This document shows positions 1 to 64,000 of a DNA stretch of 64,000 nucleotides, one piece after another (positions within the stretch are counted from its first letter, which is position 1; the number at the start of each line of letters is the position of its first letter). The stretch lies in assembly GCF_020515625.1 (NCBI RefSeq), contig NZ_JAIWPJ010000002.1:124001-188000 (forward strand). Direction: 5' to 3'. The translations under genes were made by a program, and so were the position numbers. Under the pieces are notes generated by a model. It was not told the origin of the DNA, did no database searches, and saw only the letters and a list, made by a program, of their open reading frames with translations. The DNA comes from Natrinema amylolyticum. Lineage in GTDB: Archaea; Halobacteriota; Halobacteria; Halobacteriales; Natrialbaceae.

Positions 1-288
1 CCCGCCGACCCCGAGAGCTACGTCCCCCGCTTCGCCTCCGGACTCGAGCTCTCCGACGAGGCCGAGCACCGCGCGCGAAGCCTGCTCCAGAACGCCAAGG
101 AGAAGGGCGTCCACTCCGGCAAGTCCCCGGTCGGCCTCGCGGCCGCCGCGGTCTACGCCGCCGCACTGCTGACCAACGAGAAGACCACGCAGGCCGCCGT
201 CTCCGACGTCGCCGACATCTCCGAAGTCACCATCCGAAACCGCTACCACGAGCTCCTCGAGGCCGAGGAGACCATCGGGATGGCGTAA
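1..288 (+). CDS. tfb: Transcription initiation factor IIB (TFB), C-terminal end, partial
   Basis: The reading frame is open from the first base and ends with TAA, so the gene begins outside the window. The 95 visible residues match the second cyclin-like repeat of archaeal TFB: an alanine-rich helix (SPVGLAAAAVYAAAL) followed by a helix-turn-helix segment (VADISEVTIRNRYHELLE) that in the family contacts the BRE element beside the TATA box. TFB recruits RNA polymerase to TBP-bound promoters. Haloarchaea carry several TFB copies and which one this is cannot be told from the tail. Family assignment is firm. Confidence 0.93.
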   Translation, partial: PADPESYVPRFASGLELSDEAEHRARSLLQNAKEKGVHSGKSPVGLAAAAVYAAALLTNEKTTQAAVSDVADISEVTIRNRYHELLEAEETIGMA

Positions 289-1254
289 CGAACGCGTCTC
301 GGACCGCGACCGCTCGCTGTTTTCCGCCGTTCGATCGACATCAGGCCGATACTCGTCGTTTCCGTTCTCGCGTTACGACCGACCGAGTCTCCGTGTAGTC
401 GGTCTCACGATCGGTGTTGTGGCAGCCACGGCTACTCGCGAGTCGGATTCGGCGTCATCGCTGGCTGTCAGAGAGCGACCGATGCGTGACTCGTTCCGAC
501 ACCTTGGATGGGGAGACCGTTCTCTCGTCGCGAGCGACGGATTTTCACTGCCGAAATAATAGATACTATATCTGGTATATCCCTGGTATACTCATATATA
601 TCTCATTTAGTTACAGTGCGATATCGAGAACGGGAGATCTACCACTCCGAGTAGATACGTCGTTTAGGGACTAAAGCGGATGTCTGACTCTCGACACCAC
701 ATAAATTTCTAATATTTTTACTATAATAAAAACACACTCGTTTACAAAAATGCCATTTTAATACTAAATGACTAGATAATCGGCTATATATTTCCGAGAA
801 GAGTCGCCATACGGGATGTTAAATGGACGTTCTAACCTGTAGTTCGATATGCTTGGCTAAAACATATTATTCCATCTATTATCTACTTTCTTATCTAGTC
901 CGCGGATTTTCCCCCTCTCGATCGGGGGAGAGATGGCCTAACGCGACGTGATCGACTCCCTGGAACGCACCTTCGGCCGCGCCCTGAACACTGCGGCAAC
1001 GTGCCCGCGGGCGCGACGGATTCGTAACTGACCCTCGGATCAAGATGCGTTCAGAGGTCGAACACGTCGATCCCCGTCCGTTCGTCCAACTGATGCGTGA
1101 GAGAGGAGCAATTAACATTGTCCTTCGCCGGTCTCGAGTTGTCCCTCGCATCCCGCGGCCTGGTCGCAGGGTTCGGAAATGTCTCCCCGTCGAGTCGGGG
1201 TCTCAGATCCGTTCCGAAGTGTTTAGATGATCGCTCGGTGAACCGTGAGTCCCG
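289..1254. other. Long intergenic region with an AT-rich core
   Basis: About 970 bases without a convincing gene. Bases 540 to 900 are much richer in A and T than the surroundings, with runs of TATA-like sequence and a short direct repeat (CTGGTATA at 572 and 583). Bases 900 to 1050 contain a short protein-like stretch on the plus strand without a start, possibly a gene remnant, but no family was recognised. A TATA-like element near 1221 probably serves the transporter gene that follows. Confidence 0.5.
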
Positions 1255-2430
1255 GTGATGGATTGGCAGTACCGCGAGACGGTGTTAGCCGTCTGTACGT
1301 TCGCGCTCTTCGTAACGGTGTTCGGTCGAGTAGCGGTTAGCCCGGTCGTTCCCGAGATCGCAGCCGAGTTCGGGCTCTCGAACGCGCTGATCGGTGCCGC
1401 ACTGACGGGAATGTGGTTGGCCTACGCGCTCACTCAGTTCCCGAGCGGTGTTCTCGCCGATCGGTACGGCGAGCGCGTGATCATTCTCACGTCGATCTGT
1501 GGAACCGGACTCACCGCGCTCGTGATCGCGGGCGCGCCCGGGTTCGGCGTCTTCGTGCTCGGAACCGTGCTGCTCGGGGCCGTCGCCGGACTCCATTACA
1601 GCGTCGCGACGGCCCTACTGACGCGGATCTACGACGATATCGGAACCGCGATCGGTGTTCACAACGCCGGTGCGCCGTTGGCCGGCCTGGTCACGCCGGT
1701 CGCCGTCTCGTGGGTCGCCGTCCGTCACGGATGGCGCCTCGCCGTCTCGCTCACCCTCATCGTCGCGCTTCCGATCGTTGCCCTCGCTCTCCGGCGCGTC
1801 CGCCCGACCGAGCCCCGTCGCCCCGAGCGATCGCTACGCGAGCAGTTCGCCCCGGAACCGATCCTGCGAGTGCTTTCCCGTCCGACGGTCGTCTTCACCG
1901 GCGTCATTGCGATCGTCGCAGAGTTCACGTGGCAGGCGATGGCGTCGTTCCTTCCAACGTTTTTCACCCAGTACCACGGCTACTCGACGACGGTAGCGGG
2001 AGTCCTCTTCGGCGCGTATTTCCTCGTTCAGGGGGTGTTGCAGATCGGCGTGGGGATCGTTGCCGATCGGTTCGGCCGAGACCTCGCGACGGGTGGCTGC
2101 ATGCTTACCGGTATCGTCGGGTTCCTGTTGCTCGTCACCGGATCCAAACTCGCCCTGATCGCGGCCGGGACCCTCCTCCTCGGCCTAGGGATGGGGTGGG
2201 GAGCGGCGGTCTTTCCGAGATTCATGGACCAGCTCTCGGACAACGAGCGGGCCGTCGGGTTCGGTCTCTTCCGAACGGTATACATGACCGTCGCGGCCAG
2301 CGGCTCGGTTGCCGTCGGACTCCTCGCGGATCTGTTCGGGTGGGGCGTCGCCTTCGGATTCCTGACCGTCCTCCTCGGCCTCGTCTGCGGACTGCTCGCC
2401 GCCAATCGACTGTTTGGTCTCGACTACTGA
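1255..2430 (+). CDS. MFS transporter
   Basis: Major facilitator superfamily permease of 391 residues with about 12 hydrophobic segments, the normal size. The loop between segments 2 and 3 carries the family motif GVLADRYGERV (consensus GxLaDrxGrkx), with a second copy, GIVADRFGRDL, in the C-terminal half, reflecting the two-repeat fold. The start is GTG followed at once by ATG (1258); either fits a TATA-like box near 1221 to 1228 and a leaderless transcript. The substrate cannot be read from sequence. The next gene on the same strand is a sugar-type epimerase/dehydrogenase, but over 400 bases lie between them, so they need not be one operon. Confidence 0.9.
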   Translation: MMDWQYRETVLAVCTFALFVTVFGRVAVSPVVPEIAAEFGLSNALIGAALTGMWLAYALTQFPSGVLADRYGERVIILTSICGTGLTALVIAGAPGFGVFVLGTVLLGAVAGLHYSVATALLTRIYDDIGTAIGVHNAGAPLAGLVTPVAVSWVAVRHGWRLAVSLTLIVALPIVALALRRVRPTEPRRPERSLREQFAPEPILRVLSRPTVVFTGVIAIVAEFTWQAMASFLPTFFTQYHGYSTTVAGVLFGAYFLVQGVLQIGVGIVADRFGRDLATGGCMLTGIVGFLLLVTGSKLALIAAGTLLLGLGMGWGAAVFPRFMDQLSDNERAVGFGLFRTVYMTVAASGSVAVGLLADLFGWGVAFGFLTVLLGLVCGLLAANRLFGLDY

Positions 2431-2611
2431 GCCGTCGTCCGTCCGGACTGCGGTCTCCTCTCTTCGAAGGGAAATGGCGACGGCAGGTACCGTATTCGAT
2501 CCGCGTCTCCGACTGCTGGCGTCGGTCCCGCCGCGATCGGTTCGGTCCGGTCTCGCGGTCTGTCCTCTGGTGCGGTCTCGGACCCGGTTCCGACACTCGT
2601 TGTGACCGACG

Positions 2612-2628
2612 ATTCGATAATATTGAAA
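2612..2628. promoter_or_regulatory. Candidate IclR-type operator, site 1
   Basis: ATTCGATAATATTGAAA is an imperfect 17-bp inverted repeat. It differs by a few bases from the perfect palindrome at 14563 and is almost identical to the site 98 bases downstream. Its sharing with sites around the IclR gene at 13586 suggests that regulator as the binding protein; this is inference. Confidence 0.5.
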
Positions 2629-2709
2629 TCGAATCCGGAAAGACGGACGCACTTTCCCCTGTTTTACACTCCTATGTCAGTAATACCAGTGTCACCGCGT
2701 ACCAACCGA

Positions 2710-2726
2710 TTTCGATAATATTGAAA
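2710..2726. promoter_or_regulatory. Candidate IclR-type operator, site 2
   Basis: TTTCGATAATATTGAAA is a 17-bp inverted repeat with one mismatched pair around a central A. It lies about 110 bases before the TATA box of the epimerase gene. Two such sites at one promoter fit a cooperative activator or repressor. Confidence 0.55.
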
Positions 2727-2833
2727 CAGAGATGTGGTCGTGAACGGACTCTCAAGCGGATCCGGTCCCGTCGAGCCGATGCACCGCGCTCAAGCGCGAC
2801 GAACACGAGATCGCGACACAGGCTCGAGAAAAA

Positions 2834-2841
2834 CTTATATA
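2834..2841 (+). promoter_or_regulatory. TATA box of the epimerase gene
   Basis: CTTATATA ends 26 bases before the ATG at 2868, the spacing expected for a haloarchaeal leaderless transcript. It decides the choice of start codon. Confidence 0.6.
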
Positions 2842-2867
2842 CATCTCTTTCGTACGTCCCTTTATCG

Positions 2868-3779
2868 ATGGATAAGCAACGCGTTCTCGTTACGGGACCG
2901 TATGGCGAAGCCGGGGAAGCGATCCTCAATCACCTGCTGGACGACGACCGGTACGAATTCACGTTCCTCAACCGAAGCGACCATCCGGAGTACGAGACTC
3001 ACGTCGCCGACATCGCCGACTACGAGGCGATCCGTCCGGCGTTCGAGGGACAGGATGCCGTCATCCACCTTGCCGCACAGTCCGACGCCGGTGCCGAGTT
3101 CGAGGACGTCGTCGACCCGAACATTATCGGTACGTACAACGTCCTCAAGGCGATGGCGGACGCGGGCGTCGAGACGCTCATCTTCGCGTCCTCTCAGCGT
3201 GTCATGGGGCTCTATGAGGAGGACCACGCGCCCGAGCTCTACGAGGAGGACTACCCGAGCGAGTTCGATCCGTTCAGACTCACCCACGAGACGCTCCCGA
3301 AGCCCGACGGCTACTACGGCGCGACGAAGATGTTCGGAGAGCACATCTGTCGGACTCACGCCCGACGCGACGGCGCTCCGAAACAGGTGTACTCGCTTCG
3401 CATCTCTAGCGTCCGAACGGAGAAGTACGACCACCCCTACGGCGACGCCGAACGCGGCGTCGACCGCGGCGAGGAACACCAGCTCGGCGACGACGACGAG
3501 GTCTGGGACCAGTCTCAGACCGGCTCGTGGGAGCGCGGCAGCGAGGAGTACGAGAAGATGGTCAAGCGGCTGAAGGCCTCCTGGACCTCCCAGCGAGACT
3601 TCGCACACCTCCTCGACTGTTGTCTCGAGGACGAGTCGGTGACCTACGACACGTTCTACGCGGTCAGCGGGAACGCCGCTCGCTGGTTCGGCATCGAACA
3701 CGCGAAGGCCGTTCTTGGGTACGAGCCGCGGGATGACGCCTCGGAGTGGGAGGGTCCACCGGCCCGTGACGACGAGTAA
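2868..3779 (+). CDS. NAD-dependent epimerase/dehydratase family protein (extended SDR)
   Basis: A 303-residue extended short-chain dehydrogenase/reductase. The N-terminal Rossmann motif is GPYGEAG (residues 10 to 16), a variant of GxxGxxG. The catalytic set is visible: S109 in FASSQ, then Y150 and K154 in YYGATK. Such enzymes oxidise or epimerise sugars, sugar acids or nucleotide sugars with NAD. The length and single-domain layout would suit a uronate or aldose dehydrogenase, but the substrate is not determinable. The start is set by the TATA box at 2834. Two candidate IclR operators lie upstream, linking it to the catabolic island at 5 to 14 kb. Confidence 0.85.
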   Translation: MDKQRVLVTGPYGEAGEAILNHLLDDDRYEFTFLNRSDHPEYETHVADIADYEAIRPAFEGQDAVIHLAAQSDAGAEFEDVVDPNIIGTYNVLKAMADAGVETLIFASSQRVMGLYEEDHAPELYEEDYPSEFDPFRLTHETLPKPDGYYGATKMFGEHICRTHARRDGAPKQVYSLRISSVRTEKYDHPYGDAERGVDRGEEHQLGDDDEVWDQSQTGSWERGSEEYEKMVKRLKASWTSQRDFAHLLDCCLEDESVTYDTFYAVSGNAARWFGIEHAKAVLGYEPRDDASEWEGPPARDDE

Positions 3780-3825
3780 TCAGTCTATTACACCACGGGG
3801 TCGGTGAGAGCACGAGGCCGCGGTG

Positions 3826-3865
3826 ACGCGAGTACTAGTTCCGGTGGTAACGCGAGTACTAGTTC
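3826..3865. repeat. 16-bp direct repeat pair
   Basis: ACGCGAGTACTAGTTC occurs at 3826 to 3841 and again at 3850 to 3865, a period of 24 bases. It lies in the gap between the convergent epimerase and universal stress protein genes. Function unknown. Confidence 0.6.
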
Positions 3866-3971
3866 GAAGGCGAGTGAACGACGAGCGATCGAAGACGACC
3901 ACGCGACCATCACTCGCACGATTGCCGTCGAGTTCGACCCGAACGGGATCGGCGTCGCGCGTCCCTCTTGA

Positions 3972-4436
3972 TCACTCGGATTTCGTCGTTATCGTTACCG
4001 GGCCGTCGAATCGGAGCAGGACCGACTGCGCGATGTCGCCGAACAGGGCTTTGCCCGTCGGCGACCGCTTTCGCCCCGAGACGAACACGTGGTCGCAGTC
4101 CTCCTCAGCCGCGACTTCCAGAATTTTCTTCGGCAAACTTCCCGCCGCACCGAGCGTCCTGACGGTCATGTCGCCACCGAACGCGCGGTCTGCGATTTCT
4201 TCCGCTTCGGACTTCGCTTCCGCCTCGATCATCTCGATGGTCGGTGCCTGATTCCCCTCTCGCGCGTCGTTGCGCACCTCTCGCTGGTACTGGTCCCGAT
4301 CGATGAACTTGCAGACGACGAGTTCGGTGTCGGTACCGGTCGCGTACCGATTCGCAGCGTCTAGCAGTCTTTCGTCCGTGTCTCCGTCGGTTAGCACGAC
4401 TAATGCGCGGTGCATAGTCACAGTTGAATCGCTCAT
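3972..4436 (-). CDS. Universal stress protein (UspA family)
   Basis: A 154-residue single-domain Usp protein. It opens with the usual first strand (RALVVLTDGD), and near the C-terminus has the nucleotide-binding signature G-x2-R-x-P-x-G-x8-G-x-[A/S]-x-x-V around SGRKRSPTGKALFGD, so it probably belongs to the ATP-binding type. The family is cytoplasmic and linked to stress survival, with no defined reaction. ATG at 4436 was chosen; a GTG lies one codon upstream. It is transcribed convergently with the epimerase gene and divergently from the GNAT gene. Confidence 0.87.
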   Translation of the reverse strand: MSDSTVTMHRALVVLTDGDTDERLLDAANRYATGTDTELVVCKFIDRDQYQREVRNDAREGNQAPTIEMIEAEAKSEAEEIADRAFGGDMTVRTLGAAGSLPKKILEVAAEEDCDHVFVSGRKRSPTGKALFGDIAQSVLLRFDGPVTITTKSE

Positions 4437-4554
4437 CACAAAAATCTACGTTTCCGATCATCTTCGGCTCGGCGATGGACCGCCGGGATCGAACCACAGC
4501 GCGTCGAAGACGTTCCCGAGAACGTTTACGTCCGTTCTTGACTTAGCGTTCGGT

Positions 4555-5154
4555 ATGACTTCCCGACGCGAGCCGGATCGTTGTTCCTACTGGGACAACG
4601 ACGAGTGCGTGGGAACGGCACGCTGCCCGCCGCGGTGCCCCCGGTTTACGGACGAGCGGGGCGTTCCGTCGTTGGTTCGACCGTACCGGACGGACGATTT
4701 CGAGGCGCTCGCAGCGATGTACGAGGACTTCGACGAGTCGGTCGCGACAATGGGACTTCCCCCGTTCACGCGGTCCCGAATCGAGGACTGGATAACGGAA
4801 CTAACGAGTGACGGCTGGAATCTAGTGGCCGTATCGAGCGATCGCATCGTCGGACATCTCGCCGTCACTCCCGCCAGCGCCCTCGATCCCGAGTTCGTCG
4901 TCTTCGTCCACACTGACTTCCAGAACAGGGGTATCGGCGAGGAGTTACTCAAACAACTCGTCGCGTACGCCGACGCCGGCGGCCACGAAGCACTCCGACT
5001 CACCGTCGCAAACGAGAACCAGCGAGCGATCTCCGTCTACGAGAACATCGGCTTCGAGACGGTCGATCAATCGGCACTGAACACGGAAATGCAACTCTCC
5101 CTGGAACGCCCCCTCACCGACCGCGTCCAGCGTCCACCAGCCGACCGAGATTAG
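4555..5154 (+). CDS. GNAT family N-acetyltransferase with N-terminal cysteine cluster
   Basis: A 199-residue protein. Residues about 40 to 185 form a GNAT fold, with the acetyl-CoA loop in FQNRGIGEELL (consensus Q/RxxGxG/A) and a late NENQRAISVYENIGF segment typical of motif B. It transfers an acetyl group from acetyl-CoA to an unknown amine. Unusually, residues 10 to 28 hold four cysteines (C10, C18, C24, C28) that could bind a metal; this part is outside the catalytic fold. The start ATG follows a weak TATA-like element near 4523. It points toward the tctA gene, which is convergent with it. Confidence 0.82.
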   Translation: MTSRREPDRCSYWDNDECVGTARCPPRCPRFTDERGVPSLVRPYRTDDFEALAAMYEDFDESVATMGLPPFTRSRIEDWITELTSDGWNLVAVSSDRIVGHLAVTPASALDPEFVVFVHTDFQNRGIGEELLKQLVAYADAGGHEALRLTVANENQRAISVYENIGFETVDQSALNTEMQLSLERPLTDRVQRPPADRD

Positions 5155-5420
5155 CACTGAGTTTCCCGATCGCGGGCCTCTTGAGACGGAGGAGAGCAAG
5201 CCGAAATCCGAGACCGGATCGGAGAACGAACGGCGTTTCGAGGATATCGAATCGTCTTCGATGAGCGGCGGGAACCGAGGACTGAGTTGCGGCGGTTCCG
5301 ACCGCGGAGACCGGAGCCGACTATCCGAGACTGTTCCGCGCGAAACCGGGACCCTCGTAGCCGACCTCACCGCTCCGCTGGGGGTGAACAAAGCGGAAGA
5401 ATAGACGGCTCGTATTGGTG

Positions 5421-6902
5421 TTACTCTCGAACTGCCCGTACCGCTGGCGTGATGATCGTCGCCGCGCTCAACAGAAGGACGATGACCACGATCGGGCTAG
5501 TGTAGAAGATGTCCAGCGATCCGTTAGAGAGGACGAGCGACCGGCGGAGGTTCTCTTCTGCGATCGGAGCGAGGATCAGCCCGAGCACCATCGGTGCCAG
5601 CGGGTACCCGCGTAGCCGCATTACGTATCCTAGGCCACCCGCGGCGAGCATGATCCACACGTCAAAGACGTTTCCGCGGAGCGCAACCGCCCCGATCATG
5701 CAGAGGACGAATATCACGGGCCAGATGAGCGACTCCGGAATGTTGATCAGTCGTGCCCAGTAGTTCGCTCCGAGGAGCCCGAATATGAGGATGAACACGT
5801 AAATCAAGAGGAACCCGACGAAGATCGTGTACAGGAGACCGGTCTCCTCTTGATAGAGTTCCGGACCCGGCTGCACGTTGTGGACCAGCAGCGCGCCGAT
5901 GAGGATGGCCGAGACGGAATCGCCCGGGATGCCGAGCGTGAACGTCGGGATCAGCGCGCCGCCGGTACTTGCATTGTTCCCGGACTCCGCTGCGGCGACG
6001 CCGCGGATGTTCCCCTCGCCGAACGCCGGGACTGCGTCTTTGAGCCACCGCGTGGCTTCGTTGTACGTGATGAAGGCCGCAATATCGCCCCCCGCGCCCG
6101 GAATGGAGCCGATGAGCGAGCCGAGGATTCCGGATCCGATCGAGACCGGTGCGATAGATTTCAGGTCGGCTATCGACGGAAAGACCCCCTCAATCTCCTG
6201 ATTGACTCGATCCTGTTCGTCGCCGATCCCCTTGGAGTACTTCCGTAGTCCCTCGGCGATACCGAACAGGCCGATCATCACGGCGATAAATTCGACACCG
6301 GTGAGGAGTTCCGGAATGCCGAACGTAAACCGCTGATGGCTCGTCACGGGATCGATACCGACCGTCGCGATGAGCATCCCAAGCAACCCGGATATCATCC
6401 CCTTCGGGAGCGAATCGCCGCTTACGTTGGCAATAATGGTCAGTCCGAAGACCGCCAACGCGAAGAATTCGGGTGACCGGAATCGGAGTGCGGCGTCCGC
6501 GACGATGGGTGAGAAGAGCATGAGCACAAGAACGCTGATGATCCCGCCGACGAAGGATGCGACCGTGCTGACCCTGATCGCCCGTCCGGCCTCCCCGTTC
6601 TGTGAGAGCGGATACCCGTCGAAGATCGTCGCCGCCGCGGACGGCGTCCCCGGCGTTCGGATCAGGATCGCCGGGATAGAGCCCGCGTAGACCGCACCAC
6701 CGTAGATTCCCAAGAGGAGCATCATCCCGTTCGCGGGCTCCATTGTGAACGTAAACGAGAGCATGACCGCGATGGTCATCGTTGCAGTCATCCCTGGGAT
6801 CGATCCCATGAGGATCCCGAGGAGAATCCCTGCGATCATCAGGATGAGTATGATCGGATCCATCACATTAGCGAATCCCTGAAGAATATGTTCGACTACC
6901 AT
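5421..6902 (-). CDS. tctA: Tripartite tricarboxylate transporter, large membrane subunit TctA
   Basis: A 493-residue polytopic membrane protein of the usual TctA length (about 500, 12 segments). Both inverted-repeat signatures are present: GSIPGMTATM near residue 33 and GSIPGAGGDIAAF in the middle, followed by the conserved GVAAAESGNNASTGGALIP stretch. In the family, TctA forms the translocation path of a secondary carboxylate transporter that takes substrate from the lipoprotein TctC. Its ATG overlaps the stop codon of tctB by one base (TAATG), so the two are translationally coupled. The binding protein is encoded 3.4 kb away on the other strand, at 10320. Confidence 0.95.
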   Translation of the reverse strand: MVVEHILQGFANVMDPIILILMIAGILLGILMGSIPGMTATMTIAVMLSFTFTMEPANGMMLLLGIYGGAVYAGSIPAILIRTPGTPSAAATIFDGYPLSQNGEAGRAIRVSTVASFVGGIISVLVLMLFSPIVADAALRFRSPEFFALAVFGLTIIANVSGDSLPKGMISGLLGMLIATVGIDPVTSHQRFTFGIPELLTGVEFIAVMIGLFGIAEGLRKYSKGIGDEQDRVNQEIEGVFPSIADLKSIAPVSIGSGILGSLIGSIPGAGGDIAAFITYNEATRWLKDAVPAFGEGNIRGVAAAESGNNASTGGALIPTFTLGIPGDSVSAILIGALLVHNVQPGPELYQEETGLLYTIFVGFLLIYVFILIFGLLGANYWARLINIPESLIWPVIFVLCMIGAVALRGNVFDVWIMLAAGGLGYVMRLRGYPLAPMVLGLILAPIAEENLRRSLVLSNGSLDIFYTSPIVVIVLLLSAATIITPAVRAVRE

Positions 6903-7438
6903 TATATCACCCCGAGCGGCAGGTGTGGAAGGAGCCTCGAGACAGGGATAGTCCCCTCAGGCAGCCTGACCATGAAGATTCTACTGAAAACGTAAAACAG
7001 CACGATCGGGAAGACAACTGAGATGAATCCAATCTTGAGTTTCGAGCGCACGCCGGAGTAGTAGAGGACGACTGGCAGGATCGCCATCGTCGCGAGCAGA
7101 AACCCTGCGACTGACATCAGAAGCACGTATCCCACCAAGAGGCCGATGATGATCGCAGGGGGAAGCAGGTCGTACGTACTCATCTCGAGTTCCGTATCGT
7201 CGTCAGTGATAATATCGATGATCGAGAAAACGATAATTGCGGCAGACAGGATAATCGGGAAAAATCCTGCACCGAGTTCTCCGCGGTCGGGGAATTGATT
7301 CGCAGAGTAGATGACTATGAGAGAGAACAGTATGAATAGTATCGAAAGCGGATTCGATTTCACGCTGTCCGCGTCGATTTCGCGAATGTTCCTTGTTACT
7401 TTTTTTATAACCATTAATCTCCGGTCCTCGTAGTACAC
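6902..7438 (-). CDS. tctB: Tripartite tricarboxylate transporter, small membrane subunit TctB
   Basis: A protein of 178 residues with four hydrophobic segments and a basic N-terminal tail, the layout of TctB, the small partner of TctA. Sequence conservation in TctB is low; the call rests on size, topology and its position directly before tctA. Two starts are possible: GTG at 7438, about 27 bases after an AT-rich TATA-like element (7457 to 7468), or ATG at 7414. The first suits a leaderless message. Product is a subunit of a carboxylate importer in the cytoplasmic membrane. Confidence 0.85.
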   Translation of the reverse strand: MYYEDRRLMVIKKVTRNIREIDADSVKSNPLSILFILFSLIVIYSANQFPDRGELGAGFFPIILSAAIIVFSIIDIITDDDTELEMSTYDLLPPAIIIGLLVGYVLLMSVAGFLLATMAILPVVLYYSGVRSKLKIGFISVVFPIVLFYVFSRIFMVRLPEGTIPVSRLLPHLPLGVI

Positions 7439-7796
7439 TGGCTACCACAGACGCGCATAAATTTATTGGTCTACGGATTCCAGAACGGCGACCCGTTGCT
7501 TTGCGTTTCGTCTCGTTTTTCGGTGGTCTCGATGGTTTGTGGTGACGGGACTGTCGGCGGTTAGTCGGGTCGGTTGCAACGTATACCTGATCGATATCCT
7601 CCTGATCGGCGTTCGCCGCAGCCAGGCTCACAGCGATCTATCGAGCGTCCTCGTTCGCGAGGATTTATCACGCTCGTCCTCGCTCAGAGTGGGCGGACCA
7701 CCCGATCCGATTGCGACGTGCTTCGGCCGTACTCACACGTCCAGTTAGACTGATCAATGGGTTTAATTAGGAGTCCGCTACAACCAGTAACTAGCT
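7439..7796. other. Divergent promoter region between tctB and an MBL-fold gene
   Basis: A 358-base gap. An AT-rich box at 7457 to 7468 serves tctB and a TATA-like TTTAATTA near 7761 serves the MBL-fold gene at 7797. No copy of the IclR palindrome was found here. Confidence 0.5.
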
Positions 7797-8471
7797 ATGA
7801 CCCACAGTAGCGTGACCGACGGTATCGGTCAGGTTCAATTCGATCACGTCCGAGTGCTAGTGCTGGAGGACGTTCCGGAGGGACAAACGACGTTGATCGA
7901 TACCGCGTTCGACGAGAACGGGGCAGAACTCGTCGAGACCCTCGAAGCGGAGTACGGTGACATCGACCGCGTGATTCTCACGCATGGAGACCACGGCCAC
8001 CACGGCGGACTCTCCCACGTGATGGAGGCCTTCGACCCGAAACTCGTCATGCCGGCCGACGAGACGAAACTCTACGACCACCTCGAGGACGCGGGGCTCG
8101 ACATCGAACCCGATGTCGCCTACGAGGACGGCGACCTGCTCAAGGGCGACATCCGCGTGATTCAGGTGCCCGGTCACACCGAGGCGACGTCGGCCCTGCT
8201 GCTCGAGGACCGAGGCATCCTGATCTCCGGCGACGCGCTGGACGGGGCCGACCGCGGCGGGATGCCAGCGGGGTATCTCCTCCCGCCGCCGGCGCTGTTC
8301 AACATCGATCACGAGGCCGCCGAACTCAACCTCTACGACCTGCTCGGGTACGACTTCGAGACGGTGCTGGTCTTCCACGGCTCGCACGTCTTCGAGAACC
8401 CCAAGCAGAAACTCGACGATTTCCTCGTGGAACGGGAGTGGAACGAGTGGGATCCCCGCACGGACGAGTGA
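7797..8471 (+). CDS. MBL-fold (metallo-beta-lactamase superfamily) hydrolase, paralog 1
   Basis: A 224-residue MBL-fold protein. The metal-binding core is altered: where the family has HxHxDH, this protein has H63-G-D65-H-G67-H68 followed by HGG. The later ligands are present in VPGHTEA, ISGDALDG and VFHGSH. Typical members hydrolyse thioesters, lactones or phosphoesters with zinc or iron. The paralog at 11374 has the same substitutions at the same positions, so they are inherited and not errors. The start follows a TATA-like box about 30 bases upstream. It lies in the carboxylate-uptake island, so an ester or lactone of the transported acid is a plausible substrate, by inference. Confidence 0.85.
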   Translation: MTHSSVTDGIGQVQFDHVRVLVLEDVPEGQTTLIDTAFDENGAELVETLEAEYGDIDRVILTHGDHGHHGGLSHVMEAFDPKLVMPADETKLYDHLEDAGLDIEPDVAYEDGDLLKGDIRVIQVPGHTEATSALLLEDRGILISGDALDGADRGGMPAGYLLPPPALFNIDHEAAELNLYDLLGYDFETVLVFHGSHVFENPKQKLDDFLVEREWNEWDPRTDE

Positions 8472-8484
8472 ATTACGGCCGGTC

Positions 8485-8983
8485 GAATCGCGTTCGTCGT
8501 GACCGTTTTGTGGTTTCGTTCCATGGCTGCTTCCGTCGGCGCTCTCGAATCGGAGAACGTGCGGCAGTCGAGGGGGAGTCCGACGGGTTCGACTCGAGAC
8601 AGAGGACGGCGAGTACGTCGTGTTGGAGATCGGTTGCGACCTCTCGCCGGCGGAACCGTTCGGCTGCGACGCGGCCGACGAGGGCCGAGTCCACGGCGAC
8701 ATGCACATGGGGACTAGCGTCGACGACGCCCACCCGGCGGTGACCATGGTCCGTGCCGGAAACGACAGGCAGCTCGGTCGGCGACGGCGCGGCCGCGGCA
8801 CTCGACATCCTGAGCGAGGCGGACGACGAACCCGACCCACTCTATTACGGCTTCGATCAGCAGGTCGACGTGCCGGACGCGCTCGAGGCCACGGCGGAAT
8901 CGGATCGGCGTTCGAAGAGAGCGGATCGATGCTACTTCTCTGCGGTCGCTGGTCCGGAAGCTCACGCGGACGTACTGATGGCG
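8485..8983 (+). pseudogene. Decayed coding region, family uncertain
   Basis: A 500-base stretch that no intact gene fills, yet protein-like segments appear in different plus-strand frames. One, about 8600 to 8765, reads GEYVVLEIGCDLSP followed by GRVHGDMHMGTS and resembles the metal-site region of M29-type aminopeptidase-like proteins (IGxxxNP followed by G-x-x-H). Another, about 8790 to 8930, includes DEPDPLYYGFDQQVDVPDAL. The frame changes and lack of a start indicate decay. The M29 link is a weak resemblance only. The far end runs into the 3' end of the dehydrogenase gene on the opposite strand. Confidence 0.35.
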
Positions 8984-10027
8984 TTACTCACGCAGTACCG
9001 AGACGTCGAAGACGGGTTTGCAGGTCTCGCCCTCGAGGAACGTCTCGAAGGCCTCCTCGGCGTCGAGCAGACTGAATCGGTCGTCGAGGAACGTCTCGTG
9101 ATCGACGTCGCCTGAACCGATCAGGCGGAGCGCGCGTTCGAAGTCCTCGTACATCGCGCTGTAGGTACACTGGAGGTCGATCTCTGACCGGACCAGCGAT
9201 GTGAAGTCCGCCATCGCGTCGCCGGTCTGACCGACGAGGACGATCTGACCGCCCGTGCGGACCTCGTCGATGGACATCGATAGCCCCGACGGATGTCCGG
9301 TCGTATCGAATACGACGTCATAGCCGACGTCATCAGTTATCTCCTCGCGGGCGGTCTCAAGGTCGTCGGCCTCGACGTTGAGCGTCGGGAACCCCAACTC
9401 CTCTGCGAGCGGCAGGCGATACGCGGTGTCCTGGCCGACGCCGGCGACCACGACCTCGGCACCCTGTGCATCCGCGACCTGTGCGGCGAGGACGCCCATC
9501 GGTCCGGGGCCCGCAACAAGGACCCGGTCGCCAGGTTTGACCCGTGAGTTTCGGATAACTGCGCGAGTCGCGATCGCGGTCGGTTCTACGAGCGCGGCGT
9601 GTCGGGGCTCAACGTCGTCGGGAACCGGATGGAGGTCTTCCTCGGGAACGGCGATGTATCCCGCGTATGCGCCGTCGTGATCGACGCCGGTGATCTGCTT
9701 GTTCGGGCAGACGTTCGCCTGCCCCATCTCACACTGGTAGCAGTCGCCGCAGCTCCGAATCGGTCGTTCGACGACGCGATCGCCCACGGCGAACTTCGTG
9801 ACCTCGTCGCCGATCTCGACGATACGACCGGTGTACTCGTGGCCGATGATGGTTGGGACGTTCATCCGTTCGAACGCCGACTTGAACGCGTAGATACCGG
9901 CATCGCTGCCACAGAGCCCCGCGTATTCGACTTCAATCAGGGCCTCGTTCGGTTCCGGTACCGGTTGCTCGACGTCGACGAGTTCCATACTCCCGGCGCT
10001 CCGACCGGTCTTGGCTAAACCTCTCAT
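8984..10027 (-). CDS. Zinc-dependent alcohol dehydrogenase family protein (MDR)
   Basis: A 347-residue medium-chain dehydrogenase of standard length. Catalytic zinc ligands C39 and H63-E64 (IIGHEYTG) are present, as are the four cysteines of the structural zinc site (C93, C96, C99, C107). A Rossmann motif GPGPMG follows in the middle. Such enzymes oxidise secondary alcohols or polyols with NAD(P); relatives include sorbitol and threonine dehydrogenases. Leaderless start: a TATA-like box (minus strand GTTTATAG) lies about 27 bases before the ATG. It diverges from tctC and sits among genes for carboxylate uptake, suggesting it oxidises a hydroxy acid or an alcohol in the same pathway. Confidence 0.92.
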   Translation of the reverse strand: MRGLAKTGRSAGSMELVDVEQPVPEPNEALIEVEYAGLCGSDAGIYAFKSAFERMNVPTIIGHEYTGRIVEIGDEVTKFAVGDRVVERPIRSCGDCYQCEMGQANVCPNKQITGVDHDGAYAGYIAVPEEDLHPVPDDVEPRHAALVEPTAIATRAVIRNSRVKPGDRVLVAGPGPMGVLAAQVADAQGAEVVVAGVGQDTAYRLPLAEELGFPTLNVEADDLETAREEITDDVGYDVVFDTTGHPSGLSMSIDEVRTGGQIVLVGQTGDAMADFTSLVRSEIDLQCTYSAMYEDFERALRLIGSGDVDHETFLDDRFSLLDAEEAFETFLEGETCKPVFDVSVLRE

Positions 10028-10319
10028 ATACTTCCCCTTCGCTGCTGCCAGGCTATAAACTTACGGATCGGACGGATCTTCAGGAACGCGTTGCTACCCC
10101 TGGACGACTTCGGTCCGTACGGATATGTGCGGCCGTAACGGTCCGGTTCCGACGGGTTCGTACCTGTCCCCGATCTCCCTGTTTCCGGAAGCCGCTCGTG
10201 TCTGATCAGAGCGAGAATTGCCGTTTCGATATGGTTTCGTATGGTTACCCCATGGACCAATATTCTGGTCGCCTTATCCGGAATGTTTAAATATGAAGGT
10301 CCCACTCGATAGGAGTAGA
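10028..10319. promoter_or_regulatory. Divergent promoter region of the dehydrogenase and tctC
   Basis: A TATA box TTTAAATA at 10286 to 10293 lies 27 bases before the tctC start; an opposing box near 10055 serves the dehydrogenase. At 10224 to 10244 there is a tandem pair TTTCGATATGG / TTTCGTATGG; the first begins with the half-site TTTCGATA of the IclR palindrome. It could be a weaker operator. Confidence 0.45.
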
Positions 10320-11333
10320 ATGGCATCTGATACCAATGGTGGCAGCGGTGGCAAGACTGTGCTGAATCGACGCAACGCGATAAAGTCCCTCGGTGTGACG
10401 GGCCTCGCGATGACGGCCGGCTGTATCGGGGACCTGAACGGGGACGGCGAGTGGCCGTCGCGACAGGTCGAGATCGTCTCCCCGTGGGCAGCCGGTGGCG
10501 GTGCGGACCGAACGAGCCGTGCAGTCGCTGATGCGGCCGAAAACCACACCGACGTCTCCTGGAACGTTAGCAACCAGACCGGTGGCTCCGGCTCGGTCGG
10601 GATGAACGCAGCCGCGAACTCCGAGCCGGACGGCCATACCTTGGGCTGTACCGCACCGGAAATCGCTCTGTTCCAGCACCTCGGCATCGCCGAACTCGGG
10701 CCCGACGACATCACACCGATCATGCAGTACACCGAGTTCCCGGCCGCGCTCGTCGTCCACCAAGACGCGGAGTTCTCCTCGCTCGACGAGTGGATCTCCT
10801 ACGGCGAGAACAACCCGGGCGAACTCCAGATGGCAAACTCTGGTAACGGATCATCATGGCACATGGCCGCAGCCGGTATCGCCGATGAGGCGGGAATCGA
10901 CGTCGAGCACGTCTCGTACGACGGTGCCAGCCCCGCGATGCAGGCCGTCATAAACGGCGAGGCCGACTGTACGGCCGTCGGTGCCGCCGAAGTGGCACCG
11001 CAAGTCCGTGACGGCGATCTCGAGGCCCTCGGCGTCGCGTTCAGCGAGCAGGTCGACTCGCTGCCGGACACGCAGACGATGACTGAACAGGGACTCGACA
11101 TCGAGATCGGCTCCTGGCTGGGTCACTTCGCGCCGGCTGATATTGACGACGAAACTCGAGATGCAATCGTCGACGTCTACGAGTCGGTCTACGAGGACGA
11201 CCAATTCGTCGAGTTCATGGAGAACAACGACTTCATGCGCGTACAGCGCGGTCCCGACGAGTTCAGCCAGTTCCTCGACGAGCAGTACGAGTACTACGGC
11301 AACCTCGTCGAGGAACTGGACATCAGCGCATAA
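10320..11333 (+). CDS. tctC: Tripartite tricarboxylate transporter substrate-binding lipoprotein TctC
   Basis: A 337-residue periplasm-type binding protein. The N-terminus has a twin-arginine motif (NRRNAIKSLG) and a lipobox ending MTAGC with C35 as the lipidation site, so it is probably exported folded by Tat and anchored in the membrane. The mature part matches the Bug/TctC fold: WAAGGGADRTSR near the start (the substrate-carboxylate loop) and GGSGSVGMNAAAN. Leaderless ATG at 10320. It supplies substrate to TctA and TctB. Bug proteins bind very different carboxylates and the ligand is unknown here. Confidence 0.94.
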   Translation: MASDTNGGSGGKTVLNRRNAIKSLGVTGLAMTAGCIGDLNGDGEWPSRQVEIVSPWAAGGGADRTSRAVADAAENHTDVSWNVSNQTGGSGSVGMNAAANSEPDGHTLGCTAPEIALFQHLGIAELGPDDITPIMQYTEFPAALVVHQDAEFSSLDEWISYGENNPGELQMANSGNGSSWHMAAAGIADEAGIDVEHVSYDGASPAMQAVINGEADCTAVGAAEVAPQVRDGDLEALGVAFSEQVDSLPDTQTMTEQGLDIEIGSWLGHFAPADIDDETRDAIVDVYESVYEDDQFVEFMENNDFMRVQRGPDEFSQFLDEQYEYYGNLVEELDISA

Positions 11334-11361
11334 CGTATCCGATCGAATTCGACGACGGTTC

Positions 11362-11367
11362 TTTTTT
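11362..11367 (+). terminator. T-run after tctC
   Basis: Six T residues lie 28 bases after the tctC stop codon, and the convergent MBL gene ends just beyond. Oligo-T tracts of this kind end archaeal transcripts; there is no strong hairpin. Confidence 0.4.
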
Positions 11368-11373
11368 GGAGCG

Positions 11374-12024
11374 TTACGAGTACGTGAGCGTCCACTCTCG
11401 ATCGAGCAACCAGTCGTTGAGCTTTTCGAGGGGCTCCTCGCGGACGCTCGTCCCGTGGTGGACCAGCACCGTATCAATCTCGTAGTCGAACAGTTTGACA
11501 AGATTCCGTTCGGCGGCGGCGTGGCTGTCATCGTTGAACTGCTCGGCTGGCGGCACGAGATAGCCCGGCGGCAGGCCGCGCCGATCCGACCCCTCGAGCG
11601 TATCGCCGGCGATCAGCGTCCGGTCGGCCTCGAGGAGAAACGCGGTTGCCGCCACCGTGTGTCCCGGAATCTCGATCGCGCGGATACCGCCGGCCAGCAG
11701 GTCCTCATCGACGAACTCGATGTCAGGCTCGACATCCAGCACTTCATAGAACCCCTTCGCACCCGCAGGAACGGCTAGTTCCGGCTCGAACCGCTTCAGT
11801 AGTGCCGGGGCGCCGCCGAAGTGGCCCTCGTCCCCGTGAGTGATGAGGAGCCGATCGAGGCCCCCGAACTCCGCCTCGAGGATGTTGGCGAGTTCCTCGC
11901 CGTCGTCTGGAAACGATGCGTCGACGAGCGTCACGGTGCCCTCGGGTCGGTCCTCGAGAACGAAGACTCGGACGTGGTCGAACTCGATAGCGTGGATACC
12001 GTCGGAGAGTTCTCGTACCGTCAT
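11374..12024 (-). CDS. MBL-fold hydrolase, paralog 2
   Basis: A 216-residue MBL-fold protein closely similar to the one at 7797 over its full length (compare HVRVFVLEDRPEG with HVRVLVLEDVPEG). The metal motif is H63-G-D65-E-G67-H68, with the second histidine and the aspartate of HxHxDH both changed in the same way as in the paralog. Further ligands IPGHTVA and IAGDTLEG are kept. A TATA-like box on the minus strand near 12048 to 12056 gives a leaderless ATG. Having two copies in one island suggests either duplication for two substrates or a hydrolase pair. Confidence 0.85.
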   Translation of the reverse strand: MTVRELSDGIHAIEFDHVRVFVLEDRPEGTVTLVDASFPDDGEELANILEAEFGGLDRLLITHGDEGHFGGAPALLKRFEPELAVPAGAKGFYEVLDVEPDIEFVDEDLLAGGIRAIEIPGHTVAATAFLLEADRTLIAGDTLEGSDRRGLPPGYLVPPAEQFNDDSHAAAERNLVKLFDYEIDTVLVHHGTSVREEPLEKLNDWLLDREWTLTYS

Positions 12025-12111
12025 TTCATTCGAGCGATCGATGCGCGCTGATATAAACGGGGAGCTGAATTCCCAGCGACCTGTAACTGACGCGGGCGGC
12101 GCGTCGCTCGC

Positions 12112-12640
12112 TCATTCCGGTCCTGCGTCGCGGAGCACCGAATTCAGCAGGTCCTCGCCATCGAGGCCCGCGCCGACGTTTGCAGCCGCCGTCTCGGCCA
12201 TTCGATCGCGCGTCTGAATGCTCGCGCTGCCGACGTGGGACGTGACGACGACCGTTTCAGGTGAGCGGCGGAGCAACGGATGATCGGCCGGCAAGGGTTC
12301 CGGATCGGTGACGTCGAGCCCCGCTCGCTCCAGTTGCGCTCGAGCGCGGACTCCAGCGCGCCGGTATCGCGACGATCAGTCCGCGACTCGCGTCGAGCAG
12401 GACGGCGCTCTCTTTCATCTGTCGGAGTTCATCGTCGGATGAGGTGGTGCATCGACTCGACGAGCGGGACGTACAACGAAACGAAGTCGCACTCCCGGAG
12501 TAGCATAGGCAGGTCGACGTGTATGGTGTCGACGCCGACCGTAGCGAGTTCCTCCTCGCGGTCCGGTTTCCGTTCTGTCGCAGTGTAGCGAACATCCATC
12601 TCGAAACCGGCTGCGCGCTGCACAATGCCGGTTCCGATGG
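12112..12640 (-). pseudogene. D-2-hydroxyacid dehydrogenase, truncated and frameshifted
   Basis: Three pieces in different minus-strand frames together read as the C-terminal two thirds of a D-isomer-specific 2-hydroxyacid dehydrogenase: GTGIVQRAAGFEMDV (Rossmann loop), then LRECDFVSLYVPLVESMHHLI, then [16 protein letters not shown], then [20 protein letters not shown] (catalytic-histidine region) to the stop. At least two frameshifts separate them and the N-terminal catalytic domain is missing, cut off close to the promoter of the gene at 12713. The enzyme class reduces glyoxylate, hydroxypyruvate or similar 2-oxo acids. Loss is consistent with a pathway that has been rearranged. Confidence 0.8.
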
Positions 12641-12712
12641 GTTCGGCACCGCTCCTTCGATCGGAGCGGTGAACCGGTAGATTAAGGTGATTCGCTGTGT
12701 CTCGGTACGATT

Positions 12713-13402
12713 ATGCACACGATAGAGCACGATGTAGAGCGACCGGACAGCGACGTCGTTTCGGCCTTCGAAGGAATTCCGAGTACCATCGTCTCGGACG
12801 TGACGGGGAACATCGGATTAACTATGGATTCCGGGATCCGGCCCGCCTACAGCGATATCGAGATGGGCGGAACCGCGATCACCGTCAACGCCTCGCCCGG
12901 AGACAACCTGATCATCCACAAGGCGATCACGATGGCGGAACCGGGCGACGTTCTTGTTATCGACTCCGAGGGGTTCACCGAGACGGGTCACTTCGGCGAA
13001 CTCATGTGCAAATCCTGCCAAGTGAACGGGATCGGTGGAATCGTCATCGACGGCGCCTATCGCGACAGCGAGGAGATCACCGAGATGGAGTTCCCGGTCT
13101 ACGGCCGCGGCACGCATCCCCGGGGCCCGCTCAAGCAGGATCCGGGTTCGATCAACGTCCCGATTTCCTGTGGCGGCGTCACCGTCGAGCCCGGCGACGT
13201 CGTGGTCGGCGACGATGACGGCCTCGCCGTCGTCCCGAGCGAGAGCGCCGAGGAGGTCCTCGAACGCTCGTACGACAAACTCGAGTCCGAAGACGAGGTC
13301 CGCGAGGAGCTCGTGGAGGGCGAGTACCTCTTCGAACTCAACAACTACGCCAAGCTGTTCGAGGAGATGGAAGTCGTCGGTCCGGAAGACTCGATCCAGT
13401 AA
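12713..13402 (+). CDS. RraA family protein, probable 4-hydroxy-4-methyl-2-oxoglutarate-type aldolase
   Basis: A protein of 229 residues in the RraA/HMG aldolase family. The active-site stretch GELMCKSCQVNGIGG leads into IDGAYRDSEEI, whose R-D pair binds pyruvate and metal in class II HMG/CHA aldolases; FPVYGRGTHPRGP follows. Family members cleave 4-hydroxy-4-methyl-2-oxoglutarate or related 2-oxo acids to pyruvate plus a second acid, or decarboxylate oxaloacetate. RraA proper inhibits RNase E, which haloarchaea lack in that form, so an aldolase role is more likely. The ATG is about 27 bases after an AT-rich box. Its place next to the IclR gene and carboxylate transporter supports catabolism. 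Confidence 0.85.
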   Translation: MHTIEHDVERPDSDVVSAFEGIPSTIVSDVTGNIGLTMDSGIRPAYSDIEMGGTAITVNASPGDNLIIHKAITMAEPGDVLVIDSEGFTETGHFGELMCKSCQVNGIGGIVIDGAYRDSEEITEMEFPVYGRGTHPRGPLKQDPGSINVPISCGGVTVEPGDVVVGDDDGLAVVPSESAEEVLERSYDKLESEDEVREELVEGEYLFELNNYAKLFEEMEVVGPEDSIQ

Positions 13403-13527
13403 CCGTTCGGTCCGGCAGCCTTCGAACCACCCGTTTTCCGAACGACTCGTCCCGACGGGTCACCGCTTGAGACTGCAAGACGATCGCGATTCGAACGGCC
13501 GGAGCCGACCTGATAGTCGACCAATTA

Positions 13528-13544
13528 TTTCAATATAGTCGAAA
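13528..13544. promoter_or_regulatory. Candidate autoregulatory IclR operator
   Basis: TTTCAATATAGTCGAAA, an imperfect 17-bp palindrome, lies just upstream of the TATA-like CTTAATAG (about 13557) of the IclR gene. A further half-site TTTCAATA overlaps the start codon (13579 to 13586). The placement suits autoregulation. Confidence 0.55.
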
Positions 13545-13585
13545 TGCGCCACAGGGCTTAATAGACCGTGTAACTATGTTTCAAT

Positions 13586-14362
13586 ATGGGTAACAGCGAA
13601 GAGACGAACACACGGCAGCTGAAAAGCGTAGATCAGTCGTTCAAAATTATCGAATATCTCCGGAACGGCGGCGGGGCGACGCTCTCTACGATCGCGGACG
13701 ACCTCGAGATGCCGGCGAGTACGGCCCACATTCACCTCGCGACGCTCGTCGAGACCGGTTACGTGATCAAAGACGACGGCGAATACTGCTGTAGTTTCCG
13801 GTTCCTCGATACCGGCGGGGAAATGCGCGACCGCATGGCGCTTTACCAAGCGGCGAAGCCGGAGGTCGACGATCTGCGACGTGACTCGAGCGAGCACGCT
13901 AACATTACGGCCGAACAGAACGGCTACTCGGTGCAGCTCTACAAGTCCCAGAGTTCGGAGTCGATCGACGATAACGCGGAACTCGGCAAGCACCTCCACC
14001 TCCACTCGACCGCGACGGGCAAGGCGATACTCTCGGAGCTCTCCGAGTCGGAGATCGACGCAATCATCGAGAAACGGGGCCTTCCGGCGGCCACTGGCAG
14101 TACGATCACAGACAGGGATGCCCTGCTGGACGAACTCGCGGAGATCCGAGAGCGGGACTATTCGATCAATCGAGGTGAACACTTTCCCGGCGTCGCTGCC
14201 GTCGCGACTTCAATAATATCGAAACCGGACGATGTCATCGGTGCGATCAGCATCAGCGGTCCGCTCAGTCGAATGGGGACTGACCGGATCGAAAACGAAC
14301 TCGCTCCCGCCATTCTCGACAAGAAGAACATCATCGAACTAAAGATACGACAGTACGAATGA
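13586..14362 (+). CDS. IclR family transcriptional regulator
   Basis: A 258-residue regulator of standard IclR size. Residues 14 to 70 form the winged helix (SFKIIEYLRNGGGATLSTIA followed by MPASTAHIHLATLVETGYV); residues about 80 to 250 are the effector-binding domain, with the typical LHLHSTATGKAILSEL segment. IclR proteins usually bind a pathway acid or sugar acid and act as repressor or activator of catabolic genes. It lies at the end of the carboxylate island. Operators with the same palindrome occur in its promoter, inside its own 3' region, downstream, and upstream of the epimerase at 2868, which together define its likely targets. Confidence 0.93.
   Translation: MGNSEETNTRQLKSVDQSFKIIEYLRNGGGATLSTIADDLEMPASTAHIHLATLVETGYVIKDDGEYCCSFRFLDTGGEMRDRMALYQAAKPEVDDLRRDSSEHANITAEQNGYSVQLYKSQSSESIDDNAELGKHLHLHSTATGKAILSELSESEIDAIIEKRGLPAATGSTITDRDALLDELAEIRERDYSINRGEHFPGVAAVATSIISKPDDVIGAISISGPLSRMGTDRIENELAPAILDKKNIIELKIRQYE
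14208..14224. promoter_or_regulatory. Operator-like palindrome inside the IclR gene
   Basis: CTTCAATAATATCGAAA fits the shared palindrome but lies within codons 208 to 213 of the regulator itself. It may be an internal binding site or a chance match tolerated by the codons. Confidence 0.35.
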
Positions 14363-14562
14363 CCGTCAGCACTGCGCCGATACCGAACGAGCTGGCCGCT
14401 TCATGCAATATGTCCTCAGTCCGGCGGTTTCATCCGACACCTGTTCGTGTTCGACTTCCTCCCAAGATTTACAACCATATAGATGTAAGTTGATGTTGCC
14501 GCGAACGGATACGGTGTTCTGTCGATGCATTCGATACCAGCGAGTGTTCGAACCGAAGCATA

Positions 14563-14579
14563 TTTCGATAGTATCGAAA
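14563..14579. promoter_or_regulatory. Perfect 17-bp palindrome, candidate IclR operator
   Basis: TTTCGATAGTATCGAAA is a perfect inverted repeat, TTTCGATA and TATCGAAA around a central G. It is the best match of the family of sites in this window. The next reading frame, a 47-codon ORF, begins 38 bases later, so its target is unclear; it may regulate that ORF or act from downstream on the IclR gene. Confidence 0.6.
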
Positions 14580-14616
14580 CCACCTCCGAGTCGATCGCAC
14601 ACCTGAACCGGCAGCG

Positions 14617-14760
14617 ATGAGAGACTACGTTCTGAGTTACGTCCTAGACGGCGATCCCGAACCGTCGTCCGTAGCTCGAGAAAATCCACTAGAGAGTGAA
14701 CCACAGCATCGACCGTTTTCGAGCGGAGAGACGAGACGCAAATCGGTGCGCGACGGCTGA
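14617..14760 (+). CDS. Possible small protein, 47 residues
   Basis: An ATG-started frame of 47 codons beginning MRDYVLSYVLDGDPEPSS and ending in a basic tail. It lies 38 bases downstream of the perfect IclR palindrome. No family was recognised. It could be a small regulated gene, a degraded gene start, or a chance frame; there is no clear TATA box at the right distance. Confidence 0.25.
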   Translation: MRDYVLSYVLDGDPEPSSVARENPLESEPQHRPFSSGETRRKSVRDG

Positions 14761-15339
14761 GCCGTCGTCGTTCACGAGGTCGTGGTCTACAGGTTTATCA
14801 AATTCCATCTTTACTACGAATTCTGTCTTAACAGATAAAATTTGAAAGTCAAGATATACATCTGATAAACTCGGTCTAGTACGTATATGACGCGTATGCC
14901 GTATATAGGGTGTTTTTAGGGCTTATTCTGCGATCCTTCTAACTCAATCAATTTCACCGTCGGATGATGCGCTCCGATCGGGTTTGAAGAGCTATTTTAG
15001 CGTTAAAACGTCTTATATGGGCGATTATGGGTGTAATGTGTTCTGACAATGACTATCAGACAACAACGTGGGTGATTATTATCTAAAGATGATACTAATG
15101 CGGAATACAAATAGAAGCAACATTTTTCCCAGTGGTCACTAGTCCTCGAATTCGACATCGTCGCCTCGTTTCGCTGGCTGGTCGATACGACGCTCCCAAC
15201 GAGAATGCGACGTTTTGAACGGGCCTGATCGGCGCTGCACAGTCTCGTCGATACCTCTCCGAGCGAGCCTCTCGAGCCGGTTCGACCGCGGGTGAGCGGA
15301 TCTATAACCTTTTACGTGACCGCTACGGATTCGACTACC

Positions 15340-15393
15340 ATGCCCTCAATGGCGGACGTTCGCACAACGATCGGCGGTGGTAGTAATGGCTAA
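15340..15393 (+). CDS. Possible 17-codon leader ORF before the ACT-homoserine dehydrogenase operon
   Basis: A TATA-like CTATAACC at about 15302 to 15309 predicts transcription starting near 15335 to 15340, right at an ATG that opens a 17-residue frame (MPSMADVRTTIGGGSNG). Its stop overlaps the start of the ACT-domain gene (ATG 15386). The arrangement would couple leader translation to the gene. It could equally be an unused ATG in a short 5' UTR. Confidence 0.3.
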   Translation: MPSMADVRTTIGGGSNG

Positions 15394-15949
15394 CGGGTCG
15401 AGCGGCTGGGGTGACATCAGTACCGAGACGGACGGCGGTGTTCGCACGTACACCGTTCGCCTCGAACTGGTCGACGAACCGGGTGAGTTGCTCGACGCCC
15501 TCGCACCGATCGCCGAGAACGGCGGGAATCTCATGAGTATTCATCACGAGCGCGGCAATATCACGCCGCGAGGTCACATCCCCGTCGAGATCGATCTGGG
15601 ATGTACGCCGGACCGCTTCGACGATATCGTCGAAAAACTTCGCGAGAACGGGGTCAACGTCATTCAGGCCGGCTCCGAGCGCTACGGCGAGGAGATTACC
15701 CTCGTGCTCGTCGGTCACCTCATCGAAACCGATCTATCGGATACGATCCTGCAGATCGAAAACAAAGCGAGTGCTGCGGTGCTCGACGTCTCGGTGGCCG
15801 CACCGGAGGGGACGAGCGATATCTCGAGTGCGCGATTTCGGCTGGCGATCGATTCCGGTCGGTCCGACGAAGTCTTCGAAACGATCCGCTCGATCGGGAC
15901 CGAAAAGGAGCTGACGATCATCGAACCGCTGCTCGGAGGTGAGGCCTGA
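15386..15949 (+). CDS. ACT-domain protein, probable regulator of homoserine dehydrogenase
   Basis: A protein of 187 residues with two predicted ACT modules: the first in RTYTVRLELVDEPGELLDAL and a following beta-alpha repeat, the second around DTILQIENKASAAVLDVSV. ACT domains bind amino acids and control biosynthetic enzymes. In bacteria the homoserine dehydrogenase carries its ACT domain at the C-terminus; here the enzyme encoded next lacks it, so this protein probably supplies it in trans as the sensor of threonine or another end product. Its TGA overlaps the next ATG by one base (TGATG). ATG 15386 was preferred to GTG 15377. Confidence 0.85.
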   Translation: MANGSSGWGDISTETDGGVRTYTVRLELVDEPGELLDALAPIAENGGNLMSIHHERGNITPRGHIPVEIDLGCTPDRFDDIVEKLRENGVNVIQAGSERYGEEITLVLVGHLIETDLSDTILQIENKASAAVLDVSVAAPEGTSDISSARFRLAIDSGRSDEVFETIRSIGTEKELTIIEPLLGGEA

Positions 15950-16896
15950 TGCGACTCGCCATCCTCGGTGCCGGTGACGTCGGCCGATCGGTCACCGACC
16001 TCGCTAGCGAGTACGGGCACGACGTCGTTGCGCTCGCCGACTCGACGAGCGCCGCGATCGATGCGAACGGTATCGACGTCGAGAGCGTCCTCCAACGGAA
16101 AGCGGATACCGAACCGGTCGGAACGGACGACCCGTCAGCGGTTTTCGAAACCGAGTACGACGTCCTGGTCGAGGCGACACCGACGACCCTCGGCGATGCC
16201 GAACCCGGCTTTACCCACGCCCAGCGCGCGCTCGAGGCCGATCGACACGTCGTCCTGGCGAATAAGGGTCCGGTCGCCGAACGTTACGAGGAAATCCGTG
16301 CGCTCGAGGCCGAGAGCGACGGCTCACTCCGATTCGAAGCGACCGTCGGCGGTGCGGTCCCGGTCCTCTCGACGATCGAAGACGAAATGCCGAGAAACGT
16401 CACTGCGGTACGCGGTGTGCTCAACGGGACCGTCAACTTTATTCTCACGCGGATGGCCGTGGAGGGACTCGACTACGAACACGTCCTCGCGGAAGCACAG
16501 GACCTCGGTGTGGTAGAAGCAGATCCCAGTTTCGACGTCGGCGGCACCGACGCGGCACTGAAGTTCGTCATCATTGCGAACGTGCTGGCCGACGGCGGGT
16601 TCTCGCTCGAGGACGCGGCGGTCGAGGGCATTCAGGATATTCCGGGTAGCGCGCTCGACCTCGCTGCGGAGGACGGTCGCACGATCCGACTCATCGGTGA
16701 GGCGACCCGAGACGGCGTTCGCGTCGGACCGCGACTCGTACCCGAAAACAGCGCCCTCGCCGTGACCGGCACGCGAAATGTCGTCCAGATCGAGACGCGA
16801 AACGCCGGCTCGCTCCACTCGAGCGGCCGCGGTGCCGGCGGTCCGGAAACGGCAACGGCAGTGCTCTCGGATGTCGGTCGCCTCTCCCTGCTCTGA
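15949..16896 (+). CDS. hom: Homoserine dehydrogenase
   Basis: A 315-residue enzyme reducing aspartate semialdehyde to homoserine with NAD(P)H, the branch to threonine and methionine. It starts with a Rossmann motif (ILGAGDVGRSV) and has the signature region HVVLANKGPVAERY, FEATVGGAVPVLSTIED and RGVLNGTVNFILTRM. The catalytic lysine K in ANKGP and the acid-rich GVVEADPSFDVGGTDAALK segment are present. It has the short archaeal form without a C-terminal ACT domain. The ACT gene upstream overlaps it by one base, forming a two-gene operon. Confidence 0.95.
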   Translation: MRLAILGAGDVGRSVTDLASEYGHDVVALADSTSAAIDANGIDVESVLQRKADTEPVGTDDPSAVFETEYDVLVEATPTTLGDAEPGFTHAQRALEADRHVVLANKGPVAERYEEIRALEAESDGSLRFEATVGGAVPVLSTIEDEMPRNVTAVRGVLNGTVNFILTRMAVEGLDYEHVLAEAQDLGVVEADPSFDVGGTDAALKFVIIANVLADGGFSLEDAAVEGIQDIPGSALDLAAEDGRTIRLIGEATRDGVRVGPRLVPENSALAVTGTRNVVQIETRNAGSLHSSGRGAGGPETATAVLSDVGRLSLL

Positions 16897-17001
16897 GCGG
16901 TCGTCTCCACACCCCCGCTCGAAATTCCGAACGATAGTTTATCGAATACGGCAGGGTCACCTCTCGAAATGCTTTTATGGAGAGGATTGGTAGGTCGTAT
17001 C

Positions 17002-17745
17002 ATGACTGCCGACGGGTTCGCTCTCGCCGCGACAACAAACGATCTTACACGGGAACCGAAAGCCCGGGAGAACGCGGATTTCATCGAGTTTCGGATGGAC
17101 AGCGCGGAGGAACCGATCGAACAACTACGCGACTACGACGGAGAACTGCCTATTCTGGCGACGAACCGATCGCGATGGTTCGGCGGCGAAGCGGCCGACC
17201 GAGGCCGGCTGGACCAGTTGATGGCGGCCGCTGAGTTCGACGTCGTCGAACGGGTCGATATTGAACTCGAGACGGCACGCGGAATGGAGTGGGTACTCGA
17301 CGAATTCCGCGAACAGGACGTCGAACTGGTCATCTCTTTTCACGAATTCGAAGAGACGCCCGATCAAGAGACGCTCGACGCGATCATCGCCGAGTGCGAT
17401 CGGTACGGCGATATCGCCAAAGTGGCTACGTACGCAGAAGACCGAGCGGATTGCCTGCGAATCCTCACGGCGATCGATACGGCGACCCAGAACGGCATCC
17501 GCGCGACCGGCATCGCGATGGGCGAACTCGGCAGTCACACGCGCATAATCGGTCCCCTCTACGGAGCGAAACTCGGCTACGCGCCGCTCGAATCGGATAC
17601 CAGCGACTACGCCCCGGGCCAGGTCTCACTGCACCGACTCGATTCGCTGGTCGACATGATTCGCGAGAGCGGGAAGAGCACTCGGTTGCTGCGCGATCTG
17701 AACGAGGAGTATCCGACCCAACAGGAAGTCACACAGACTGAGTGA
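17002..17745 (+). CDS. aroD: 3-Dehydroquinate dehydratase, type I
   Basis: A 247-residue type I enzyme that dehydrates 3-dehydroquinate to 3-dehydroshikimate through a Schiff base. The Schiff-base lysine is K140 (DIAKVATYA) and the general-acid/base histidine is H114 (ISFHEFEETP); the substrate-binding IEFRMD and MGELGSHTRIIG stretches are also present. A TATA-like CTTTTATGG near 16972 puts the transcription start at ATG 17002; the longer frame upstream is therefore unlikely. Directly downstream lies the decayed remnant of a second aroD. Confidence 0.95.
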   Translation: MTADGFALAATTNDLTREPKARENADFIEFRMDSAEEPIEQLRDYDGELPILATNRSRWFGGEAADRGRLDQLMAAAEFDVVERVDIELETARGMEWVLDEFREQDVELVISFHEFEETPDQETLDAIIAECDRYGDIAKVATYAEDRADCLRILTAIDTATQNGIRATGIAMGELGSHTRIIGPLYGAKLGYAPLESDTSDYAPGQVSLHRLDSLVDMIRESGKSTRLLRDLNEEYPTQQEVTQTE

Positions 17746-17749
17746 GCGG

Positions 17750-18252
17750 CCCCTCGAACGCTGGCGATACGTCGAACGGTCTCTCTTCTGACTCGTTATC
17801 GGTTCACCGCCGTAGTTCCGGTCACCGAATCGAAAATCGTCCCGTCTTATCGATCTCGCGGAAGCGGTCGCGTCGGGACATCTCCCTTGAGACACTCGCG
17901 GGGCCAATAACACGACTCGAGATCGAGACGCTCGCCGAGGCGACCGCGTTCGCTGCCATCGACGCGATCGATATAGAACTCGAGTCGATTCTGAGAGAGG
18001 GGCAGAGGACGTGCTCGAGACGGCTCGCGACCGCGACGTCTCGATCGTCGCGTCGGCACACGACTCCGAGAGGTCTCGCCCGGAAAGCGATAGTCCGAAC
18101 CCTGACGGAGGCAGGCGAGTACGCCGACGACGCGAAGCTAGCGGAGACTGCAGAATCGAAGCGGACTCGCGCTTCTGGCAGCGGCGGAGCAGCCGGCCTC
18201 TCACAGCAATCCCGTCGCGACGATGGTGGTAGGAGAAGTGGAAGCTGATTGA
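17750..18252 (+). pseudogene. Degenerate second aroD (3-dehydroquinate dehydratase)
   Basis: Just after aroD, pieces in alternating plus-strand frames match aroD in order: TLAEATAFAAIDAIDIELES, then VLETARDRDVSIVASAHD (the catalytic histidine region), then IVRTLTEAGEYADDAKLAET (the catalytic-lysine region, reading DDAKLA), then NPVATMVVGE before a stop. At least three frame changes break it. It is not an exact copy of the intact gene, so it is an older duplicate or a gene displaced by the neighbour. Confidence 0.75.
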
Positions 18253-18470
18253 TCTCGTATTCGGCCATGAGGGCCCGACTCCATTGAAGGATGAACAGGA
18301 CCCCGAACTAGTTATATCCATTTAAATATCGCACGCAAACTCATGCAGAAATATCCGAGCTAATTATCGGTTCCAAAATATAAATGAAGATGTCCGCTAT
18401 CTTGGCCGACTTGCGCTTTCTCAGGAATCCCAATCCGACCCAATTTGTTTTTATTTTAGTATAACGTTCG
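18253..18470. other. AT-rich intergenic stretch
   Basis: A 218-base gap between the aroD remnant and the convergently oriented DUF1102-like gene. It is clearly AT-richer than its surroundings, with TATA-like and T-rich tracts (TTTTTATTTTAG at about 18446). No gene seen. Confidence 0.4.
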
Positions 18471-19106
18471 TCAGAGTTCTAGCCGCTCATCGTATTCGTC
18501 GTTGTGGACTGCGCTGTCGTCGTTGATTTGCTCTCTTGCGGTCGATTTATCGGTGTACTCTTTCGTTCCAAGAGCGACGATGAGGAGATTATCGAGCAAA
18601 TCGTCGTCAGAACTGAGACCGTGCGTTGCCGTCGCCATCCCGATGTCAGTACACTCACCTACCCCGAGCGTAGTTCCATGACACGGTCCCTCACGGTCGC
18701 CATTGTAGAATACGACCCGATCTGCGTTGTCACCGACCTTGAACAGATAGACTCCTATCTCCTGCTTCCCTTGATTACAGATCTGGAAAAGGTCGTTGAA
18801 CCATGTAACTGAGTTAGAGTTGACACCTACACCTTGATTGGGTCCAGTCGACTCCCCATTCCCAGTATCATTCGGATTGTCTGGATCCATCTGAATCCGA
18901 AGGTGGTCAAGGCTGTCGTAGTCAACGTAACTCTCATTGGGGCTATCTGGAATTTCGTGAAGGCCGAGATACGCATTTCGGTCGTGAGCGATCTCGACGC
19001 TCGCGGTTCGTTCCGAGACGACTCCGCTGAACGCACCCGTGCCAACGAGTGCACTTGCTCCGATTGCCGTACTCCCTGCACCGATCAGGAATTTACGTCG
19101 TTCCAT
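18471..19106 (-). CDS. DUF1102-like exported protein
   Basis: A secreted protein of 211 residues. It begins MERRKFLIGAGSTAIGASAL, a signal of the twin-arginine-like or SipW type (RR-K-F-L followed by a hydrophobic stretch and GTGAF), then SERTASVEIAHDRNAYLGL, a start typical of haloarchaeal DUF1102 proteins with a beta-rich mature part. Two cysteines (in LFQICNQGKQ and GPCHG) could form a disulfide. ATG 19106 was preferred because it begins the signal; a GTG lies four codons upstream. The neighbours are a small or broken ORF, a DUF5305-like membrane protein and a signal peptidase, all on the same strand. In related gene sets the secreted protein is the substrate of the linked peptidase; here this is inference. 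Confidence 0.75.
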   Translation of the reverse strand: MERRKFLIGAGSTAIGASALVGTGAFSGVVSERTASVEIAHDRNAYLGLHEIPDSPNESYVDYDSLDHLRIQMDPDNPNDTGNGESTGPNQGVGVNSNSVTWFNDLFQICNQGKQEIGVYLFKVGDNADRVVFYNGDREGPCHGTTLGVGECTDIGMATATHGLSSDDDLLDNLLIVALGTKEYTDKSTAREQINDDSAVHNDEYDERLEL

Positions 19107-19111
19107 AGGTT

Positions 19112-19273
19112 TCACCACTCCGTATACGCTCGGATCTCCAGCCGATCATCACCCGACAGCGTGGCGTCGTATCCGAACGCATGCGTTCCTCCCATGCCCG
19201 TCCCACTCCTTGTGTATACACTGACAGGAGGTTCGACACGCGATTCCTGCAGTCCGGGATTCGCGTCTCCCAC
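19112..19273 (-). pseudogene. Small ORF or 3' end of a frameshifted gene upstream of the DUF1102-like gene
   Basis: A GTG-started frame of 53 codons whose stop is five bases from the DUF1102-like start. It ends with a credible beta-rich sequence, THAFGYDATLSGDDRLEIRA followed by YTEW. Upstream, the next frame reads TIELEVREWETRIP, which would join it at residue 7 if one base were restored. So it is either a real 53-residue protein or the tail of a gene broken by a single-base loss. No family was recognised. Confidence 0.4.
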
Positions 19274-19575
19274 TCTCTGACCTCGAGTTCAATTGTCGAC
19301 CGCAGTGAGACTAGTCGAGTGATACATCGATGCTCTCTTGCCCCGTTCTCGAGCTATCTCGAGTTAGCCTGATCCGATCTACGACGGTCTCATCGACAAG
19401 GACTGCATGCGGTATCTCGAGAAACAGTAGCAAGTGGATAGGTGTTAGAAATCATAGAAACAGCCGCTGATCCGAACCTATCGCTGCTGAAAGTTGTCGC
19501 TATCCCACCGGACGATCGATAGCGACCCAGATCGAAAATCGAGCGATTGGTACGGACTACGGACCTATCGATAGT
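19274..19575. other. Gap inside the surface-protein cluster
   Basis: About 300 bases between the small ORF and the DUF5305-like gene. Short minus-strand protein-like stretches occur in shifting frames (for example FLEIPHAVLVDETVV), so it may hold more of a broken gene. Nothing intact. Confidence 0.35.
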
Positions 19576-20736
19576 TTATCGGCCGGCCGCCGATTCGTCA
19601 GCGCCAGCGTTCGCCTCGCCGGTCGGCCCCCCTTCGACAGAATCGGTACTGGAATTATCGCTATTCGAGTCCCCTTCGAGCCCATCCGGTTCGTACGCGT
19701 ACAGCGACTCCCCGTCGACGACATAGTACCCGCTCGCGGCCTCGTCCTCGAGCACGCGCCGGTCGCAGTCGATCGCGATGTCCACCAGGTCCTCGAGCGT
19801 CGACACCTCGATTCGCGACCGTCCCCGGACGTCAGCGGGCAGCGAGCCCTGGGAGATCCAGTCGTCGAACTCCTCGCGCTCGTGCTCGGCGCGGAGGCGC
19901 TCGAGCTCGGCTTCGGACGGCGCGAGCGTGCCGTTGGCTCGCGTGACCACCAGCGCGCCGAGGGCGCAGAGCGACGCGAACAGCAGGATAACGGAGCCGA
20001 GCGGACCGACGAATCCGGCCGAGTCCGCGGTCGTGGGCGTGGGCTCGTCGGGCCGATCCCGCATGCTCCGATCCGCCGTCGGCGCGTTGACGCTGTACGT
20101 GGAGCCGTCCGGCGCGATTCCGAGTTCGTATCGCTCGGTCCGCTCGACGGGGTCGCCGTCGACGGTCCCGTCGACCGTGACGGTCGCGACGACGGCCGTC
20201 TCAATCGATCCCGGCGAACCGCCGAGGCTCTCCTCGATGCGGTCGCTCTCGTTGACCGTCGCGGGAACGTCCACCGCGAAGTCGGCCGTCGCTTCCTCGC
20301 CGGGTTCGAGACCAGCGGCTGTCGTCTCCGCGATCGTCTCGTTGACCTCCCAGTATTCCTGCTCGTCGTCGGCGGAGCGTATCACCCGCTCGAGTTCGAC
20401 GTCGGCGGTCACGTCACCGGCGTCGGCCTCGTACCGGTAGGTGAAGGTCCCCTCGAGTACGGGCGTCACTTCGGTGAAGTAGACCGACCGATCCGAGAGC
20501 TGCGTCCCGACCGGGAACACCTCGTTTTCGGTCCGTACCTCCGCACTGTGATCGAACTCGCCCGTCGTCGACCACGGCTCGACCGTCTCGCGGTCCGTCT
20601 GCTCGGCGGAGCCGGCGACGGAGGTGTACACTCCCCAGCCGCCGACGAGCGCCAGCGCGAGCAACACGACGACGACCGGAACGAACCACTCGTCGAGCGC
20701 GGCCCGCGCGCGGACGAACGATCTATCGCTGTTCAC
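19576..20736 (-). CDS. DUF5305-like membrane protein
   Basis: A protein of 386 residues with a transmembrane segment at about 16 to 38, an extracytoplasmic beta-rich region to about 235, a second transmembrane segment at about 240 to 262 and a cytoplasmic tail of 120 residues ending in a low-complexity acidic stretch. This two-span layout and the FDHSAEVRTENEVFPVGTQL / YFTEVTPVLEGTFTYRY sequence match the haloarchaeal DUF5305 family as I recall it. Function is unknown; such genes sit beside archaeal signal peptidases. It starts 43 bases after the peptidase gene ends and is probably in the same operon. Confidence 0.7.
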   Translation of the reverse strand: MNSDRSFVRARAALDEWFVPVVVVLLALALVGGWGVYTSVAGSAEQTDRETVEPWSTTGEFDHSAEVRTENEVFPVGTQLSDRSVYFTEVTPVLEGTFTYRYEADAGDVTADVELERVIRSADDEQEYWEVNETIAETTAAGLEPGEEATADFAVDVPATVNESDRIEESLGGSPGSIETAVVATVTVDGTVDGDPVERTERYELGIAPDGSTYSVNAPTADRSMRDRPDEPTPTTADSAGFVGPLGSVILLFASLCALGALVVTRANGTLAPSEAELERLRAEHEREEFDDWISQGSLPADVRGRSRIEVSTLEDLVDIAIDCDRRVLEDEAASGYYVVDGESLYAYEPDGLEGDSNSDNSSTDSVEGGPTGEANAGADESAAGR

Positions 20737-20779
20737 TGCCGATACCTCCCCGATTTCGGATCTCTCGTGTGCATAGCTA

Positions 20780-21943
20780 TCATCTCAGAAATCCCTCAGT
20801 CGATTCGGATCGCTGCCTCGAGCGCGTCCTGATCGTCCCGGTGCCCGCGAGCAGCGCGAAGGGGAGCACGACGAGCCCGGCGACGACGGTCGCCGTCGCT
20901 GTCATCGCCATCCAAGGGTGAATGGCGTGCAAGCGGGCGATTATCGGCGGTGGAAGCACCGCGAAGTACCGCCGATCCGTGAACGAGCGCAGGTAGTACC
21001 CCGTCTCGGGCGGCGCGGTCAACGCGACATTCGCGTTGACGCTCTCGCCTCGAGTGAGCACCCGCGGCTCATCGTCGACGCTGATCCCGTCGCTGGCCGG
21101 TTCGGTAATAGACACGACTGGCAGCACGCCGCCGTTTTGCACCTCGTAGGGATGCGTCTCCGTCTCACCGGTGGGGACCACGCTGGGCCGATCGGAGTCG
21201 AACTCCGCGCTCACGACCCCGATCTCGACTGATCCAGACATGGCGATCATGGTCGCCAGCGCGACCACGAAGACGAGCACACCTATTCCGATGACCAGTC
21301 GCTGCGCGTCGAACGTGTCTTTGCGCGTGCGCGCTCGGGAGCGCTCGCGATCTGGGGTACCCCGGCCGTCGAGCGCGATCGACAGGCCGGTCACGACCAA
21401 CCCGAAACCGAGCAGGAGGTATGAGAGCCCCTGACTGCCGGCCAACGCTCGGATCCCGAGCGTCGACGCGAGCCACCACTGGGCCGACTCGAGTCCCCCC
21501 TGGACGGCCATGGCGACCGTTCCGAGGTGGGGAATCGTCACCACCTCGCCGTTCACCTGCAACGCCGTCGCGGCGATCTGCCCGTCGGTGACGTGTGGCT
21601 CACCGCCGTCCTGATCGGTGAACGGGTTCGCGTCTCCGCGGGTCACGTACCCGTGCTCCGTTTCCTCGACGACCCGATGGGTGGTCAGCCCGCCACCCTC
21701 GATCTCCTGTGCGTCGTAGACGACCACGTCTCCTTCTTCGACGGGGCCGGCGACGGCCGACGGAACGGCGACGAAACCGTCACCGGCATCGATCGTCGGC
21801 TCCATGCTTCCCGTCTCGACGTATCCGAGTCCGATCGGAATGCCGAGGACGTGCCCGATCGCGAGCAGCCCGACGAGGACGACGATACCGATCGCCGCCG
21901 CTCGTCGAAGAACCGTCCCCCCTCCCGTTCCAGTTCGTGTCAT
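20780..21943 (-). CDS. Signal peptidase I, archaeal/SipW type (S26B), with extra C-terminal domain
   Basis: A protein of 387 residues. The N-terminal 140 residues are a signal peptidase I: a membrane segment, then the catalytic serine S46 in VETGSMEPTI, the histidine in GGLTTHRVVEE that replaces the bacterial lysine, and the RGDANPFTDQD aspartates. This Ser-His type is shared by archaeal, ER and Bacillus SipW peptidases. Typical archaeal enzymes are about 150 to 300 residues; here about 220 more follow, with membrane segments near 170 and 220, a beta-rich extracytoplasmic stretch and a last segment near 355. The extra part may recruit the secreted neighbour. It heads a minus-strand operon with the DUF5305-like gene. 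Confidence 0.88.
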   Translation of the reverse strand: MTRTGTGGGTVLRRAAAIGIVVLVGLLAIGHVLGIPIGLGYVETGSMEPTIDAGDGFVAVPSAVAGPVEEGDVVVYDAQEIEGGGLTTHRVVEETEHGYVTRGDANPFTDQDGGEPHVTDGQIAATALQVNGEVVTIPHLGTVAMAVQGGLESAQWWLASTLGIRALAGSQGLSYLLLGFGLVVTGLSIALDGRGTPDRERSRARTRKDTFDAQRLVIGIGVLVFVVALATMIAMSGSVEIGVVSAEFDSDRPSVVPTGETETHPYEVQNGGVLPVVSITEPASDGISVDDEPRVLTRGESVNANVALTAPPETGYYLRSFTDRRYFAVLPPPIIARLHAIHPWMAMTATATVVAGLVVLPFALLAGTGTIRTRSRQRSESTEGFLR

Positions 21944-22251
21944 ATTCTGCGCTCCAACTGACGCGGCGACGTATCGACGAGTTGCGTCGGTTCGCGTCGT
22001 TCATCCGAACGGGACTGTTCGGTTTTGCTATGGGCTGGTTTCCACCACTGCTGGCGAGGACTGCAGCCGAACTATCGCTCGGTAAGGGTCTCGTTCGCGC
22101 CGTCGGCCGAATTCGCAGCACTCTCCAAATCTATTCATTTCGTTTATGTATCCTCGAATGGTACCAATAGTAACAGATGCGTGATTGAGAGTCCGGAAAT
22201 CAGCTGTTGGTAACAAGTCCGATCACTCTAGTTTACGATTAGTTAACATGT
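21944..22251. other. Divergent promoter region of the surface module
   Basis: About 300 bases between the signal peptidase gene (minus) and the winged-helix gene (plus). TATA-like sequences near the 22252 start (TTTACGATTAG) and an AT-rich zone from 22120 to 22250. No gene seen. Confidence 0.4.
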
Positions 22252-22851
22252 ATGTCCGTGAGTGAATCGACGGGGGATGAAGGGGTGACCGATAACCTCT
22301 CTTCGAGAGGCGACTCACGAACTGACGAACTGACACGCGACGAAATATTCACGATGCTGAGCAATCGGCGGCGACGGTGGGTACTCCACTATCTCAAGCA
22401 GACCGACGAAGAGCGGGTCGATCTGCGGACGCTCGTCGATTCGGTCTCGGCCTGGGAGTACGATGTCCCGGCGGACGAACTTCCGTGGAAGAAACGAAAA
22501 CGGGTCTACACCGCGCTCCGGCAGTCACACCTGCCGAAACTCGATGACGTCGGAGCGATCGAGTACGATCAGACTCGTGGCGTCGTCGAACTGACCGACG
22601 AAGCGGCAGAACTCCAGATGTATCTCGAGTACGTTCCGGCGGAAGACATTCCCTGGAGTCACGTCTATCTGGGGCTGGCCGGGATCGGAGTGACACTGAC
22701 CCTGCTCGCTCGGTACGCGATCTTCCCGTTCGTCGAACTCGGTGGAACGGCACTCGCAGCGATCTTCGTCGCGATGTTCGGCGTCACTGCGCTCGTCCAT
22801 ACGAGTTACGCTCATCGCAACCGAATCGGACGGGGTGAGCCGCCGCGATGA
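22252..22851 (+). CDS. Winged-helix regulator with C-terminal membrane segments (DUF7344-like)
   Basis: A protein of 199 residues. Residues 25 to 125 form a haloarchaeal winged-helix domain: LTRDEIFTMLSNRRRRWVLH, then RQSHLPKLDDVGAIEYDQTR, the pattern I associate with DUF7344. Residues about 145 to 190 hold two hydrophobic segments, so it is probably membrane-tethered. It is divergent from the signal-peptidase operon and overlaps the next gene by ATGA, which suggests it controls this module. Target and signal are unknown. Confidence 0.75.
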   Translation: MSVSESTGDEGVTDNLSSRGDSRTDELTRDEIFTMLSNRRRRWVLHYLKQTDEERVDLRTLVDSVSAWEYDVPADELPWKKRKRVYTALRQSHLPKLDDVGAIEYDQTRGVVELTDEAAELQMYLEYVPAEDIPWSHVYLGLAGIGVTLTLLARYAIFPFVELGGTALAAIFVAMFGVTALVHTSYAHRNRIGRGEPPR

Positions 22852-23285
22852 CCTCGCGGATCGGGATCGCGATGGTCGTCGTCGCGATCGTCTCGCTCGT
22901 CGTCTCGAGCGGTGGCGTGAGTTCGGTCGCGATGGATCGATCGATCGAAGTGGCGGTCACCGACGACGAGTCGGAGCAACTCGTCGCGTTCGACGCGCGG
23001 GAGAGCGGTGAGAACGAGACGACGATCGACGTGACGAACCGAGCCGACAGCGAACTGACGATAGCGATCGTCGACGAATCACAGGGCGACGACTTGGGAT
23101 CGAACGTGAGCGTCGACTCGACCACTGAGTCGGTCGAACCCGGGTCGAACGCATCGATCGAAGTGAGCGATGTTTCCTGCGAGAACGGAGGGCCTTCGGA
23201 GCGGCTCCCGATCGAGATACGTGCCACGACGGGGTCAACGACGATAGAAACGACCGTTGACGCCGCCGTCACCTGCAACAGGTAA
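22848..23285 (+). CDS. Small secreted protein, DUF1102-like
   Basis: A protein of 145 residues with a signal sequence (hydrophobic stretch at 5 to 25 ending near GGVSSVAMDRS), followed by a beta-rich acidic mature region beginning SIEVAVTDDESEQLVAFDA. That start resembles the DUF1102-like protein at 18471 (SVEIAHDRNAYLGL). It has two cysteines. The start overlaps the stop of the regulator gene (ATGA), so the pair is one operon. It may be a second exported subunit of the module or a sensor ligand. Confidence 0.65.
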   Translation: MTSRIGIAMVVVAIVSLVVSSGGVSSVAMDRSIEVAVTDDESEQLVAFDARESGENETTIDVTNRADSELTIAIVDESQGDDLGSNVSVDSTTESVEPGSNASIEVSDVSCENGGPSERLPIEIRATTGSTTIETTVDAAVTCNR

Positions 23286-23393
23286 CGGATTGGACGGCTA
23301 CCCCTGTTTTCGCGAGTTCGTACCGTCGCTCCGCTCGAGAGTAATCGAAATCGGAATGTTAAGGGCGGGGCTCCCCTACCATCCCCACATACA

Positions 23394-23831
23394 ATGACAT
23401 GGCTCCGTGCGCTTCTCGCCGCCGGTCTTTCGGTGATTATGCCCGGCGCGGGCCACGTCCTCGTCAGGGACTGGCTCCGTGCCGCCCTCTTCGCCGGTCT
23501 CTTCCTGTCGGTGAGCGCTCTCTTTCTCCCGATCGATCAGCTGGCCGCCGCCGGTCCGATAACGAGCGTCGACGACATCAACGCCTACGCGGACGTCATG
23601 GCCGAAGAGACCGACGCGATGACACAGTTCTTCCTCTCCTTTATCGCCCTGTTCGCCGCGATCGACGCGACCTTTCGCGCGCTCGGCCACTCGCCGGGCG
23701 GAACCGGTGACACGGAGGGGCTGACCTGCCCCGAATGCGGAAAGGAAATCGACGAGGACCTCGAGTTCTGTCACTGGTGTACAGCCCGACTCGACCCGGT
23801 CGAGCCCGATGCGGAGACGAACGACGTCTAG
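23394..23831 (+). CDS. Membrane protein with C-terminal zinc ribbon
   Basis: A protein of 145 residues: two to three hydrophobic segments in the first 100 residues, then a rubredoxin-like zinc ribbon with two CxxC knuckles, CPECGKEI and CHWCTARL. Similar proteins are widespread in haloarchaea without known function. The frame begins MTWLRALLAAGLSVIMPGAG. It is tail-to-tail with the 3-dehydroquinate synthase II gene. Confidence 0.75.
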   Translation: MTWLRALLAAGLSVIMPGAGHVLVRDWLRAALFAGLFLSVSALFLPIDQLAAAGPITSVDDINAYADVMAEETDAMTQFFLSFIALFAAIDATFRALGHSPGGTGDTEGLTCPECGKEIDEDLEFCHWCTARLDPVEPDAETNDV

Positions 23832-23855
23832 AAGCGATCCGCTGCGGCCGCGACG

Positions 23856-25049
23856 TTACTTTTCGATGATGCTCTCTTCGACGGCCTCGCCGAAGTGTCG
23901 GGCCGTGTCCTCGTAGTACAGGAGGATCTCGTCGCCCGATTCGATGTCCGTCACCGCTTTGCGCCCCTCCGACGACGCGACCTTGATGGTCTCGGCGTTC
24001 TGGAGCAGGGTCTCGACCCGATCCCCGCTCTCGCTCTCGAGAGCGATCCGGAACATCGGTCGCTGCTCGATCTTGACGCGACCGACGATGGCCTCGCGGG
24101 TGTTGCCGTCGAGGTCGACGACCTGCACCTCGTCGCCGCTTTGGAGCTCCGAGAGGTACTTCGTACCGCCGTCGGGCGTGCGGACGTAGGCGTGGACCGC
24201 GCCGGCGTTGACCCGGAAGGGGCGGGAGGCGACGTAGGGCGATTCGGCGGTCTCGCCGTGGACGAAGACCAGCCCGCGGGCCAGCGAGCCCACGAGCATT
24301 CCCTCGTCGTGCTCGAGTAAGGTGCCCGTGTCGACGCAGACCCGGTCGGCGCTGCCGGCCCGTTCGATGTCGAGCACTTCGGCGTACTCGAGATCGAGGC
24401 GCTCGCGCGCGGCCTCGTCGCGCACCTCGACCGTCTTCCGGATCTCGTCGGGATCGTCCGAGTCCAGCAAGACGGCGTCGGACCCGATCTCGAGGGTTTC
24501 GAAGGCCGTCTTGGCCTCCTCGGCGCTGGTCACGCCCGCGACGAGGTCCGTCTCATCTCCGATTCGCGCGATCAGGTTCTCGAGGGGGATGATCGTCCAG
24601 TCTTCGCCGACGACGATCGTGTGGTCGGCCTCTTCGGCGGCGGTCTCGGCGAAGTGCTCGTACTCCTTGCCGAGGATGCGGACGTACGCGCCTCGGTCGA
24701 AGTCGCCGTCGCGGCGCAGCGTCGAGAGGTCCGCCGACCCCGAGAGATCCTCGGGCAGGTCGATGGTCGCGTCGCCCTCGCCGTTCTTCCCGACGACGAT
24801 GGCGTCCGCCTGCGTGGCGGCGTCTTCCGCCTCGCCTTCGGCGTCGTCGATGTCGTCGACCAGGGTCACGTCCCCGTCGGTCCGAAACGCGGCGACGTTG
24901 ATGTCGCCGAGTTCGCGGACGCGCTCGACGTCGTCCTCGTCGACCAGTACCCAGTCTGCACCCGCCTCGAGCGCGGCAGTGATCCGCGCCCGGCGGTCGT
25001 CCCAGTCACCGACGGTATCGTCGGCTTTCACCCAGACAGCTCGCGTCAT
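23856..25049 (-). CDS. aroB': 3-Dehydroquinate synthase II
   Basis: A 397-residue archaeal enzyme that converts 2-amino-3,7-dideoxy-D-threo-hept-6-ulosonate to 3-dehydroquinate, replacing bacterial AroB. Family features visible: MTRAVWVKADD at the start, HTIVVGEDWTIIPLENLIA, GSLARGLVFVHGET, the SRPFRVNAGAVHAYV segment and a late GEAVEESIIEK. The start at 25049 is the family start; the frame continues upstream without a stop through a repeat tract, but that part lacks family similarity. Its substrate is made by the enzyme encoded at 30274. Confidence 0.93.
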   Translation of the reverse strand: MTRAVWVKADDTVGDWDDRRARITAALEAGADWVLVDEDDVERVRELGDINVAAFRTDGDVTLVDDIDDAEGEAEDAATQADAIVVGKNGEGDATIDLPEDLSGSADLSTLRRDGDFDRGAYVRILGKEYEHFAETAAEEADHTIVVGEDWTIIPLENLIARIGDETDLVAGVTSAEEAKTAFETLEIGSDAVLLDSDDPDEIRKTVEVRDEAARERLDLEYAEVLDIERAGSADRVCVDTGTLLEHDEGMLVGSLARGLVFVHGETAESPYVASRPFRVNAGAVHAYVRTPDGGTKYLSELQSGDEVQVVDLDGNTREAIVGRVKIEQRPMFRIALESESGDRVETLLQNAETIKVASSEGRKAVTDIESGDEILLYYEDTARHFGEAVEESIIEK

Positions 25050-25148
25050 GAATCGACCGTCGAAGGGAACCGGCTTGAACGTGGCGAATCGGATGGGTGT
25101 GACGGACGTCCGTCTGACGCCCGGCCGACGCGAACCGACGGTTCTCCC

Positions 25149-25217
25149 GATTATCCGGATCGTTACGATCGTCTCACCTCTCCAGATAGTACGGATACTC
25201 ACGATAGTAACGATAGT
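25149..25217 (-). repeat. Phased 9-bp tandem repeats upstream of 3-dehydroquinate synthase II
   Basis: On the minus strand, 9-base units of the form A-C-[T/G]-A-T-C-N3 begin at 25217, 25208, 25199, 25190, 25172, 25163 and 25154; one unit (25181) does not fit. The first reads ACTATCGTT and the second ACTATCGTG. The tract lies between the start of this gene and the divergent gene at 25269, so it may be a stack of protein-binding sites. Confidence 0.6.
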
Positions 25218-25268
25218 CAGCACACTTTCTCAGAAGTTGATAATATCTGTTCGGACGATCGTTCTCGT

Positions 25269-25853
25269 ATGGGTCAGCGCCACCTCGAGACGGACGCCGA
25301 ACCGACTATCGACTGCGCCGCCCGTCGGCTCGGGGTGGAGTCCGCCGTCGACGTCGCCCGAGCGGCGTTCGACCACGCGGGCGAGATGGCGACGCTCGAG
25401 TGCGGCCGACCTGCCGCCGTACTCGGTGCCGTTTGCCTCGCCGCTCGCCGCACCGACGTCGGCGAACCCGCTCCCGAGCGACTCGAGTCGTCGTTCGACG
25501 TCGATCCGGAGCGGGTCGCCGCGGCCGACGAGGTGCTGGCGACGTATCTGAGTCCGCCCGCCGATCCGGACGAGATCCGCTCGCTGCGCCGGACGCTCGT
25601 CGTGGCTCAGGAGGTCCTGGCCGCGGTCGAGCGCGGTCGCAACGCTGGCCCCGAGCTTCCGGGCTCGCGCCTCGCTGACGCCGCGCCCTTCCTGCTCGCT
25701 CGCGCGAGCAGTCACCTCGACTCCCGCACCGATCGCGAGTTCCCGGGGCTCGATGCGGCGGCGCTTCGAGACCACATCGAGCGCCTCGAGGCCGACCTCG
25801 AGCTGGCTCGGCTGGGAACGAAACTGTACGTCCTGGTCCACGACGCGGACTGA
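25269..25853 (+). CDS. Uncharacterised haloarchaeal protein, TFB-cyclin-like resemblance
   Basis: A protein of 194 residues, all-helical, without membrane segments. The first 90 residues contain ECGRPAAVLGAVCLAARRTD, which recalls the alanine-rich helices of a TFB cyclin repeat, but the other TFB marks are missing. The C-terminal half is a coiled-coil-like helix pair (DAAALRDHIERLEADLELARLGTKLYVLVHDAD). No function assigned. Divergent from 3-dehydroquinate synthase II across the 9-bp repeats. ATG 25269 is the only start close to the promoter. Confidence 0.65.
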   Translation: MGQRHLETDAEPTIDCAARRLGVESAVDVARAAFDHAGEMATLECGRPAAVLGAVCLAARRTDVGEPAPERLESSFDVDPERVAAADEVLATYLSPPADPDEIRSLRRTLVVAQEVLAAVERGRNAGPELPGSRLADAAPFLLARASSHLDSRTDREFPGLDAAALRDHIERLEADLELARLGTKLYVLVHDAD

Positions 25854-25888
25854 GCCGCGTCGACTCCCTCGACGCCCCTCGATGATCC

Positions 25889-26755
25889 CTACCGTCGCTC
25901 GCCGGCGTCGTCCATGAGCTTGTGTCGGAACGCCCGGTAAGCGTTTTCGCCCCGCTCGGTCAACTCGACGACGCGCCGGCGGCCGACCGACTCGATCGTG
26001 ACGTAGCCGTCCTCGGCCAGCGGCTCGAGGACGTGCGTATCGAGCACGCGGAACGCGCCCTTGTCCTCGCCGGAGCGCTCGTCGGGCGAGCGCCGATCGG
26101 CCATGAAGTCGAGATCCCGGTCTCGAGCGTACTCGATGAGATCCTTCTTTTTCGGCCGGGCCGTCCGATCCTCGTGGTAGCCCTCCCACGCGGCCGGGTC
26201 GGCGAGGAACTCCATGATCGCGACCTGATCGCGCGTCGGCGACTCGATCGGGTAGGTTGGCACCTCCTCCATCTCGTCGAGACCGAAGGAAATCGGCTCG
26301 GTCGTCCCGTCGTGGGCGTACTCCGACGGCTCGACGTAGTAGGCGTGGGCGTCCGTCGAGACGTCCATGCACGCGATCGTCGCGCCGATCGCCGGGATCG
26401 TCCCGGCCCCGGAGACGTTGACGTACACCTGATCGTCGGCGTGAACGTCGGCGAGCGTCGTCACGTCGCCGAGCACCGCGTACACGTCCGTCAGATCGCA
26501 CTCCCGGGTCCGAACCTCGGGGACGATCGACTCGAGTTCCGCCCGCAACTCGTCGTGGTAGTCGGCCGTCGCCGTCGCGTTTCGCTCGTCGGTCCCACCG
26601 TCGGTCTCGCCCTGTTCTCCGCCCCGTCGCCCCCCGCCCGCGCTCTCGTCCTCGAGCAGATAGACCAGGTCCGCCCGCTGGTTCCTGATCGGCTCGAGGA
26701 TCCGATCGAACTCGTAGCCCAGCGGCACGACGTGCACTCGCTTGACGACCTCCAT
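25889..26755 (-). CDS. CARF-like winged-helix regulator (HFX_2341/DUF6293 type)
   Basis: A protein of 288 residues in two parts. Residues 1 to about 160 look like a CARF-type Rossmann fold: VHVVPLGYEFDRILEPI with NQRADLVYLLED, then the glycine-rich VNVSGAGTIPAIGATIACM that in CARF proteins binds cyclic oligoadenylate. The second part (about 185 to 280) is a winged helix (VAIMEFLADPAAW, then LEPLAEDGYVTIESVGRRRVVEL). This is the layout of Csa3 regulators, but no CRISPR or Cas gene is near. The acidic-glycine insert at residues 38 to 60 is variable in such proteins. A nucleotide-responsive transcription factor is likely; the ligand is inferred only. Confidence 0.75.
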   Translation of the reverse strand: MEVVKRVHVVPLGYEFDRILEPIRNQRADLVYLLEDESAGGGRRGGEQGETDGGTDERNATATADYHDELRAELESIVPEVRTRECDLTDVYAVLGDVTTLADVHADDQVYVNVSGAGTIPAIGATIACMDVSTDAHAYYVEPSEYAHDGTTEPISFGLDEMEEVPTYPIESPTRDQVAIMEFLADPAAWEGYHEDRTARPKKKDLIEYARDRDLDFMADRRSPDERSGEDKGAFRVLDTHVLEPLAEDGYVTIESVGRRRVVELTERGENAYRAFRHKLMDDAGERR

Positions 26756-27093
26756 ACGCCAAGCGGCGTGTCAGCAAAAATAACTGCTGCGGAATCGGCG
26801 GTGGAACTCGAGTCGCGACTAATTTGACCGCCCGACGAGTTTCGCCAGCCCCATCGACCCACCGCCGGGTGGGAATGAAAGGGGCTTCCCGGTTCGGCGA
26901 ACCCGGACGACGCAAGCACTGCAGTGAGCGAGCGTCGCGAGCGAACGAGGAGCGCAGCGAGGCCCGGGAGCCGAACCGGGAAGGGGCTTTCAGAACGGTA
27001 GCGGTCCCACGGTCGGTGACGAGCGAACGAGACGGTATTCGAACCCATAGTCGGCGAAACGTTGAGAACGCCCCCGCTCGTACACCGAGTCAG
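26756..27093. other. Intergenic region with long inverted repeat
   Basis: A 338-base gap. It contains a perfect 14-bp inverted repeat, CTTCCCGGTTCGGC at 26885 to 26898 and its complement at 26970 to 26983, around a GC-rich stretch of GAGCGAGCG-type sequence common between haloarchaeal genes. It could form a stem of transcribed RNA or mark an old insertion. Confidence 0.5.
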
Positions 27094-27774
27094 ATGGCCG
27101 CCTACGACGCGATCTGTTTCGATCTCGATGCCACCCTCTGCGAGTCGACCCAAGACGCCGCGACCCTGCTCGAGACGTCCTTCGAGCGCGCCGGCTGCGA
27201 ACCGTTCTGTACGCCGGCGGACCTGCGGGCCGCCGTCCCGGCCCTACCGACCGCCGAGACGGACCGGGAGTTCTACGAGCACCTCTTCACCGAAGTCGCG
27301 AACCGCGCCGGCGTCGACCCCGATATCGCGCCGGCGCTCGCGGCGGAGTATCTCGCGGTCCAGGACCCGACCGCCGTCGACTTTCGCCCGGGAGCGAAAG
27401 CGGCGCTCGAGCACGCTCGCGACCGAAGCCGCGTCGGACTCGGCCTCATCACGAACGGGGGCCGGGAGACGCAGACGCAGAAACTGCGGGCGCTGGGCAT
27501 CGCGGACGCCTTCGACGTGCGGGTGTTCACCGATCCGAGCGCGGGGATTCATCCGAAACCCAGCACGGTACCGTTCGAGCGCGCGCTCGGCGAACTCGCG
27601 GTCGCGCCCGATGCGGCGATCCACGTCGGCGATTCGTTGCACGCCGATATCGCGGGTGCCAACGCGATGGGACTCGATTCGGCCTGGCTCGATACCGGCC
27701 GCGACGACGGCCCCGGCGAGCACGAGCCGACCTACGAACTCGCGTCGCTCGAGGCGTTCGAGACGATCGTCTGA
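27094..27774 (+). CDS. HAD superfamily hydrolase
   Basis: A protein of 226 residues with the four HAD motifs: FDLDATLCES (motif I, D-x-D nucleophile), LITNGG (motif II), K in IHPKPS (motif III), and HVGDSLHADIAGANAMG (motif IV), plus a helical cap between motifs I and II. Such enzymes are phosphatases of phosphorylated metabolites, with magnesium. The start ATG begins the usual first strand. Specificity cannot be set from sequence. Tail to tail with the next gene. Confidence 0.9.
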   Translation: MAAYDAICFDLDATLCESTQDAATLLETSFERAGCEPFCTPADLRAAVPALPTAETDREFYEHLFTEVANRAGVDPDIAPALAAEYLAVQDPTAVDFRPGAKAALEHARDRSRVGLGLITNGGRETQTQKLRALGIADAFDVRVFTDPSAGIHPKPSTVPFERALGELAVAPDAAIHVGDSLHADIAGANAMGLDSAWLDTGRDDGPGEHEPTYELASLEAFETIV

Positions 27775-27785
27775 ACGGCGTCAGC

Positions 27786-28328
27786 TTACCCCTCGTCCGG
27801 CAGCAGATCCGCGTGAACGACGGCTCGATACTGGGTGTCCGTCCCCTCTTCGATTCGCTTAAGCAGGGCCGCCGCGTCCGGGAAGCTCTCGGGCAGTTCG
27901 AACGCGTCGGACTCGTCGTCGGCACGTTGCTTGCAGAGCTTGACGAACGCCACCAGCGCGTCGTACGTTCCCCCGCGGGCGTAGACCACGTCGATGTCCC
28001 GCTCGAAGTCCTCGCGCCAGCTCTCGATCACCGGTTCGGCCGCGCGTCGCGGCCGTCGCATCCGCTCGGCCAGTTCGTCGGTATCCACGTCAGCGTCCGC
28101 TGTACCGGTTAGTCCCTCGAAGGCCGCCTGCAGGTCGTCGACCTCGGCCTCGATCGCCGGTGCCTCCGCTTCCGCTGCGAGCAACTCGGCGAACGCCTCG
28201 AGTTCCTCGCGGCGGATCGCGACGGGGTAGACGAAATCGTGGGTGTCCTTCGGGAGCGTGTACGACTTCCCCTCGACGCCCTGTTCGCCGGGACCGGAGT
28301 TGCCCAGCATTAAATCGAGTATTCCCAT
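27786..28328 (-). CDS. Uncharacterised haloarchaeal protein
   Basis: A soluble, acidic, mostly helical protein of 180 residues starting MGILDLMLGNSGPGEQGVEG. No motif or family recognised, and no cysteine pair except one C in KLCKQR. It ends 11 bases from the HAD gene (convergent) and begins about 150 bases from the SprT-like gene on the same strand. Its codon use looks like its neighbours, so it is likely a native gene. Confidence 0.7.
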   Translation of the reverse strand: MGILDLMLGNSGPGEQGVEGKSYTLPKDTHDFVYPVAIRREELEAFAELLAAEAEAPAIEAEVDDLQAAFEGLTGTADADVDTDELAERMRRPRRAAEPVIESWREDFERDIDVVYARGGTYDALVAFVKLCKQRADDESDAFELPESFPDAAALLKRIEEGTDTQYRAVVHADLLPDEG

Positions 28329-28481
28329 ACCCGAAACAGGTATGGTCAGGCGAATAAGCCTTCCGCGCTCGCACAGTCGATCGCAGCCGAGTCCGTCCGG
28401 AAACGGCGACGCGCCGACTGCCTCGTTCGTTCGTCCGGGCGGTACCCACCCGGGCGAACCGATGAGTCGAGCCCCAGTCCC

Positions 28482-29054
28482 TCACCACGAATCGCCGAGC
28501 GCCGCCTTCGCGCCGCCGTAGCCGCTCGCGGTCGTCCACGTTCGGCCGCTGTCCGCGTGTTCGACCTCGTACGTCCCGCCGCAGGCCCCACAGCGGTACC
28601 GGTCGGGCGATTTCACCGGCTTCGACGCGCGGTGGCGCGTCGCCCGCCAGTCGCAGTCGGCCGCGAGACACCGCAGGACGTACCGCGGCTCCGCGAAGGC
28701 CTCGCAGTAGCGCGGGGCCTCGAGCGTCGCGGCCCGCTCGCGAAACCGGTCGCCGTGGCCCGACTCGCCGAACCGCTGGAACTCCCAGGCGTGGACGAGT
28801 TCGTGGCGGACGACGCCCGCGAACTCGGACCAGTCGTAGCGCTCGTACGCCCGCCGTGCGAGAGTGATCGTCGCTACCTCGCGGTCGGCGTCCCAGCGGC
28901 AGACGCCCGCCCGCCGGCGCGCTCGCGCCGACACCTCCCACTCGAGGGCCGCGAGGTCGACCGCGATATCGTACTCGTCGACGACCTCGCGGGCGTGAAT
29001 CCGCGCGCGGGCGACGATCTCGTCCGCGAGCGTGAGTTCCTCGCCGTCGGTCAC
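28482..29054 (-). CDS. SprT-like zinc metalloprotease
   Basis: A protein of 190 residues. The active-site helix is VVRHELVHAWEF, with zinc ligands H84 and H88 and catalytic E85; the third histidine is in GHGDRF. A C-terminal zinc ribbon (LAADCDWRATRH, then YRCGACGGTY) follows. This is the SprT/SPRTN layout; relatives cleave proteins crosslinked to DNA, though the archaeal role is not shown. It ends well before the HAD gene. No signal peptide, so it acts in the cytoplasm. Confidence 0.88.
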   Translation of the reverse strand: MTDGEELTLADEIVARARIHAREVVDEYDIAVDLAALEWEVSARARRRAGVCRWDADREVATITLARRAYERYDWSEFAGVVRHELVHAWEFQRFGESGHGDRFRERAATLEAPRYCEAFAEPRYVLRCLAADCDWRATRHRASKPVKSPDRYRCGACGGTYEVEHADSGRTWTTASGYGGAKAALGDSW

Positions 29055-29176
29055 GGCCTCGAGACGGACCGGGACCGAGGAAACGCTTCCGATCGGATCC
29101 CGTTCGTCACCCCGTCTCGAGCGATCCGACGCGCAGTCTTACTAACTCACTCGCAAAATATTGCTAAGGTTGGCGC

Positions 29177-29193
29177 ATGAAACGGCGTTTCAT
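29177..29193. promoter_or_regulatory. Perfect 17-bp palindrome upstream of the CDF transporter
   Basis: ATGAAACGGCGTTTCAT is a perfect inverted repeat around a central G. It ends about nine bases before the TATA-like AATTAATAAG (29202 to 29210) of the transporter gene, the position of an archaeal operator. A metal-responsive regulator is a natural guess. Confidence 0.55.
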
Positions 29194-29236
29194 AGCAGCC
29201 GAATTAATAAGTCGGGACCCCCGAATTCGACGCACG

Positions 29237-30190
29237 ATGAGTCACAACGAGTCGGCGCACGCTCACGACGACTCGCACGACGGCCGCGGTCACGGGCACG
29301 GGCACGATCACGGCGGGAGTTCGACGAGCAGCCGCAAGCTCGCCGCCGTCTCGCTGATCAACGTCGTCGGCTTCCTCGTCGAACTCGCGGGCGGGCTGGC
29401 CTTCGGCTCGGTCGCGCTCATCAGCGACGCCGTCCACATGCTGTTCGACGCGCTCGCGTACGTGATGGCCTTCGCCGCCGCTCACGTCGCCGAACGCTAC
29501 GGCGACGGCGACCGCTGGTCCTACGGCCTCCACCGCCTCGAGCCGTTCGCCGCCTTCCTCAACGGCCTATTGCTCCTGCCGATGGTCGGCTTCATCCTTT
29601 GGGAGTCCTATCACCGATTTCTCGAGCCCGTCGCCATCGGCACCGGGCCGACGATCGCCATCGCGACGGGCGGCCTGCTGGTCAACCTCGGCTCGGTCTA
29701 CGTCCTCCACGGCGACGCGATGAGCCTCAACGAGAAGGGCGCGTTCTACCACCTGCTTGGCGACGCCGGCGGCTCGGTCGCCGTCATCGTCTCCGTCATC
29801 GCAATCGAGGTGACCGGTTTCCGCGTCGTCGACCCGATCACCGCGGCACTGATCGCCGCCGTCGTGACCTGGTCGGCGATCACCGTGTTGCGTGGCAGCG
29901 GCGAAATTTTCTTCCTCAGAACCCCACTCGAGAGCGACGAGATCCGCGCCCATCTCACCGAGATCGAGGGCGTCGACCGCGTCGACGACTTCCACGCGTG
30001 GCAGATCTGCAGTCAGATCACGGTCGCGACGGTCCACGTCGAGACCGGCGTCGAGACGATGGCCGAGGCCGAGTCGATCGTCGGCCGCGTCCACGACGAA
30101 CTCGACTGCCACGGCGTCGATCACGCCACCGTCGAACTGAGCCCCCGCTACGCCGATCGGGACGTCCACCTCGATACGCACTGCCACTGA
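29237..30190 (+). CDS. Cation diffusion facilitator (zinc or other divalent metal efflux)
   Basis: A protein of 317 residues with a histidine-rich N-terminus (alternating H and G or D, residues 4 to 28), six membrane segments and a cytoplasmic C-terminal domain. Metal-site residues are visible in ALISDAVHMLFDAL (segment 2, H-x-x-x-D) and GAFYHLLGDAGGS (segment 5, H-x-x-x-D), the pattern of Zn2+ or Cd2+ exporters such as CzcD. It exchanges metal for protons. ATG 29237 is leaderless, about 30 bases after a TATA box; the longer frame from 29177 crosses the palindrome and is unlikely. Confidence 0.92.
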   Translation: MSHNESAHAHDDSHDGRGHGHGHDHGGSSTSSRKLAAVSLINVVGFLVELAGGLAFGSVALISDAVHMLFDALAYVMAFAAAHVAERYGDGDRWSYGLHRLEPFAAFLNGLLLLPMVGFILWESYHRFLEPVAIGTGPTIAIATGGLLVNLGSVYVLHGDAMSLNEKGAFYHLLGDAGGSVAVIVSVIAIEVTGFRVVDPITAALIAAVVTWSAITVLRGSGEIFFLRTPLESDEIRAHLTEIEGVDRVDDFHAWQICSQITVATVHVETGVETMAEAESIVGRVHDELDCHGVDHATVELSPRYADRDVHLDTHCH

Positions 30191-30273
30191 GCGGTGACGC
30201 ATCTCGAGCGCCCGGAGCCGGTGCTGCGAGCGGTCGAACGCCGCGAGTGAGAGAGAAGAGCTGAGAGGGGAAA

Positions 30274-31068
30274 TCAAGCCTCGAGCGCCAGTCCCGCTTC
30301 GGCCAGCGCCTCGTCGGTCGAGAGGTCCTCGTGAACGACGCCGGCGACCGCTCGCGCGATGGCCTCCGGGTCCTCGTGCTGGAAGATCGAGCGGCCCATG
30401 GAGATACCGGCGCCGCCGGCGTCCATCACGCCGCGAACCATCTCGATCGTCTCGCGGTCGGTTCCCTTCGAGCCGCCGGCGATGACGACCGGGAGCCGCG
30501 TCGACTCGACGACGTGGGCAAAGCTCTCGGCGTCGCCGCTGTAGCCCGTCTTGACGATGTCGGCACCGAGCTCCTCGGCGAGGCGGACCGCGTGGCCGAG
30601 CGCTTCGGGATCCTCCGGGTCGACGCCGGGGCCGCGGGCGTAGGCCATCGCGAGGACCGGAATCCCGAACCGCTGGGCCCGTTCGGTGACCTCCGAGAGC
30701 TGGCTGATCTGGTCGGGCTCGTGATCCGAGCCGACGTTGATGTGGAAGGAGACCGCATCAGCACCGACGCGGATCGCCTCCTCGACGGTTCCGGTCATCC
30801 GCTTGTCCTCCTCGTCCGGCCCGATCGTGGTCGAGCCGTTGAGGTGGACGATGTAGCCCTTGCCGTTCTTGTTGTCGTGGACGCGCGGTGCGATCCCCTT
30901 CTGCGTGAGGACCGCGTCCGCCCCGCCGCTGGTCACGCCGTCGATCGTCGATTCGATATCTTTCAGTCCCTGGACGGCACCCATCGTGATGCCGTGGTCC
31001 ATTGGGACGATCACGTACGATCCGTCTGTCCCGATTCGGTCGAGTCGTGCGTCAATTCCTGTGGTCAT
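30274..31068 (-). CDS. aroA': 2-Amino-3,7-dideoxy-D-threo-hept-6-ulosonate synthase
   Basis: A 264-residue class I aldolase-fold enzyme. It has VIVPMDHGITMG near the start, the Schiff-base lysine in GADIVKTGYSGDAE and the phosphate-binding GGAGISMGRSIFQ. In Methanocaldococcus the homologue joins 6-deoxy-5-ketofructose 1-phosphate and aspartate semialdehyde to make the substrate of 3-dehydroquinate synthase II, the archaeal opening of the shikimate pathway. It could instead be a fructose-1,6-bisphosphate aldolase, but the position after trpCBA and the presence of 3-dehydroquinate synthase II nearby favour the former. It starts 24 bases after trpA ends. Confidence 0.87.
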   Translation of the reverse strand: MTTGIDARLDRIGTDGSYVIVPMDHGITMGAVQGLKDIESTIDGVTSGGADAVLTQKGIAPRVHDNKNGKGYIVHLNGSTTIGPDEEDKRMTGTVEEAIRVGADAVSFHINVGSDHEPDQISQLSEVTERAQRFGIPVLAMAYARGPGVDPEDPEALGHAVRLAEELGADIVKTGYSGDAESFAHVVESTRLPVVIAGGSKGTDRETIEMVRGVMDAGGAGISMGRSIFQHEDPEAIARAVAGVVHEDLSTDEALAEAGLALEA

Positions 31069-31092
31069 TGCGGGAGTGTAGCAAGCTTGCGG

Positions 31093-31950
31093 TTATGGCT
31101 GTTCTGGTTCCGGTCGTTCTTCAGGATCGTCCGTGACGGCATCCGCGCCGCGACGCGCACCGCGTTTGAGTTCTCGGGCTTTGGCCTCGAGTGCGTCGAC
31201 CGCGTCGCTCGGATCGTCGCTCGAGGCTATTATGTCGACGAGTGCGCTACCGACGATGACGCCGTCGGCTCCGGCCTCGATGATCTCGGCCGCGTGGTCC
31301 CCCTCGCTGACGCCGAACCCGACCGCTTTGGGGACGTCGTACTCCGAGAGTCGCGCGAGGCTGTCGTGGGTCGCACCCGATACGTTCGCACGCGCACCGG
31401 TCGTCCCGAGGCGGGCCTGCACGTAGGCGAAGCCGGAGACCTGGGACATGATGGCGTCCAGACGCTCGCCCTCGGTCGTCGGCGCGATGATGAAGACGAG
31501 GTCGAGACCGTTGTCGTCGCAGGCGCGGCGCAGCGGGCCCGCCTCCTCGGCGGGGAGGTCGGGGACGATGATCCCCGAGAGGCCGGCTTCAGCGGCCCGC
31601 TCCACGAACGGCCTCACGTCGGGCTCGTCACCGTACTGCAATATCATGTTATAATACGTCATCACCAGCAGCGGCGCCTCTGTCTCGAGGTCGGCGACCA
31701 ACTCGAAGAAGCCCTCGGGGGTCGTGCCGGCGGCGAGTGCGCGGTTGATTGCGGCCTGAATGGTCGCCCCTTCCGCGATCGGCTCCGAGAACGGAAGCCC
31801 GAGTTCGATCAGGTCCGAGCCGCCCCGGTCGAGGGCCTCGACGTACGCCTTCGTGTCCTCGAGCGAGGGGTCGCCCGCCGTGATGTAGGTGATCAGCGCG
31901 GGGTGGTTCTCGCGGATGGCCGCTTCGACGTCGCTGTCGTACTCGCTCAC
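31093..31950 (-). CDS. trpA: Tryptophan synthase alpha subunit
   Basis: A 285-residue alpha subunit, cleaving indole-3-glycerol phosphate to indole. Catalytic E49 is in LIELGLPFS. The second catalytic acid, Asp60 in the family, is Glu60 here (SEPIAEG in place of SDPxADG). The phosphate-binding GFGVSEG and [10 protein letters not shown] stretches are intact, and the rest has normal length plus a charged C-terminal tail. It overlaps trpB by four bases (ATGA), giving translational coupling in the trpCBA operon. Confidence 0.94.
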
Positions 31951-33266
31951 GAGTCGAACACCTCGACGTCCGGCGCGGCCTCGAGATCGCGCTTCTCGGT
32001 CTCCTCTAACACGGTCTCCAAGTCCTTATCCCCGCGGCCGGAGACGTTGACGACCACGAGATCGCCGAGGTCCTCGTGTGCCTCGTCTCGCGGGCTTTGC
32101 CCGCTCGACGTATCCGCGGCGGTTCCCGCCGCGCGCTCCAGATACCCGAGCGCGTGACTCGACTCGAGCGCCGGGATGATCCCCTCGAGTCGCGAGAGCC
32201 GGTGGAAGCCGTTGAGCGCGTCCTCGTCGTCGACGCTCGCCGGTGTGACCCGGCCGGTCTCGACGAGATGCGAGAGTTCGGGGCCGACGCCGGCGTAGTC
32301 CAGCCCCGCGCTGACGCTGTGGGACTCCATGATCTGGCCGTCGGTGCTCTGGAGGAGCTTCGTCATCGCGCCGTGGAGGACGCCGTCGGTGCCCGTCGAG
32401 AGCGTCGCGGAGTTGGGCGCGAGGCCCTCGTCTTCGTCGATCTCGAGGCTCGAGCCGCCGGCCTCGACGGCGTAGAGGTCGACCGCTTCGTCCGGAACGA
32501 ACGCGTGGAACGTCCCCATCGTGTTCGAGCCGCCGCCCGCGCAGGCGACGACGCTGTCGGGCAGTCGTCCGGCCTTCTCTCGGATCTGTTTCCGGGCTTC
32601 GTCGCCGATGACGGCCTGAAAGTCCCGGACCATCTTCGGGAACGGATGTGGGCCGACGACGGAGCCGATCACGTAGTGGGTCCGCTCGACGGTGGTCGCC
32701 CAGTCGCGCATCGTCTCGTTGATCGCCTCCTTCAGCGTGCCGCTGCCGGCCTCGACTGGGTTCACCTCGGCCCCGTTCATCCGCATCCGGTAGACGTTCG
32801 GACGCTGGCGGTTGACGTCCGTTCGGCCCATGTAGATCTCGCAGGGCATGTCGAGGTGGGCCGCGGCCATCGCCGTCGCGGTGCCGTGTTGGCCCGCGCC
32901 GGTCTCGGCGATGATCCGCTCCTTGCCCATGTACTTGGCCAGCAGGACCTGCCCGAGCGCGTTATTGAGCTTGTGGGCCCCGCCGTGGAGGAGGTCCTCG
33001 CGCTTGAGATAGATCTCGCGGTCGTAGCGCTCGCTCAGCCGATCCGCTCGCTGGAGCGGCGTCGGCCGCCCGCCGAAATCGCGCATCCGCTCGCGAAACT
33101 CGTCCATGAAGCCGTCCTCGTTCTCCAGGACGTAGCGCTCGTAGGCGTCCTCGAGTTCCTGGACGGCCGGCATCAGCGCCTCGGGGACGTACTGACCGCC
33201 GTACTCTCCGAACGTGCCCGTCCGTCCGGAGTCACTCTCGCCGTCGCGCTCGCGTTCCGTGCTCAT
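31947..33266 (-). CDS. trpB: Tryptophan synthase beta subunit
   Basis: A 439-residue PLP enzyme that joins indole and serine. The PLP lysine is in [16 protein letters not shown]; the glycine-rich phosphate site is [11 protein letters not shown]; the catalytic glutamate is in AETGAGQHG. An acidic insert of about 20 residues ([20 protein letters not shown]) is added near residue 390, a common haloarchaeal surface feature. The N-terminal 15 residues are variable. Second gene of trpCBA. Confidence 0.96.
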
Positions 33267-33291
33267 GTTTGGGTCTCTCCGTCGTGCTCGC

Positions 33292-34101
33292 TCATGTTGT
33301 CTCAGTCTCCGTCGAGTCCGCAGCGTCCGCCGATTCCGCTCGCGTGAGTCGCCGCGTGTTCGCCGTCACGTCGCTGTCGCCCGCGCCGTGGTCCATGATG
33401 GCGCTGCCGACCAGGAGGGCGTCGGCGCCCGCCGCCCGCATCCGTCGCACGTCCGCCGGCGAGCCGACGCCGCTCTCGGCGATCAGCGTCACGTCATCAG
33501 GAGCATCGGGCGCGACCGACTCGAAGGTTTCGAGGTCGACCTCGAGCTTCGCCAGATCGCGGTTGTTCACGCCGATGATCTCCGCGCCCGCCTCGAGCGC
33601 CGTCTCGAGTTCCGCGCGGTCGTGGACCTCTACGAGGGGCTGAAAGCCGCGCTCGCGGGCGGCCGCGACGAGGTTTTCGAGGTCATCGACGAACCTGACG
33701 ATCAGCAGTAACAGGTCCGCTTCGACGACGTCCATCCCGTCCTCCTCGACGACGAAGTCCTTGCGCAGGACCGGCACGTCGACGGCCTCCCGAATGCGGG
33801 TCAGCGCCTCGGGCGAGCCGCCGAAGTGGGTCGGCTCCGTGAGCACCGAGATCGCCGCCGCGCCGCCGTCGACCATCGCTCGCGCCAGTTCGACGGGGTC
33901 GTCGTCTCGAGTCCCCTCGGCCGTCGGACTGGTCGGTTTCACCTCCGCGATCACTGGGACTCGCCCGTCGGCCTCGGCGTCGGCCAGCGCGTCGGGCAGC
34001 GAGCGCGCGTCCACGTCGACGACGCCCTCACCGCCGGCGCGCTCCCGAGCGGCCTCGAGTATCGACTGCACCGCGGGGGCGAGCTCCGTATCGGAGTTCA
34101 T
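33292..34101 (-). CDS. trpC: Indole-3-glycerol phosphate synthase
   Basis: A 269-residue TIM-barrel enzyme that closes the indole ring before tryptophan synthase. The catalytic lysine is in [11 protein letters not shown] (VIAEVKxxSPS consensus) and a second in [18 protein letters not shown] and LIAESGVG are also present. First gene of the trpCBA operon; its stop is 25 bases from the trpB start. The start follows an inverted repeat described separately. Confidence 0.95.
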
Positions 34102-34104
34102 TAT

Positions 34105-34130
34105 TGTACATCGACGTACTCATATGTACA
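34105..34130. promoter_or_regulatory. Inverted repeat at the trpCBA promoter
   Basis: TGTACAT at 34105 to 34111 and ATGTACA at 34124 to 34130 are inverted around 12 bases, immediately upstream of the trpC start. The right arm is inside a second palindrome, TATGTACATA (34123 to 34132), which also resembles a TATA box. It may be the operator of the tryptophan operon. Confidence 0.45.
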
Positions 34131-34261
34131 TAAGGCTTGCGTCATGGCGTCACACGGGACGACGGCGGCGGATATCGGCCGAACTCTGCTCGCGTGCGGT
34201 GGATCGGGACTCGAAAACGAGGACCGGCGGCTATTCAAGCCCGGCCCACTTACGGCGGTCT

Positions 34262-34732
34262 ATGGAGGACGTTACGGACGCTGGAATCTACGCACGGGAA
34301 TCGCCGTATCTCGACCGGTACGTCCAGCTCGGAGCCGCCAGCGGACGGGTCCTGAGCGTTTCGTTCCCCGAGATCCCCGACGACAACGCCGAGGACGACC
34401 ATCCAATTCTCGATCGAATCTTCGAGTACCTCGACGGCCTCGAGGAGATCACCTTCGACGACGTGCAGGTCGCGATGACGATGCCGACCGACCAACGGGC
34501 GGTCCTCGAGGGCGTCCAGTCGATCCCGTACGGCGATCAGGTCACCGTCGAGACGCTCGCCCGGATGACCTCCGGGCTCGATCACCGGGACGAAGACGAC
34601 ATCATCCTGGTCCGAACCGCGCTCGACGAGAATCCGGCCCCGCTCCTGATTCCCGACCACCGCGTGCGCGACGGCCCCAGCGCCGCGCCGCCGGACGTCG
34701 AGCAGAAGCTGCGGTCGCTCGAGGGACTCTAA
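34262..34732 (+). CDS. MGMT-family alkyltransferase-like protein without the acceptor cysteine
   Basis: A protein of 156 residues. The C-terminal part has the DNA-binding fold of O6-alkylguanine-DNA alkyltransferase (GVQSIPYGDQVTVETLARM, then VRTALDENPAPLLIPDHRV). The family reactive motif PCHR reads PDHR, with D132 at the cysteine position, so it cannot transfer alkyl groups in the known way. Proteins of this kind (ATL) bind damaged guanine and can hand it to excision repair; known ones have Trp or Ala at this site. The N-terminal 70 residues are only distantly similar. ATG 34262 is the last start before the domain. Transcribed away from trpC. Confidence 0.78.
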   Translation: MEDVTDAGIYARESPYLDRYVQLGAASGRVLSVSFPEIPDDNAEDDHPILDRIFEYLDGLEEITFDDVQVAMTMPTDQRAVLEGVQSIPYGDQVTVETLARMTSGLDHRDEDDIILVRTALDENPAPLLIPDHRVRDGPSAAPPDVEQKLRSLEGL

Positions 34733-34797
34733 CGGTAGTTTGTCGGACGGTTTCTCGTGGCTCTCCGAACGGAGGGACCCGCTCGAGTCATGTTTCG

Positions 34798-35010
34798 AAC
34801 TGGATAGAATCACCGACAGTGAGCGTCCTGCTTCCATGGCACTGAGGAATGCCACGTCCTCCCAGCCGATTTCTCCGCACGGATGCGACGCACCCGCTTG
34901 GATGGTTCGCGGGACCGACGGTCCCGCGCTACCGATTGCTCCCGTCGGGCCTCGCACTTACCGCGGCTCAGCGCGCGCCGCTGCGTATAGCCGGCCGATC
35001 CGCGTATAAC
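34798..35010. repeat. Dispersed repeat element, copy A
   Basis: A non-coding stretch related to 51512 to 51750. Shared parts include a TGGCA-x4-AGGAAT-x2-CCACG core followed by CCTCCC, and an end with CAGCGCGCGCC, then GGCCGATC and CGCGT. This copy lacks about 25 bases in the middle. No coding capacity; it is likely a member of an interspersed haloarchaeal repeat family. Confidence 0.5.
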
Positions 35011-35053
35011 GGAGACGATATACTGAACGAACGGTGGTCGTCTGCGTGACGGC

Positions 35054-35647
35054 TCAGAACTCCGACCGATCGACCTTCTCGGGCGCTTCGAAATCCGTCG
35101 CCAACTCGAGCAACTGCACCAGAATTCGGCCGGTCGCACCCCAGACGGTGTAGCCGTTCACGCGGAAGTAGTGGATGACGATCTCGCCGTAGTAGGGATG
35201 GGAGCGGCGCTCGTACTCGTAGTTGGCCGGGTCGAGCAGCCCCGACAGCGGGAGGACGACGATCTCGGCGACCTCGCTCTCGTCGCGGACGTACTCCCGA
35301 TCGGGGACGTGGGCGACGAACGGCGTGACGGCGTACTCGGTGACCGTCCGAATGTCGTCGAGCTGGCCGACGATTTCGGCTTCACTCGACTCGAGGCCGA
35401 TCTCCTCGTTGGCCTCCCGGAGCGCGGTCTCGAGTATCGTCTCGTCTTCTGGCTCGGCTCCGCCCCCGGGAAAACTCATCTGTCCGGGATGCTCCCCGAG
35501 GTGGTCGGCTCGTCGGGTGAACAGCAGGTGGTCCTCGCCGTCGCGGTCGACGATCGGCGCGAGAACCGCCGCGTCGTACTCCTGGTCGCCGATCTCGGTC
35601 GGCTCGTAGTCCGCGACCGGCTCGAGCGTCAGTCTCCGGCCCGTCAT
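35054..35647 (-). CDS. Nudix hydrolase, CoA pyrophosphatase-like
   Basis: A 197-residue Nudix enzyme. The Nudix box reads GGGAEPEDETILETALREANEEIGL, which spans the G-x5-E-x7-R-E-x-x-E-E-x-G-U pattern with its catalytic glutamates. The preceding FTRRADHLGEHPGQMSFPGG is the CoA-pyrophosphatase (NudL) signature. Such enzymes cleave CoA to 4'-phosphopantetheine and 3',5'-ADP. ATG 35647 starts at the family start and overlaps the upstream gene by four bases (ATGA), so the two are coupled. Confidence 0.9.
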   Translation of the reverse strand: MTGRRLTLEPVADYEPTEIGDQEYDAAVLAPIVDRDGEDHLLFTRRADHLGEHPGQMSFPGGGAEPEDETILETALREANEEIGLESSEAEIVGQLDDIRTVTEYAVTPFVAHVPDREYVRDESEVAEIVVLPLSGLLDPANYEYERRSHPYYGEIVIHYFRVNGYTVWGATGRILVQLLELATDFEAPEKVDRSEF

Positions 35648-36141
35648 TCCTCGAGGGCGTCCTCCAGTCGCCGCCGTTCGTCCGTGAGATCGACCGGGGC
35701 CCACGCCTCGACGTCGTAACTGACGTCGATCAGGGTCCGGATCCGGTCTTCATCCGCCGCGGCGACGGCCTCGTCGGCGGCCTCGAGCACGCGTTCGCGG
35801 GCCGTCTCGCCGAGCGCCTCGCGATCGAGTCGCCGCCGCTCGACGTCCAAGATGTGGGGCACGTCCTCCGCGTGGTCCGGCACCGTCGGAAAGGCCGTCG
35901 GGCCGGCGACCAGCAGCGCCTCGTCGTCCGCGGTCGGCGGGTCGTCCGCGCCCGCGGGAGCGTACCGAACGAGCGCGAACGACTCGAGGGCCGCGTCGAC
36001 GGCCGCGTCGAGGGCCGCGTCCTCGACGGACCGTCCGTCGGCGCGGTAGGCGGCCTCGGCGAGCGCCCGCTCGAGTTCTCCGCGGGTCAACCCGCCGAAG
36101 AGGTCGACCACGCCGGCCAGTTCGTCGGCGGTCGCGTCCAT
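35644..36141 (-). CDS. Uncharacterised haloarchaeal protein, paired with Nudix gene
   Basis: A protein of 165 residues, acidic and helical, without membrane segments. It begins MDATADELAGVVDLFGGLTR and ends ERRRLEDALEE. I recall a haloarchaeal DUF family near DUF7109 with this look but cannot confirm. Start codon chosen because the frame then matches a haloarchaeal protein; its stop overlaps the Nudix start by four bases, suggesting a shared operon. Confidence 0.7.
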   Translation of the reverse strand: MDATADELAGVVDLFGGLTRGELERALAEAAYRADGRSVEDAALDAAVDAALESFALVRYAPAGADDPPTADDEALLVAGPTAFPTVPDHAEDVPHILDVERRRLDREALGETARERVLEAADEAVAAADEDRIRTLIDVSYDVEAWAPVDLTDERRRLEDALEE

Positions 36142-36167
36142 ACGCGGCCCAACGGCCGATAGCGGGA

Positions 36168-37316
36168 TTAGTCTTGCGAGCGCGAGCCGACGCGGTGCTC
36201 TCGCCAGGGTCGGGCCGCCGCGAGCACGTCGCCCGGTGCGAACGGGGCGTCGGTCCACCGCGGCAGGCGCGCGTCCGGACCCGGCGGTGCGATCGACTCG
36301 GCGTAGCGAGACACCTGCTCCCGTTCGCTCGCGGGGTCGTACTCCAGTCCGTTGAACGCGGCGTCCGCGCGATACTGGTCGATCAGCTCCTCGCCGGCGG
36401 CCCGATACCGCTCGGACAGAGTCTCGTACGCGGGATCGACGCCGCGTTCCTCGAGCACGCCCAACAGCGTGGCCGCGACTTCCCGGCTCATCCCCTCGAG
36501 GCCCGCGTCCCCGGCGACCGCGCGGTGGTCGTGTTCGTGACGACCGAGATCGACCTGCGCGGAGCCGCCGAAGCCGGCGATCTCGTAGGCGTCGCCGAGC
36601 GTCCCGACCTCGAGCCCCCACGCCCGGGGTGCGCGAAGCCGCCGCGCGAGGCGGGAACTCGCGGCGAACTCGCCGGCCAGCGCGTACCGAAACGCGCCGA
36701 GGTAGTCGACGATCGGTGCGTCGTGGGCGTCCGCGAGGGCTCGGAGTAACGGTTCGTAGAACAGTCGGAAGAGGCGTCCGTAGAGGCGACCGCGCTCGAC
36801 GCGCGCGTAGTACCCCTTCGAGAAGTCGAAGCCCATCGTCAGGGGGGCGAGCAGGCGACGGACGTGGTCGGCCTCGTAGCTGCGGGCGTCGGCGTCGTGG
36901 ACGACGACCGCGTCGGCGGCGTCCGCGGCGGGACCGAGCGCGAGCCAGACATCGCGTCCCTTCCCGAACTCGCCGCCCAGTCCCGCGTCGGCGAGCACGT
37001 CGTCGACGCCGGGCGCGTTACACCAGAGGACCCGAGTCGGCAGTGCGAACGAGCCGAGCCACTCTCGAAACGGCCCGATTCGGTCGGATTCGGCTCGGAC
37101 GGGGACGAAGACTGCAGCGGGTGCCGGCTCGAGGCGCTCGAGTTCCGCGAGGACGCGTTCGGCGGCGGGGCTCTCGTACTCGCGGCCGGTCATCGGGACG
37201 ATGACGGCCGTCTCGGCGACCGCAGCGGCGGCTTCGCGGGCGAGGTCGCCACCCGCGCCCCCGTCCCCGTCACCGAACTCGTGGAGCGTGGCGATCCGCT
37301 CCTGGACGTACTCCAT
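36168..37316 (-). CDS. GT81-like glycosyltransferase, glucosyl-3-phosphoglycerate synthase type
   Basis: A protein of 382 residues of the GT-A fold. Family features include a nucleotide-sugar region (VIVPMTGREYESPAAERVL), the metal-binding DxD in VVHDADARSY, a following YYARVERGRLYGRLFRLFYEPLL segment, and GLEVGTLGDAYEIAGFG. This is the pattern of GpgS and mannosyl-3-phosphoglycerate synthases, which start synthesis of compatible solutes or methylglucose polysaccharides. ATG 37316 begins the family N-terminus. It precedes an operon-free gap; the adjacent genes are unrelated. Confidence 0.8.
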   Translation of the reverse strand: MEYVQERIATLHEFGDGDGGAGGDLAREAAAAVAETAVIVPMTGREYESPAAERVLAELERLEPAPAAVFVPVRAESDRIGPFREWLGSFALPTRVLWCNAPGVDDVLADAGLGGEFGKGRDVWLALGPAADAADAVVVHDADARSYEADHVRRLLAPLTMGFDFSKGYYARVERGRLYGRLFRLFYEPLLRALADAHDAPIVDYLGAFRYALAGEFAASSRLARRLRAPRAWGLEVGTLGDAYEIAGFGGSAQVDLGRHEHDHRAVAGDAGLEGMSREVAATLLGVLEERGVDPAYETLSERYRAAGEELIDQYRADAAFNGLEYDPASEREQVSRYAESIAPPGPDARLPRWTDAPFAPGDVLAAARPWREHRVGSRSQD

Positions 37317-37590
37317 CGGTGGGGTCTTCGAGCGGACCGGTAAAACGGCCACGGATGCGGCCAGATATACTGTCGGCCGGCGGCGTCAGCCGTTCGCGCC
37401 CGTCGCCGGCCGGCAGCGGCGAGGGCGAGCGTGACGAGCGAGAGGTCGCCGATGCCCACGGCGGCCGCGCTCGCGCCGACGGTCGTCCGGATCGGCCTCG
37501 AGGGGGCTCGGTCGCGACCGAACGCGGAGGCCGAGTCGGGACCGGATAAAGCACCGGTCTTTTTCTTCCCCTCCTGCTTACAGAGCGAAC

Positions 37591-37761
37591 ATGAAATCAG
37601 TCCGGAAGGCGCTCCGCGCCGGCGACCTCGAGAAGGACACCTACGATCGGCTCGTTTGTGGCGAGTGCGAGAAGCCGCTGAAGACCGAAAACGACCCGGA
37701 CGAGATCAAGACGGTCCGCATCTGCCCCGACTGCGGGGCGGAGTGGAAGGAGATTCGCTAG
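37591..37761 (+). CDS. Small zinc-finger protein (HVO_0758-like)
   Basis: A 56-residue protein with two knuckles, CGECEKPL and CPDCGAEW, that would form one zinc ribbon. It begins MKSVRKALRAGDLEKDTYDR and ends EWKEIR. It resembles the haloarchaeal HVO_0758 family of micro-zinc-finger proteins. A TATA-like GGATAAAG near 37545 and a leader of about 15 to 20 bases fit. Function unknown; such small proteins are often regulatory or RNA-binding. A T-run follows at 37814. Confidence 0.8.
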   Translation: MKSVRKALRAGDLEKDTYDRLVCGECEKPLKTENDPDEIKTVRICPDCGAEWKEIR

Positions 37762-37844
37762 GCGGCCGGTATCTCCTCGCGCGGTCGCGGCTCGAGTCGT
37801 CGTGCCAGCCGTTCCTTTTTGCCGACGAGCGACGCAGTTCGACC

Positions 37845-38918
37845 GTGAGCGACGACGACCTCCGCGACCGCCTCTGTGACCTCGAGACCGACGACGCGCG
37901 CCGTCTCGTCGCGCTGCCCGACGGGAGCGTCGACCGCTGGTACGCGCTCTCGGGGGCGGGCGGTGACCGCCTCGAGGCGGCCGACGCGTTCGCCGATCAG
38001 CTCGCAGCGGGCGGCCGCTCGTTCTCGCTCGAACCGATCGACGCGCGGCCGGGCGGCCAGGCCGTCAACGCGGCCAGGCAAATTCACGCGCTCGGCGAGG
38101 CGGCGACGCTCGTCGGCCACCTCGAGCATCCGGTGCTGTCCGGGTTCCCCTTCGAAACGCACTCGATGGGGACGCCGGCGACGGTTCGCGTCGTCGACTT
38201 CGGAGCGGACGAACTCCAGTTCTCCGAACCGGGACCGGCCGAGAACTGGGGTCTCGGGGACCTGCTCGCGGTCGTCGACTGGGATCGGATCGTCGGCGCG
38301 GACGCGCTGTGCTGTACGAACTGGGTCTCGGTCCGCGGTCTCACGGCCGTCTTCGACCGGTTGGCGTCCGATCCGCCCGAGGCGGCGCTTCCGGTGATCG
38401 TCGATCCTGGGCCGATCGACGCCGTCGATCCGGCGGCGCTCGAGGACCTGTTCGACGCGCTGTCGCGGGCCGATTCCGCCGACGCGCCGCTCGCGGCGTT
38501 CCTGAGCGTGAATCCGACGGAGCTCGCGGCCGCCGCGGCGGCCATCGGCGTCTCGGACGACGGAGCGGACGACAGCGAGGGCCCGACCGCGGGCTCGTCA
38601 CGAGAGCGCACTCGAGATCGGACTGCGGCGCTTCGCTCCGCGATCGACGTCACCGGCGTCGTCTCCCACGGGTCCGACGCGGCCGTCGGGGCGACGCGAG
38701 ACGGTGTCGTCGCAGTCGAGATGCTCGACCTCGACGAACCGGAGCGGACGACGGGCGCCGGCGACCGGTTTTCGGCGGGGCTCGCCTGCGGGCTGGCCCG
38801 CGACTGGCCCCTCGAGACGGCGCTCGCGCTCGGGAACGCCTGTGCGGCGCGCTTCGTCGGAACCGGCGAGACTGCCGATCCGGCGGCGGTGCGCTCGCTG
38901 CTCGAGCAGTCGGACTAA
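37845..38918 (+). CDS. PfkB family sugar kinase
   Basis: A protein of 357 residues in the ribokinase/PfkB family. It has the glycine pair GGQAVNAARQIHALG near residue 70, IVDPGPID in the middle, and the C-terminal signature TTGAGDRFSAGLACGLA with the catalytic aspartate. These enzymes phosphorylate sugars or nucleosides with ATP. The N-terminal 50 residues are unusual, and an acidic insert at about 235 to 260 adds length. The start is GTG at 37845 (no ATG in place). It overlaps the stop of the convergent DHH gene by four bases. Confidence 0.85.
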   Translation: MSDDDLRDRLCDLETDDARRLVALPDGSVDRWYALSGAGGDRLEAADAFADQLAAGGRSFSLEPIDARPGGQAVNAARQIHALGEAATLVGHLEHPVLSGFPFETHSMGTPATVRVVDFGADELQFSEPGPAENWGLGDLLAVVDWDRIVGADALCCTNWVSVRGLTAVFDRLASDPPEAALPVIVDPGPIDAVDPAALEDLFDALSRADSADAPLAAFLSVNPTELAAAAAAIGVSDDGADDSEGPTAGSSRERTRDRTAALRSAIDVTGVVSHGSDAAVGATRDGVVAVEMLDLDEPERTTGAGDRFSAGLACGLARDWPLETALALGNACAARFVGTGETADPAAVRSLLEQSD

Positions 38919-40105
38919 CGTTCGCCCGCCATCGCCGAAAAGAGTCGCTCCTCGAACTCGGCGCGGCTGATCCCGTCGGAGGGGCCGATCCCGTTCATGT
39001 GATCGACCGAGAGCTGGCCGCCGCCCATCCGCGCGTGGCCGCCCGCGCTGGCCATCGGAATGTCGCTGATGGCGTGGCGCAGCGTCTCGCCCATGTGGAC
39101 CCGGTCGTCGCGTGACCGGCCGGAGAGGTGGAGCGTCCCGTCGTGTTCGCCGTAGACGACGACCGCCGTGACCCCCTCGAGGTGCATGAGTTCGTCCGCG
39201 GCCTGGGGAATCGCGTCGACGTTCCCGATGTCGCCGACGTCGCAGACGGCGAAGGGACCCTCGATCCGCTTCTCGGTGATCGCCGTCGCCTTGACCTGCA
39301 ATACGTCGTCGCTGACCTGCGGGTTGGCGATCCGGTCGAGCAGGTCCTCGTCGATCCCCGAGAACAGCGCGGCGCAGGCGTCGAACTCGGCCCGCGAGCA
39401 GCCGTTGGTCAGGTGGTTCGTGTCCGACTGGATGCCGTAGAGCAGCCCCGTCGCGAGCTCCGGCGACACCTGCAGGCCACTCGAGCCGTCCTCGTCGGCT
39501 ATCGACGCCCCGATGTCGTTCAGGTACTCGACGATGATCGTCGACGCCGCGCCGTAGTCGGTCCGCACGTCGGTGAACTTCGTCCCGGCCCCGTTGCCGG
39601 GGTGGTGGTCGACGACCGCGATCGGCTCGACGGTCTGTGCGCCGGTGAAGCCTCGCGGCGTGTTGTGATCGACCAGCACCACCGCGTCGGAATCGAGCTG
39701 GGAGCTCGCCTCGACGGATTCCATGTCCAGATCGAGGACGGTGCGGAACGCGCGGTTCTCCTGATGACGGATCTCGCCGGAGTACTGCAGGGTCGCGTCG
39801 GTGTCGACCGAGTCCGCGATCCGCGCGACGCCCATCGCACACGACATCGCGTCGGGGTCGGGGTTCGGATGCATCAACACCGTCACTTCGTCGTGATTGG
39901 CGAGCATGCGCTGGAGGCGCGCGCCCGGCGGTCGACGGAACCAGCGAATCACCCACCACCCACCGAGAACGAGGCCGACGACGACGAGAACGAGAAGCGA
40001 GAGAACGAGCGGCTCGAGGGATCGGACCGAGTCGCCGAGCGACTCGGTTACCAGCGGCTCCGCCCCGACGACGGCACCGTCGGTCGGGACGCTCCGATAG
40101 CTCAT
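38915..40105 (-). CDS. Membrane-anchored DHH/DHHA1 phosphoesterase
   Basis: A protein of 396 residues. A single transmembrane segment (about 32 to 55, LEPLVLSLLVLVVVGLVLGG) is followed by a DHH phosphodiesterase domain with the motifs MHPNPDPDAMSCA, VVLVDHNT and VVDHHPGNG, then the DHHA1 substrate domain with GGHARMGGG. This arrangement matches the DHH family that degrades nanoRNA or cyclic dinucleotides such as c-di-AMP. The membrane anchor resembles bacterial GdpP in principle, but the PAS and GGDEF parts are absent. The target is inferred. Confidence 0.85.
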   Translation of the reverse strand: MSYRSVPTDGAVVGAEPLVTESLGDSVRSLEPLVLSLLVLVVVGLVLGGWWVIRWFRRPPGARLQRMLANHDEVTVLMHPNPDPDAMSCAMGVARIADSVDTDATLQYSGEIRHQENRAFRTVLDLDMESVEASSQLDSDAVVLVDHNTPRGFTGAQTVEPIAVVDHHPGNGAGTKFTDVRTDYGAASTIIVEYLNDIGASIADEDGSSGLQVSPELATGLLYGIQSDTNHLTNGCSRAEFDACAALFSGIDEDLLDRIANPQVSDDVLQVKATAITEKRIEGPFAVCDVGDIGNVDAIPQAADELMHLEGVTAVVVYGEHDGTLHLSGRSRDDRVHMGETLRHAISDIPMASAGGHARMGGGQLSVDHMNGIGPSDGISRAEFEERLFSAMAGER

Positions 40106-40170
40106 ATCAGGAGATCAAATCGAACCACCAAGAAATTTCCCCCGATTTACCCCGATATCGGCGGGAATCG

Positions 40171-41070
40171 TCAGCTGTCGAAGTCGTTACGGTAGGTCTC
40201 GATCGCGTCGCGGTATCCTTCGCGGTACGTGGGATAGGCGAACTCGTAGCCGAGTTCCCGGAGCTTCTCGTTCGAGCAGCGCTTGCTCGTCAGGATCCGT
40301 CGCCGACCCGCCTCGGAGACGTCGTCGTCCGCGAGGCGCTCGGCCTTCGTTTGTTTCGGCGGCCGCTCGACGCCGCATTCGTCGGCCAGCCAGTCCGCGA
40401 ACTCCCACTTCGAGGCCGGTTCGTCGTCGACCACCTGAACGACCTCGCCGCGCGCGAGGTCTTCCGCGAGCAGGTACCGGACCGCACCGGCGGCGTCGTC
40501 CCGGTGGACCATGTTCAGATACCCCTCCGTCACGGGCCCGTCGAGGTAGCGCTCGAGCCGATAACGGCCGGGGCCGTACAGGCCCGCATAGCGCGCGACG
40601 GTGCCGTCGAAGCCGTACTCGTCGGGCAGTTCGAGCGCGATCCGCTCGGCCTCGACGAGCACCTCGGTCTTTTCCGTGGTGGGCTCGAGCGGCGTCTCCT
40701 CGTCGACCCAGTCGCCGTCGTGGTCGCCGTGGACGCCCGTCGAGGAGGTGTACACGAGTCTGTCGGGCGCGCTCTCGCGCTCGCCGAACGCCTCTATCGC
40801 CGTCCGTAACCCCTCCACGTAGACGTCGCGAGCGGCCTCGGCACCCCGGCCGCCGCTGCTCGCCGCGAAGACGAGGGCGTCGACGTCCGGCACCGCTGTG
40901 AGCGCCTCGCGGTCGGTGACGTCCGCCCGCACTCCGTCGAAGCCGGCGTCCTCGATCCGTTCGACTCCCTCCGCGGATCGGCGAACGCCGATCGGCTCGT
41001 GCCCTCGCGCCGCGAGCTGTCGGCCGAGTTCGATACCGACGTGTCCGCAGCCGAGAATTGCAACGTTCAT
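40171..41070 (-). CDS. Atypical NAD(P)-dependent epimerase/reductase (SDR)
   Basis: A protein of 299 residues. The N-terminal Rossmann motif is ILGCGHVGIEL, the GxGxxG form. The catalytic YxxxK is not evident; the region has TEKTEVLVEAERIALEL in place, so it may belong to the atypical SDR5/YeeZ group, whose function is unknown. TSSTGVHGDHDGDWV is a typical substrate-loop segment. It lies between the DHH gene and the Moco enzyme with no close partner. Confidence 0.8.
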   Translation of the reverse strand: MNVAILGCGHVGIELGRQLAARGHEPIGVRRSAEGVERIEDAGFDGVRADVTDREALTAVPDVDALVFAASSGGRGAEAARDVYVEGLRTAIEAFGERESAPDRLVYTSSTGVHGDHDGDWVDEETPLEPTTEKTEVLVEAERIALELPDEYGFDGTVARYAGLYGPGRYRLERYLDGPVTEGYLNMVHRDDAAGAVRYLLAEDLARGEVVQVVDDEPASKWEFADWLADECGVERPPKQTKAERLADDDVSEAGRRRILTSKRCSNEKLRELGYEFAYPTYREGYRDAIETYRNDFDS

Positions 41071-41259
41071 GGCCGTACTCGCGGTCGGTTATACATAATT
41101 TCACCGCTCGAGGACGGATTTGCAGTCCGTTCGCCGCGGTTTTTCGAGTATCGTCAACTCTCACTTTCTCTCTCTTTCTCGAGCGGCGGAGCTACCGACC
41201 GGGGAGAGTGGGAAGGATGGGGAGGGAGAGGAGAGGTGCCGCGTCGGGCGCCACTGCGA

Positions 41260-42525
41260 TCACTCCACGGTGACCTCGACCGCGTGGGGACGGAACGCGT
41301 TCTCCGCGTAGCCGCCCTCGTTCCACGGATAGTCGTCGGCCGCGTCCGCGAAGTCCTCGCTGCCCTCACCGGGCCGCGAGATTCGGGCGGGCTGGCGGCG
41401 GCCGTGCTCGTCCGTCGCTCGGGAGACGAGGGTGTACGAGCCGGTCGACGGCTCCCACAGGTAGCGAAACAGTCGCCACGCGCAGTCGTAGTTCGGCCCG
41501 AAGAACGAGCCGTCGTCCCAGTTCTCTCCGCCGTCGGTCGAGACCTCGATCGTCGTCACGTCGTCGTCGCCGGCCCAGGCGACGCCGACGACCTCGATCG
41601 TGCCGTCCTCCCGCGGGGAGACGGTCGCGCCGTCGTCGGGGTAGCCGATGGTGGACTTGACGTTCTCGTCGTACGTGTACGGATAGTCGATCTCGTCGGA
41701 CTCCCACTGCTCCCAGGTGTCGTACGTCGAAACCGTCGCGTTCGATTCGGGGTCGACGCCCTCGGGGTGGATCCGGTAGGAGGACTGTTGCCACCGGGTG
41801 TAGTCGTCGCCGTCGCGGTCCGTCCACTCCGGCCCGTGGACCATCTTCTCCATCACGCGGAGTTCGGTGACCCACTTGACGCTGTTGACGCCGTACCAGC
41901 CGGGAACGAGCAACCGGACCGGGTAGCCGTGTTCGGGCGGCAGCGGCTGTCCGTTGATCTCGTAGGCGAGGATACAGTCCTCGAGGATCTTGTGCATCGG
42001 AATCGAGCGGGCGAACAGGTCGTTCTCGCCCTCGACCTCGGGGCGGTCACCGCCGACCGCGGTGAGCCACATGTCGTCGTCGGTCGCCGCACCGTGATCG
42101 GCGAGGATCGAGCGCAGCGGCGTGCCGGTCCAGAACGCGGTGCTGACGGCTCCGTACTCCCACTGGACGCTGCCCGTTTCGGGCTCGAAGTAGCCGCGGC
42201 CGTTGCCCGCACACTCCATCGTGTGCGCGACGGCGACCGTGGGATACGCGTCTCGAATCGCGTCCATCCCGAGGTCGCCCTCGCGCTCGACCGCGCCGGT
42301 GAGCGCGACCGACCACGAGTCGGCGTCGGGCTCGAGCGTCTCGTTACGGTGACAGACGTAGTGCTCGTCGACGGGCGTGAGCCAGTTCGCGTAGGTGCCC
42401 CGGTCGTCGGCGCCGACGACCCGATATCGATCCTCGAGGTCGGTGACGGACGCAGTGCCGGGTTTGCGATCCAGAATGGCGTCGACCTCCCGTCGCCGGT
42501 TCTCGCTTCGCTCCGAATCTGACAT
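41260..42525 (-). CDS. Sulfite oxidase-like molybdopterin enzyme
   Basis: A 421-residue molybdenum enzyme of the sulfite oxidase family. The Moco cysteine is C105 in HTMECAGNGRGY; LPPEHGYPVRLLVPGWYGVNSVKW is the Moco-binding signature; the C-terminal 130 residues form the Ig-like dimerisation domain. No heme or Tat signal is present, so it is probably cytoplasmic, unlike YedY/MsrP-type enzymes. Substrate could be sulfite or another S- or N-oxide. Starts at ATG in front of a conserved N-terminus. Confidence 0.88.
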   Translation of the reverse strand: MSDSERSENRRREVDAILDRKPGTASVTDLEDRYRVVGADDRGTYANWLTPVDEHYVCHRNETLEPDADSWSVALTGAVEREGDLGMDAIRDAYPTVAVAHTMECAGNGRGYFEPETGSVQWEYGAVSTAFWTGTPLRSILADHGAATDDDMWLTAVGGDRPEVEGENDLFARSIPMHKILEDCILAYEINGQPLPPEHGYPVRLLVPGWYGVNSVKWVTELRVMEKMVHGPEWTDRDGDDYTRWQQSSYRIHPEGVDPESNATVSTYDTWEQWESDEIDYPYTYDENVKSTIGYPDDGATVSPREDGTIEVVGVAWAGDDDVTTIEVSTDGGENWDDGSFFGPNYDCAWRLFRYLWEPSTGSYTLVSRATDEHGRRQPARISRPGEGSEDFADAADDYPWNEGGYAENAFRPHAVEVTVE

Positions 42526-42592
42526 GGCACACGGACACCGCTGCGGCGCATAAACGTCGGGGGTGCGTTCGGCTATTCGCGACGCGTCGTCC

Positions 42593-43018
42593 CTACGGCG
42601 CGCCGTCCGCGATCACGTACTGGACGTGGACGAACTCCTCGAACGACATCGGCGCTCGCCCTTCGATCTTCTGGTGGACCTCCTTCGCATCCAGATCGAT
42701 CTCGAGGTCGCTCTCGACCGCGTCGACGTCGAGCACCGCCGTCGACATCCCCAGTAGCAGGTGTTCGAGCGCCATCGTCACTATCGTCTCCGGGTCCGGC
42801 TCCCCGTCTCCGAGCGACTGGATCTGGGCCGCTTGCTCGAGCGTCAGCGCCGGCGACTCGCCCGCGGTCAGCGCCTCGAGCGTCTCCCGCTCGAGGTCGG
42901 TCTCGGCCGCGACGGTCTCGGTCCCGCGTCGCTCGACGATCGTTGCGAGGTCGTCCTCGTACTCGGCCCGGAGGTCGGCGGGCGAGTCGGGGACGGTCAT
43001 CCGCTGTTCGTAGAACAT
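42593..43018 (-). CDS. DUF5791-like haloarchaeal protein
   Basis: A protein of 141 residues, all-helical, beginning MFYEQRMTVPDSPADLRAEY and containing HLLLGMSTAVLDVDAVES and QKIEGRAPMSFEEFVHVQY. The sequence matches what I know as the DUF5791 family; the function is unknown. ATG 43018 begins the conserved part, while 16 more residues upstream look unlike the family. Confidence 0.72.
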   Translation of the reverse strand: MFYEQRMTVPDSPADLRAEYEDDLATIVERRGTETVAAETDLERETLEALTAGESPALTLEQAAQIQSLGDGEPDPETIVTMALEHLLLGMSTAVLDVDAVESDLEIDLDAKEVHQKIEGRAPMSFEEFVHVQYVIADGAP

Positions 43019-43179
43019 ACTCGAACGGAGGGGAATCCGGCTGAAATGTATTGTGACCTTCGCCAACCGTCGGACAGGCGGTGTCGCATCGGTCGAAACT
43101 GCGATCGGACCCGCTTGAGCCGAGATCAGCGTATCAAATCACCGGAACGTTCAACAGGATTGGCAGAGATGCAACTGGT

Positions 43180-44262
43180 ATGAAGGTAGCCCTGATCGGA
43201 GTCGGTCAGGCCGGCGGAAACGTCACCGAACGGCTCGCCCGGTTCGACGCGGACATGGGTTTCGGAGCCGTACAGGGCGCGCTGGCCGTCAACTCCGCGG
43301 AAGCCGACCTCCAGTCCCTCCAGTTCGTCGAGACGCAGTTGATCGGTGCCGACCGCGTGAACGGACACGGCGTCGGTGCCGACAACGAACTCGGTACGGA
43401 AGTGATGCAGTCGGACATCCAGCAAGTGCTGGACGGTCTCGACGGTCGAATCACCTCGAAATCGGAAGCCATCGTCGTGGTCGCCGGCCTCGGCGGCGGC
43501 ACCGGCAGCGGCGGCGCGCCGGTCCTCGTCCACCACCTCCAACAGATCTACGATATCCCGGTCTACGCGCTCGGCGTCCTGCCGGGACGGAACGAAGGGG
43601 CGCTCTATCAGGCCAACGCCGGTCGCTCCCTGAAGACGCTCCTCCGGGAGGCCGATTCGACGCTGCTGATCGATAACGATGCCTGGCACGAACAGGGCGA
43701 GAGCATCGAGAGCGCATTCGAAACGATCAACGAACGGATCGCCAAGCGGGTCGGCCTGCTCTTCGCCTCCGGTGAGGCCGTCGAAGGGGTCGGGGAAAGC
43801 GTGGTGGACTCGAGCGAGGTCATCAACACCCTTCGCTCGGGCGGCGTCGCGACGTTGGGCTACGCCACCGAAGTCGCCAGCGAGGACAGCAGCGAGAACA
43901 TCACCACCGCGATGACGGTCTCGAGACAGGCGCTGCTGACGGGAACGAGCCTGCCGGACGCGACGACGGCCGACTCGGCGCTGCTCGTCATCGCGGGCCG
44001 ACCCGATGCGATCCCACGCAAGGGCGTCGAGCGGGCCCGCCGCTGGCTCGAGGACGAGACCGGGAGCATGCAGGTCCGCGGCGGTGACTTCCCGCTGGAC
44101 AGCGACCGACTCGGCGCGCTCGTCCTGCTCGGCGGCGCGGAACGGTCCGACCGGATCGAGGCGTTCATGGAACGCGCTCGCGAGGCGAAAGATGCCCAGG
44201 AGGCGGGCGCAACGGACCACGCCGAGGAGTTCGCCGACGATCGGCTCGAGAACCTGTTCTAG
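43180..44262 (+). CDS. cetZ: CetZ-type tubulin-like protein
   Basis: A protein of 360 residues. It has the GTP-binding first loop GVGQAGGNV (residues 7 to 15), the tubulin signature GGGTGSGG (residues 105 to 112), LGVLPGRNEGALYQANAG and the ESVVDSSEVINTL region. The GTPase half is followed by the activation domain and a charged tail. CetZ proteins polymerise and control haloarchaeal cell shape and motility; which CetZ class this is cannot be set. ATG 43180 is family-consistent. Upstream lies a 160-base gap. Confidence 0.9.
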   Translation: MKVALIGVGQAGGNVTERLARFDADMGFGAVQGALAVNSAEADLQSLQFVETQLIGADRVNGHGVGADNELGTEVMQSDIQQVLDGLDGRITSKSEAIVVVAGLGGGTGSGGAPVLVHHLQQIYDIPVYALGVLPGRNEGALYQANAGRSLKTLLREADSTLLIDNDAWHEQGESIESAFETINERIAKRVGLLFASGEAVEGVGESVVDSSEVINTLRSGGVATLGYATEVASEDSSENITTAMTVSRQALLTGTSLPDATTADSALLVIAGRPDAIPRKGVERARRWLEDETGSMQVRGGDFPLDSDRLGALVLLGGAERSDRIEAFMERAREAKDAQEAGATDHAEEFADDRLENLF

Positions 44263-44659
44263 TCGCACCGAACTGCCGAAACGCCTCTCTCAGAGGGACG
44301 AGTCGCCGCCGTGGTCGCCGAACGACTCGTCCACGATGGTACTTATATACGTCCGTCAGCCCATGGTACTTCCCAACACAGGGGAACGAGGTCCCTGCTA
44401 ACGGTTTTCAGGGATATCGTGACCGGTACATTTAAACTATAGCGGCCAGTAGTATCAGTCACCAGAACGCCACCGGGGCGCGTATCGCTCGACGATCGAT
44501 GACAGGAAATCTTATTCACCGAGGTTTCGCAGATCGTGAGCAGCCGCTTCGAACGGTCAGACGGCTATCCCCGAGTCACTCGCCCAGCGGTCGGCAAACG
44601 ACTCGGACCGCCGTCAGACCGTTCCTCCGGTGCGGGTATGGCACAGAGGTTTGACTAAC
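44263..44659. other. Intergenic region with possible long leader
   Basis: Nearly 400 bases between cetZ and the coiled-coil gene. TATA-like boxes occur at about 44339, 44428 and 44505; the last two would give a 5' leader of 120 to 200 bases, unusually long for this organism. A short direct repeat (ATGGTACTT at about 44336 and 44362) is also present. No gene seen. Confidence 0.4.
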
Positions 44660-45541
44660 ATGGTAGACGAATCGAAGAACATCGAACTGACAGAGGACGA
44701 CTTAGAAAACAAATCGAAAGGACAGCTCATCAAGATGGCCGGTCAACTGCGGGACCGGCGAAACGAGCTGAACCAGATGGCCTCCGATCGGGCCTCCAAG
44801 CGCGACGATCTCAACGCGAAGACCCGCGAGAAAGTCGACGAAGCCCAAGAGCACCGCGAGAAACGCGACGAGCTCAACGAGCAGGTCCAAGAACACAAGG
44901 AGAGCCGTAACGAGCTCAACGCCGAAGCGAACGAGCTGTTCGACAAGGTCGAGCAGCTCAAGTCGGACATGGAGCTCGACGAGGGCAAGGACCTCGAGGA
45001 GCTCGAAGAAGAGATCGAGGACCTCGAGTTCAAACAGCAGACCGAGGTCCTCTCGAGCGAGGAAGAGAAGGAACTCATCGAAAAGATCGAGAGCAAGCGC
45101 GAGGAGTACGAGGAGCGCAAGCAGAAACTCGATCAGAACGAGGATCTCGAGGAGCTCGTCGAGGAAGCCGAGGAAGTGCGATCGGAAGCCTCCCAGCACC
45201 ACCAGAAGGTGACGGAGCTCGCGGACAAGGCCCAGGAACATCACAATCAGATGATCGAGGCCTATCGCGAGGCCGACGACATCCGTGACGAGGCCGACGA
45301 GATGCACGAGAAGTTCGTCGAGGCCCAGGAGGCGGCCGACCGCCACCACGAGGACTTCGTCCGCGTCCAGAAGCGCCTGCGCGAACTGGACAAGCAGGAA
45401 GAAGAGGAGCGCAAGTCCGAACGCGACAAGAAGAAAGAAGAGGCCAAAGAGGAGGCCGAGGAAATCTATCAGAAGTTCAAGGAAGGCGAAACCCTCGACA
45501 CCGAGGACCTGATGAAGCTCCAGAAGACGGGGCTGCTCTAA
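44660..45541 (+). CDS. Long coiled-coil protein
   Basis: A protein of 293 residues that is almost wholly charged coiled coil: repeated heptads of E, K, R and D from about residue 10 to 280, interrupted only by a short EVLSSEEEKEL hinge. It has no membrane segment or enzyme motif. Haloarchaeal and methanogen relatives (COG1340-like) exist but without known role; a structural or scaffold protein is likely. The gene may be transcribed with a long leader. Confidence 0.8.
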   Translation: MVDESKNIELTEDDLENKSKGQLIKMAGQLRDRRNELNQMASDRASKRDDLNAKTREKVDEAQEHREKRDELNEQVQEHKESRNELNAEANELFDKVEQLKSDMELDEGKDLEELEEEIEDLEFKQQTEVLSSEEEKELIEKIESKREEYEERKQKLDQNEDLEELVEEAEEVRSEASQHHQKVTELADKAQEHHNQMIEAYREADDIRDEADEMHEKFVEAQEAADRHHEDFVRVQKRLRELDKQEEEERKSERDKKKEEAKEEAEEIYQKFKEGETLDTEDLMKLQKTGLL

Positions 45542-45561
45542 GTCGATTCCGTCTACCGCGA

Positions 45562-45566
45562 TTTTT
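45562..45566 (+). terminator. T-run after the coiled-coil gene
   Basis: TTTTT lies about 20 bases after the stop codon, a typical archaeal termination signal. Confidence 0.35.
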
Positions 45567-45755
45567 CTCCCCGAGTCTTCGGGGGTCTCGAGCGCTCGCG
45601 TAGCGACGGCTTCCCGCAGATCGTCCGGAACGTCGGCGAGTGCTCGCTCCCGTCTCCGGCCGAACGGGGGTGATTGTCGCCGCGACGTTCTCACCGCGTG
45701 TGACCGGATCGGACTCTTTTGTCCGTTCACGTTTTCGACGGGAACGAACACAGTC

Positions 45756-46190
45756 ATGACAACGAACGGACAACGGTCGGTCGAACAAACGACGGTGCGG
45801 GAGCGCCTCACCGAGTTCTACGCCGCGTTCAATCGCGCCGTCACGGATCGGGGCGGAACGGACGAACTGGCAGCGATACTGGAAGGCGACGTCACCTGGA
45901 CCGATGCTACGACCGGCGATCGCGCCGCGCGAACGGAAACGGGAATCGACGCGGTCCTCGAGAGCGCGGTGACGGCCCCCGGTCGGCACGCTGATCATCT
46001 CCAAGCGCTTCCCGAGCGGTTCGTCGACGCGGGTGAAACGATGATCGTAACGGGTGCCTACGTCGGAACGATCGACGGACGGGACTTCGACATCGGGTTC
46101 GTTCACGTGTTCGAGGCTCGAGACGGACGGATACAGAGGTGTACGGCCTACAGGGATACCGCCTTCGAGCAGCGGGTATTCGATGCCTAA
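45756..46190 (+). CDS. SnoaL/NTF2-like protein
   Basis: A protein of 144 residues with the alpha-plus-beta cone fold of the SnoaL/NTF2 superfamily: VRERLTEFYAAFNRAVTDRG near the start and the beta strands EGDVTWTDATTG and FVHVFEARDGRIQRCTAYRD later. Members include polyketide cyclases, limonene hydrolases and many orphans; catalytic residues cannot be assigned. ATG 45756 is the first start in frame. Confidence 0.7.
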   Translation: MTTNGQRSVEQTTVRERLTEFYAAFNRAVTDRGGTDELAAILEGDVTWTDATTGDRAARTETGIDAVLESAVTAPGRHADHLQALPERFVDAGETMIVTGAYVGTIDGRDFDIGFVHVFEARDGRIQRCTAYRDTAFEQRVFDA

Positions 46191-46253
46191 CACGGCGTAT
46201 CCCGATCGAAACCGGAGCCGCGAACGACGTCTCGGGTTATCCGATCTATAACA

Positions 46254-47654
46254 ATGCAACAAGACTCCCAGGTATCGGTCATGCAACGTCACAGGGACGA
46301 CGCGAGCGTGCTCGTGCCCGGGATCGACGCACCGAGCACCGTTGCCTGTCTCCGCTCACTGCACCCGCGAGGCGTCCGGACCATCGTGGGCTCCGAGTCA
46401 CGGTCGACGCCGGCGGCCAGCTCGGCCTACCGCGACGAGTTCGTTACGTTACCGGATCCGGAAACGGATCTCGCTGCATACGGGGATGCGCTGCTCTCGC
46501 TCGCCGAACGCCCAGCCGTTCGGACGATCATTCCGGTCCGTGAGGAAGACATCTACGTTCTCTCGAAGCGAAAGGCGGCGTTCGCCGACGAGATCGCGAC
46601 GCCGTGGCCCGACTTCGAGACCCTTCGACGCGTCCAGGATCGCGTCGAACTCTTCGCGGCCGCCGAGACGGCCGGCGTCGGCGCTCCGGAGACCGAACTC
46701 CTCGATCAGTGGGACGACTGGAACCGCGAGACGATCGTGAAGCCGCGCTACACCGTGGCGTCGCCCACCTATCTCGGAGCGCGGTTCGACGACGCGGAGA
46801 TCGGGTCGACCGAGTACCAGCGGCCGGGGACGCGGCCGGACCCGCAGACGGTCGTCGAGAAACGCGGCCACACCCCGCTCGTCCAGGAGCGGATCCCCGA
46901 CTCGAGGGAGTTCGGCTTCTTCGCGCTCTACGACCACGGCGAGCCGGTCGCGACGTTCCAGCACTGTCAGCGTCGGGGCTGGGAGTACTGCGGCGGCCCC
47001 AGCGCCTACCGAGAATCGGTCCACATTCCGGAGCTCGAGACCGCCGGTCGCGCGCTCCTGAGCGAACTCGAGTGGCACGGGCTCGCGATGGTGGAGTTCC
47101 TGCGCGATCCCGCGGACGGGGAGTTCAAGCTGATGGAGATCAATCCGCGGTTCTGGTCGTCCCTGCCGTTCTCGGTCCGGGCAGGTGCCGACTTCCCCTA
47201 CTACTACTGGCAGCTGGCGATGGACGAGCCGATCAGGTCTGAACCGACCTACGAGGTCGGGATGGGCGGCCATCTGCTGCGGGGCGAACTCAGCTACCTG
47301 CACAGCGTGGCGACCCAGGAGTACCCGCTCGTCGAGCGGCCGTCGTTCGGCGCGGCCGCCCGCGAGGTCGCCACGTCGCTCGTTCGCCATCCCCGATTCG
47401 ACTACGCGGTCGCCGACGATCCGGTGCCGTTCTTCCAGGACGGCGTGAACCTCGTGCGTGCGTGGCTCGACAGTCGGTCCGACGAAGACGAGGAGGAGGC
47501 CGCTGCGACCGACGCGAATCTCGAGACCGAGATCGAGCCCGAAATCGCGGACGACGCGACGGAATCGACCGAGACGGAGCCGGTCGCGGACGGGGACCCG
47601 ACGCGGTCGGCCCAGACCGACGGCGGGTCGACGTCCGACTCGCGGCGACCCTAG
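46254..47654 (+). CDS. ATP-grasp carboxylate-amine ligase
   Basis: A protein of 466 residues. The first 120 residues form a Rossmann-like domain; the ATP-grasp core follows, with VKPRYTVASPTY, the nucleotide-binding PLVQERIPD stretch and the metal-site MEINPRFWSSLPF. Such enzymes couple ATP cleavage to amide or ester bond formation. A C-terminal acidic tail of about 70 residues (ESTETEPVADGD and similar) is probably disordered. Relatives are in haloarchaeal and bacterial biosynthesis clusters; the product is unknown. Confidence 0.8.
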   Translation: MQQDSQVSVMQRHRDDASVLVPGIDAPSTVACLRSLHPRGVRTIVGSESRSTPAASSAYRDEFVTLPDPETDLAAYGDALLSLAERPAVRTIIPVREEDIYVLSKRKAAFADEIATPWPDFETLRRVQDRVELFAAAETAGVGAPETELLDQWDDWNRETIVKPRYTVASPTYLGARFDDAEIGSTEYQRPGTRPDPQTVVEKRGHTPLVQERIPDSREFGFFALYDHGEPVATFQHCQRRGWEYCGGPSAYRESVHIPELETAGRALLSELEWHGLAMVEFLRDPADGEFKLMEINPRFWSSLPFSVRAGADFPYYYWQLAMDEPIRSEPTYEVGMGGHLLRGELSYLHSVATQEYPLVERPSFGAAAREVATSLVRHPRFDYAVADDPVPFFQDGVNLVRAWLDSRSDEDEEEAAATDANLETEIEPEIADDATESTETEPVADGDPTRSAQTDGGSTSDSRRP

Positions 47655-47861
47655 CGCGCCGGACCCGCGTACCCGTCCGTCGCCATTTCGCCCGCTCGCC
47701 CGGTGAGATCGGCATCCGATCCGAGCGCGAACGGCCCGCCGAGTGTCTCCTGAAATCGGTCGACGGCGCTGATTCGTCGTCTCGGAACGTCAACGCTTAA
47801 CGGGAACCGCTCCCAGGTATCGATATGAATCGAGGTGCTGTCCGTGGTCAGTAGCGGCGGG

Positions 47862-48839
47862 ATGGATCGACTCCTGACGGTCGTGCTCGGTGGACTCGCG
47901 TCCGCGGCGGTCGCCATCGCCCTCTTCATCGTCTACCCGGAGACGCTGGCGGATCTGTTGGGCGTGCTGGTCGCGCTCGCGGTCGTCCTCGTCGGTCTGC
48001 GGTTCGCGAGCAACGCAGCCGACTCGCTGTTTCCGACCTACGACGTCGCCGAGGTCGCCGTCGAGGGGCCGATCAGTCGAGACGGCGGTGGCGGCCCGCT
48101 CCCGACGAGTCCGGGCGCGACGCCGGCCGACGACGTCGTCGACCAGATCGATCGCGCGAACGACGACGAGAACGTGCGAGCACTCCTCCTGAAGCTGAAC
48201 ACGCCCGGCGGCGAGGTCGTCCCCAGCGACGACATCCGTCTCGCGGCCGAGCGCTTCGACGGCCCGACCGTCGCCTACGCGACCGACGTCTGTGCCAGCG
48301 GCGGCTACTGGATCGCCAGCGGCTGTGACGAACTCTGGGCTCGCGAGGGATCGATCGTCGGCTCGATCGGCGTCATCGGTTCGCGGGTCAACGCCAGCGA
48401 CCTCGCCGAGAAGGTCGGCCTCTCCTACGAACGGTTCGCCGCCGGGGAGTTCAAGGACGCCGGCACCCCGCTGAAAGAACTCGAGGACGAGGAACGCGAG
48501 TACCTGCAAGGACTGATCGACGACTACTACGAGACGTTCGTCGAGCGGGTCAGCGACGGCCGCGATCTCGAGCCGGAGTTCGTTCGCGACACCGAGGCGC
48601 GGATCTATCTCGGCGAGGAGGCCTACGACATGGATCTGGTCGACCACCTCGGGACGCGACGGGAGATCGAGGACGAACTCGCCGACCGTCTCGACACCGA
48701 CGAGGTGGCCGTCGAGGAGTTCGAACCCGAGCGACCGCTGATGGCTCGCGTCGGCGCGGGTGCCCAGCAGGTCGCGTACGCCTTCGGTGCCGGGATCGCC
48801 GGCCTCGGCGACGGACGCGGGTTTCGACTGCGGAGCTGA
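47862..48839 (+). CDS. sppA: Signal peptide peptidase SppA (S49 family)
   Basis: A protein of 325 residues. One or two N-terminal membrane segments precede the protease domain. The catalytic serine is S146 (CASGGYWIAS) and the lysine is K198 (GEFKDAGTPL), the Ser-Lys dyad of SppA. It degrades leftover signal peptides at the membrane and may process other membrane proteins. ATG 47862 was taken; a GTG at 47835 would add nine residues. Length fits the short archaeal SppA. Confidence 0.88.
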   Translation: MDRLLTVVLGGLASAAVAIALFIVYPETLADLLGVLVALAVVLVGLRFASNAADSLFPTYDVAEVAVEGPISRDGGGGPLPTSPGATPADDVVDQIDRANDDENVRALLLKLNTPGGEVVPSDDIRLAAERFDGPTVAYATDVCASGGYWIASGCDELWAREGSIVGSIGVIGSRVNASDLAEKVGLSYERFAAGEFKDAGTPLKELEDEEREYLQGLIDDYYETFVERVSDGRDLEPEFVRDTEARIYLGEEAYDMDLVDHLGTRREIEDELADRLDTDEVAVEEFEPERPLMARVGAGAQQVAYAFGAGIAGLGDGRGFRLRS

Positions 48840-49013
48840 CCGCGGCGCTCCCGCGCTCGCAGTGACTGCGTCGGTCGCGTCGACCGCGTCGGCCGCGTCG
48901 GCGTAGCCAGGTGGCTCCCGCTCAGCGGTCGACACGCTTCCGGAACCGATACCGGCGCGAACGTATTCGAACGAGTGAGTGGTTTTATCGTTGCACAGAA
49001 TGCATCGCCTACC

Positions 49014-50378
49014 GTGACAACGCTGGTCGTCTGCCTCGATCGGACCGACGACGTGGGCCGCAAGACCGGTCTCCGGTCGCCCGTCGTCGGCTGGGAGGCA
49101 GTCCGCGCGCTCGTGACCGACGTCGGCCTCGCGGATCCGGAGGACTCGGGAGTGAACACGCTGCTCGAGTCGCTGCGGGTCGCCCAGAACTTACGCGACG
49201 AGAACGAGGAGGTCGTCGTCGCGGTCGTCTCGGGGGACCACGAGTCGATGGTGTCGGCCGATCGGGCGGTCGCCGAGCAACTGGACGATCTCATCGCCGA
49301 GTACGACCCGGATTCGGCGGTCGTGGTGACCGACAGTGCGGAGGACGAACGCCTGATTCCGATCGTCGAGAGCCGCGTTCAGGTCGACTCCGTCGATCGG
49401 GTCGTCGTTCGCCAGGCCCGCGACATCGAGTCGACCTACTACCTGCTCAAGCAGTTCCTCGCCGACGAGGAGTTGCGCCAGACCGTCCTCGTCCCGATCG
49501 GGTTGGCCCTGCTCGTCTTCCCGCTGCTCGCGACCACGGTCGGCCCCGCACAGGGTGCGGCCGCGATCACCGCCGTCATCGGCCTCTTCTTGCTCTACAA
49601 AGGGTTCAACGTCGACGAGCGCCTGGCTCGGTTGGCCCGCCAGACGCAGGAATCGCTGTACTCCGGGCAGGTGTCGGTCGTCACCTACGTGGTCGCCGCG
49701 GGACTGACGTTCGTCGGCCTGTTCGTCGGCGCGCTCGGCGTCTCGAACCTCGGGGAGACGCCGGGCGTGGTGATCCCGGCGACGCGGTTCGCCTTCGACA
49801 GCATCCCCTGGCTGGCGATGGCCGCGCTGACCGCCAGTGCCGGCCGACTGCTCGACGAGGCGATCGGTGACGATCCGGTCCGGACCTCCTTTCTCAACCT
49901 CCCGTTTATTGTCGTCGCGGTGAGTCTGGTCGTTCGCGGGTTCTCCGCGTACTTCCTCGAGCAACAGGGCGTGATCGAGCCGTTTGTCGTCCCGGCAAAC
50001 GAGTTCCTCATCTTCTCGAACGAGCGGTTCGTGATGGTCGCCGGCGAACGCCTCGCCCTGTTCGTCGTCACCGCGATCGTCATCAGCCTCGTCGGAGCGC
50101 GGATCGCGTCCTCGCTCAGCGGTTCGGCCGAGGCCGCCCAACGGAGCGACGGCGGTTCGGAGCCGGAGCTCACTAACGGCGGAACGGCGGCCGAAGCGGG
50201 CGTCGACCCCGACCCCGAAGCCCCGTCCGACGCGGTCGAGAATCCCGAGTCGGAGCCCGGGCCGGACCGGCGCGACCCCGAACTCACCGACGGCGGTGCC
50301 GATGCAAACCGGGGCGCTAACGCGAACCCGAGTTCCGACCCGAACCCGGGTTCTGACGCCGGCGATCGGGACCCCTGA
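49014..50378 (+). CDS. DUF373 family membrane protein
   Basis: A protein of 454 residues. The N-terminal 150 residues are a Rossmann-like soluble domain starting TTLVVCLDRTDDVG, typical of DUF373. Then come seven or more hydrophobic segments (about 165 to 360) and a long acidic and proline-rich tail of 90 residues. DUF373 is found in archaea; the role is unknown. GTG 49014 is leaderless: TATA-like GTTTTATCG near 48982. The frame upstream is open but lacks family similarity. Confidence 0.82.
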   Translation: MTTLVVCLDRTDDVGRKTGLRSPVVGWEAVRALVTDVGLADPEDSGVNTLLESLRVAQNLRDENEEVVVAVVSGDHESMVSADRAVAEQLDDLIAEYDPDSAVVVTDSAEDERLIPIVESRVQVDSVDRVVVRQARDIESTYYLLKQFLADEELRQTVLVPIGLALLVFPLLATTVGPAQGAAAITAVIGLFLLYKGFNVDERLARLARQTQESLYSGQVSVVTYVVAAGLTFVGLFVGALGVSNLGETPGVVIPATRFAFDSIPWLAMAALTASAGRLLDEAIGDDPVRTSFLNLPFIVVAVSLVVRGFSAYFLEQQGVIEPFVVPANEFLIFSNERFVMVAGERLALFVVTAIVISLVGARIASSLSGSAEAAQRSDGGSEPELTNGGTAAEAGVDPDPEAPSDAVENPESEPGPDRRDPELTDGGADANRGANANPSSDPNPGSDAGDRDP

Positions 50379-50427
50379 CTCGATCCCGACTCGGTATTCA
50401 TTTACCCGCGCCGAGCGACCACTGACT

Positions 50428-51153
50428 ATGAGCGACGCAGACGGCACGTGGGTCAGCCTCTTTTCGGGCGGCAAGGACTCCTCGTGGGCGCTGTATCGGG
50501 CCCTCGAGCAGGGCCTTCCCGTCGAGCGACTGGTCACCGTCCACCCCGCGGGCGACTCGTACATGTATCACGTCCCCGCGACGGAGTTGGCCGCGCTGGC
50601 GGCCGAGAGCATCGGGATCGAACTGCTCGACGTCGAACCCGAGGACTTCGAGGCCGACGCGGCCACCGATTCGGGCGCGCAGGGCGACGACGAACTCGAG
50701 CCCCTCGAGGCCGCGCTCGAGGACCTCGATCGCGAACTCCCCGGCGGCATCGCGGGCGTCACTGCAGGCGCCGTCGAGAGCGAGTACCAGACGAGCCGCA
50801 TTCAGGGGATGTGTGACCGCCTCGACTGCGACCTCTTCGCCCCGCTCTGGCAGGAAGAGCCCCGCGAACTGGCCGACGCGATGCTCGATGCCGGGTTCGA
50901 AATCGCGATCATTCAGGTCGCGGCCCACGGGCTGGACGAGTCGTGGCTCGGACGAACGCTCGACCGGGCGGCGATCGAAGACCTCGAGGCCCTCCACGAG
51001 GAGTACGGCGTCCACATTCTGGGCGAGGGCGGCGAGTTCGAGACGTTCGTGGTGGACGGGCCGCACATGGATCGGCGGATCGACCTCGAGTACGAGACTG
51101 AATGGGAGGGAACGCGGGGGCGACTGCGGATTACGGACGCGAAATTAGTGTAG
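50428..51153 (+). CDS. Dph6-like PP-loop ATPase (diphthamide-ammonia ligase family)
   Basis: A protein of 241 residues. The PP-loop is SLFSGGKDSSWALY near the start; the family-wide EYQTSRIQGMCDRLDCDLFAPLW and GEGGEFETFVVDGPHM stretches are present. Dph6 amidates diphthine on translation factor 2 with ATP and ammonia; some archaeal homologues have other roles. The 3' end (51040 to 51153) is duplicated downstream at 51364 to 51476 with a 210-base insert between the copies. Confidence 0.87.
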   Translation: MSDADGTWVSLFSGGKDSSWALYRALEQGLPVERLVTVHPAGDSYMYHVPATELAALAAESIGIELLDVEPEDFEADAATDSGAQGDDELEPLEAALEDLDRELPGGIAGVTAGAVESEYQTSRIQGMCDRLDCDLFAPLWQEEPRELADAMLDAGFEIAIIQVAAHGLDESWLGRTLDRAAIEDLEALHEEYGVHILGEGGEFETFVVDGPHMDRRIDLEYETEWEGTRGRLRITDAKLV

Positions 51154-51363
51154 GGCAGTGTACCGCGAGCGAACGGAAGCGCGGCGCTACGCGCCGCGTT
51201 AAGACGAGCGGCCCCGGCCGCGAGTCAGTGAGCGAGCGGCTTTTTGATCTCTTTGCGAACAAAGTGAGCAAAGGTCAGCGAGAGCTTGGCTCTCGCCAGA
51301 CAGATTTTTGCGCGAGGGGTGAGGGAGCGACGCGACCGAACCCGAGCGGAAAAAGGTGATTCT
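51154..51363. other. 210-bp hairpin-rich insert between duplicated gene ends
   Basis: Between the Dph6-like stop and a second copy of its last 37 codons. It contains three perfect hairpin stems: CGCGGCG / CGCCGCG (51180 to 51198), CTTTGC / GCAAAG (51251 to 51273) and GCGAGAGC / GCTCTCGC with a 3-base loop (51278 to 51296). No gene. It looks like a small inserted element or the scar of a larger one. Confidence 0.55.
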
Positions 51364-51476
51364 GAGACGTTCGTGGTGGACGGACCGCACATGGACCGGC
51401 GGATCGATCTCGAGTACGAGCGCGAGTGGAGTGGACGCGTGGGCGACTGCGGATCACGGACGCACGGCTCGAGTAA
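51364..51476 (+). pseudogene. Duplicated 3' end of the Dph6-like gene
   Basis: The reading begins ETFVVDGPHMDRRIDLEYE, as in the intact gene, continues REWSGR, then needs a one-base shift to end GRLRITDARLE and stop. It differs from the intact copy at a number of positions, so it is not a recent exact duplication. It has no start codon or upstream part. Confidence 0.75.
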
Positions 51477-51511
51477 CAGTCAACGTCCCGGAATGATCTG
51501 ATCCGGAAATG

Positions 51512-51750
51512 AAACTGGTAGCGGAGAGTATTCTGCTACCGTGGCAACAGGGAATCGCCACGCCCTCCCCAACCGATTCGCTCGCTGCTCACGGTTCCCG
51601 TCGGTCACCGTTCGCGTTCCGAGGCGCTCACAGTGTTCGCGCCTCGCTCCGCTCGCTCATCCCTCGCATGGCTTCGAGCTGCGGTTCGTCTCTGACTCAC
51701 CGCAGCACAGCGCGCGCCACCGCAGACGAGTGGCCGATTCGGCGTGACAC
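51512..51750. repeat. Dispersed repeat element, copy B
   Basis: Non-coding, 239 bases, related to 34798 to 35010 over its two ends: GTGGCAACAGGGAATCGCC with CCCTCCC near the front, and CAGCGCGCGCC with GGCCGATTCGGCGT near the end. The middle has GCTCACTG-type GC-rich sequence common between haloarchaeal genes. The longer of the two copies in this window. Confidence 0.5.
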
Positions 51751-51895
51751 GTACTACTGAGGGATTCAGTAGCTGGCACAAGAGGGACCAAAATCCGTTC
51801 GATGACGCCCTCTACGGATGCACGACTCGAGTCGGCGTCGGGACGTTTCGAGTGACGGGCCAACCGCTATGCGCTCGTGCGTCGACGGTCCGGCT

Positions 51896-52360
51896 ATGAT
51901 CGAAACCGATCGAGACCTGTTCGTCCGGGAGCTGCGGGAGCTCTACCACATCGAGCGCGAACTCGAGGAGCTCCAGTCGGGGCTGGCCGAGGCCGCGACC
52001 GACGAGGAGCTCGAGGAGTTCTTCATGGCGCACAGCGAGGCTACGACGGAGCAGATCGGTCGTCTCGAGCCCATCTTCGAGGGGATCGAAGCCGAACCCG
52101 CCCCGGTCGAGAACCCGGCGCTCGAGGGGTTGCGAACGGACCGCGAGGAGATAGTCAACGATCTGAACGATCCGGTGCTGGGAGATCTCGTCGAGACCGA
52201 ACTGGGGCGGGGGATCGAACGCCTCGAGATCACGAAGCTCGAGACGCTGCTGACGCTCGCCGATCGGATGAACCTGCCCGCCGCGATCGTCGACCCGCTC
52301 GAGACGACGAAGGCGGAGGCAGAGAACGGGCTCGCGGAAGTCAGGGAGCTAACGGCCTGA
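51896..52360 (+). CDS. DUF892 family protein (YciE/YciF-like)
   Basis: A protein of 154 residues, a four-helix bundle of the DUF892 family. It begins with DLFVRELRELYHIERELEELQ (the typical LxxLY...E...L start) and has HSEATTEQIGRLEPIFEGI in the second helix. Family members are ferritin-like with a possible diiron site and are linked to stress. ATG 51896 was chosen because the family begins there; a start at 51818 adds 26 non-homologous residues. Its end overlaps the convergent HhH gene by 12 bases. Confidence 0.8.
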   Translation: MIETDRDLFVRELRELYHIERELEELQSGLAEAATDEELEEFFMAHSEATTEQIGRLEPIFEGIEAEPAPVENPALEGLRTDREEIVNDLNDPVLGDLVETELGRGIERLEITKLETLLTLADRMNLPAAIVDPLETTKAEAENGLAEVRELTA

Positions 52361-53101
52361 GTCGGTCGGTCGAAACCGAGCAGTCGCCGCACCGATACCC
52401 CGCCGGTGGATGTCGCTCGTCGCCTCGCGGTCGGTCGCGTCCGTCCCGAGCCACCACGCGAGGCGGTCGATCTCGAGCGGCGTGTACGACGATTCGATCG
52501 CCAGCCACTCGACGGACGCGATCGTCCGCAGTGCCGTCGCGGTGTCGAGCGGCGACGACGCGAGGTCCTCGTCGATAGCGTCGATTAGGTCCACGACCGC
52601 CGGCACGGGTCTGATCGCCTCGACGCCAGCGAGCTGGCGCAGGTACTGGCCCGTCGAGGGGCCGACGCCGGCGATCGAGCCGATGGGGTCCTCGTCGTAG
52701 CGGTAGTGGTCGACCGATTCCGCCCAGCCGATCAGCGACACCAGATCGTCGGACTCGGGCCGGTCGGCGAGGACGCGGGCGGCCTCGAGCAGAACGCGGC
52801 GCTTTCGCTCGGCACCGAATGCGGCCACGAGTTCGTCGTCCTCGCGGTCGAGCGCGGCGAGGTTCCGAAACGAGTCGACGCGGCCGGTCGCGACGAACGC
52901 GTCGCGAAATCGGGCGACGGCGGGCTCGATGCCGCCGAGAAAGCGCTGGCCGGTCGTCGACGCGGCGGCCTCGGCGAGGAGCGAGAGCGGCTCGTCACCG
53001 GTCCAGCGCCGGTGCTCGCGGTATTCGGCCGCGAGTTCCTCACAGGGAACGCCGTCTGCGTACCGCTCGAGGACCGCCCGTACCGACTGGTCGGGATTCA
53101 T
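52349..53101 (-). CDS. Helix-hairpin-helix protein, possibly a DNA glycosylase-like fold
   Basis: A protein of 250 residues with a helix-hairpin-helix stretch (DPIGSIAGVGPSTGQYLRQL) near residue 145 and an all-helical N-terminal half. The GVGPSTGQYLR loop would bind the phosphates of DNA, as in HhH-GPD glycosylases, but no catalytic Lys/Asp pair was identified with certainty. Function uncertain. The start ATG is the first in frame; the convergent overlap with DUF892 is 12 bases. Confidence 0.6.
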   Translation of the reverse strand: MNPDQSVRAVLERYADGVPCEELAAEYREHRRWTGDEPLSLLAEAAASTTGQRFLGGIEPAVARFRDAFVATGRVDSFRNLAALDREDDELVAAFGAERKRRVLLEAARVLADRPESDDLVSLIGWAESVDHYRYDEDPIGSIAGVGPSTGQYLRQLAGVEAIRPVPAVVDLIDAIDEDLASSPLDTATALRTIASVEWLAIESSYTPLEIDRLAWWLGTDATDREATSDIHRRGIGAATARFRPTDSGR

Positions 53102-53244
53102 GCGCGTCGTCCGAAGATATCATATCGAGGACTGATAGCTGTGTCGACCGATTCGAGACGGCAGGGGTCGATTCGCGCCGTCACGGTGGCGGTGCGCGTC
53201 GTTGCCGGAGTTCGAGCCCGAGTCGAAGCGGACGGGGACGGGGA

Positions 53245-54216
53245 TTACTCCGAGCCGTTGGTAATCGTCGTGTGCGCACCGATGAGCGCTCCCGCGAGGT
53301 CCAGGTCCTCGATGTGGGTCCCCTGATCGATGATCGAGCGGCGGATGTCGCCGTTTCGAACCGTCGCGTCCGGGAAAATGACCGTGTGTTCGAGGTCGGT
53401 TCCCTCGAGGGTTGCGCCGTCCATGACGTGGACATTCTCGCCGATCGTAGCGTCTTCCAGCGTCGCCGAGTCGGCGACCAGCGAGTCGCCGTCCAGGTGC
53501 CAGGCGACGGCGTCGAGGTAGCTCTCGGGAGTGCCGATATCGAACCACGCACCCTCGAAGGTGTAGGCGTAGGTGGCTTCGCGGTTCTGGAGCCACTGGA
53601 CGAACCAGCCCGGCTCGTCGGGGTTGTTGCCGTCTTCGAGGTAGGTCGGGAGGAGGGAGAGCGAGTCCTGTGGGAACGCGTAGCAGGCGATCGAGACGAG
53701 CGTGCTCTTCGGATCGTCGGGTTTCTCCTGAAAGTCGACGACGCGGTCCCCCTCGAGTTCGACCAACCCGTAGGACGTGGCTTTCTCGCGGGAGCCGACG
53801 TCGTAGGCGGCGAGCGTGGGCGCGTCTCGTTCCTGGAAGTCGTCGAGGAACTCGGCGATGTCGAAGCTGATCAGGTTGTCGCCGGCGATGATCAGCAGGT
53901 CGTCGTCGACGTTCTCGCGGTCGATCAGCTGGGCGAGCGCACCGACGACGCCGAACTTGTCGTCTTCCTCGGTCGTGTCCTCGATCGAGAGCGTTGGCTT
54001 GTCGAACTCGCTGTCGGCGAGGTGGGCCTCGAAGTCGGGTGCGAACCGCTCGTTAGTGCTGACGTAGACCTCCTCGATCCGTTCGTCAGCCTCGAGCTCC
54101 GCGAAGATGCGATCGATGACGGTCGACTCACCGATCGGGAGGAACATCTTGGGCCGGTGTTTGGTAATCGGCCACATTCGCGTCGCGTACCCGCCTGCAA
54201 GGACGACGGCCTTCAT
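53245..54216 (-). CDS. Sugar nucleotidyltransferase (NDP-sugar pyrophosphorylase)
   Basis: A protein of 323 residues. The N-terminus has the nucleotidyltransferase signature VVLAGGYATRMWPITKHRPK, then FLPIG; the sugar site is in the GDN of LIIAGDNLISF, and FQEKPDDPKS is the second signature. The C-terminal 90 residues are a left-handed beta-helix (hexapeptide repeats, for example ATIGENVHVMDGATLEG). It makes NDP-glucose or a similar sugar donor from a sugar 1-phosphate and NTP, for cell-surface glycans. ATG 54216 begins the family start. Confidence 0.92.
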   Translation of the reverse strand: MKAVVLAGGYATRMWPITKHRPKMFLPIGESTVIDRIFAELEADERIEEVYVSTNERFAPDFEAHLADSEFDKPTLSIEDTTEEDDKFGVVGALAQLIDRENVDDDLLIIAGDNLISFDIAEFLDDFQERDAPTLAAYDVGSREKATSYGLVELEGDRVVDFQEKPDDPKSTLVSIACYAFPQDSLSLLPTYLEDGNNPDEPGWFVQWLQNREATYAYTFEGAWFDIGTPESYLDAVAWHLDGDSLVADSATLEDATIGENVHVMDGATLEGTDLEHTVIFPDATVRNGDIRRSIIDQGTHIEDLDLAGALIGAHTTITNGSE

Positions 54217-54364
54217 GAACCGGACTTCACTTGGCGGCGGTAAGTTACTTGCCCTTTCAGGGGACCCGAAACCGAGGTTCGACGGGTCGTCGGTCACGAG
54301 GCTGGCTTCGATCCGGCGGACTCGCAGCCGGGAGTATAAATGCGAGACCCCCGTGAGCCAACGT

Positions 54365-54655
54365 ATGCGCGAGGCCGACGAAACGACGCGACAGAAGCTC
54401 GCCGACGCGCTCCGCGCCGAGCCGGCGACGCCGAGCGAGCTCGCGACCCGGTTCGATCTCACGCCGCACGCGGTGGTCCGCCACGTCGAACACGTCTCGC
54501 AGTCGGTCGACGGAACGGACGAACGGCTGCTCGTCGCGCCGCCGACCTGTCGGGACTGCGGATTCGACGACTACGACGACCTGCTGAACCTCCCCTCGCG
54601 GTGTCCCGACTGTAAGAGCGAGTCGATCGACGAGCCGACGTTCACCATCGAGTGA
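54365..54655 (+). CDS. Small winged-helix regulator with zinc ribbon (COG3357-like)
   Basis: A protein of 96 residues: an N-terminal HTH (ALRAEPATPSELATRFDLTPHAVVRHVEHV) fused to a zinc ribbon with two CxxC pairs, CRDCG and CPDCK. This is the layout of COG3357 predicted regulators. A TATA-like GAGTATAAATG at about 54331 to 54341 gives a leaderless ATG at 54365. Target unknown. Divergent from the nucleotidyltransferase gene. Confidence 0.82.
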   Translation: MREADETTRQKLADALRAEPATPSELATRFDLTPHAVVRHVEHVSQSVDGTDERLLVAPPTCRDCGFDDYDDLLNLPSRCPDCKSESIDEPTFTIE

Positions 54656-54844
54656 GCACTGACAGTCATCGACGGCGGACTGTCAGCCCGCTCTCTCGTT
54701 CCGACTCCGATCCGATACTAATATTTACGGTGCAAGCGAGAACCCGATACGAACCCTCGAGCGAACGGCGGTTCCGCGTCCGATCGACGGCGACTGCCGT
54801 CCGCTCGCCGTCGCGACCGTTCGACTCGAGACCACGGAGCACAT

Positions 54845-55213
54845 ATGACTTCCAGACCCCACTCGGAGCGCGACTGCGTCGAGTCCGTACAGACAGTCCT
54901 CGACTGGCTCGACGAACAGGACGGAGCCGACGCGTCGGCGGAGTCGCTCGACGACGCCTTCGCCCTCCTCGCCGACCAGCGTCGTCGACTGCTGCTTGCA
55001 GTCATGCGGACCTACGGCGAAGAACTGACGCTGCCGGACGCGGCCGAGGAAGTCGCCGTTCGCGAAACGGGACACAACGTGACGAACATCTCGGCCGAAC
55101 GGGTCAGGGAGGTGTATCTCTCACTCTATCACGATCACCTGCCGCGGCTCGTCGACGCCGGCCTGCTCGAGTACGATCAGGAGCGGGATCTGGTCGCTCC
55201 GACTGCAGTCTAA
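54845..55213 (+). CDS. DUF7344-like winged-helix protein
   Basis: A protein of 122 residues: FALLADQRRRLLLAVMRTYG, then VYLSLYHDHLPRLVDAGLLE, the DUF7344 pattern seen also in the gene at 22252 (LSNRRRR...HLPKLDDVGAIE) but without its membrane segments. A DNA-binding regulator. ATG 54845. Its end overlaps the Rieske gene, which is convergent, by four bases. Confidence 0.75.
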   Translation: MTSRPHSERDCVESVQTVLDWLDEQDGADASAESLDDAFALLADQRRRLLLAVMRTYGEELTLPDAAEEVAVRETGHNVTNISAERVREVYLSLYHDHLPRLVDAGLLEYDQERDLVAPTAV

Positions 55214-55704
55214 AACTCCACGTTCGAGGTCGAGGCCCGATCGAGGTCGTCGCTCTCGAGGGGGCCGGTACCGACGAACTCGTACTCCTCGTCGGTCAGG
55301 TAGACGTCGCCGTCCGAGACGGTGATCTCGAGATCGGTGAGGTACGCCCCCTCACAGGGGCCGAAGGTACAGCGTCCGGAGTCGGCCTCGAAGTACGCGC
55401 CGTGGTTCGCACAGATGAGTTCGCCGTCTCGCATCGGCGCACCCGAGCCCTTGTCCAGTTTGATGTGCGTGAGATGCTGGCAGTAGTTCAGCCAACAGGC
55501 GATCCTGTCGTCAGCGTCCGCCGCCGGATCCGTCTGGTCGCCGCCGTCCGGTGCTGGATCCGTCGGGTTACCGCCGTCCGTCGCTGCCACCCCGTCGACG
55601 ACGAGAATCGCTTCCCGTTCCTCGCCCGATTCGTCGGCGACGCGAAAGAGGAACGTCGAGTCGTCGGGAACGTCCGCGAGCGCCGTGATCCGTCCTGCGT
55701 CCAT
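55210..55704 (-). CDS. Rieske-type [2Fe-2S] protein
   Basis: A protein of 164 residues with a Rieske cluster site: YCQHLTH (C-x-H) and ICANHGAYF (C-x2-H), with GRCTFGPCEGAYL after it. The usual CPHxG first motif is changed to CQHLT. The part before it has a glycine and proline-rich insert of about 20 residues. Cytoplasmic; such ferredoxin-like proteins shuttle electrons to oxygenases or nitrite reductases. ATG 55704 was preferred over the TTG two codons upstream. Confidence 0.85.
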   Translation of the reverse strand: MDAGRITALADVPDDSTFLFRVADESGEEREAILVVDGVAATDGGNPTDPAPDGGDQTDPAADADDRIACWLNYCQHLTHIKLDKGSGAPMRDGELICANHGAYFEADSGRCTFGPCEGAYLTDLEITVSDGDVYLTDEEYEFVGTGPLESDDLDRASTSNVEF

Positions 55705-55800
55705 TATCAACCGTTTACCGGTCGGTCGTCCTGAACGTTACGACCACTGGCGAGCAAATGTCTGACTGAGTTTTAAACACCTCTCTCCCAAACGCCGCCT

Positions 55801-56910
55801 ATGGACTCGCTTCTCATCTATGGCTCCTACGGCTACACGGGGCGGCTGATCGCGCGCGAGGCCGTCGCGCGCGGCGGCTCTCCCGTCGTCGCCGGCCGCG
55901 ACGGCCGCGCGGTCGCCGCGCAGGCCGACGACCTCGGCGTCGAGGGGCAGACCTTCGACCTCGAGTCGGCGGATCTCGACGCGTCTATCGCTCCCTTCGA
56001 TGCGGTTTTGAACTGCGCCGGACCGTTCGCCGAGACGGTCGGTCCACTGGTCGAGGCCTGTCTCGAGACGCAGACGGACTATCTGGACATCACGGGCGAG
56101 TTCTCCGTCTTCGAGCGGCTCCGCCAGCGCGGCCCCGCGGCTCGCGAGGCGGAGATCACGCTGCTCCCCGGCGTCGGCTTCGACGTCGTGCCCTCCGACT
56201 GTCTGGCGGCCTTTCTCGCCGACCAGCTTCCCGACGCAGATCGATTGGCACTCGGGATCAAAGGCGGCGGTAGCCTCTCGCGGGGGACTGCCCGAACGCT
56301 CGTCGACCAACTCGGTAGCGGCGGCGTCGTTCGCCGAAACGGACGACTCATCCAGGTGCCGACCGCGTTCCGAACCCGTGAGGTCGACTTCGGCGACGGC
56401 CCCGAACACGCCGTTACGATCCCATGGGGCGACGTCGTCACCGCCCCCCATAGCACCGGTATCGAATCGGTCGAGGTCTACGCCGCCGCGCCGTCGTGGG
56501 CGAGCCGGGCCCTCTCGGCGGCCGACTCCCTCGCCTGGCTCTTCGAGCGCCGGCCCGTCGAGGGGGTCCTGAAGCGACTGATCGACGCTCGCCTCGACGG
56601 CCCGAACGAACGGGAGCTCGCGACCGGCAGCGCCGTCGTCTGGGGGGAAGTCATCGACGAAGCCACCGGTCGACGGGCGCGCGCCAGGCTCCGAACGCCG
56701 AACCCCTACGCGCTCACCGCCGAGTCTGCGGTGACGGCCGCCCAACGGGTTCTCCGGGATGTGGGTCGGATCCCGAACGGATTTCAGACGCCCGCGTCGG
56801 CCTTCGGGAGCGAGTTCGTCCTCGAGCTCTCGGGGACGGAGCGGGAACTCGTAGACGCGCCGGCGGAATCCGGCGAGATGAATCGACCGGTCGCCGAGTC
56901 CGACGACTGA
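55801..56910 (+). CDS. Saccharopine dehydrogenase-like / trans-acting enoyl reductase family protein
   Basis: A protein of 369 residues with an N-terminal NAD(P) domain: LLIYGSYGYTGRLIAREAV (GxYGxxG) and VLNCAGPFAETVGPLVEAC, then TLLPGVGFDVVPSDCLAAFL. This is the family of saccharopine dehydrogenase-like and trans-acting enoyl reductases. TATA-like TTTTAAAC near 55770 gives a leaderless ATG. Substrate is unknown; lipid or polyketide reduction is seen in mycobacterial relatives. Confidence 0.85.
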   Translation: MDSLLIYGSYGYTGRLIAREAVARGGSPVVAGRDGRAVAAQADDLGVEGQTFDLESADLDASIAPFDAVLNCAGPFAETVGPLVEACLETQTDYLDITGEFSVFERLRQRGPAAREAEITLLPGVGFDVVPSDCLAAFLADQLPDADRLALGIKGGGSLSRGTARTLVDQLGSGGVVRRNGRLIQVPTAFRTREVDFGDGPEHAVTIPWGDVVTAPHSTGIESVEVYAAAPSWASRALSAADSLAWLFERRPVEGVLKRLIDARLDGPNERELATGSAVVWGEVIDEATGRRARARLRTPNPYALTAESAVTAAQRVLRDVGRIPNGFQTPASAFGSEFVLELSGTERELVDAPAESGEMNRPVAESDD

Positions 56911-57008
56911 CGGGACCAGACACTGGAAAGACATTTTAAACCAACAGGTCGTCGTAGCTACAGCTGCCCTCCAATCGGCCGACCCTTCGTGAACGGTTCA
57001 GCGACGAC

Positions 57009-57359
57009 TTGCACTCCGGCTCCTTGCCGGTCCTGCCCACCGCAGTGCCGATCGCGATGGCGGTCGCGCTCGGGAGCGCATCGCACTGGGGCGAGTCCGC
57101 CAGCGGAGTACTCCTGCTCGTGACGATCGGCGTGCTCGTCCCCGCCGCACACGAAGCGCATCGGCCCCAGGACCGGTCCCGGTCGCGTGACGTGGCGTGG
57201 ACCGTTGCCGCCTCGGCCGTCGCGACCGGGTTGTTCGCCGGTGGCTATCTGCTCGCCGGGACGGTGCTCGCCGATCCGACCCACCGCGGGGTACTCGCCT
57301 TCGGCGGGGCGTCCATCGCCGGCTGGACGCTGTCGTCGCTGTTGGGACGGAAGCGGTGA
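57009..57359 (+). CDS. Small membrane protein
   Basis: A hydrophobic protein of 116 residues or fewer with about four membrane segments and a charged loop (AHEAHRPQDRSRSRD). No family recognised. The start is uncertain: TTG at 57009, GTG near 57045 or ATG 57057 would all serve; ATG 57057 keeps most of the protein. Codon use matches its neighbours. Confidence 0.55.
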   Translation: MHSGSLPVLPTAVPIAMAVALGSASHWGESASGVLLLVTIGVLVPAAHEAHRPQDRSRSRDVAWTVAASAVATGLFAGGYLLAGTVLADPTHRGVLAFGGASIAGWTLSSLLGRKR

Positions 57360-57372
57360 GACCGAGGAGCCG

Positions 57373-58245
57373 TCACTCGTAGCACCGTTTCTCGACGCGC
57401 TCGTCGTACAGATGCGACAGTCGATCCGTCACGGGGCCGCCCCCGATTTCCCGCCCGTCGAGCGTCGCGATCGGACGCAGCTCCCACGTTCGATTCGTCA
57501 GAAATGCCTCGTCGGCCTCGAGCACGTTGGCCGGCTCGTACCGTCCCTCGCGGACCGGGAATCCGGCGTCGCGAGCTATTTCAAGCACGATATCGCGGGT
57601 GATCCCTGGCAGCACGGGCCCGTCGGTCGTCGGCGTGTGGAGCGTGTCGTCGCGGACGAACCATAGGTTGCTCGTAGCCCCCTCCGTAACGTGCCCCTCG
57701 AGGTCGCACATGAGCGCTTCGTCCGCCTCGTCCTCGAGTTCCGCGCGAGCGAGAATTCCGTTCAGGTAGTTGTGCGTCTTGGCCGCGGCCGGGATCGCCT
57801 CGTCGGGGACCCGTCGCGTTTCGACCGTCTCGACCGTCGCCGGACCGTCCCAGACCGGGTCGCTCTCGAGGCCGCCCCGCGGAAGCGGTTTGACGTAGAC
57901 GACGACGGTCGGATCGACATCGGGTTGCGGAGTGAGTTTCCCCGGCTGAACGCCGCGCGTGATCGAGAGGCGGACGTAGGCGTCCGCGAGGTCGTTGGCC
58001 GCGAGCGTCTCGTCGATCCGCTCCCGGATATCTGCGGCGGTGAGTCCGTGCTCGAGCGAGAGGGCCTCGCAGGTTCGCTCAAGGCGCTCGACGTGGGCGT
58101 CCCACGCGAAGATTGTCCCGCCGTAGGCCCGGAGCGTCTCGAAGGCGGCGTCGCCGTACCGGAAGCCCCGATCGTCGACGCTGACGGTGGCCTCGCCGGC
58201 GGGCACGAGGTCGCCGTCGACGTGGTAGCGCAAGTCGTCACTCAT
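57373..58245 (-). CDS. pabC: Aminotransferase class IV, probable aminodeoxychorismate lyase
   Basis: A 290-residue fold-type IV PLP enzyme. The PLP lysine is in AAAKTHNYLNGILARAE; DRGFRYGDAAFETLRAYGG is at the N-terminus, and EGATSNLWFVRD and TPTTDGPVLPGITR are family signatures. It could be a branched-chain or D-amino acid aminotransferase, but it overlaps pabA by eight bases and follows pabB, so its likely job is splitting aminodeoxychorismate into pyruvate and 4-aminobenzoate. Confidence 0.88.
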   Translation of the reverse strand: MSDDLRYHVDGDLVPAGEATVSVDDRGFRYGDAAFETLRAYGGTIFAWDAHVERLERTCEALSLEHGLTAADIRERIDETLAANDLADAYVRLSITRGVQPGKLTPQPDVDPTVVVYVKPLPRGGLESDPVWDGPATVETVETRRVPDEAIPAAAKTHNYLNGILARAELEDEADEALMCDLEGHVTEGATSNLWFVRDDTLHTPTTDGPVLPGITRDIVLEIARDAGFPVREGRYEPANVLEADEAFLTNRTWELRPIATLDGREIGGGPVTDRLSHLYDERVEKRCYE

Positions 58246-59047
58246 TCCGGGCCCCTCCGCTCCGTTCGTCGCGACCGTCGGGACGCCGGTCGGCAGTCGC
58301 GGCGAACCGACAGAAGTTCGCGATCAGTCGCTTGCCCAGCTCGAGCGAGATACCGTCGTCGCGCGCGGCGTCCTCGTGACCGCGCGTGAGGATGCTCTCA
58401 GGGTGAAATTGCACACCGATGTGGGGCCGCTCGCGGTGGCGGACCGCCATCAGGACGCCGCGCTCGTCAGTTGTCCAGGCGGTCTCCTCGAGCGAGGCCG
58501 GCAGGTCCGCGCGATCGACTGCCAGTGAGTGGTAGCGCCCGACCTGAAAGCTCTCAGGCAGGCCGTCGAAGAGTCCCTCGCCATCGTGGCCGACCGTCGA
58601 CGGCTTCCCGTGGACGACCTCGGGAGCGTGCACCACCGGCGCACCGTTGGCCGCACAGAGGGCCTGATGGCCCAGACAGACGCCCAGAATCGGGTAGTCG
58701 GTCTCGGCGAACAGCGGAATCGAGATCCCGGCCTCCTCGGGCGTTCCCGGCCCCGGCGAGACGACGATCCCGGTCGGCTCGAGGTCGCGAACGCCCGCGA
58801 GATCGATCTCGTCGTTGCGCCGGACGAGCACCTCGTCCGCGACTTCGCCGACGTACTGGACGAGGTTGTAGGCGAACGAATCGTAGTTGTCGACGACGAG
58901 CAACCTTTTGCTGCGGTCACTCGCTGACGCTCGTTCCCTGGCAAAACGTTGATGAAAACCCTGCCTCCCTCCCTCCGGTCGGTCGTTGGGCCGCTCACTC
59001 GCGTTCGCTCGTTCGCGGACGCTATGCTCGTCACTCACACTCATCAC
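58238..59047 (-). CDS. pabA: Glutamine amidotransferase (PabA/TrpG type) with an unusual N-terminal extension
   Basis: A protein of 269 residues. From residue 48, [19 protein letters not shown] starts the class I amidotransferase; the nucleophile is in VCLGHQAL and the His-Glu pair is in FHPESILT. The 47 residues before this are arginine and serine rich ([17 protein letters not shown]) and have no family counterpart; the DNA resembles GAGCGAACG-type intergenic sequence. No ATG or GTG lies between it and the conserved start. It supplies ammonia to PabB. Its start overlaps pabB by about 15 bases. Confidence 0.9.
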
Positions 59048-60611
59048 CTCCGCTTTCCGCCTCGAGCCCCAGTTCGGCCCGCTCGCCCAGCGCGTCGTCG
59101 ACCGCCGCGATGAGCGCGCGGGCCTTGTCGAGGGTCTCGTCGTACTCGCGGGTCGGATCAGAGTCGTGGACGATGCCCGCGCCCACCCGCAGGTGGTACT
59201 CGTCGGCGTGCCGGACCAACGTCCGAATGACGATGTTGAGGGTGGCTCGGCCGTCGAAGCCGAAGAGTCCGACGCTGCCGGTGTAGGGGCCGCGCCGAGT
59301 CGCCTCGAGTTCGTCGATGATCTCCATCGTCCGCGGCTTCGGCGCGCCGGTGATCGTGCCGCCGGGGAAGGTCGCCGCGACCGCGTCGGCGAGCGTCTCG
59401 TCCGAGCGCAGTCGCCCCGTCACGTTCGAGACGAGGTGCATCACCTCGGAGTAGCGGTCGATCCGGCGGTACTCGTCGACGTCGACGGAGCCGTACTCGC
59501 AGACCTTCCCGAGGTCGTTTCGCTCCAGATCGACCAGCATCGCGTGCTCCGCGCGCTCCTTTTCGTCGGTCAGCAGATCTTCCTCGAGCGCGTCGTCGTC
59601 CGCGGGCGTGTCGCCGCGCGGCCGGGTGCCGGCGATAGGCTCCGTCCGAACGAACTCCCCCTCGCGCTCGAGCAGTAACTCGGGACTCGCGCTCACCAGG
59701 TCGGCCGATCGGAACTCGAGCAGACAGGAGTAGGGCGCCGGATTGACTCGCCGGAGGGCGTCGTAGGCGGCGACGGGGTGGACCGCGGCGGGCGCGACCA
59801 GCCGCTGGGAGACGTTCGCCTGAAACGTGTCGCCGTCGCGGACGTACTCCTTGACTCGGCGCACGCGGTCGGCGAAGGCCGCTCGGCCGCAGTCGCTCTC
59901 GAACGTCGCCTCCGCGCTTGAGACCGGCGGCTCGCCGATCTCGGGATCGCCGTCGCGGACGGCTCGCGCGAGATCGATCGCCCGCTCGCGGCCGCGCTCG
60001 TAGGCCGCCTCGAGGTCGGCGTCAGTGGGGTCCTCGTTACCGACACCGACCCGCGGACAGGCCGTGATCCGCAGCGTCACCTCGCCGTCGGTCGGTTCCT
60101 CCCAGGCGACGAGCCGGTCGTAGACCGCGACCTCGAGACGAGGCAGTTCCCGGTCGTCGACGGCCGAGTCGGGTAACGCCTCGAGTTCGCGGGCGATGTC
60201 GTAGGAGAGCCAACCGACGGCACCGCAGGGGTAGGGCACGTCACAGTCTCCGCGGGCGATCGCCTCGCCCGCGAGCAGCCCCTCGAGCGCGGCCAGCGTC
60301 GGCGACCGGTTGGCGTCGCGCGTTCGCCGTACCGCGTCGGAGCCGACGGTGAGCCGGTCGACGGGGTCGACGCCGAAGTAGCCCCAGCCCGGCTGGCCGC
60401 CGGTCGTCTCGAGGAAGACGGTCCCATCAGCGCCGTCGCGCGCCCGTCGATAGGCGAGAAACGGGTCGTCCGCGGTCACGCGAACTTCGACGGGGACGCG
60501 GTGTCCGGTGTGCGTCGGCCCAGTTTCGCCCGTCTCGGACGGGTCCCTGTCGCGGTCGCGAACGGCGGCGCGAAACGAATCCAGCGTCGTCACGACGCGG
60601 GGGTCGCTCAT
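59031..60611 (-). CDS. pabB: Aminodeoxychorismate synthase component I (PabB/TrpE family)
   Basis: A chorismate-binding enzyme of 526 residues. The C-terminal half carries the family signatures: [62 protein letters not shown] and [20 protein letters not shown]. The stretch PIAGT has Ala where E. coli PabB has a catalytic Lys (PIKGT), the anthranilate-synthase form. Gene context (pabA, pabC directly after) nonetheless favours 4-aminobenzoate synthesis. The N-terminal 60 residues are low-complexity and poorly conserved. Confidence 0.88.
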
Positions 60612-60767
60612 GGCTCTCGAGACGAGGCGAGCGAGTAATCCTCTTGCGATTTCCGGGGTGACGATGACGCCGCAGACGGCGAGTCGAACGCCGAGCTCGG
60701 CGTCGAGAGACGAGCGAACCGAGAAGTGTTGGGGTCTGCGAGTCGGACTCGAGTCGGTGGTGGGGCG

Positions 60768-61448
60768 TTATCTGACTTCAGCGCGGTCGATCCAGCCCTG
60801 AATGCGCTTCTCGGAGATGTCGGTCTGCTCGGCCAGCTCGGCGGCGTCCGCGCCGGCGAGTTCGCCGACGGTGTCGACGCCGGCACCGGCGAGCCGGTCG
60901 GCGTAGGCCGGGCCGATCCCTTTGATCACGTCGACTGGTTCCCGGTCGGTTTCGTCAGTCTCGTCGGGTTCGGATTCGGTTTCGGTCGTGTCGGCGGCCG
61001 ACGGTTCGGAATCGGACGCGTCGGACTCGAGGGGAGCCGACTCGGTGTCCTCGGCAGCGGCTGCGTCCGCGTCCGGTTCCGGCTCCGTCTCGGATTCGGT
61101 CTCGGGAGCGACGTCCGTCTCCGCGGGTTCGGTTTCCGCAGTCGCGTTGACGTCGGCGTCGGGTTCGGCCTCCTCGATGGGCGACTCCGACGGCACGTCG
61201 GCCTCCTCCGGGGCGTCCGTCGATTCCGTCGCCGGTTCCGAGGACTCCGCCGCGCTCGAGTCGGTCGCCGCCGATGGGGTCGGTTCCGCGGTCACACCGT
61301 CGGCCGCCGTCTCGTCTCGATCGGTGTCGCGCGCGTCGTCCGTCGACCCTTCCCGTTCGACCGTTACCCCGACCTCTCGAGCGCCTCCCCGCTCCGAGTC
61401 CGACTCGTCGAACCCCAACAGGGACTTCAGCTTTTGGAGGATTGCCAT
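60768..61448 (-). CDS. Acidic protein with C-terminal helix-hairpin-helix
   Basis: A protein of 226 residues. Residues 1 to 12 are hydrophobic-basic (MAILQKLKSLLG); residues 20 to 160 are a repetitive, very acidic linker of E, D, T, S, A and P; the C-terminal 60 residues form two HhH motifs (VIKGIGPAYADRLAGAGVDT, then DISEKRIQGWIDRAEVR), a DNA-binding fold. Such proteins are common in haloarchaea; the linker is probably disordered. Role in DNA metabolism is likely but unproved. Confidence 0.78.
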   Translation of the reverse strand: MAILQKLKSLLGFDESDSERGGAREVGVTVEREGSTDDARDTDRDETAADGVTAEPTPSAATDSSAAESSEPATESTDAPEEADVPSESPIEEAEPDADVNATAETEPAETDVAPETESETEPEPDADAAAAEDTESAPLESDASDSEPSAADTTETESEPDETDETDREPVDVIKGIGPAYADRLAGAGVDTVGELAGADAAELAEQTDISEKRIQGWIDRAEVR

Positions 61449-61511
61449 TATCTCGTGGTAGTCGGTTCCACCACTTAAATTCGCCTGATACTGACAGCGA
61501 GCGTCGTCCGC

Positions 61512-62321
61512 CTACAGCCACGAGCGCAGCGCCTCGTTCATGACGTCGACCGGTGCGTCCCGATCGGTCCAGATCTCGAATGCCTCGACGCCCTGATAGA
61601 GGAGCATCCACGCGCCGTCGACGGTCGTCGCCCCGGCGTCGGCCGCGTCGCGAAGCAGTCGCGTCTCGAGCGGCCGGTAGACCGCGTCGAGCACGGCCAG
61701 ATCGCCGTGGAGCGCGTCGGCTGGCACCGGCGTCGCGTCCTCCTCCATCCCGACGCTGGTCGCGTTGACCAGCACGTCGGCGTCCGGCAGCAGTTGCTCG
61801 AGGTCCGCGAGCCCGTGACCGGTCGCGCGGGGGACCTCGTCGGCCAGCTCGCGGGCCGTCGCCTCGGTCCGGTTGGCGATGGCGACCGTCGCACCGGCGT
61901 CGGCGAGGCCGAAGGCGACCGCCCGGCCGGCACCGCCCGCACCCACGACGACCGCCCGTTCGCCGTCGATCGCGACGTCGTGGTCGCGCAGCGCGCGTAA
62001 CGCGCCGACGGCGTCGGTGTTGTACCCGGTCGGCGGCCCCGACCCGGAGAAGTCGATCGTGTTGACCGCGCCGATCCTGGTCGCCAGATCTTCGGGCGCG
62101 ACGATCTCGAGGGCCGCCTGCTTGAACGGGATCGTCACGTTCAGCCCCGCGATTCCGAGCGCGTCGGCCCCGTGAATCGCGTCGTCGATGTCGTCGGGAT
62201 CGGGCTCAAAGGTCGCGTACCGCGCCTCGAGGCCCAGTTCGTCGTAGGCCGCTTCGTGCATCGGCGGCGACAGGGAGTGGCCGACCGGGTTGCCCAGCAG
62301 ACCGTATACGTCCATAGCCAT
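61512..62321 (-). CDS. aroE: Shikimate dehydrogenase
   Basis: A 269-residue enzyme reducing 3-dehydroshikimate to shikimate with NADPH. The substrate-binding start [17 protein letters not shown], the catalytic lysine in [12 protein letters not shown], the conserved GAVNTI, the Rossmann motif [12 protein letters not shown] and the NADP-site ANRTEA are all present. ATG 62321 (MAMDVYG) lies about 28 bases after an ATTATAT box on the minus strand; ATG 62315 is also possible. The longer upstream frame lacks similarity. The only shikimate gene here beside aroD and 3-dehydroquinate synthase II. Confidence 0.94.
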
Positions 62322-62439
62322 TGCTCTCTCCGTCACTCGTCTCGGCGGGGATATAATGGGTCTGGCTTCGGCGGGCGTTGTCTCGCGGACGAGCGTCCGT
62401 TTCGGGTCGCTTTTAGGTCCGACTTGAGTAGCCGCCCCC

Positions 62440-63384
62440 ATGCTCTCCGGAACCCCACTCTTTATTCTCCTGTTGGCGGCCGGTATCGTCGCGCTGTACG
62501 GCGGTGCCGAGTTGCTGGTCGCGGGCGCGGGCCGGCTGGCGCTCGGAATCGGGCTGCGAGCGACGACCGTCGGCGTGACGGTGATCGCGTTCGCGACGAC
62601 CGCGCCGGAACTGTTCGTCTCGACGATCGGCGCGCTGAACGTCTCGACCGATATCGGTCTGGGCGCGGTCGTCGGCTCGAACATCGCGAACATCGGGTTG
62701 GTGCTCGGGGTCGCCGCGCTGATCAAACCGCTCCCGATCGCGGACCGGGTCATGCGGCGACACGTCCCCACGATGGTACTTGCGGCGATCCTCCTGATCG
62801 GACTCGGTGCGAACGGCCGGATCGGCCGCCTCGAGGGGGCGATCTTTCTGCTCGTCCTCGCCGGATTCACGGCCGTTCTGCTGTACTACGTCAACGCGGA
62901 TCCCGCACCGGTGACCGAGAACCCCGACGCCGGCGACGGGATCTCGTTGCGGGACGTCGCGCTCGTGATCGGCGGGCTGGTCGCGCTCGTCGTCGGGTCC
63001 CGATGGCTCGTGGCCGGCGGAACCGGGCTCCTGTCGGCGCTCGGGGTATCGGACCTCGTCATCGGACTGACGGTGCTCGCGCTCGGCACGTCGCTGCCGG
63101 AACTGGCCGCCTCGGTCGTCGGTGCGGTCCGCGGCGAGACGGAGTTCGCGATCGGCAACGTGGTCGGCTCGAACATCTACAACATCTTCGCGGTGCTCGG
63201 GATCGTGGCGCTGATCACCCCGATCGAGATCGAGCCGGCGACGCTCCGATTCGAACTTCCGATCATGGTCGCCTTCACTGTCGTACTGGTCGGCATGATG
63301 GGATACGGCCGTCGACTCACCCGGATCGACGGCGCGATTCTCGTCGCCGGCTACGTCGGATTCATCCTCCTCCTCGTTCCCTGA
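62440..63384 (+). CDS. Calcium/sodium antiporter (NCX family)
   Basis: A membrane protein of 314 residues with ten hydrophobic segments. Both alpha repeats are visible: [16 protein letters not shown] followed by [16 protein letters not shown], and [17 protein letters not shown] followed by [16 protein letters not shown]; the acidic residues in APEL/LPEL line the ion path. It exchanges Na+ for Ca2+ or a related ion, useful in a salt-rich habitat. Divergent from aroE. ATG 62440. Confidence 0.92.
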
Positions 63385-63423
63385 GAGTCTCGTTCGGCGG
63401 GCCGACGATCGCCGCGCCGGTTT

Positions 63424-64000
63424 TCACATCGGCAGCGGCGTTCCGTCCTGCACGTCGCGTTCCTCGCGAACAGTCGTGAGCCGGTCGAGGCGCGGCCCGA
63501 GGTGATCACAGAGGATCGAGACCAGCGCGTTTCCACGACTGTCGCCAGCGAGCGCACCAATCCGTCGCTCCCCGCCTGACTCGGACTCCTCGGTCGTCAC
63601 GAGCAGCGCTCGCTCGCGGTCGGCGAAGACGATGTGTCCGTGATCTGTCTCCTCGATCGGGAAGTTGAGCCAGTCGAACTGGGGCTCGCAGACGGTGGCG
63701 CCCGGGACCGCCGATCGAACGGTATCGCGGACCCGCGGCGATCGCGACCCGACGTAGACGTCGACGCCCCGCTCGGCCGCGGCGCGCCAGCGCTCGAGAC
63801 ACTTCCGACCGATCCGATCGCCGTCCGGAACCGTCACGACCAGTTCCTCGTCGGCACCGTCGGCGATTTCGTGGCCGCGAGCGAAGACGGTCTCCGCTCC
63901 CTCGATCGTCTCGCAGGTGTCCATGAGAACGTGGTCACCGCCGTGACCACCGTTCTCGGGCGTTTCGTCCCCGGTTGCGTTCGAGACGACGTCGGTAGCG
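63424..64000 (-). CDS. Regulator-like protein, C-terminal part, runs off the window
   Basis: A frame open to the end of the window and ending at 63424. The visible 190 residues include DHVLMDTCETIEGAETVFAR, EELVVTVPDGDRIGRKCLER and GHIVFADRERALLVTTEESE, the look of the sensor half of haloarchaeal TrmB- or IclR-like regulators. The N-terminus and any DNA-binding domain are outside. An ATG inside the window (63924) is probably not the true start because coding similarity continues upstream of it. Family call is tentative. Confidence 0.55.
   Translation of the reverse strand, partial: ATDVVSNATGDETPENGGHGGDHVLMDTCETIEGAETVFARGHEIADGADEELVVTVPDGDRIGRKCLERWRAAAERGVDVYVGSRSPRVRDTVRSAVPGATVCEPQFDWLNFPIEETDHGHIVFADRERALLVTTEESESGGERRIGALAGDSRGNALVSILCDHLGPRLDRLTTVREERDVQDGTPLPM

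Follow-up and report, generated by a model that had tools for sequence, protein, structure and literature searches.

The five-gene cluster described here is most probably a second, paralogous Tat-fimbria (tafi-type) system of Natrinema amylolyticum. The cluster lies in a window of 64,000 nucleotides (G000:C2:124001-188000), which is the whole stretch of DNA that was analysed and comes from a genome of 4.71 Mb. Tat-fimbriae (tafi) of haloarchaea have been published (Galeva et al., iScience 2025, 28:111793, as cited in PMC12687288), and the window cluster is therefore to be regarded as a variant within a known system. The features of the cluster, in window coordinates, are as follows.

18471-19106 (-): P0001, Tat-signal pilin of 211 aa, the presumed fibre subunit
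19107-19245 (-): conserved non-coding leader of the pilin gene (13 leaders aligned, mean column identity 80%)
19126-19180 (-): possible leader RNA hairpin, with arms at 19173-19180 and 19126-19133, from a pairing test
19210-19223 (-): CAGTGTATACACAA element, 114 nt 5' of the pilin ATG, with the palindrome GTGTATACAC at 19212-19221
19576-20736 (-): P0002, DUF5305 membrane protein (Pfam PF17231, 2.8e-53)
20780-21943 (-): P0003, SipW/Sec11-like signal peptidase (TIGR02228, above cut-off)
22252-22851 (+): P0004, membrane-tethered winged-helix protein (DUF7344, Pfam PF24035, 1.6e-29)
22848-23285 (+): P0005, small exported pilin-like protein (NCBIfam TafC, 5.2e-7)

All five genes are intact, and only one of them encodes a Tat-pilin. 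The genes for P0003, P0002 and P0001 are separated from the divergent genes for P0004 and P0005, which overlap by 4 bases, by the intergenic region 21944-22251. The two-span DUF5305-like protein, the Ser-His signal peptidase and the divergent membrane-tethered winged-helix gene that the initial annotation had recognized from the sequence were all recovered by the profile searches. An A+T-rich stretch (window positions 18250-18470, G+C 0.425) lies directly 3' of the pilin gene.

The presumed subunit P0001 starts with MERRKFLIG and contains a twin-arginine (RRKFL) signal; among 53 homologues, R3 and A25 are invariant and R4 is nearly so, and the mature part presumably begins at about residue 26. 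This protein matches the NCBIfam families TafE (1.2e-11; 44.7 bits, far below the equivalog cut-off of 155) and TafA (24.7 bits, not reaching the cut-off of 190). The sequence of 9P0A, the pilus solved in the same genus (Natrinema sp. J7-2), is matched at 1.5e-9 by P0001 as a single sequence and at 4.1e-31 by a profile of its 53 relatives. The protein had been described as DUF1102-like, but the Pfam score for that family (PF06510, E 0.0054, 17.4 bits) falls short of the gathering cut-off of 22.2, and we rejected this assignment for that reason; the Taf families are matched instead. The Tat signal was not mentioned in the initial annotation.

The AlphaFold (AF2) model of P0001 has a mean pLDDT of 76.7, with low confidence in the N-terminal region. 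In a Foldseek search against the PDB, the best match of this model is FimA (5LP9, 9e-4), followed at rank 2 by the Pyrobaculum bundling pilus (7UEG, 1.2e-3); the Sulfolobus filament (thread, 7PNB) is also among the top matches, and the Natrinema Tafi pilus 9P0A is retrieved with a probability of 0.98. The E-values are modest and the TM-scores are around 0.4. All four of these proteins are pilins that are assembled by donor-strand exchange. Thus, the proposed resemblance to archaeal bundling pili is borne out by the fold comparison, whereas TasA is absent from the top 50 matches. The single-chain model predicts that P0001 is a pilin with a donor-strand fold related to those of FimA, AbpA and thread, whose N-terminal strand might insert into the next subunit. 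The chain of 9P0A in Foldseek comprises 188 residues compared to 215 in its sequence, which, going by the lengths only, would fit the loss of a signal ending near A25.

The small divergent protein P0005 had been annotated as a second DUF1102-like exported protein. Its export and divergent orientation stand, but DUF1102 is not among its Pfam matches; instead, it matches NCBIfam TafC (29.1 bits, far below the equivalog cut-off of 410) and, at E 0.00098, 9P0A. The hhalign comparison of the P0005 profile with the pilin profile gives a probability of 98% (2.7e-13), and C111 and C143 are invariant in 19 sequences. By these comparisons, P0005 is a TafC/TafE-like homolog of the pilins and a candidate minor subunit. 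The adjacent P0004 contains two C-terminal membrane spans and has homologs in most of the taf-type loci examined, which makes it a candidate controller of the window cluster.

The signal peptidase P0003 passes the cut-off of TIGR02228, the archaeal signal peptidase family (54.5 bits compared to 51.85), and matches NCBIfam SipW at 6e-7, under the cut-off of that family. The catalytic pair Ser46-His89, with no Lys, is of the S26B (SipW/Sec11) type; S46, H89, D104 and D110 are invariant in 38 sequences, and the P0003 profile matches SEC11A/C over residues 34-106. P0003 also has further membrane spans and, at its C-terminus, an extra external region. The DUF5305 protein P0002 consists of two membrane spans with an external beta-sandwich between them (AF2 pLDDT above 90 over approximately residues 60-215) and a cytoplasmic tail, and is presumed to be an anchor or assembly factor for the fibre. 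The external C-terminal region of P0003 shows no relation to the pilin or to DUF5305 in hhalign, and the idea that the external domains of P0003 and P0002 are pilin relatives was dropped because hhalign gave it no support. The DUF5305 fold was likewise discarded as a clue to function because its fold matches are generic beta-sandwiches only.

SipW relatives (E <1e-20) are present in 112 of the 125 Natrialbaceae genomes that were compared, and their neighbourhoods repeat the same set of pilin, SipW, DUF5305 and winged-helix genes. Because this linkage, which the initial annotation had proposed to survey, is conserved across Natrialbaceae, the association of these genes is not due to chance. Clusters of the window type, counted by SipW identity of at least 57%, are found in 23 of the 125 genomes. 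In the SipW tree, this type, which spans several genera, is split from the canonical type and from a third type with a support of 0.88. A third Tat-pilin cluster type (L068 in G050, L072 in G056, L061 and L063) encodes a pair of pilins, and its DUF5305 protein is longer (approximately 460-520 aa).

The source genome itself contains three SipW-like matches and a canonical taf cluster at about 1832-1843 kb of contig C1 (C1:1832437-1842789 = L009:4438-14790). The canonical cluster encodes a TafA-like pilin, a TafF-like protein, SipW and DUF5305, along with divergent TafE-like, TafC-like and winged-helix genes; a 1062-aa protein is encoded between its divergent gene groups. The canonical TafA-like pilin matches 9P0A at 5.7e-17 and is itself under the NCBIfam TafA cut-off (54 vs 190 bits). 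A weak extra TafE-like match was observed at G000:C2:696157-696375 (L008), in an open frame of 383 aa. Judging from these sequence comparisons, the window cluster represents a second, separate paralogous Tat-fimbria type in this genome. It shares with the solved tafi system the Tat-signal pilin, the Taf-family subunits and the predicted donor-strand pilin fold, but differs from that system in belonging to a separate SipW clade, in having a leader element of its own, in scoring under the Taf equivalog cut-offs, and in lacking a TafF-like gene and the 1062-aa protein, both of which were looked for in the window.

More distant likenesses can be drawn to three other systems. The archaeal bundling pili of Pyrobaculum calidifontis (AbpA, 7UEG) resemble P0001 in the predicted pilin fold, but belong to a different phylum and yielded no sequence match, and P0001 differs from them in carrying a Tat signal. 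In Bacillus, the matrix fibre protein TasA has a dedicated SipW; the window cluster similarly links a Ser-His signal peptidase to a presumed fibre subunit, but with a Tat rather than a Sec signal in P0001 and with the extra external region in P0003. FimA, a type 1 pilin of the chaperone-usher kind, is the top Foldseek match of P0001, whereas neither an usher nor a PapD-type chaperone was found in the window cluster. The filament idea of the initial annotation holds with respect to homology, predicted fold and linkage, but the proposed haloarchaeal counterpart is not a new system: Tat-fimbriae had already been named, and the window holds a paralogous cluster of that kind. A text search of the literature returned nothing on DUF1102, nor on TafA together with TafE.

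The region 19112-19273, previously noted as a small or broken open reading frame, is not a gene because relatives have homologous DNA whose matches fall in different frames; this DNA also matches the leaders of intact pilins, and a decayed subunit gene was rejected on both grounds. The leader of the pilin gene, which is conserved and non-coding, contains CAGTGTATACAMAA with the core TGTATA. Of 14 loci that were aligned, 13 have this core 113-115 nt 5' of the pilin ATG, and the other has it at 109 nt; in one of the 14 (G074), the bases directly 5' of the core deviate. The leader 14-mer has 19 exact copies in the 125 Natrialbaceae genomes, compared to 2 for a reversed-pattern control, and 17 of the 19 are located 99-115 nt 5' of a Tat-pilin. 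Other families of the order have 8 exact copies, none of which is at a pilin, and therefore the element is not a general haloarchaeal promoter motif. The leader might also form an RNA hairpin: 96% of cells are paired, compared to at most 59% when slid, and covariation is weak.

The pilin is hypervariable, and a sharp break in similarity falls just behind its signal sequence. In two Natrinema genomes (G068 and G069), the proteins flanking the pilin are 91-97% identical, whereas the mature pilins are 32% identical. At the DNA level, identity is 93.5% from SipW through pilin codon 27, just 3' of the predicted cleavage site, disappears over the rest of the pilin gene and approximately 70 nt beyond, and then returns at 93.2%. 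A similar pattern is observed for G091 and G092, in which SipW, DUF5305 and the winged-helix protein are 91-97% identical and the mature pilins 30.5%, whereas the pilin that G089 has in common with G091 agrees at 63%. The pilins most closely related to the window allele belong to other genera (57% in G088) rather than to its Natrinema siblings. The G+C content is 0.50-0.53 in mature pilin genes and 0.67-0.69 in SipW. Silent cassettes within the genome were rejected as the source of the alleles because G069 contains no copy of the G068 pilin allele and G068 none of the G069 allele. The simplest reading of these alignments is that the pilin is replaced by horizontal exchange, probably via recombination in the flanks; formally, the mature part may instead have diverged very rapidly. 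The canonical TafA-like pilin (L009:10306-10866) and 9P0A, too, are near-identical in the signal and the first residues before their sequences diverge, and exchange of the subunit may therefore be a general feature of Tat-fimbriae. Somewhat tentatively, the locus might be envisaged as a plug-in slot, in which the family-specific leader and the signal codons are a constant 5' arm behind which strains swap mature pilins that are unrelated to one another, under the same dedicated control and with the same peptidase, yielding antigen-like variation of the fibre, for example, in virus escape. In a limited literature search, we found no description of the leader element or of mature-pilin exchange behind the signal.

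Under a Tat-fimbria interpretation, P0001 would be exported in folded form via the Tat pathway and lose its signal through cleavage by P0003, most probably behind the invariant Ala25. Once free, the N-terminal strand would complete the fold of the next subunit, giving a thin fibre by donor-strand exchange, with P0005 as a minor, base or tip subunit and P0002 holding or assembling the fibre at the membrane. Expression would be controlled by P0004, perhaps through the leader element, and strains would swap the mature pilin, with recombination taking place in the conserved leader and signal sequence and in the downstream flank. The step assigned to P0003 has the most serious competitor, namely that this peptidase acts on other substrates and a general signal peptidase of the genome cuts the pilins, as the three SipW-like matches would allow; given the tight conserved linkage of P0003 with the pilins and the Bacillus precedent, we consider this unlikely.

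The overlap of the P0004 and P0005 genes, and the adjacency of this pair in many relatives, would also be expected if the exported proteins were a monomeric surface or sensor module, with P0005 sensing the outside and signalling through P0004, and P0001 a shed surface protein. Such a module appears improbable considering that P0001 and P0005 both share homology with a solved pilus subunit and with named Taf fimbrial families, and that P0001 is predicted to fold as a donor-strand pilin. Even more improbable is the possibility that the cluster is a duplicate of the canonical one and is decaying, with the missing TafF-like and 1062-aa genes and the single Tat-pilin reflecting loss of function: its genes are intact, its SipW clade is separate, extends over several genera and keeps the catalytic residues, the leader element is maintained at a nearly fixed distance, and relatives of the same type are organized alike.

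A second Tat-fimbria system in this genome would mean that several diverged systems of this kind, each with its own SipW-like peptidase, can coexist in one haloarchaeal genome. The similarity break points to an archaeal fibre subunit that is replaced wholesale, directly behind the export signal, between otherwise near-identical strains. Variation of the subunit and its cause, be it viruses, surfaces or mating partners, thus become directly testable, and the leader element is a candidate site at which a membrane-tethered regulator might control a single target.
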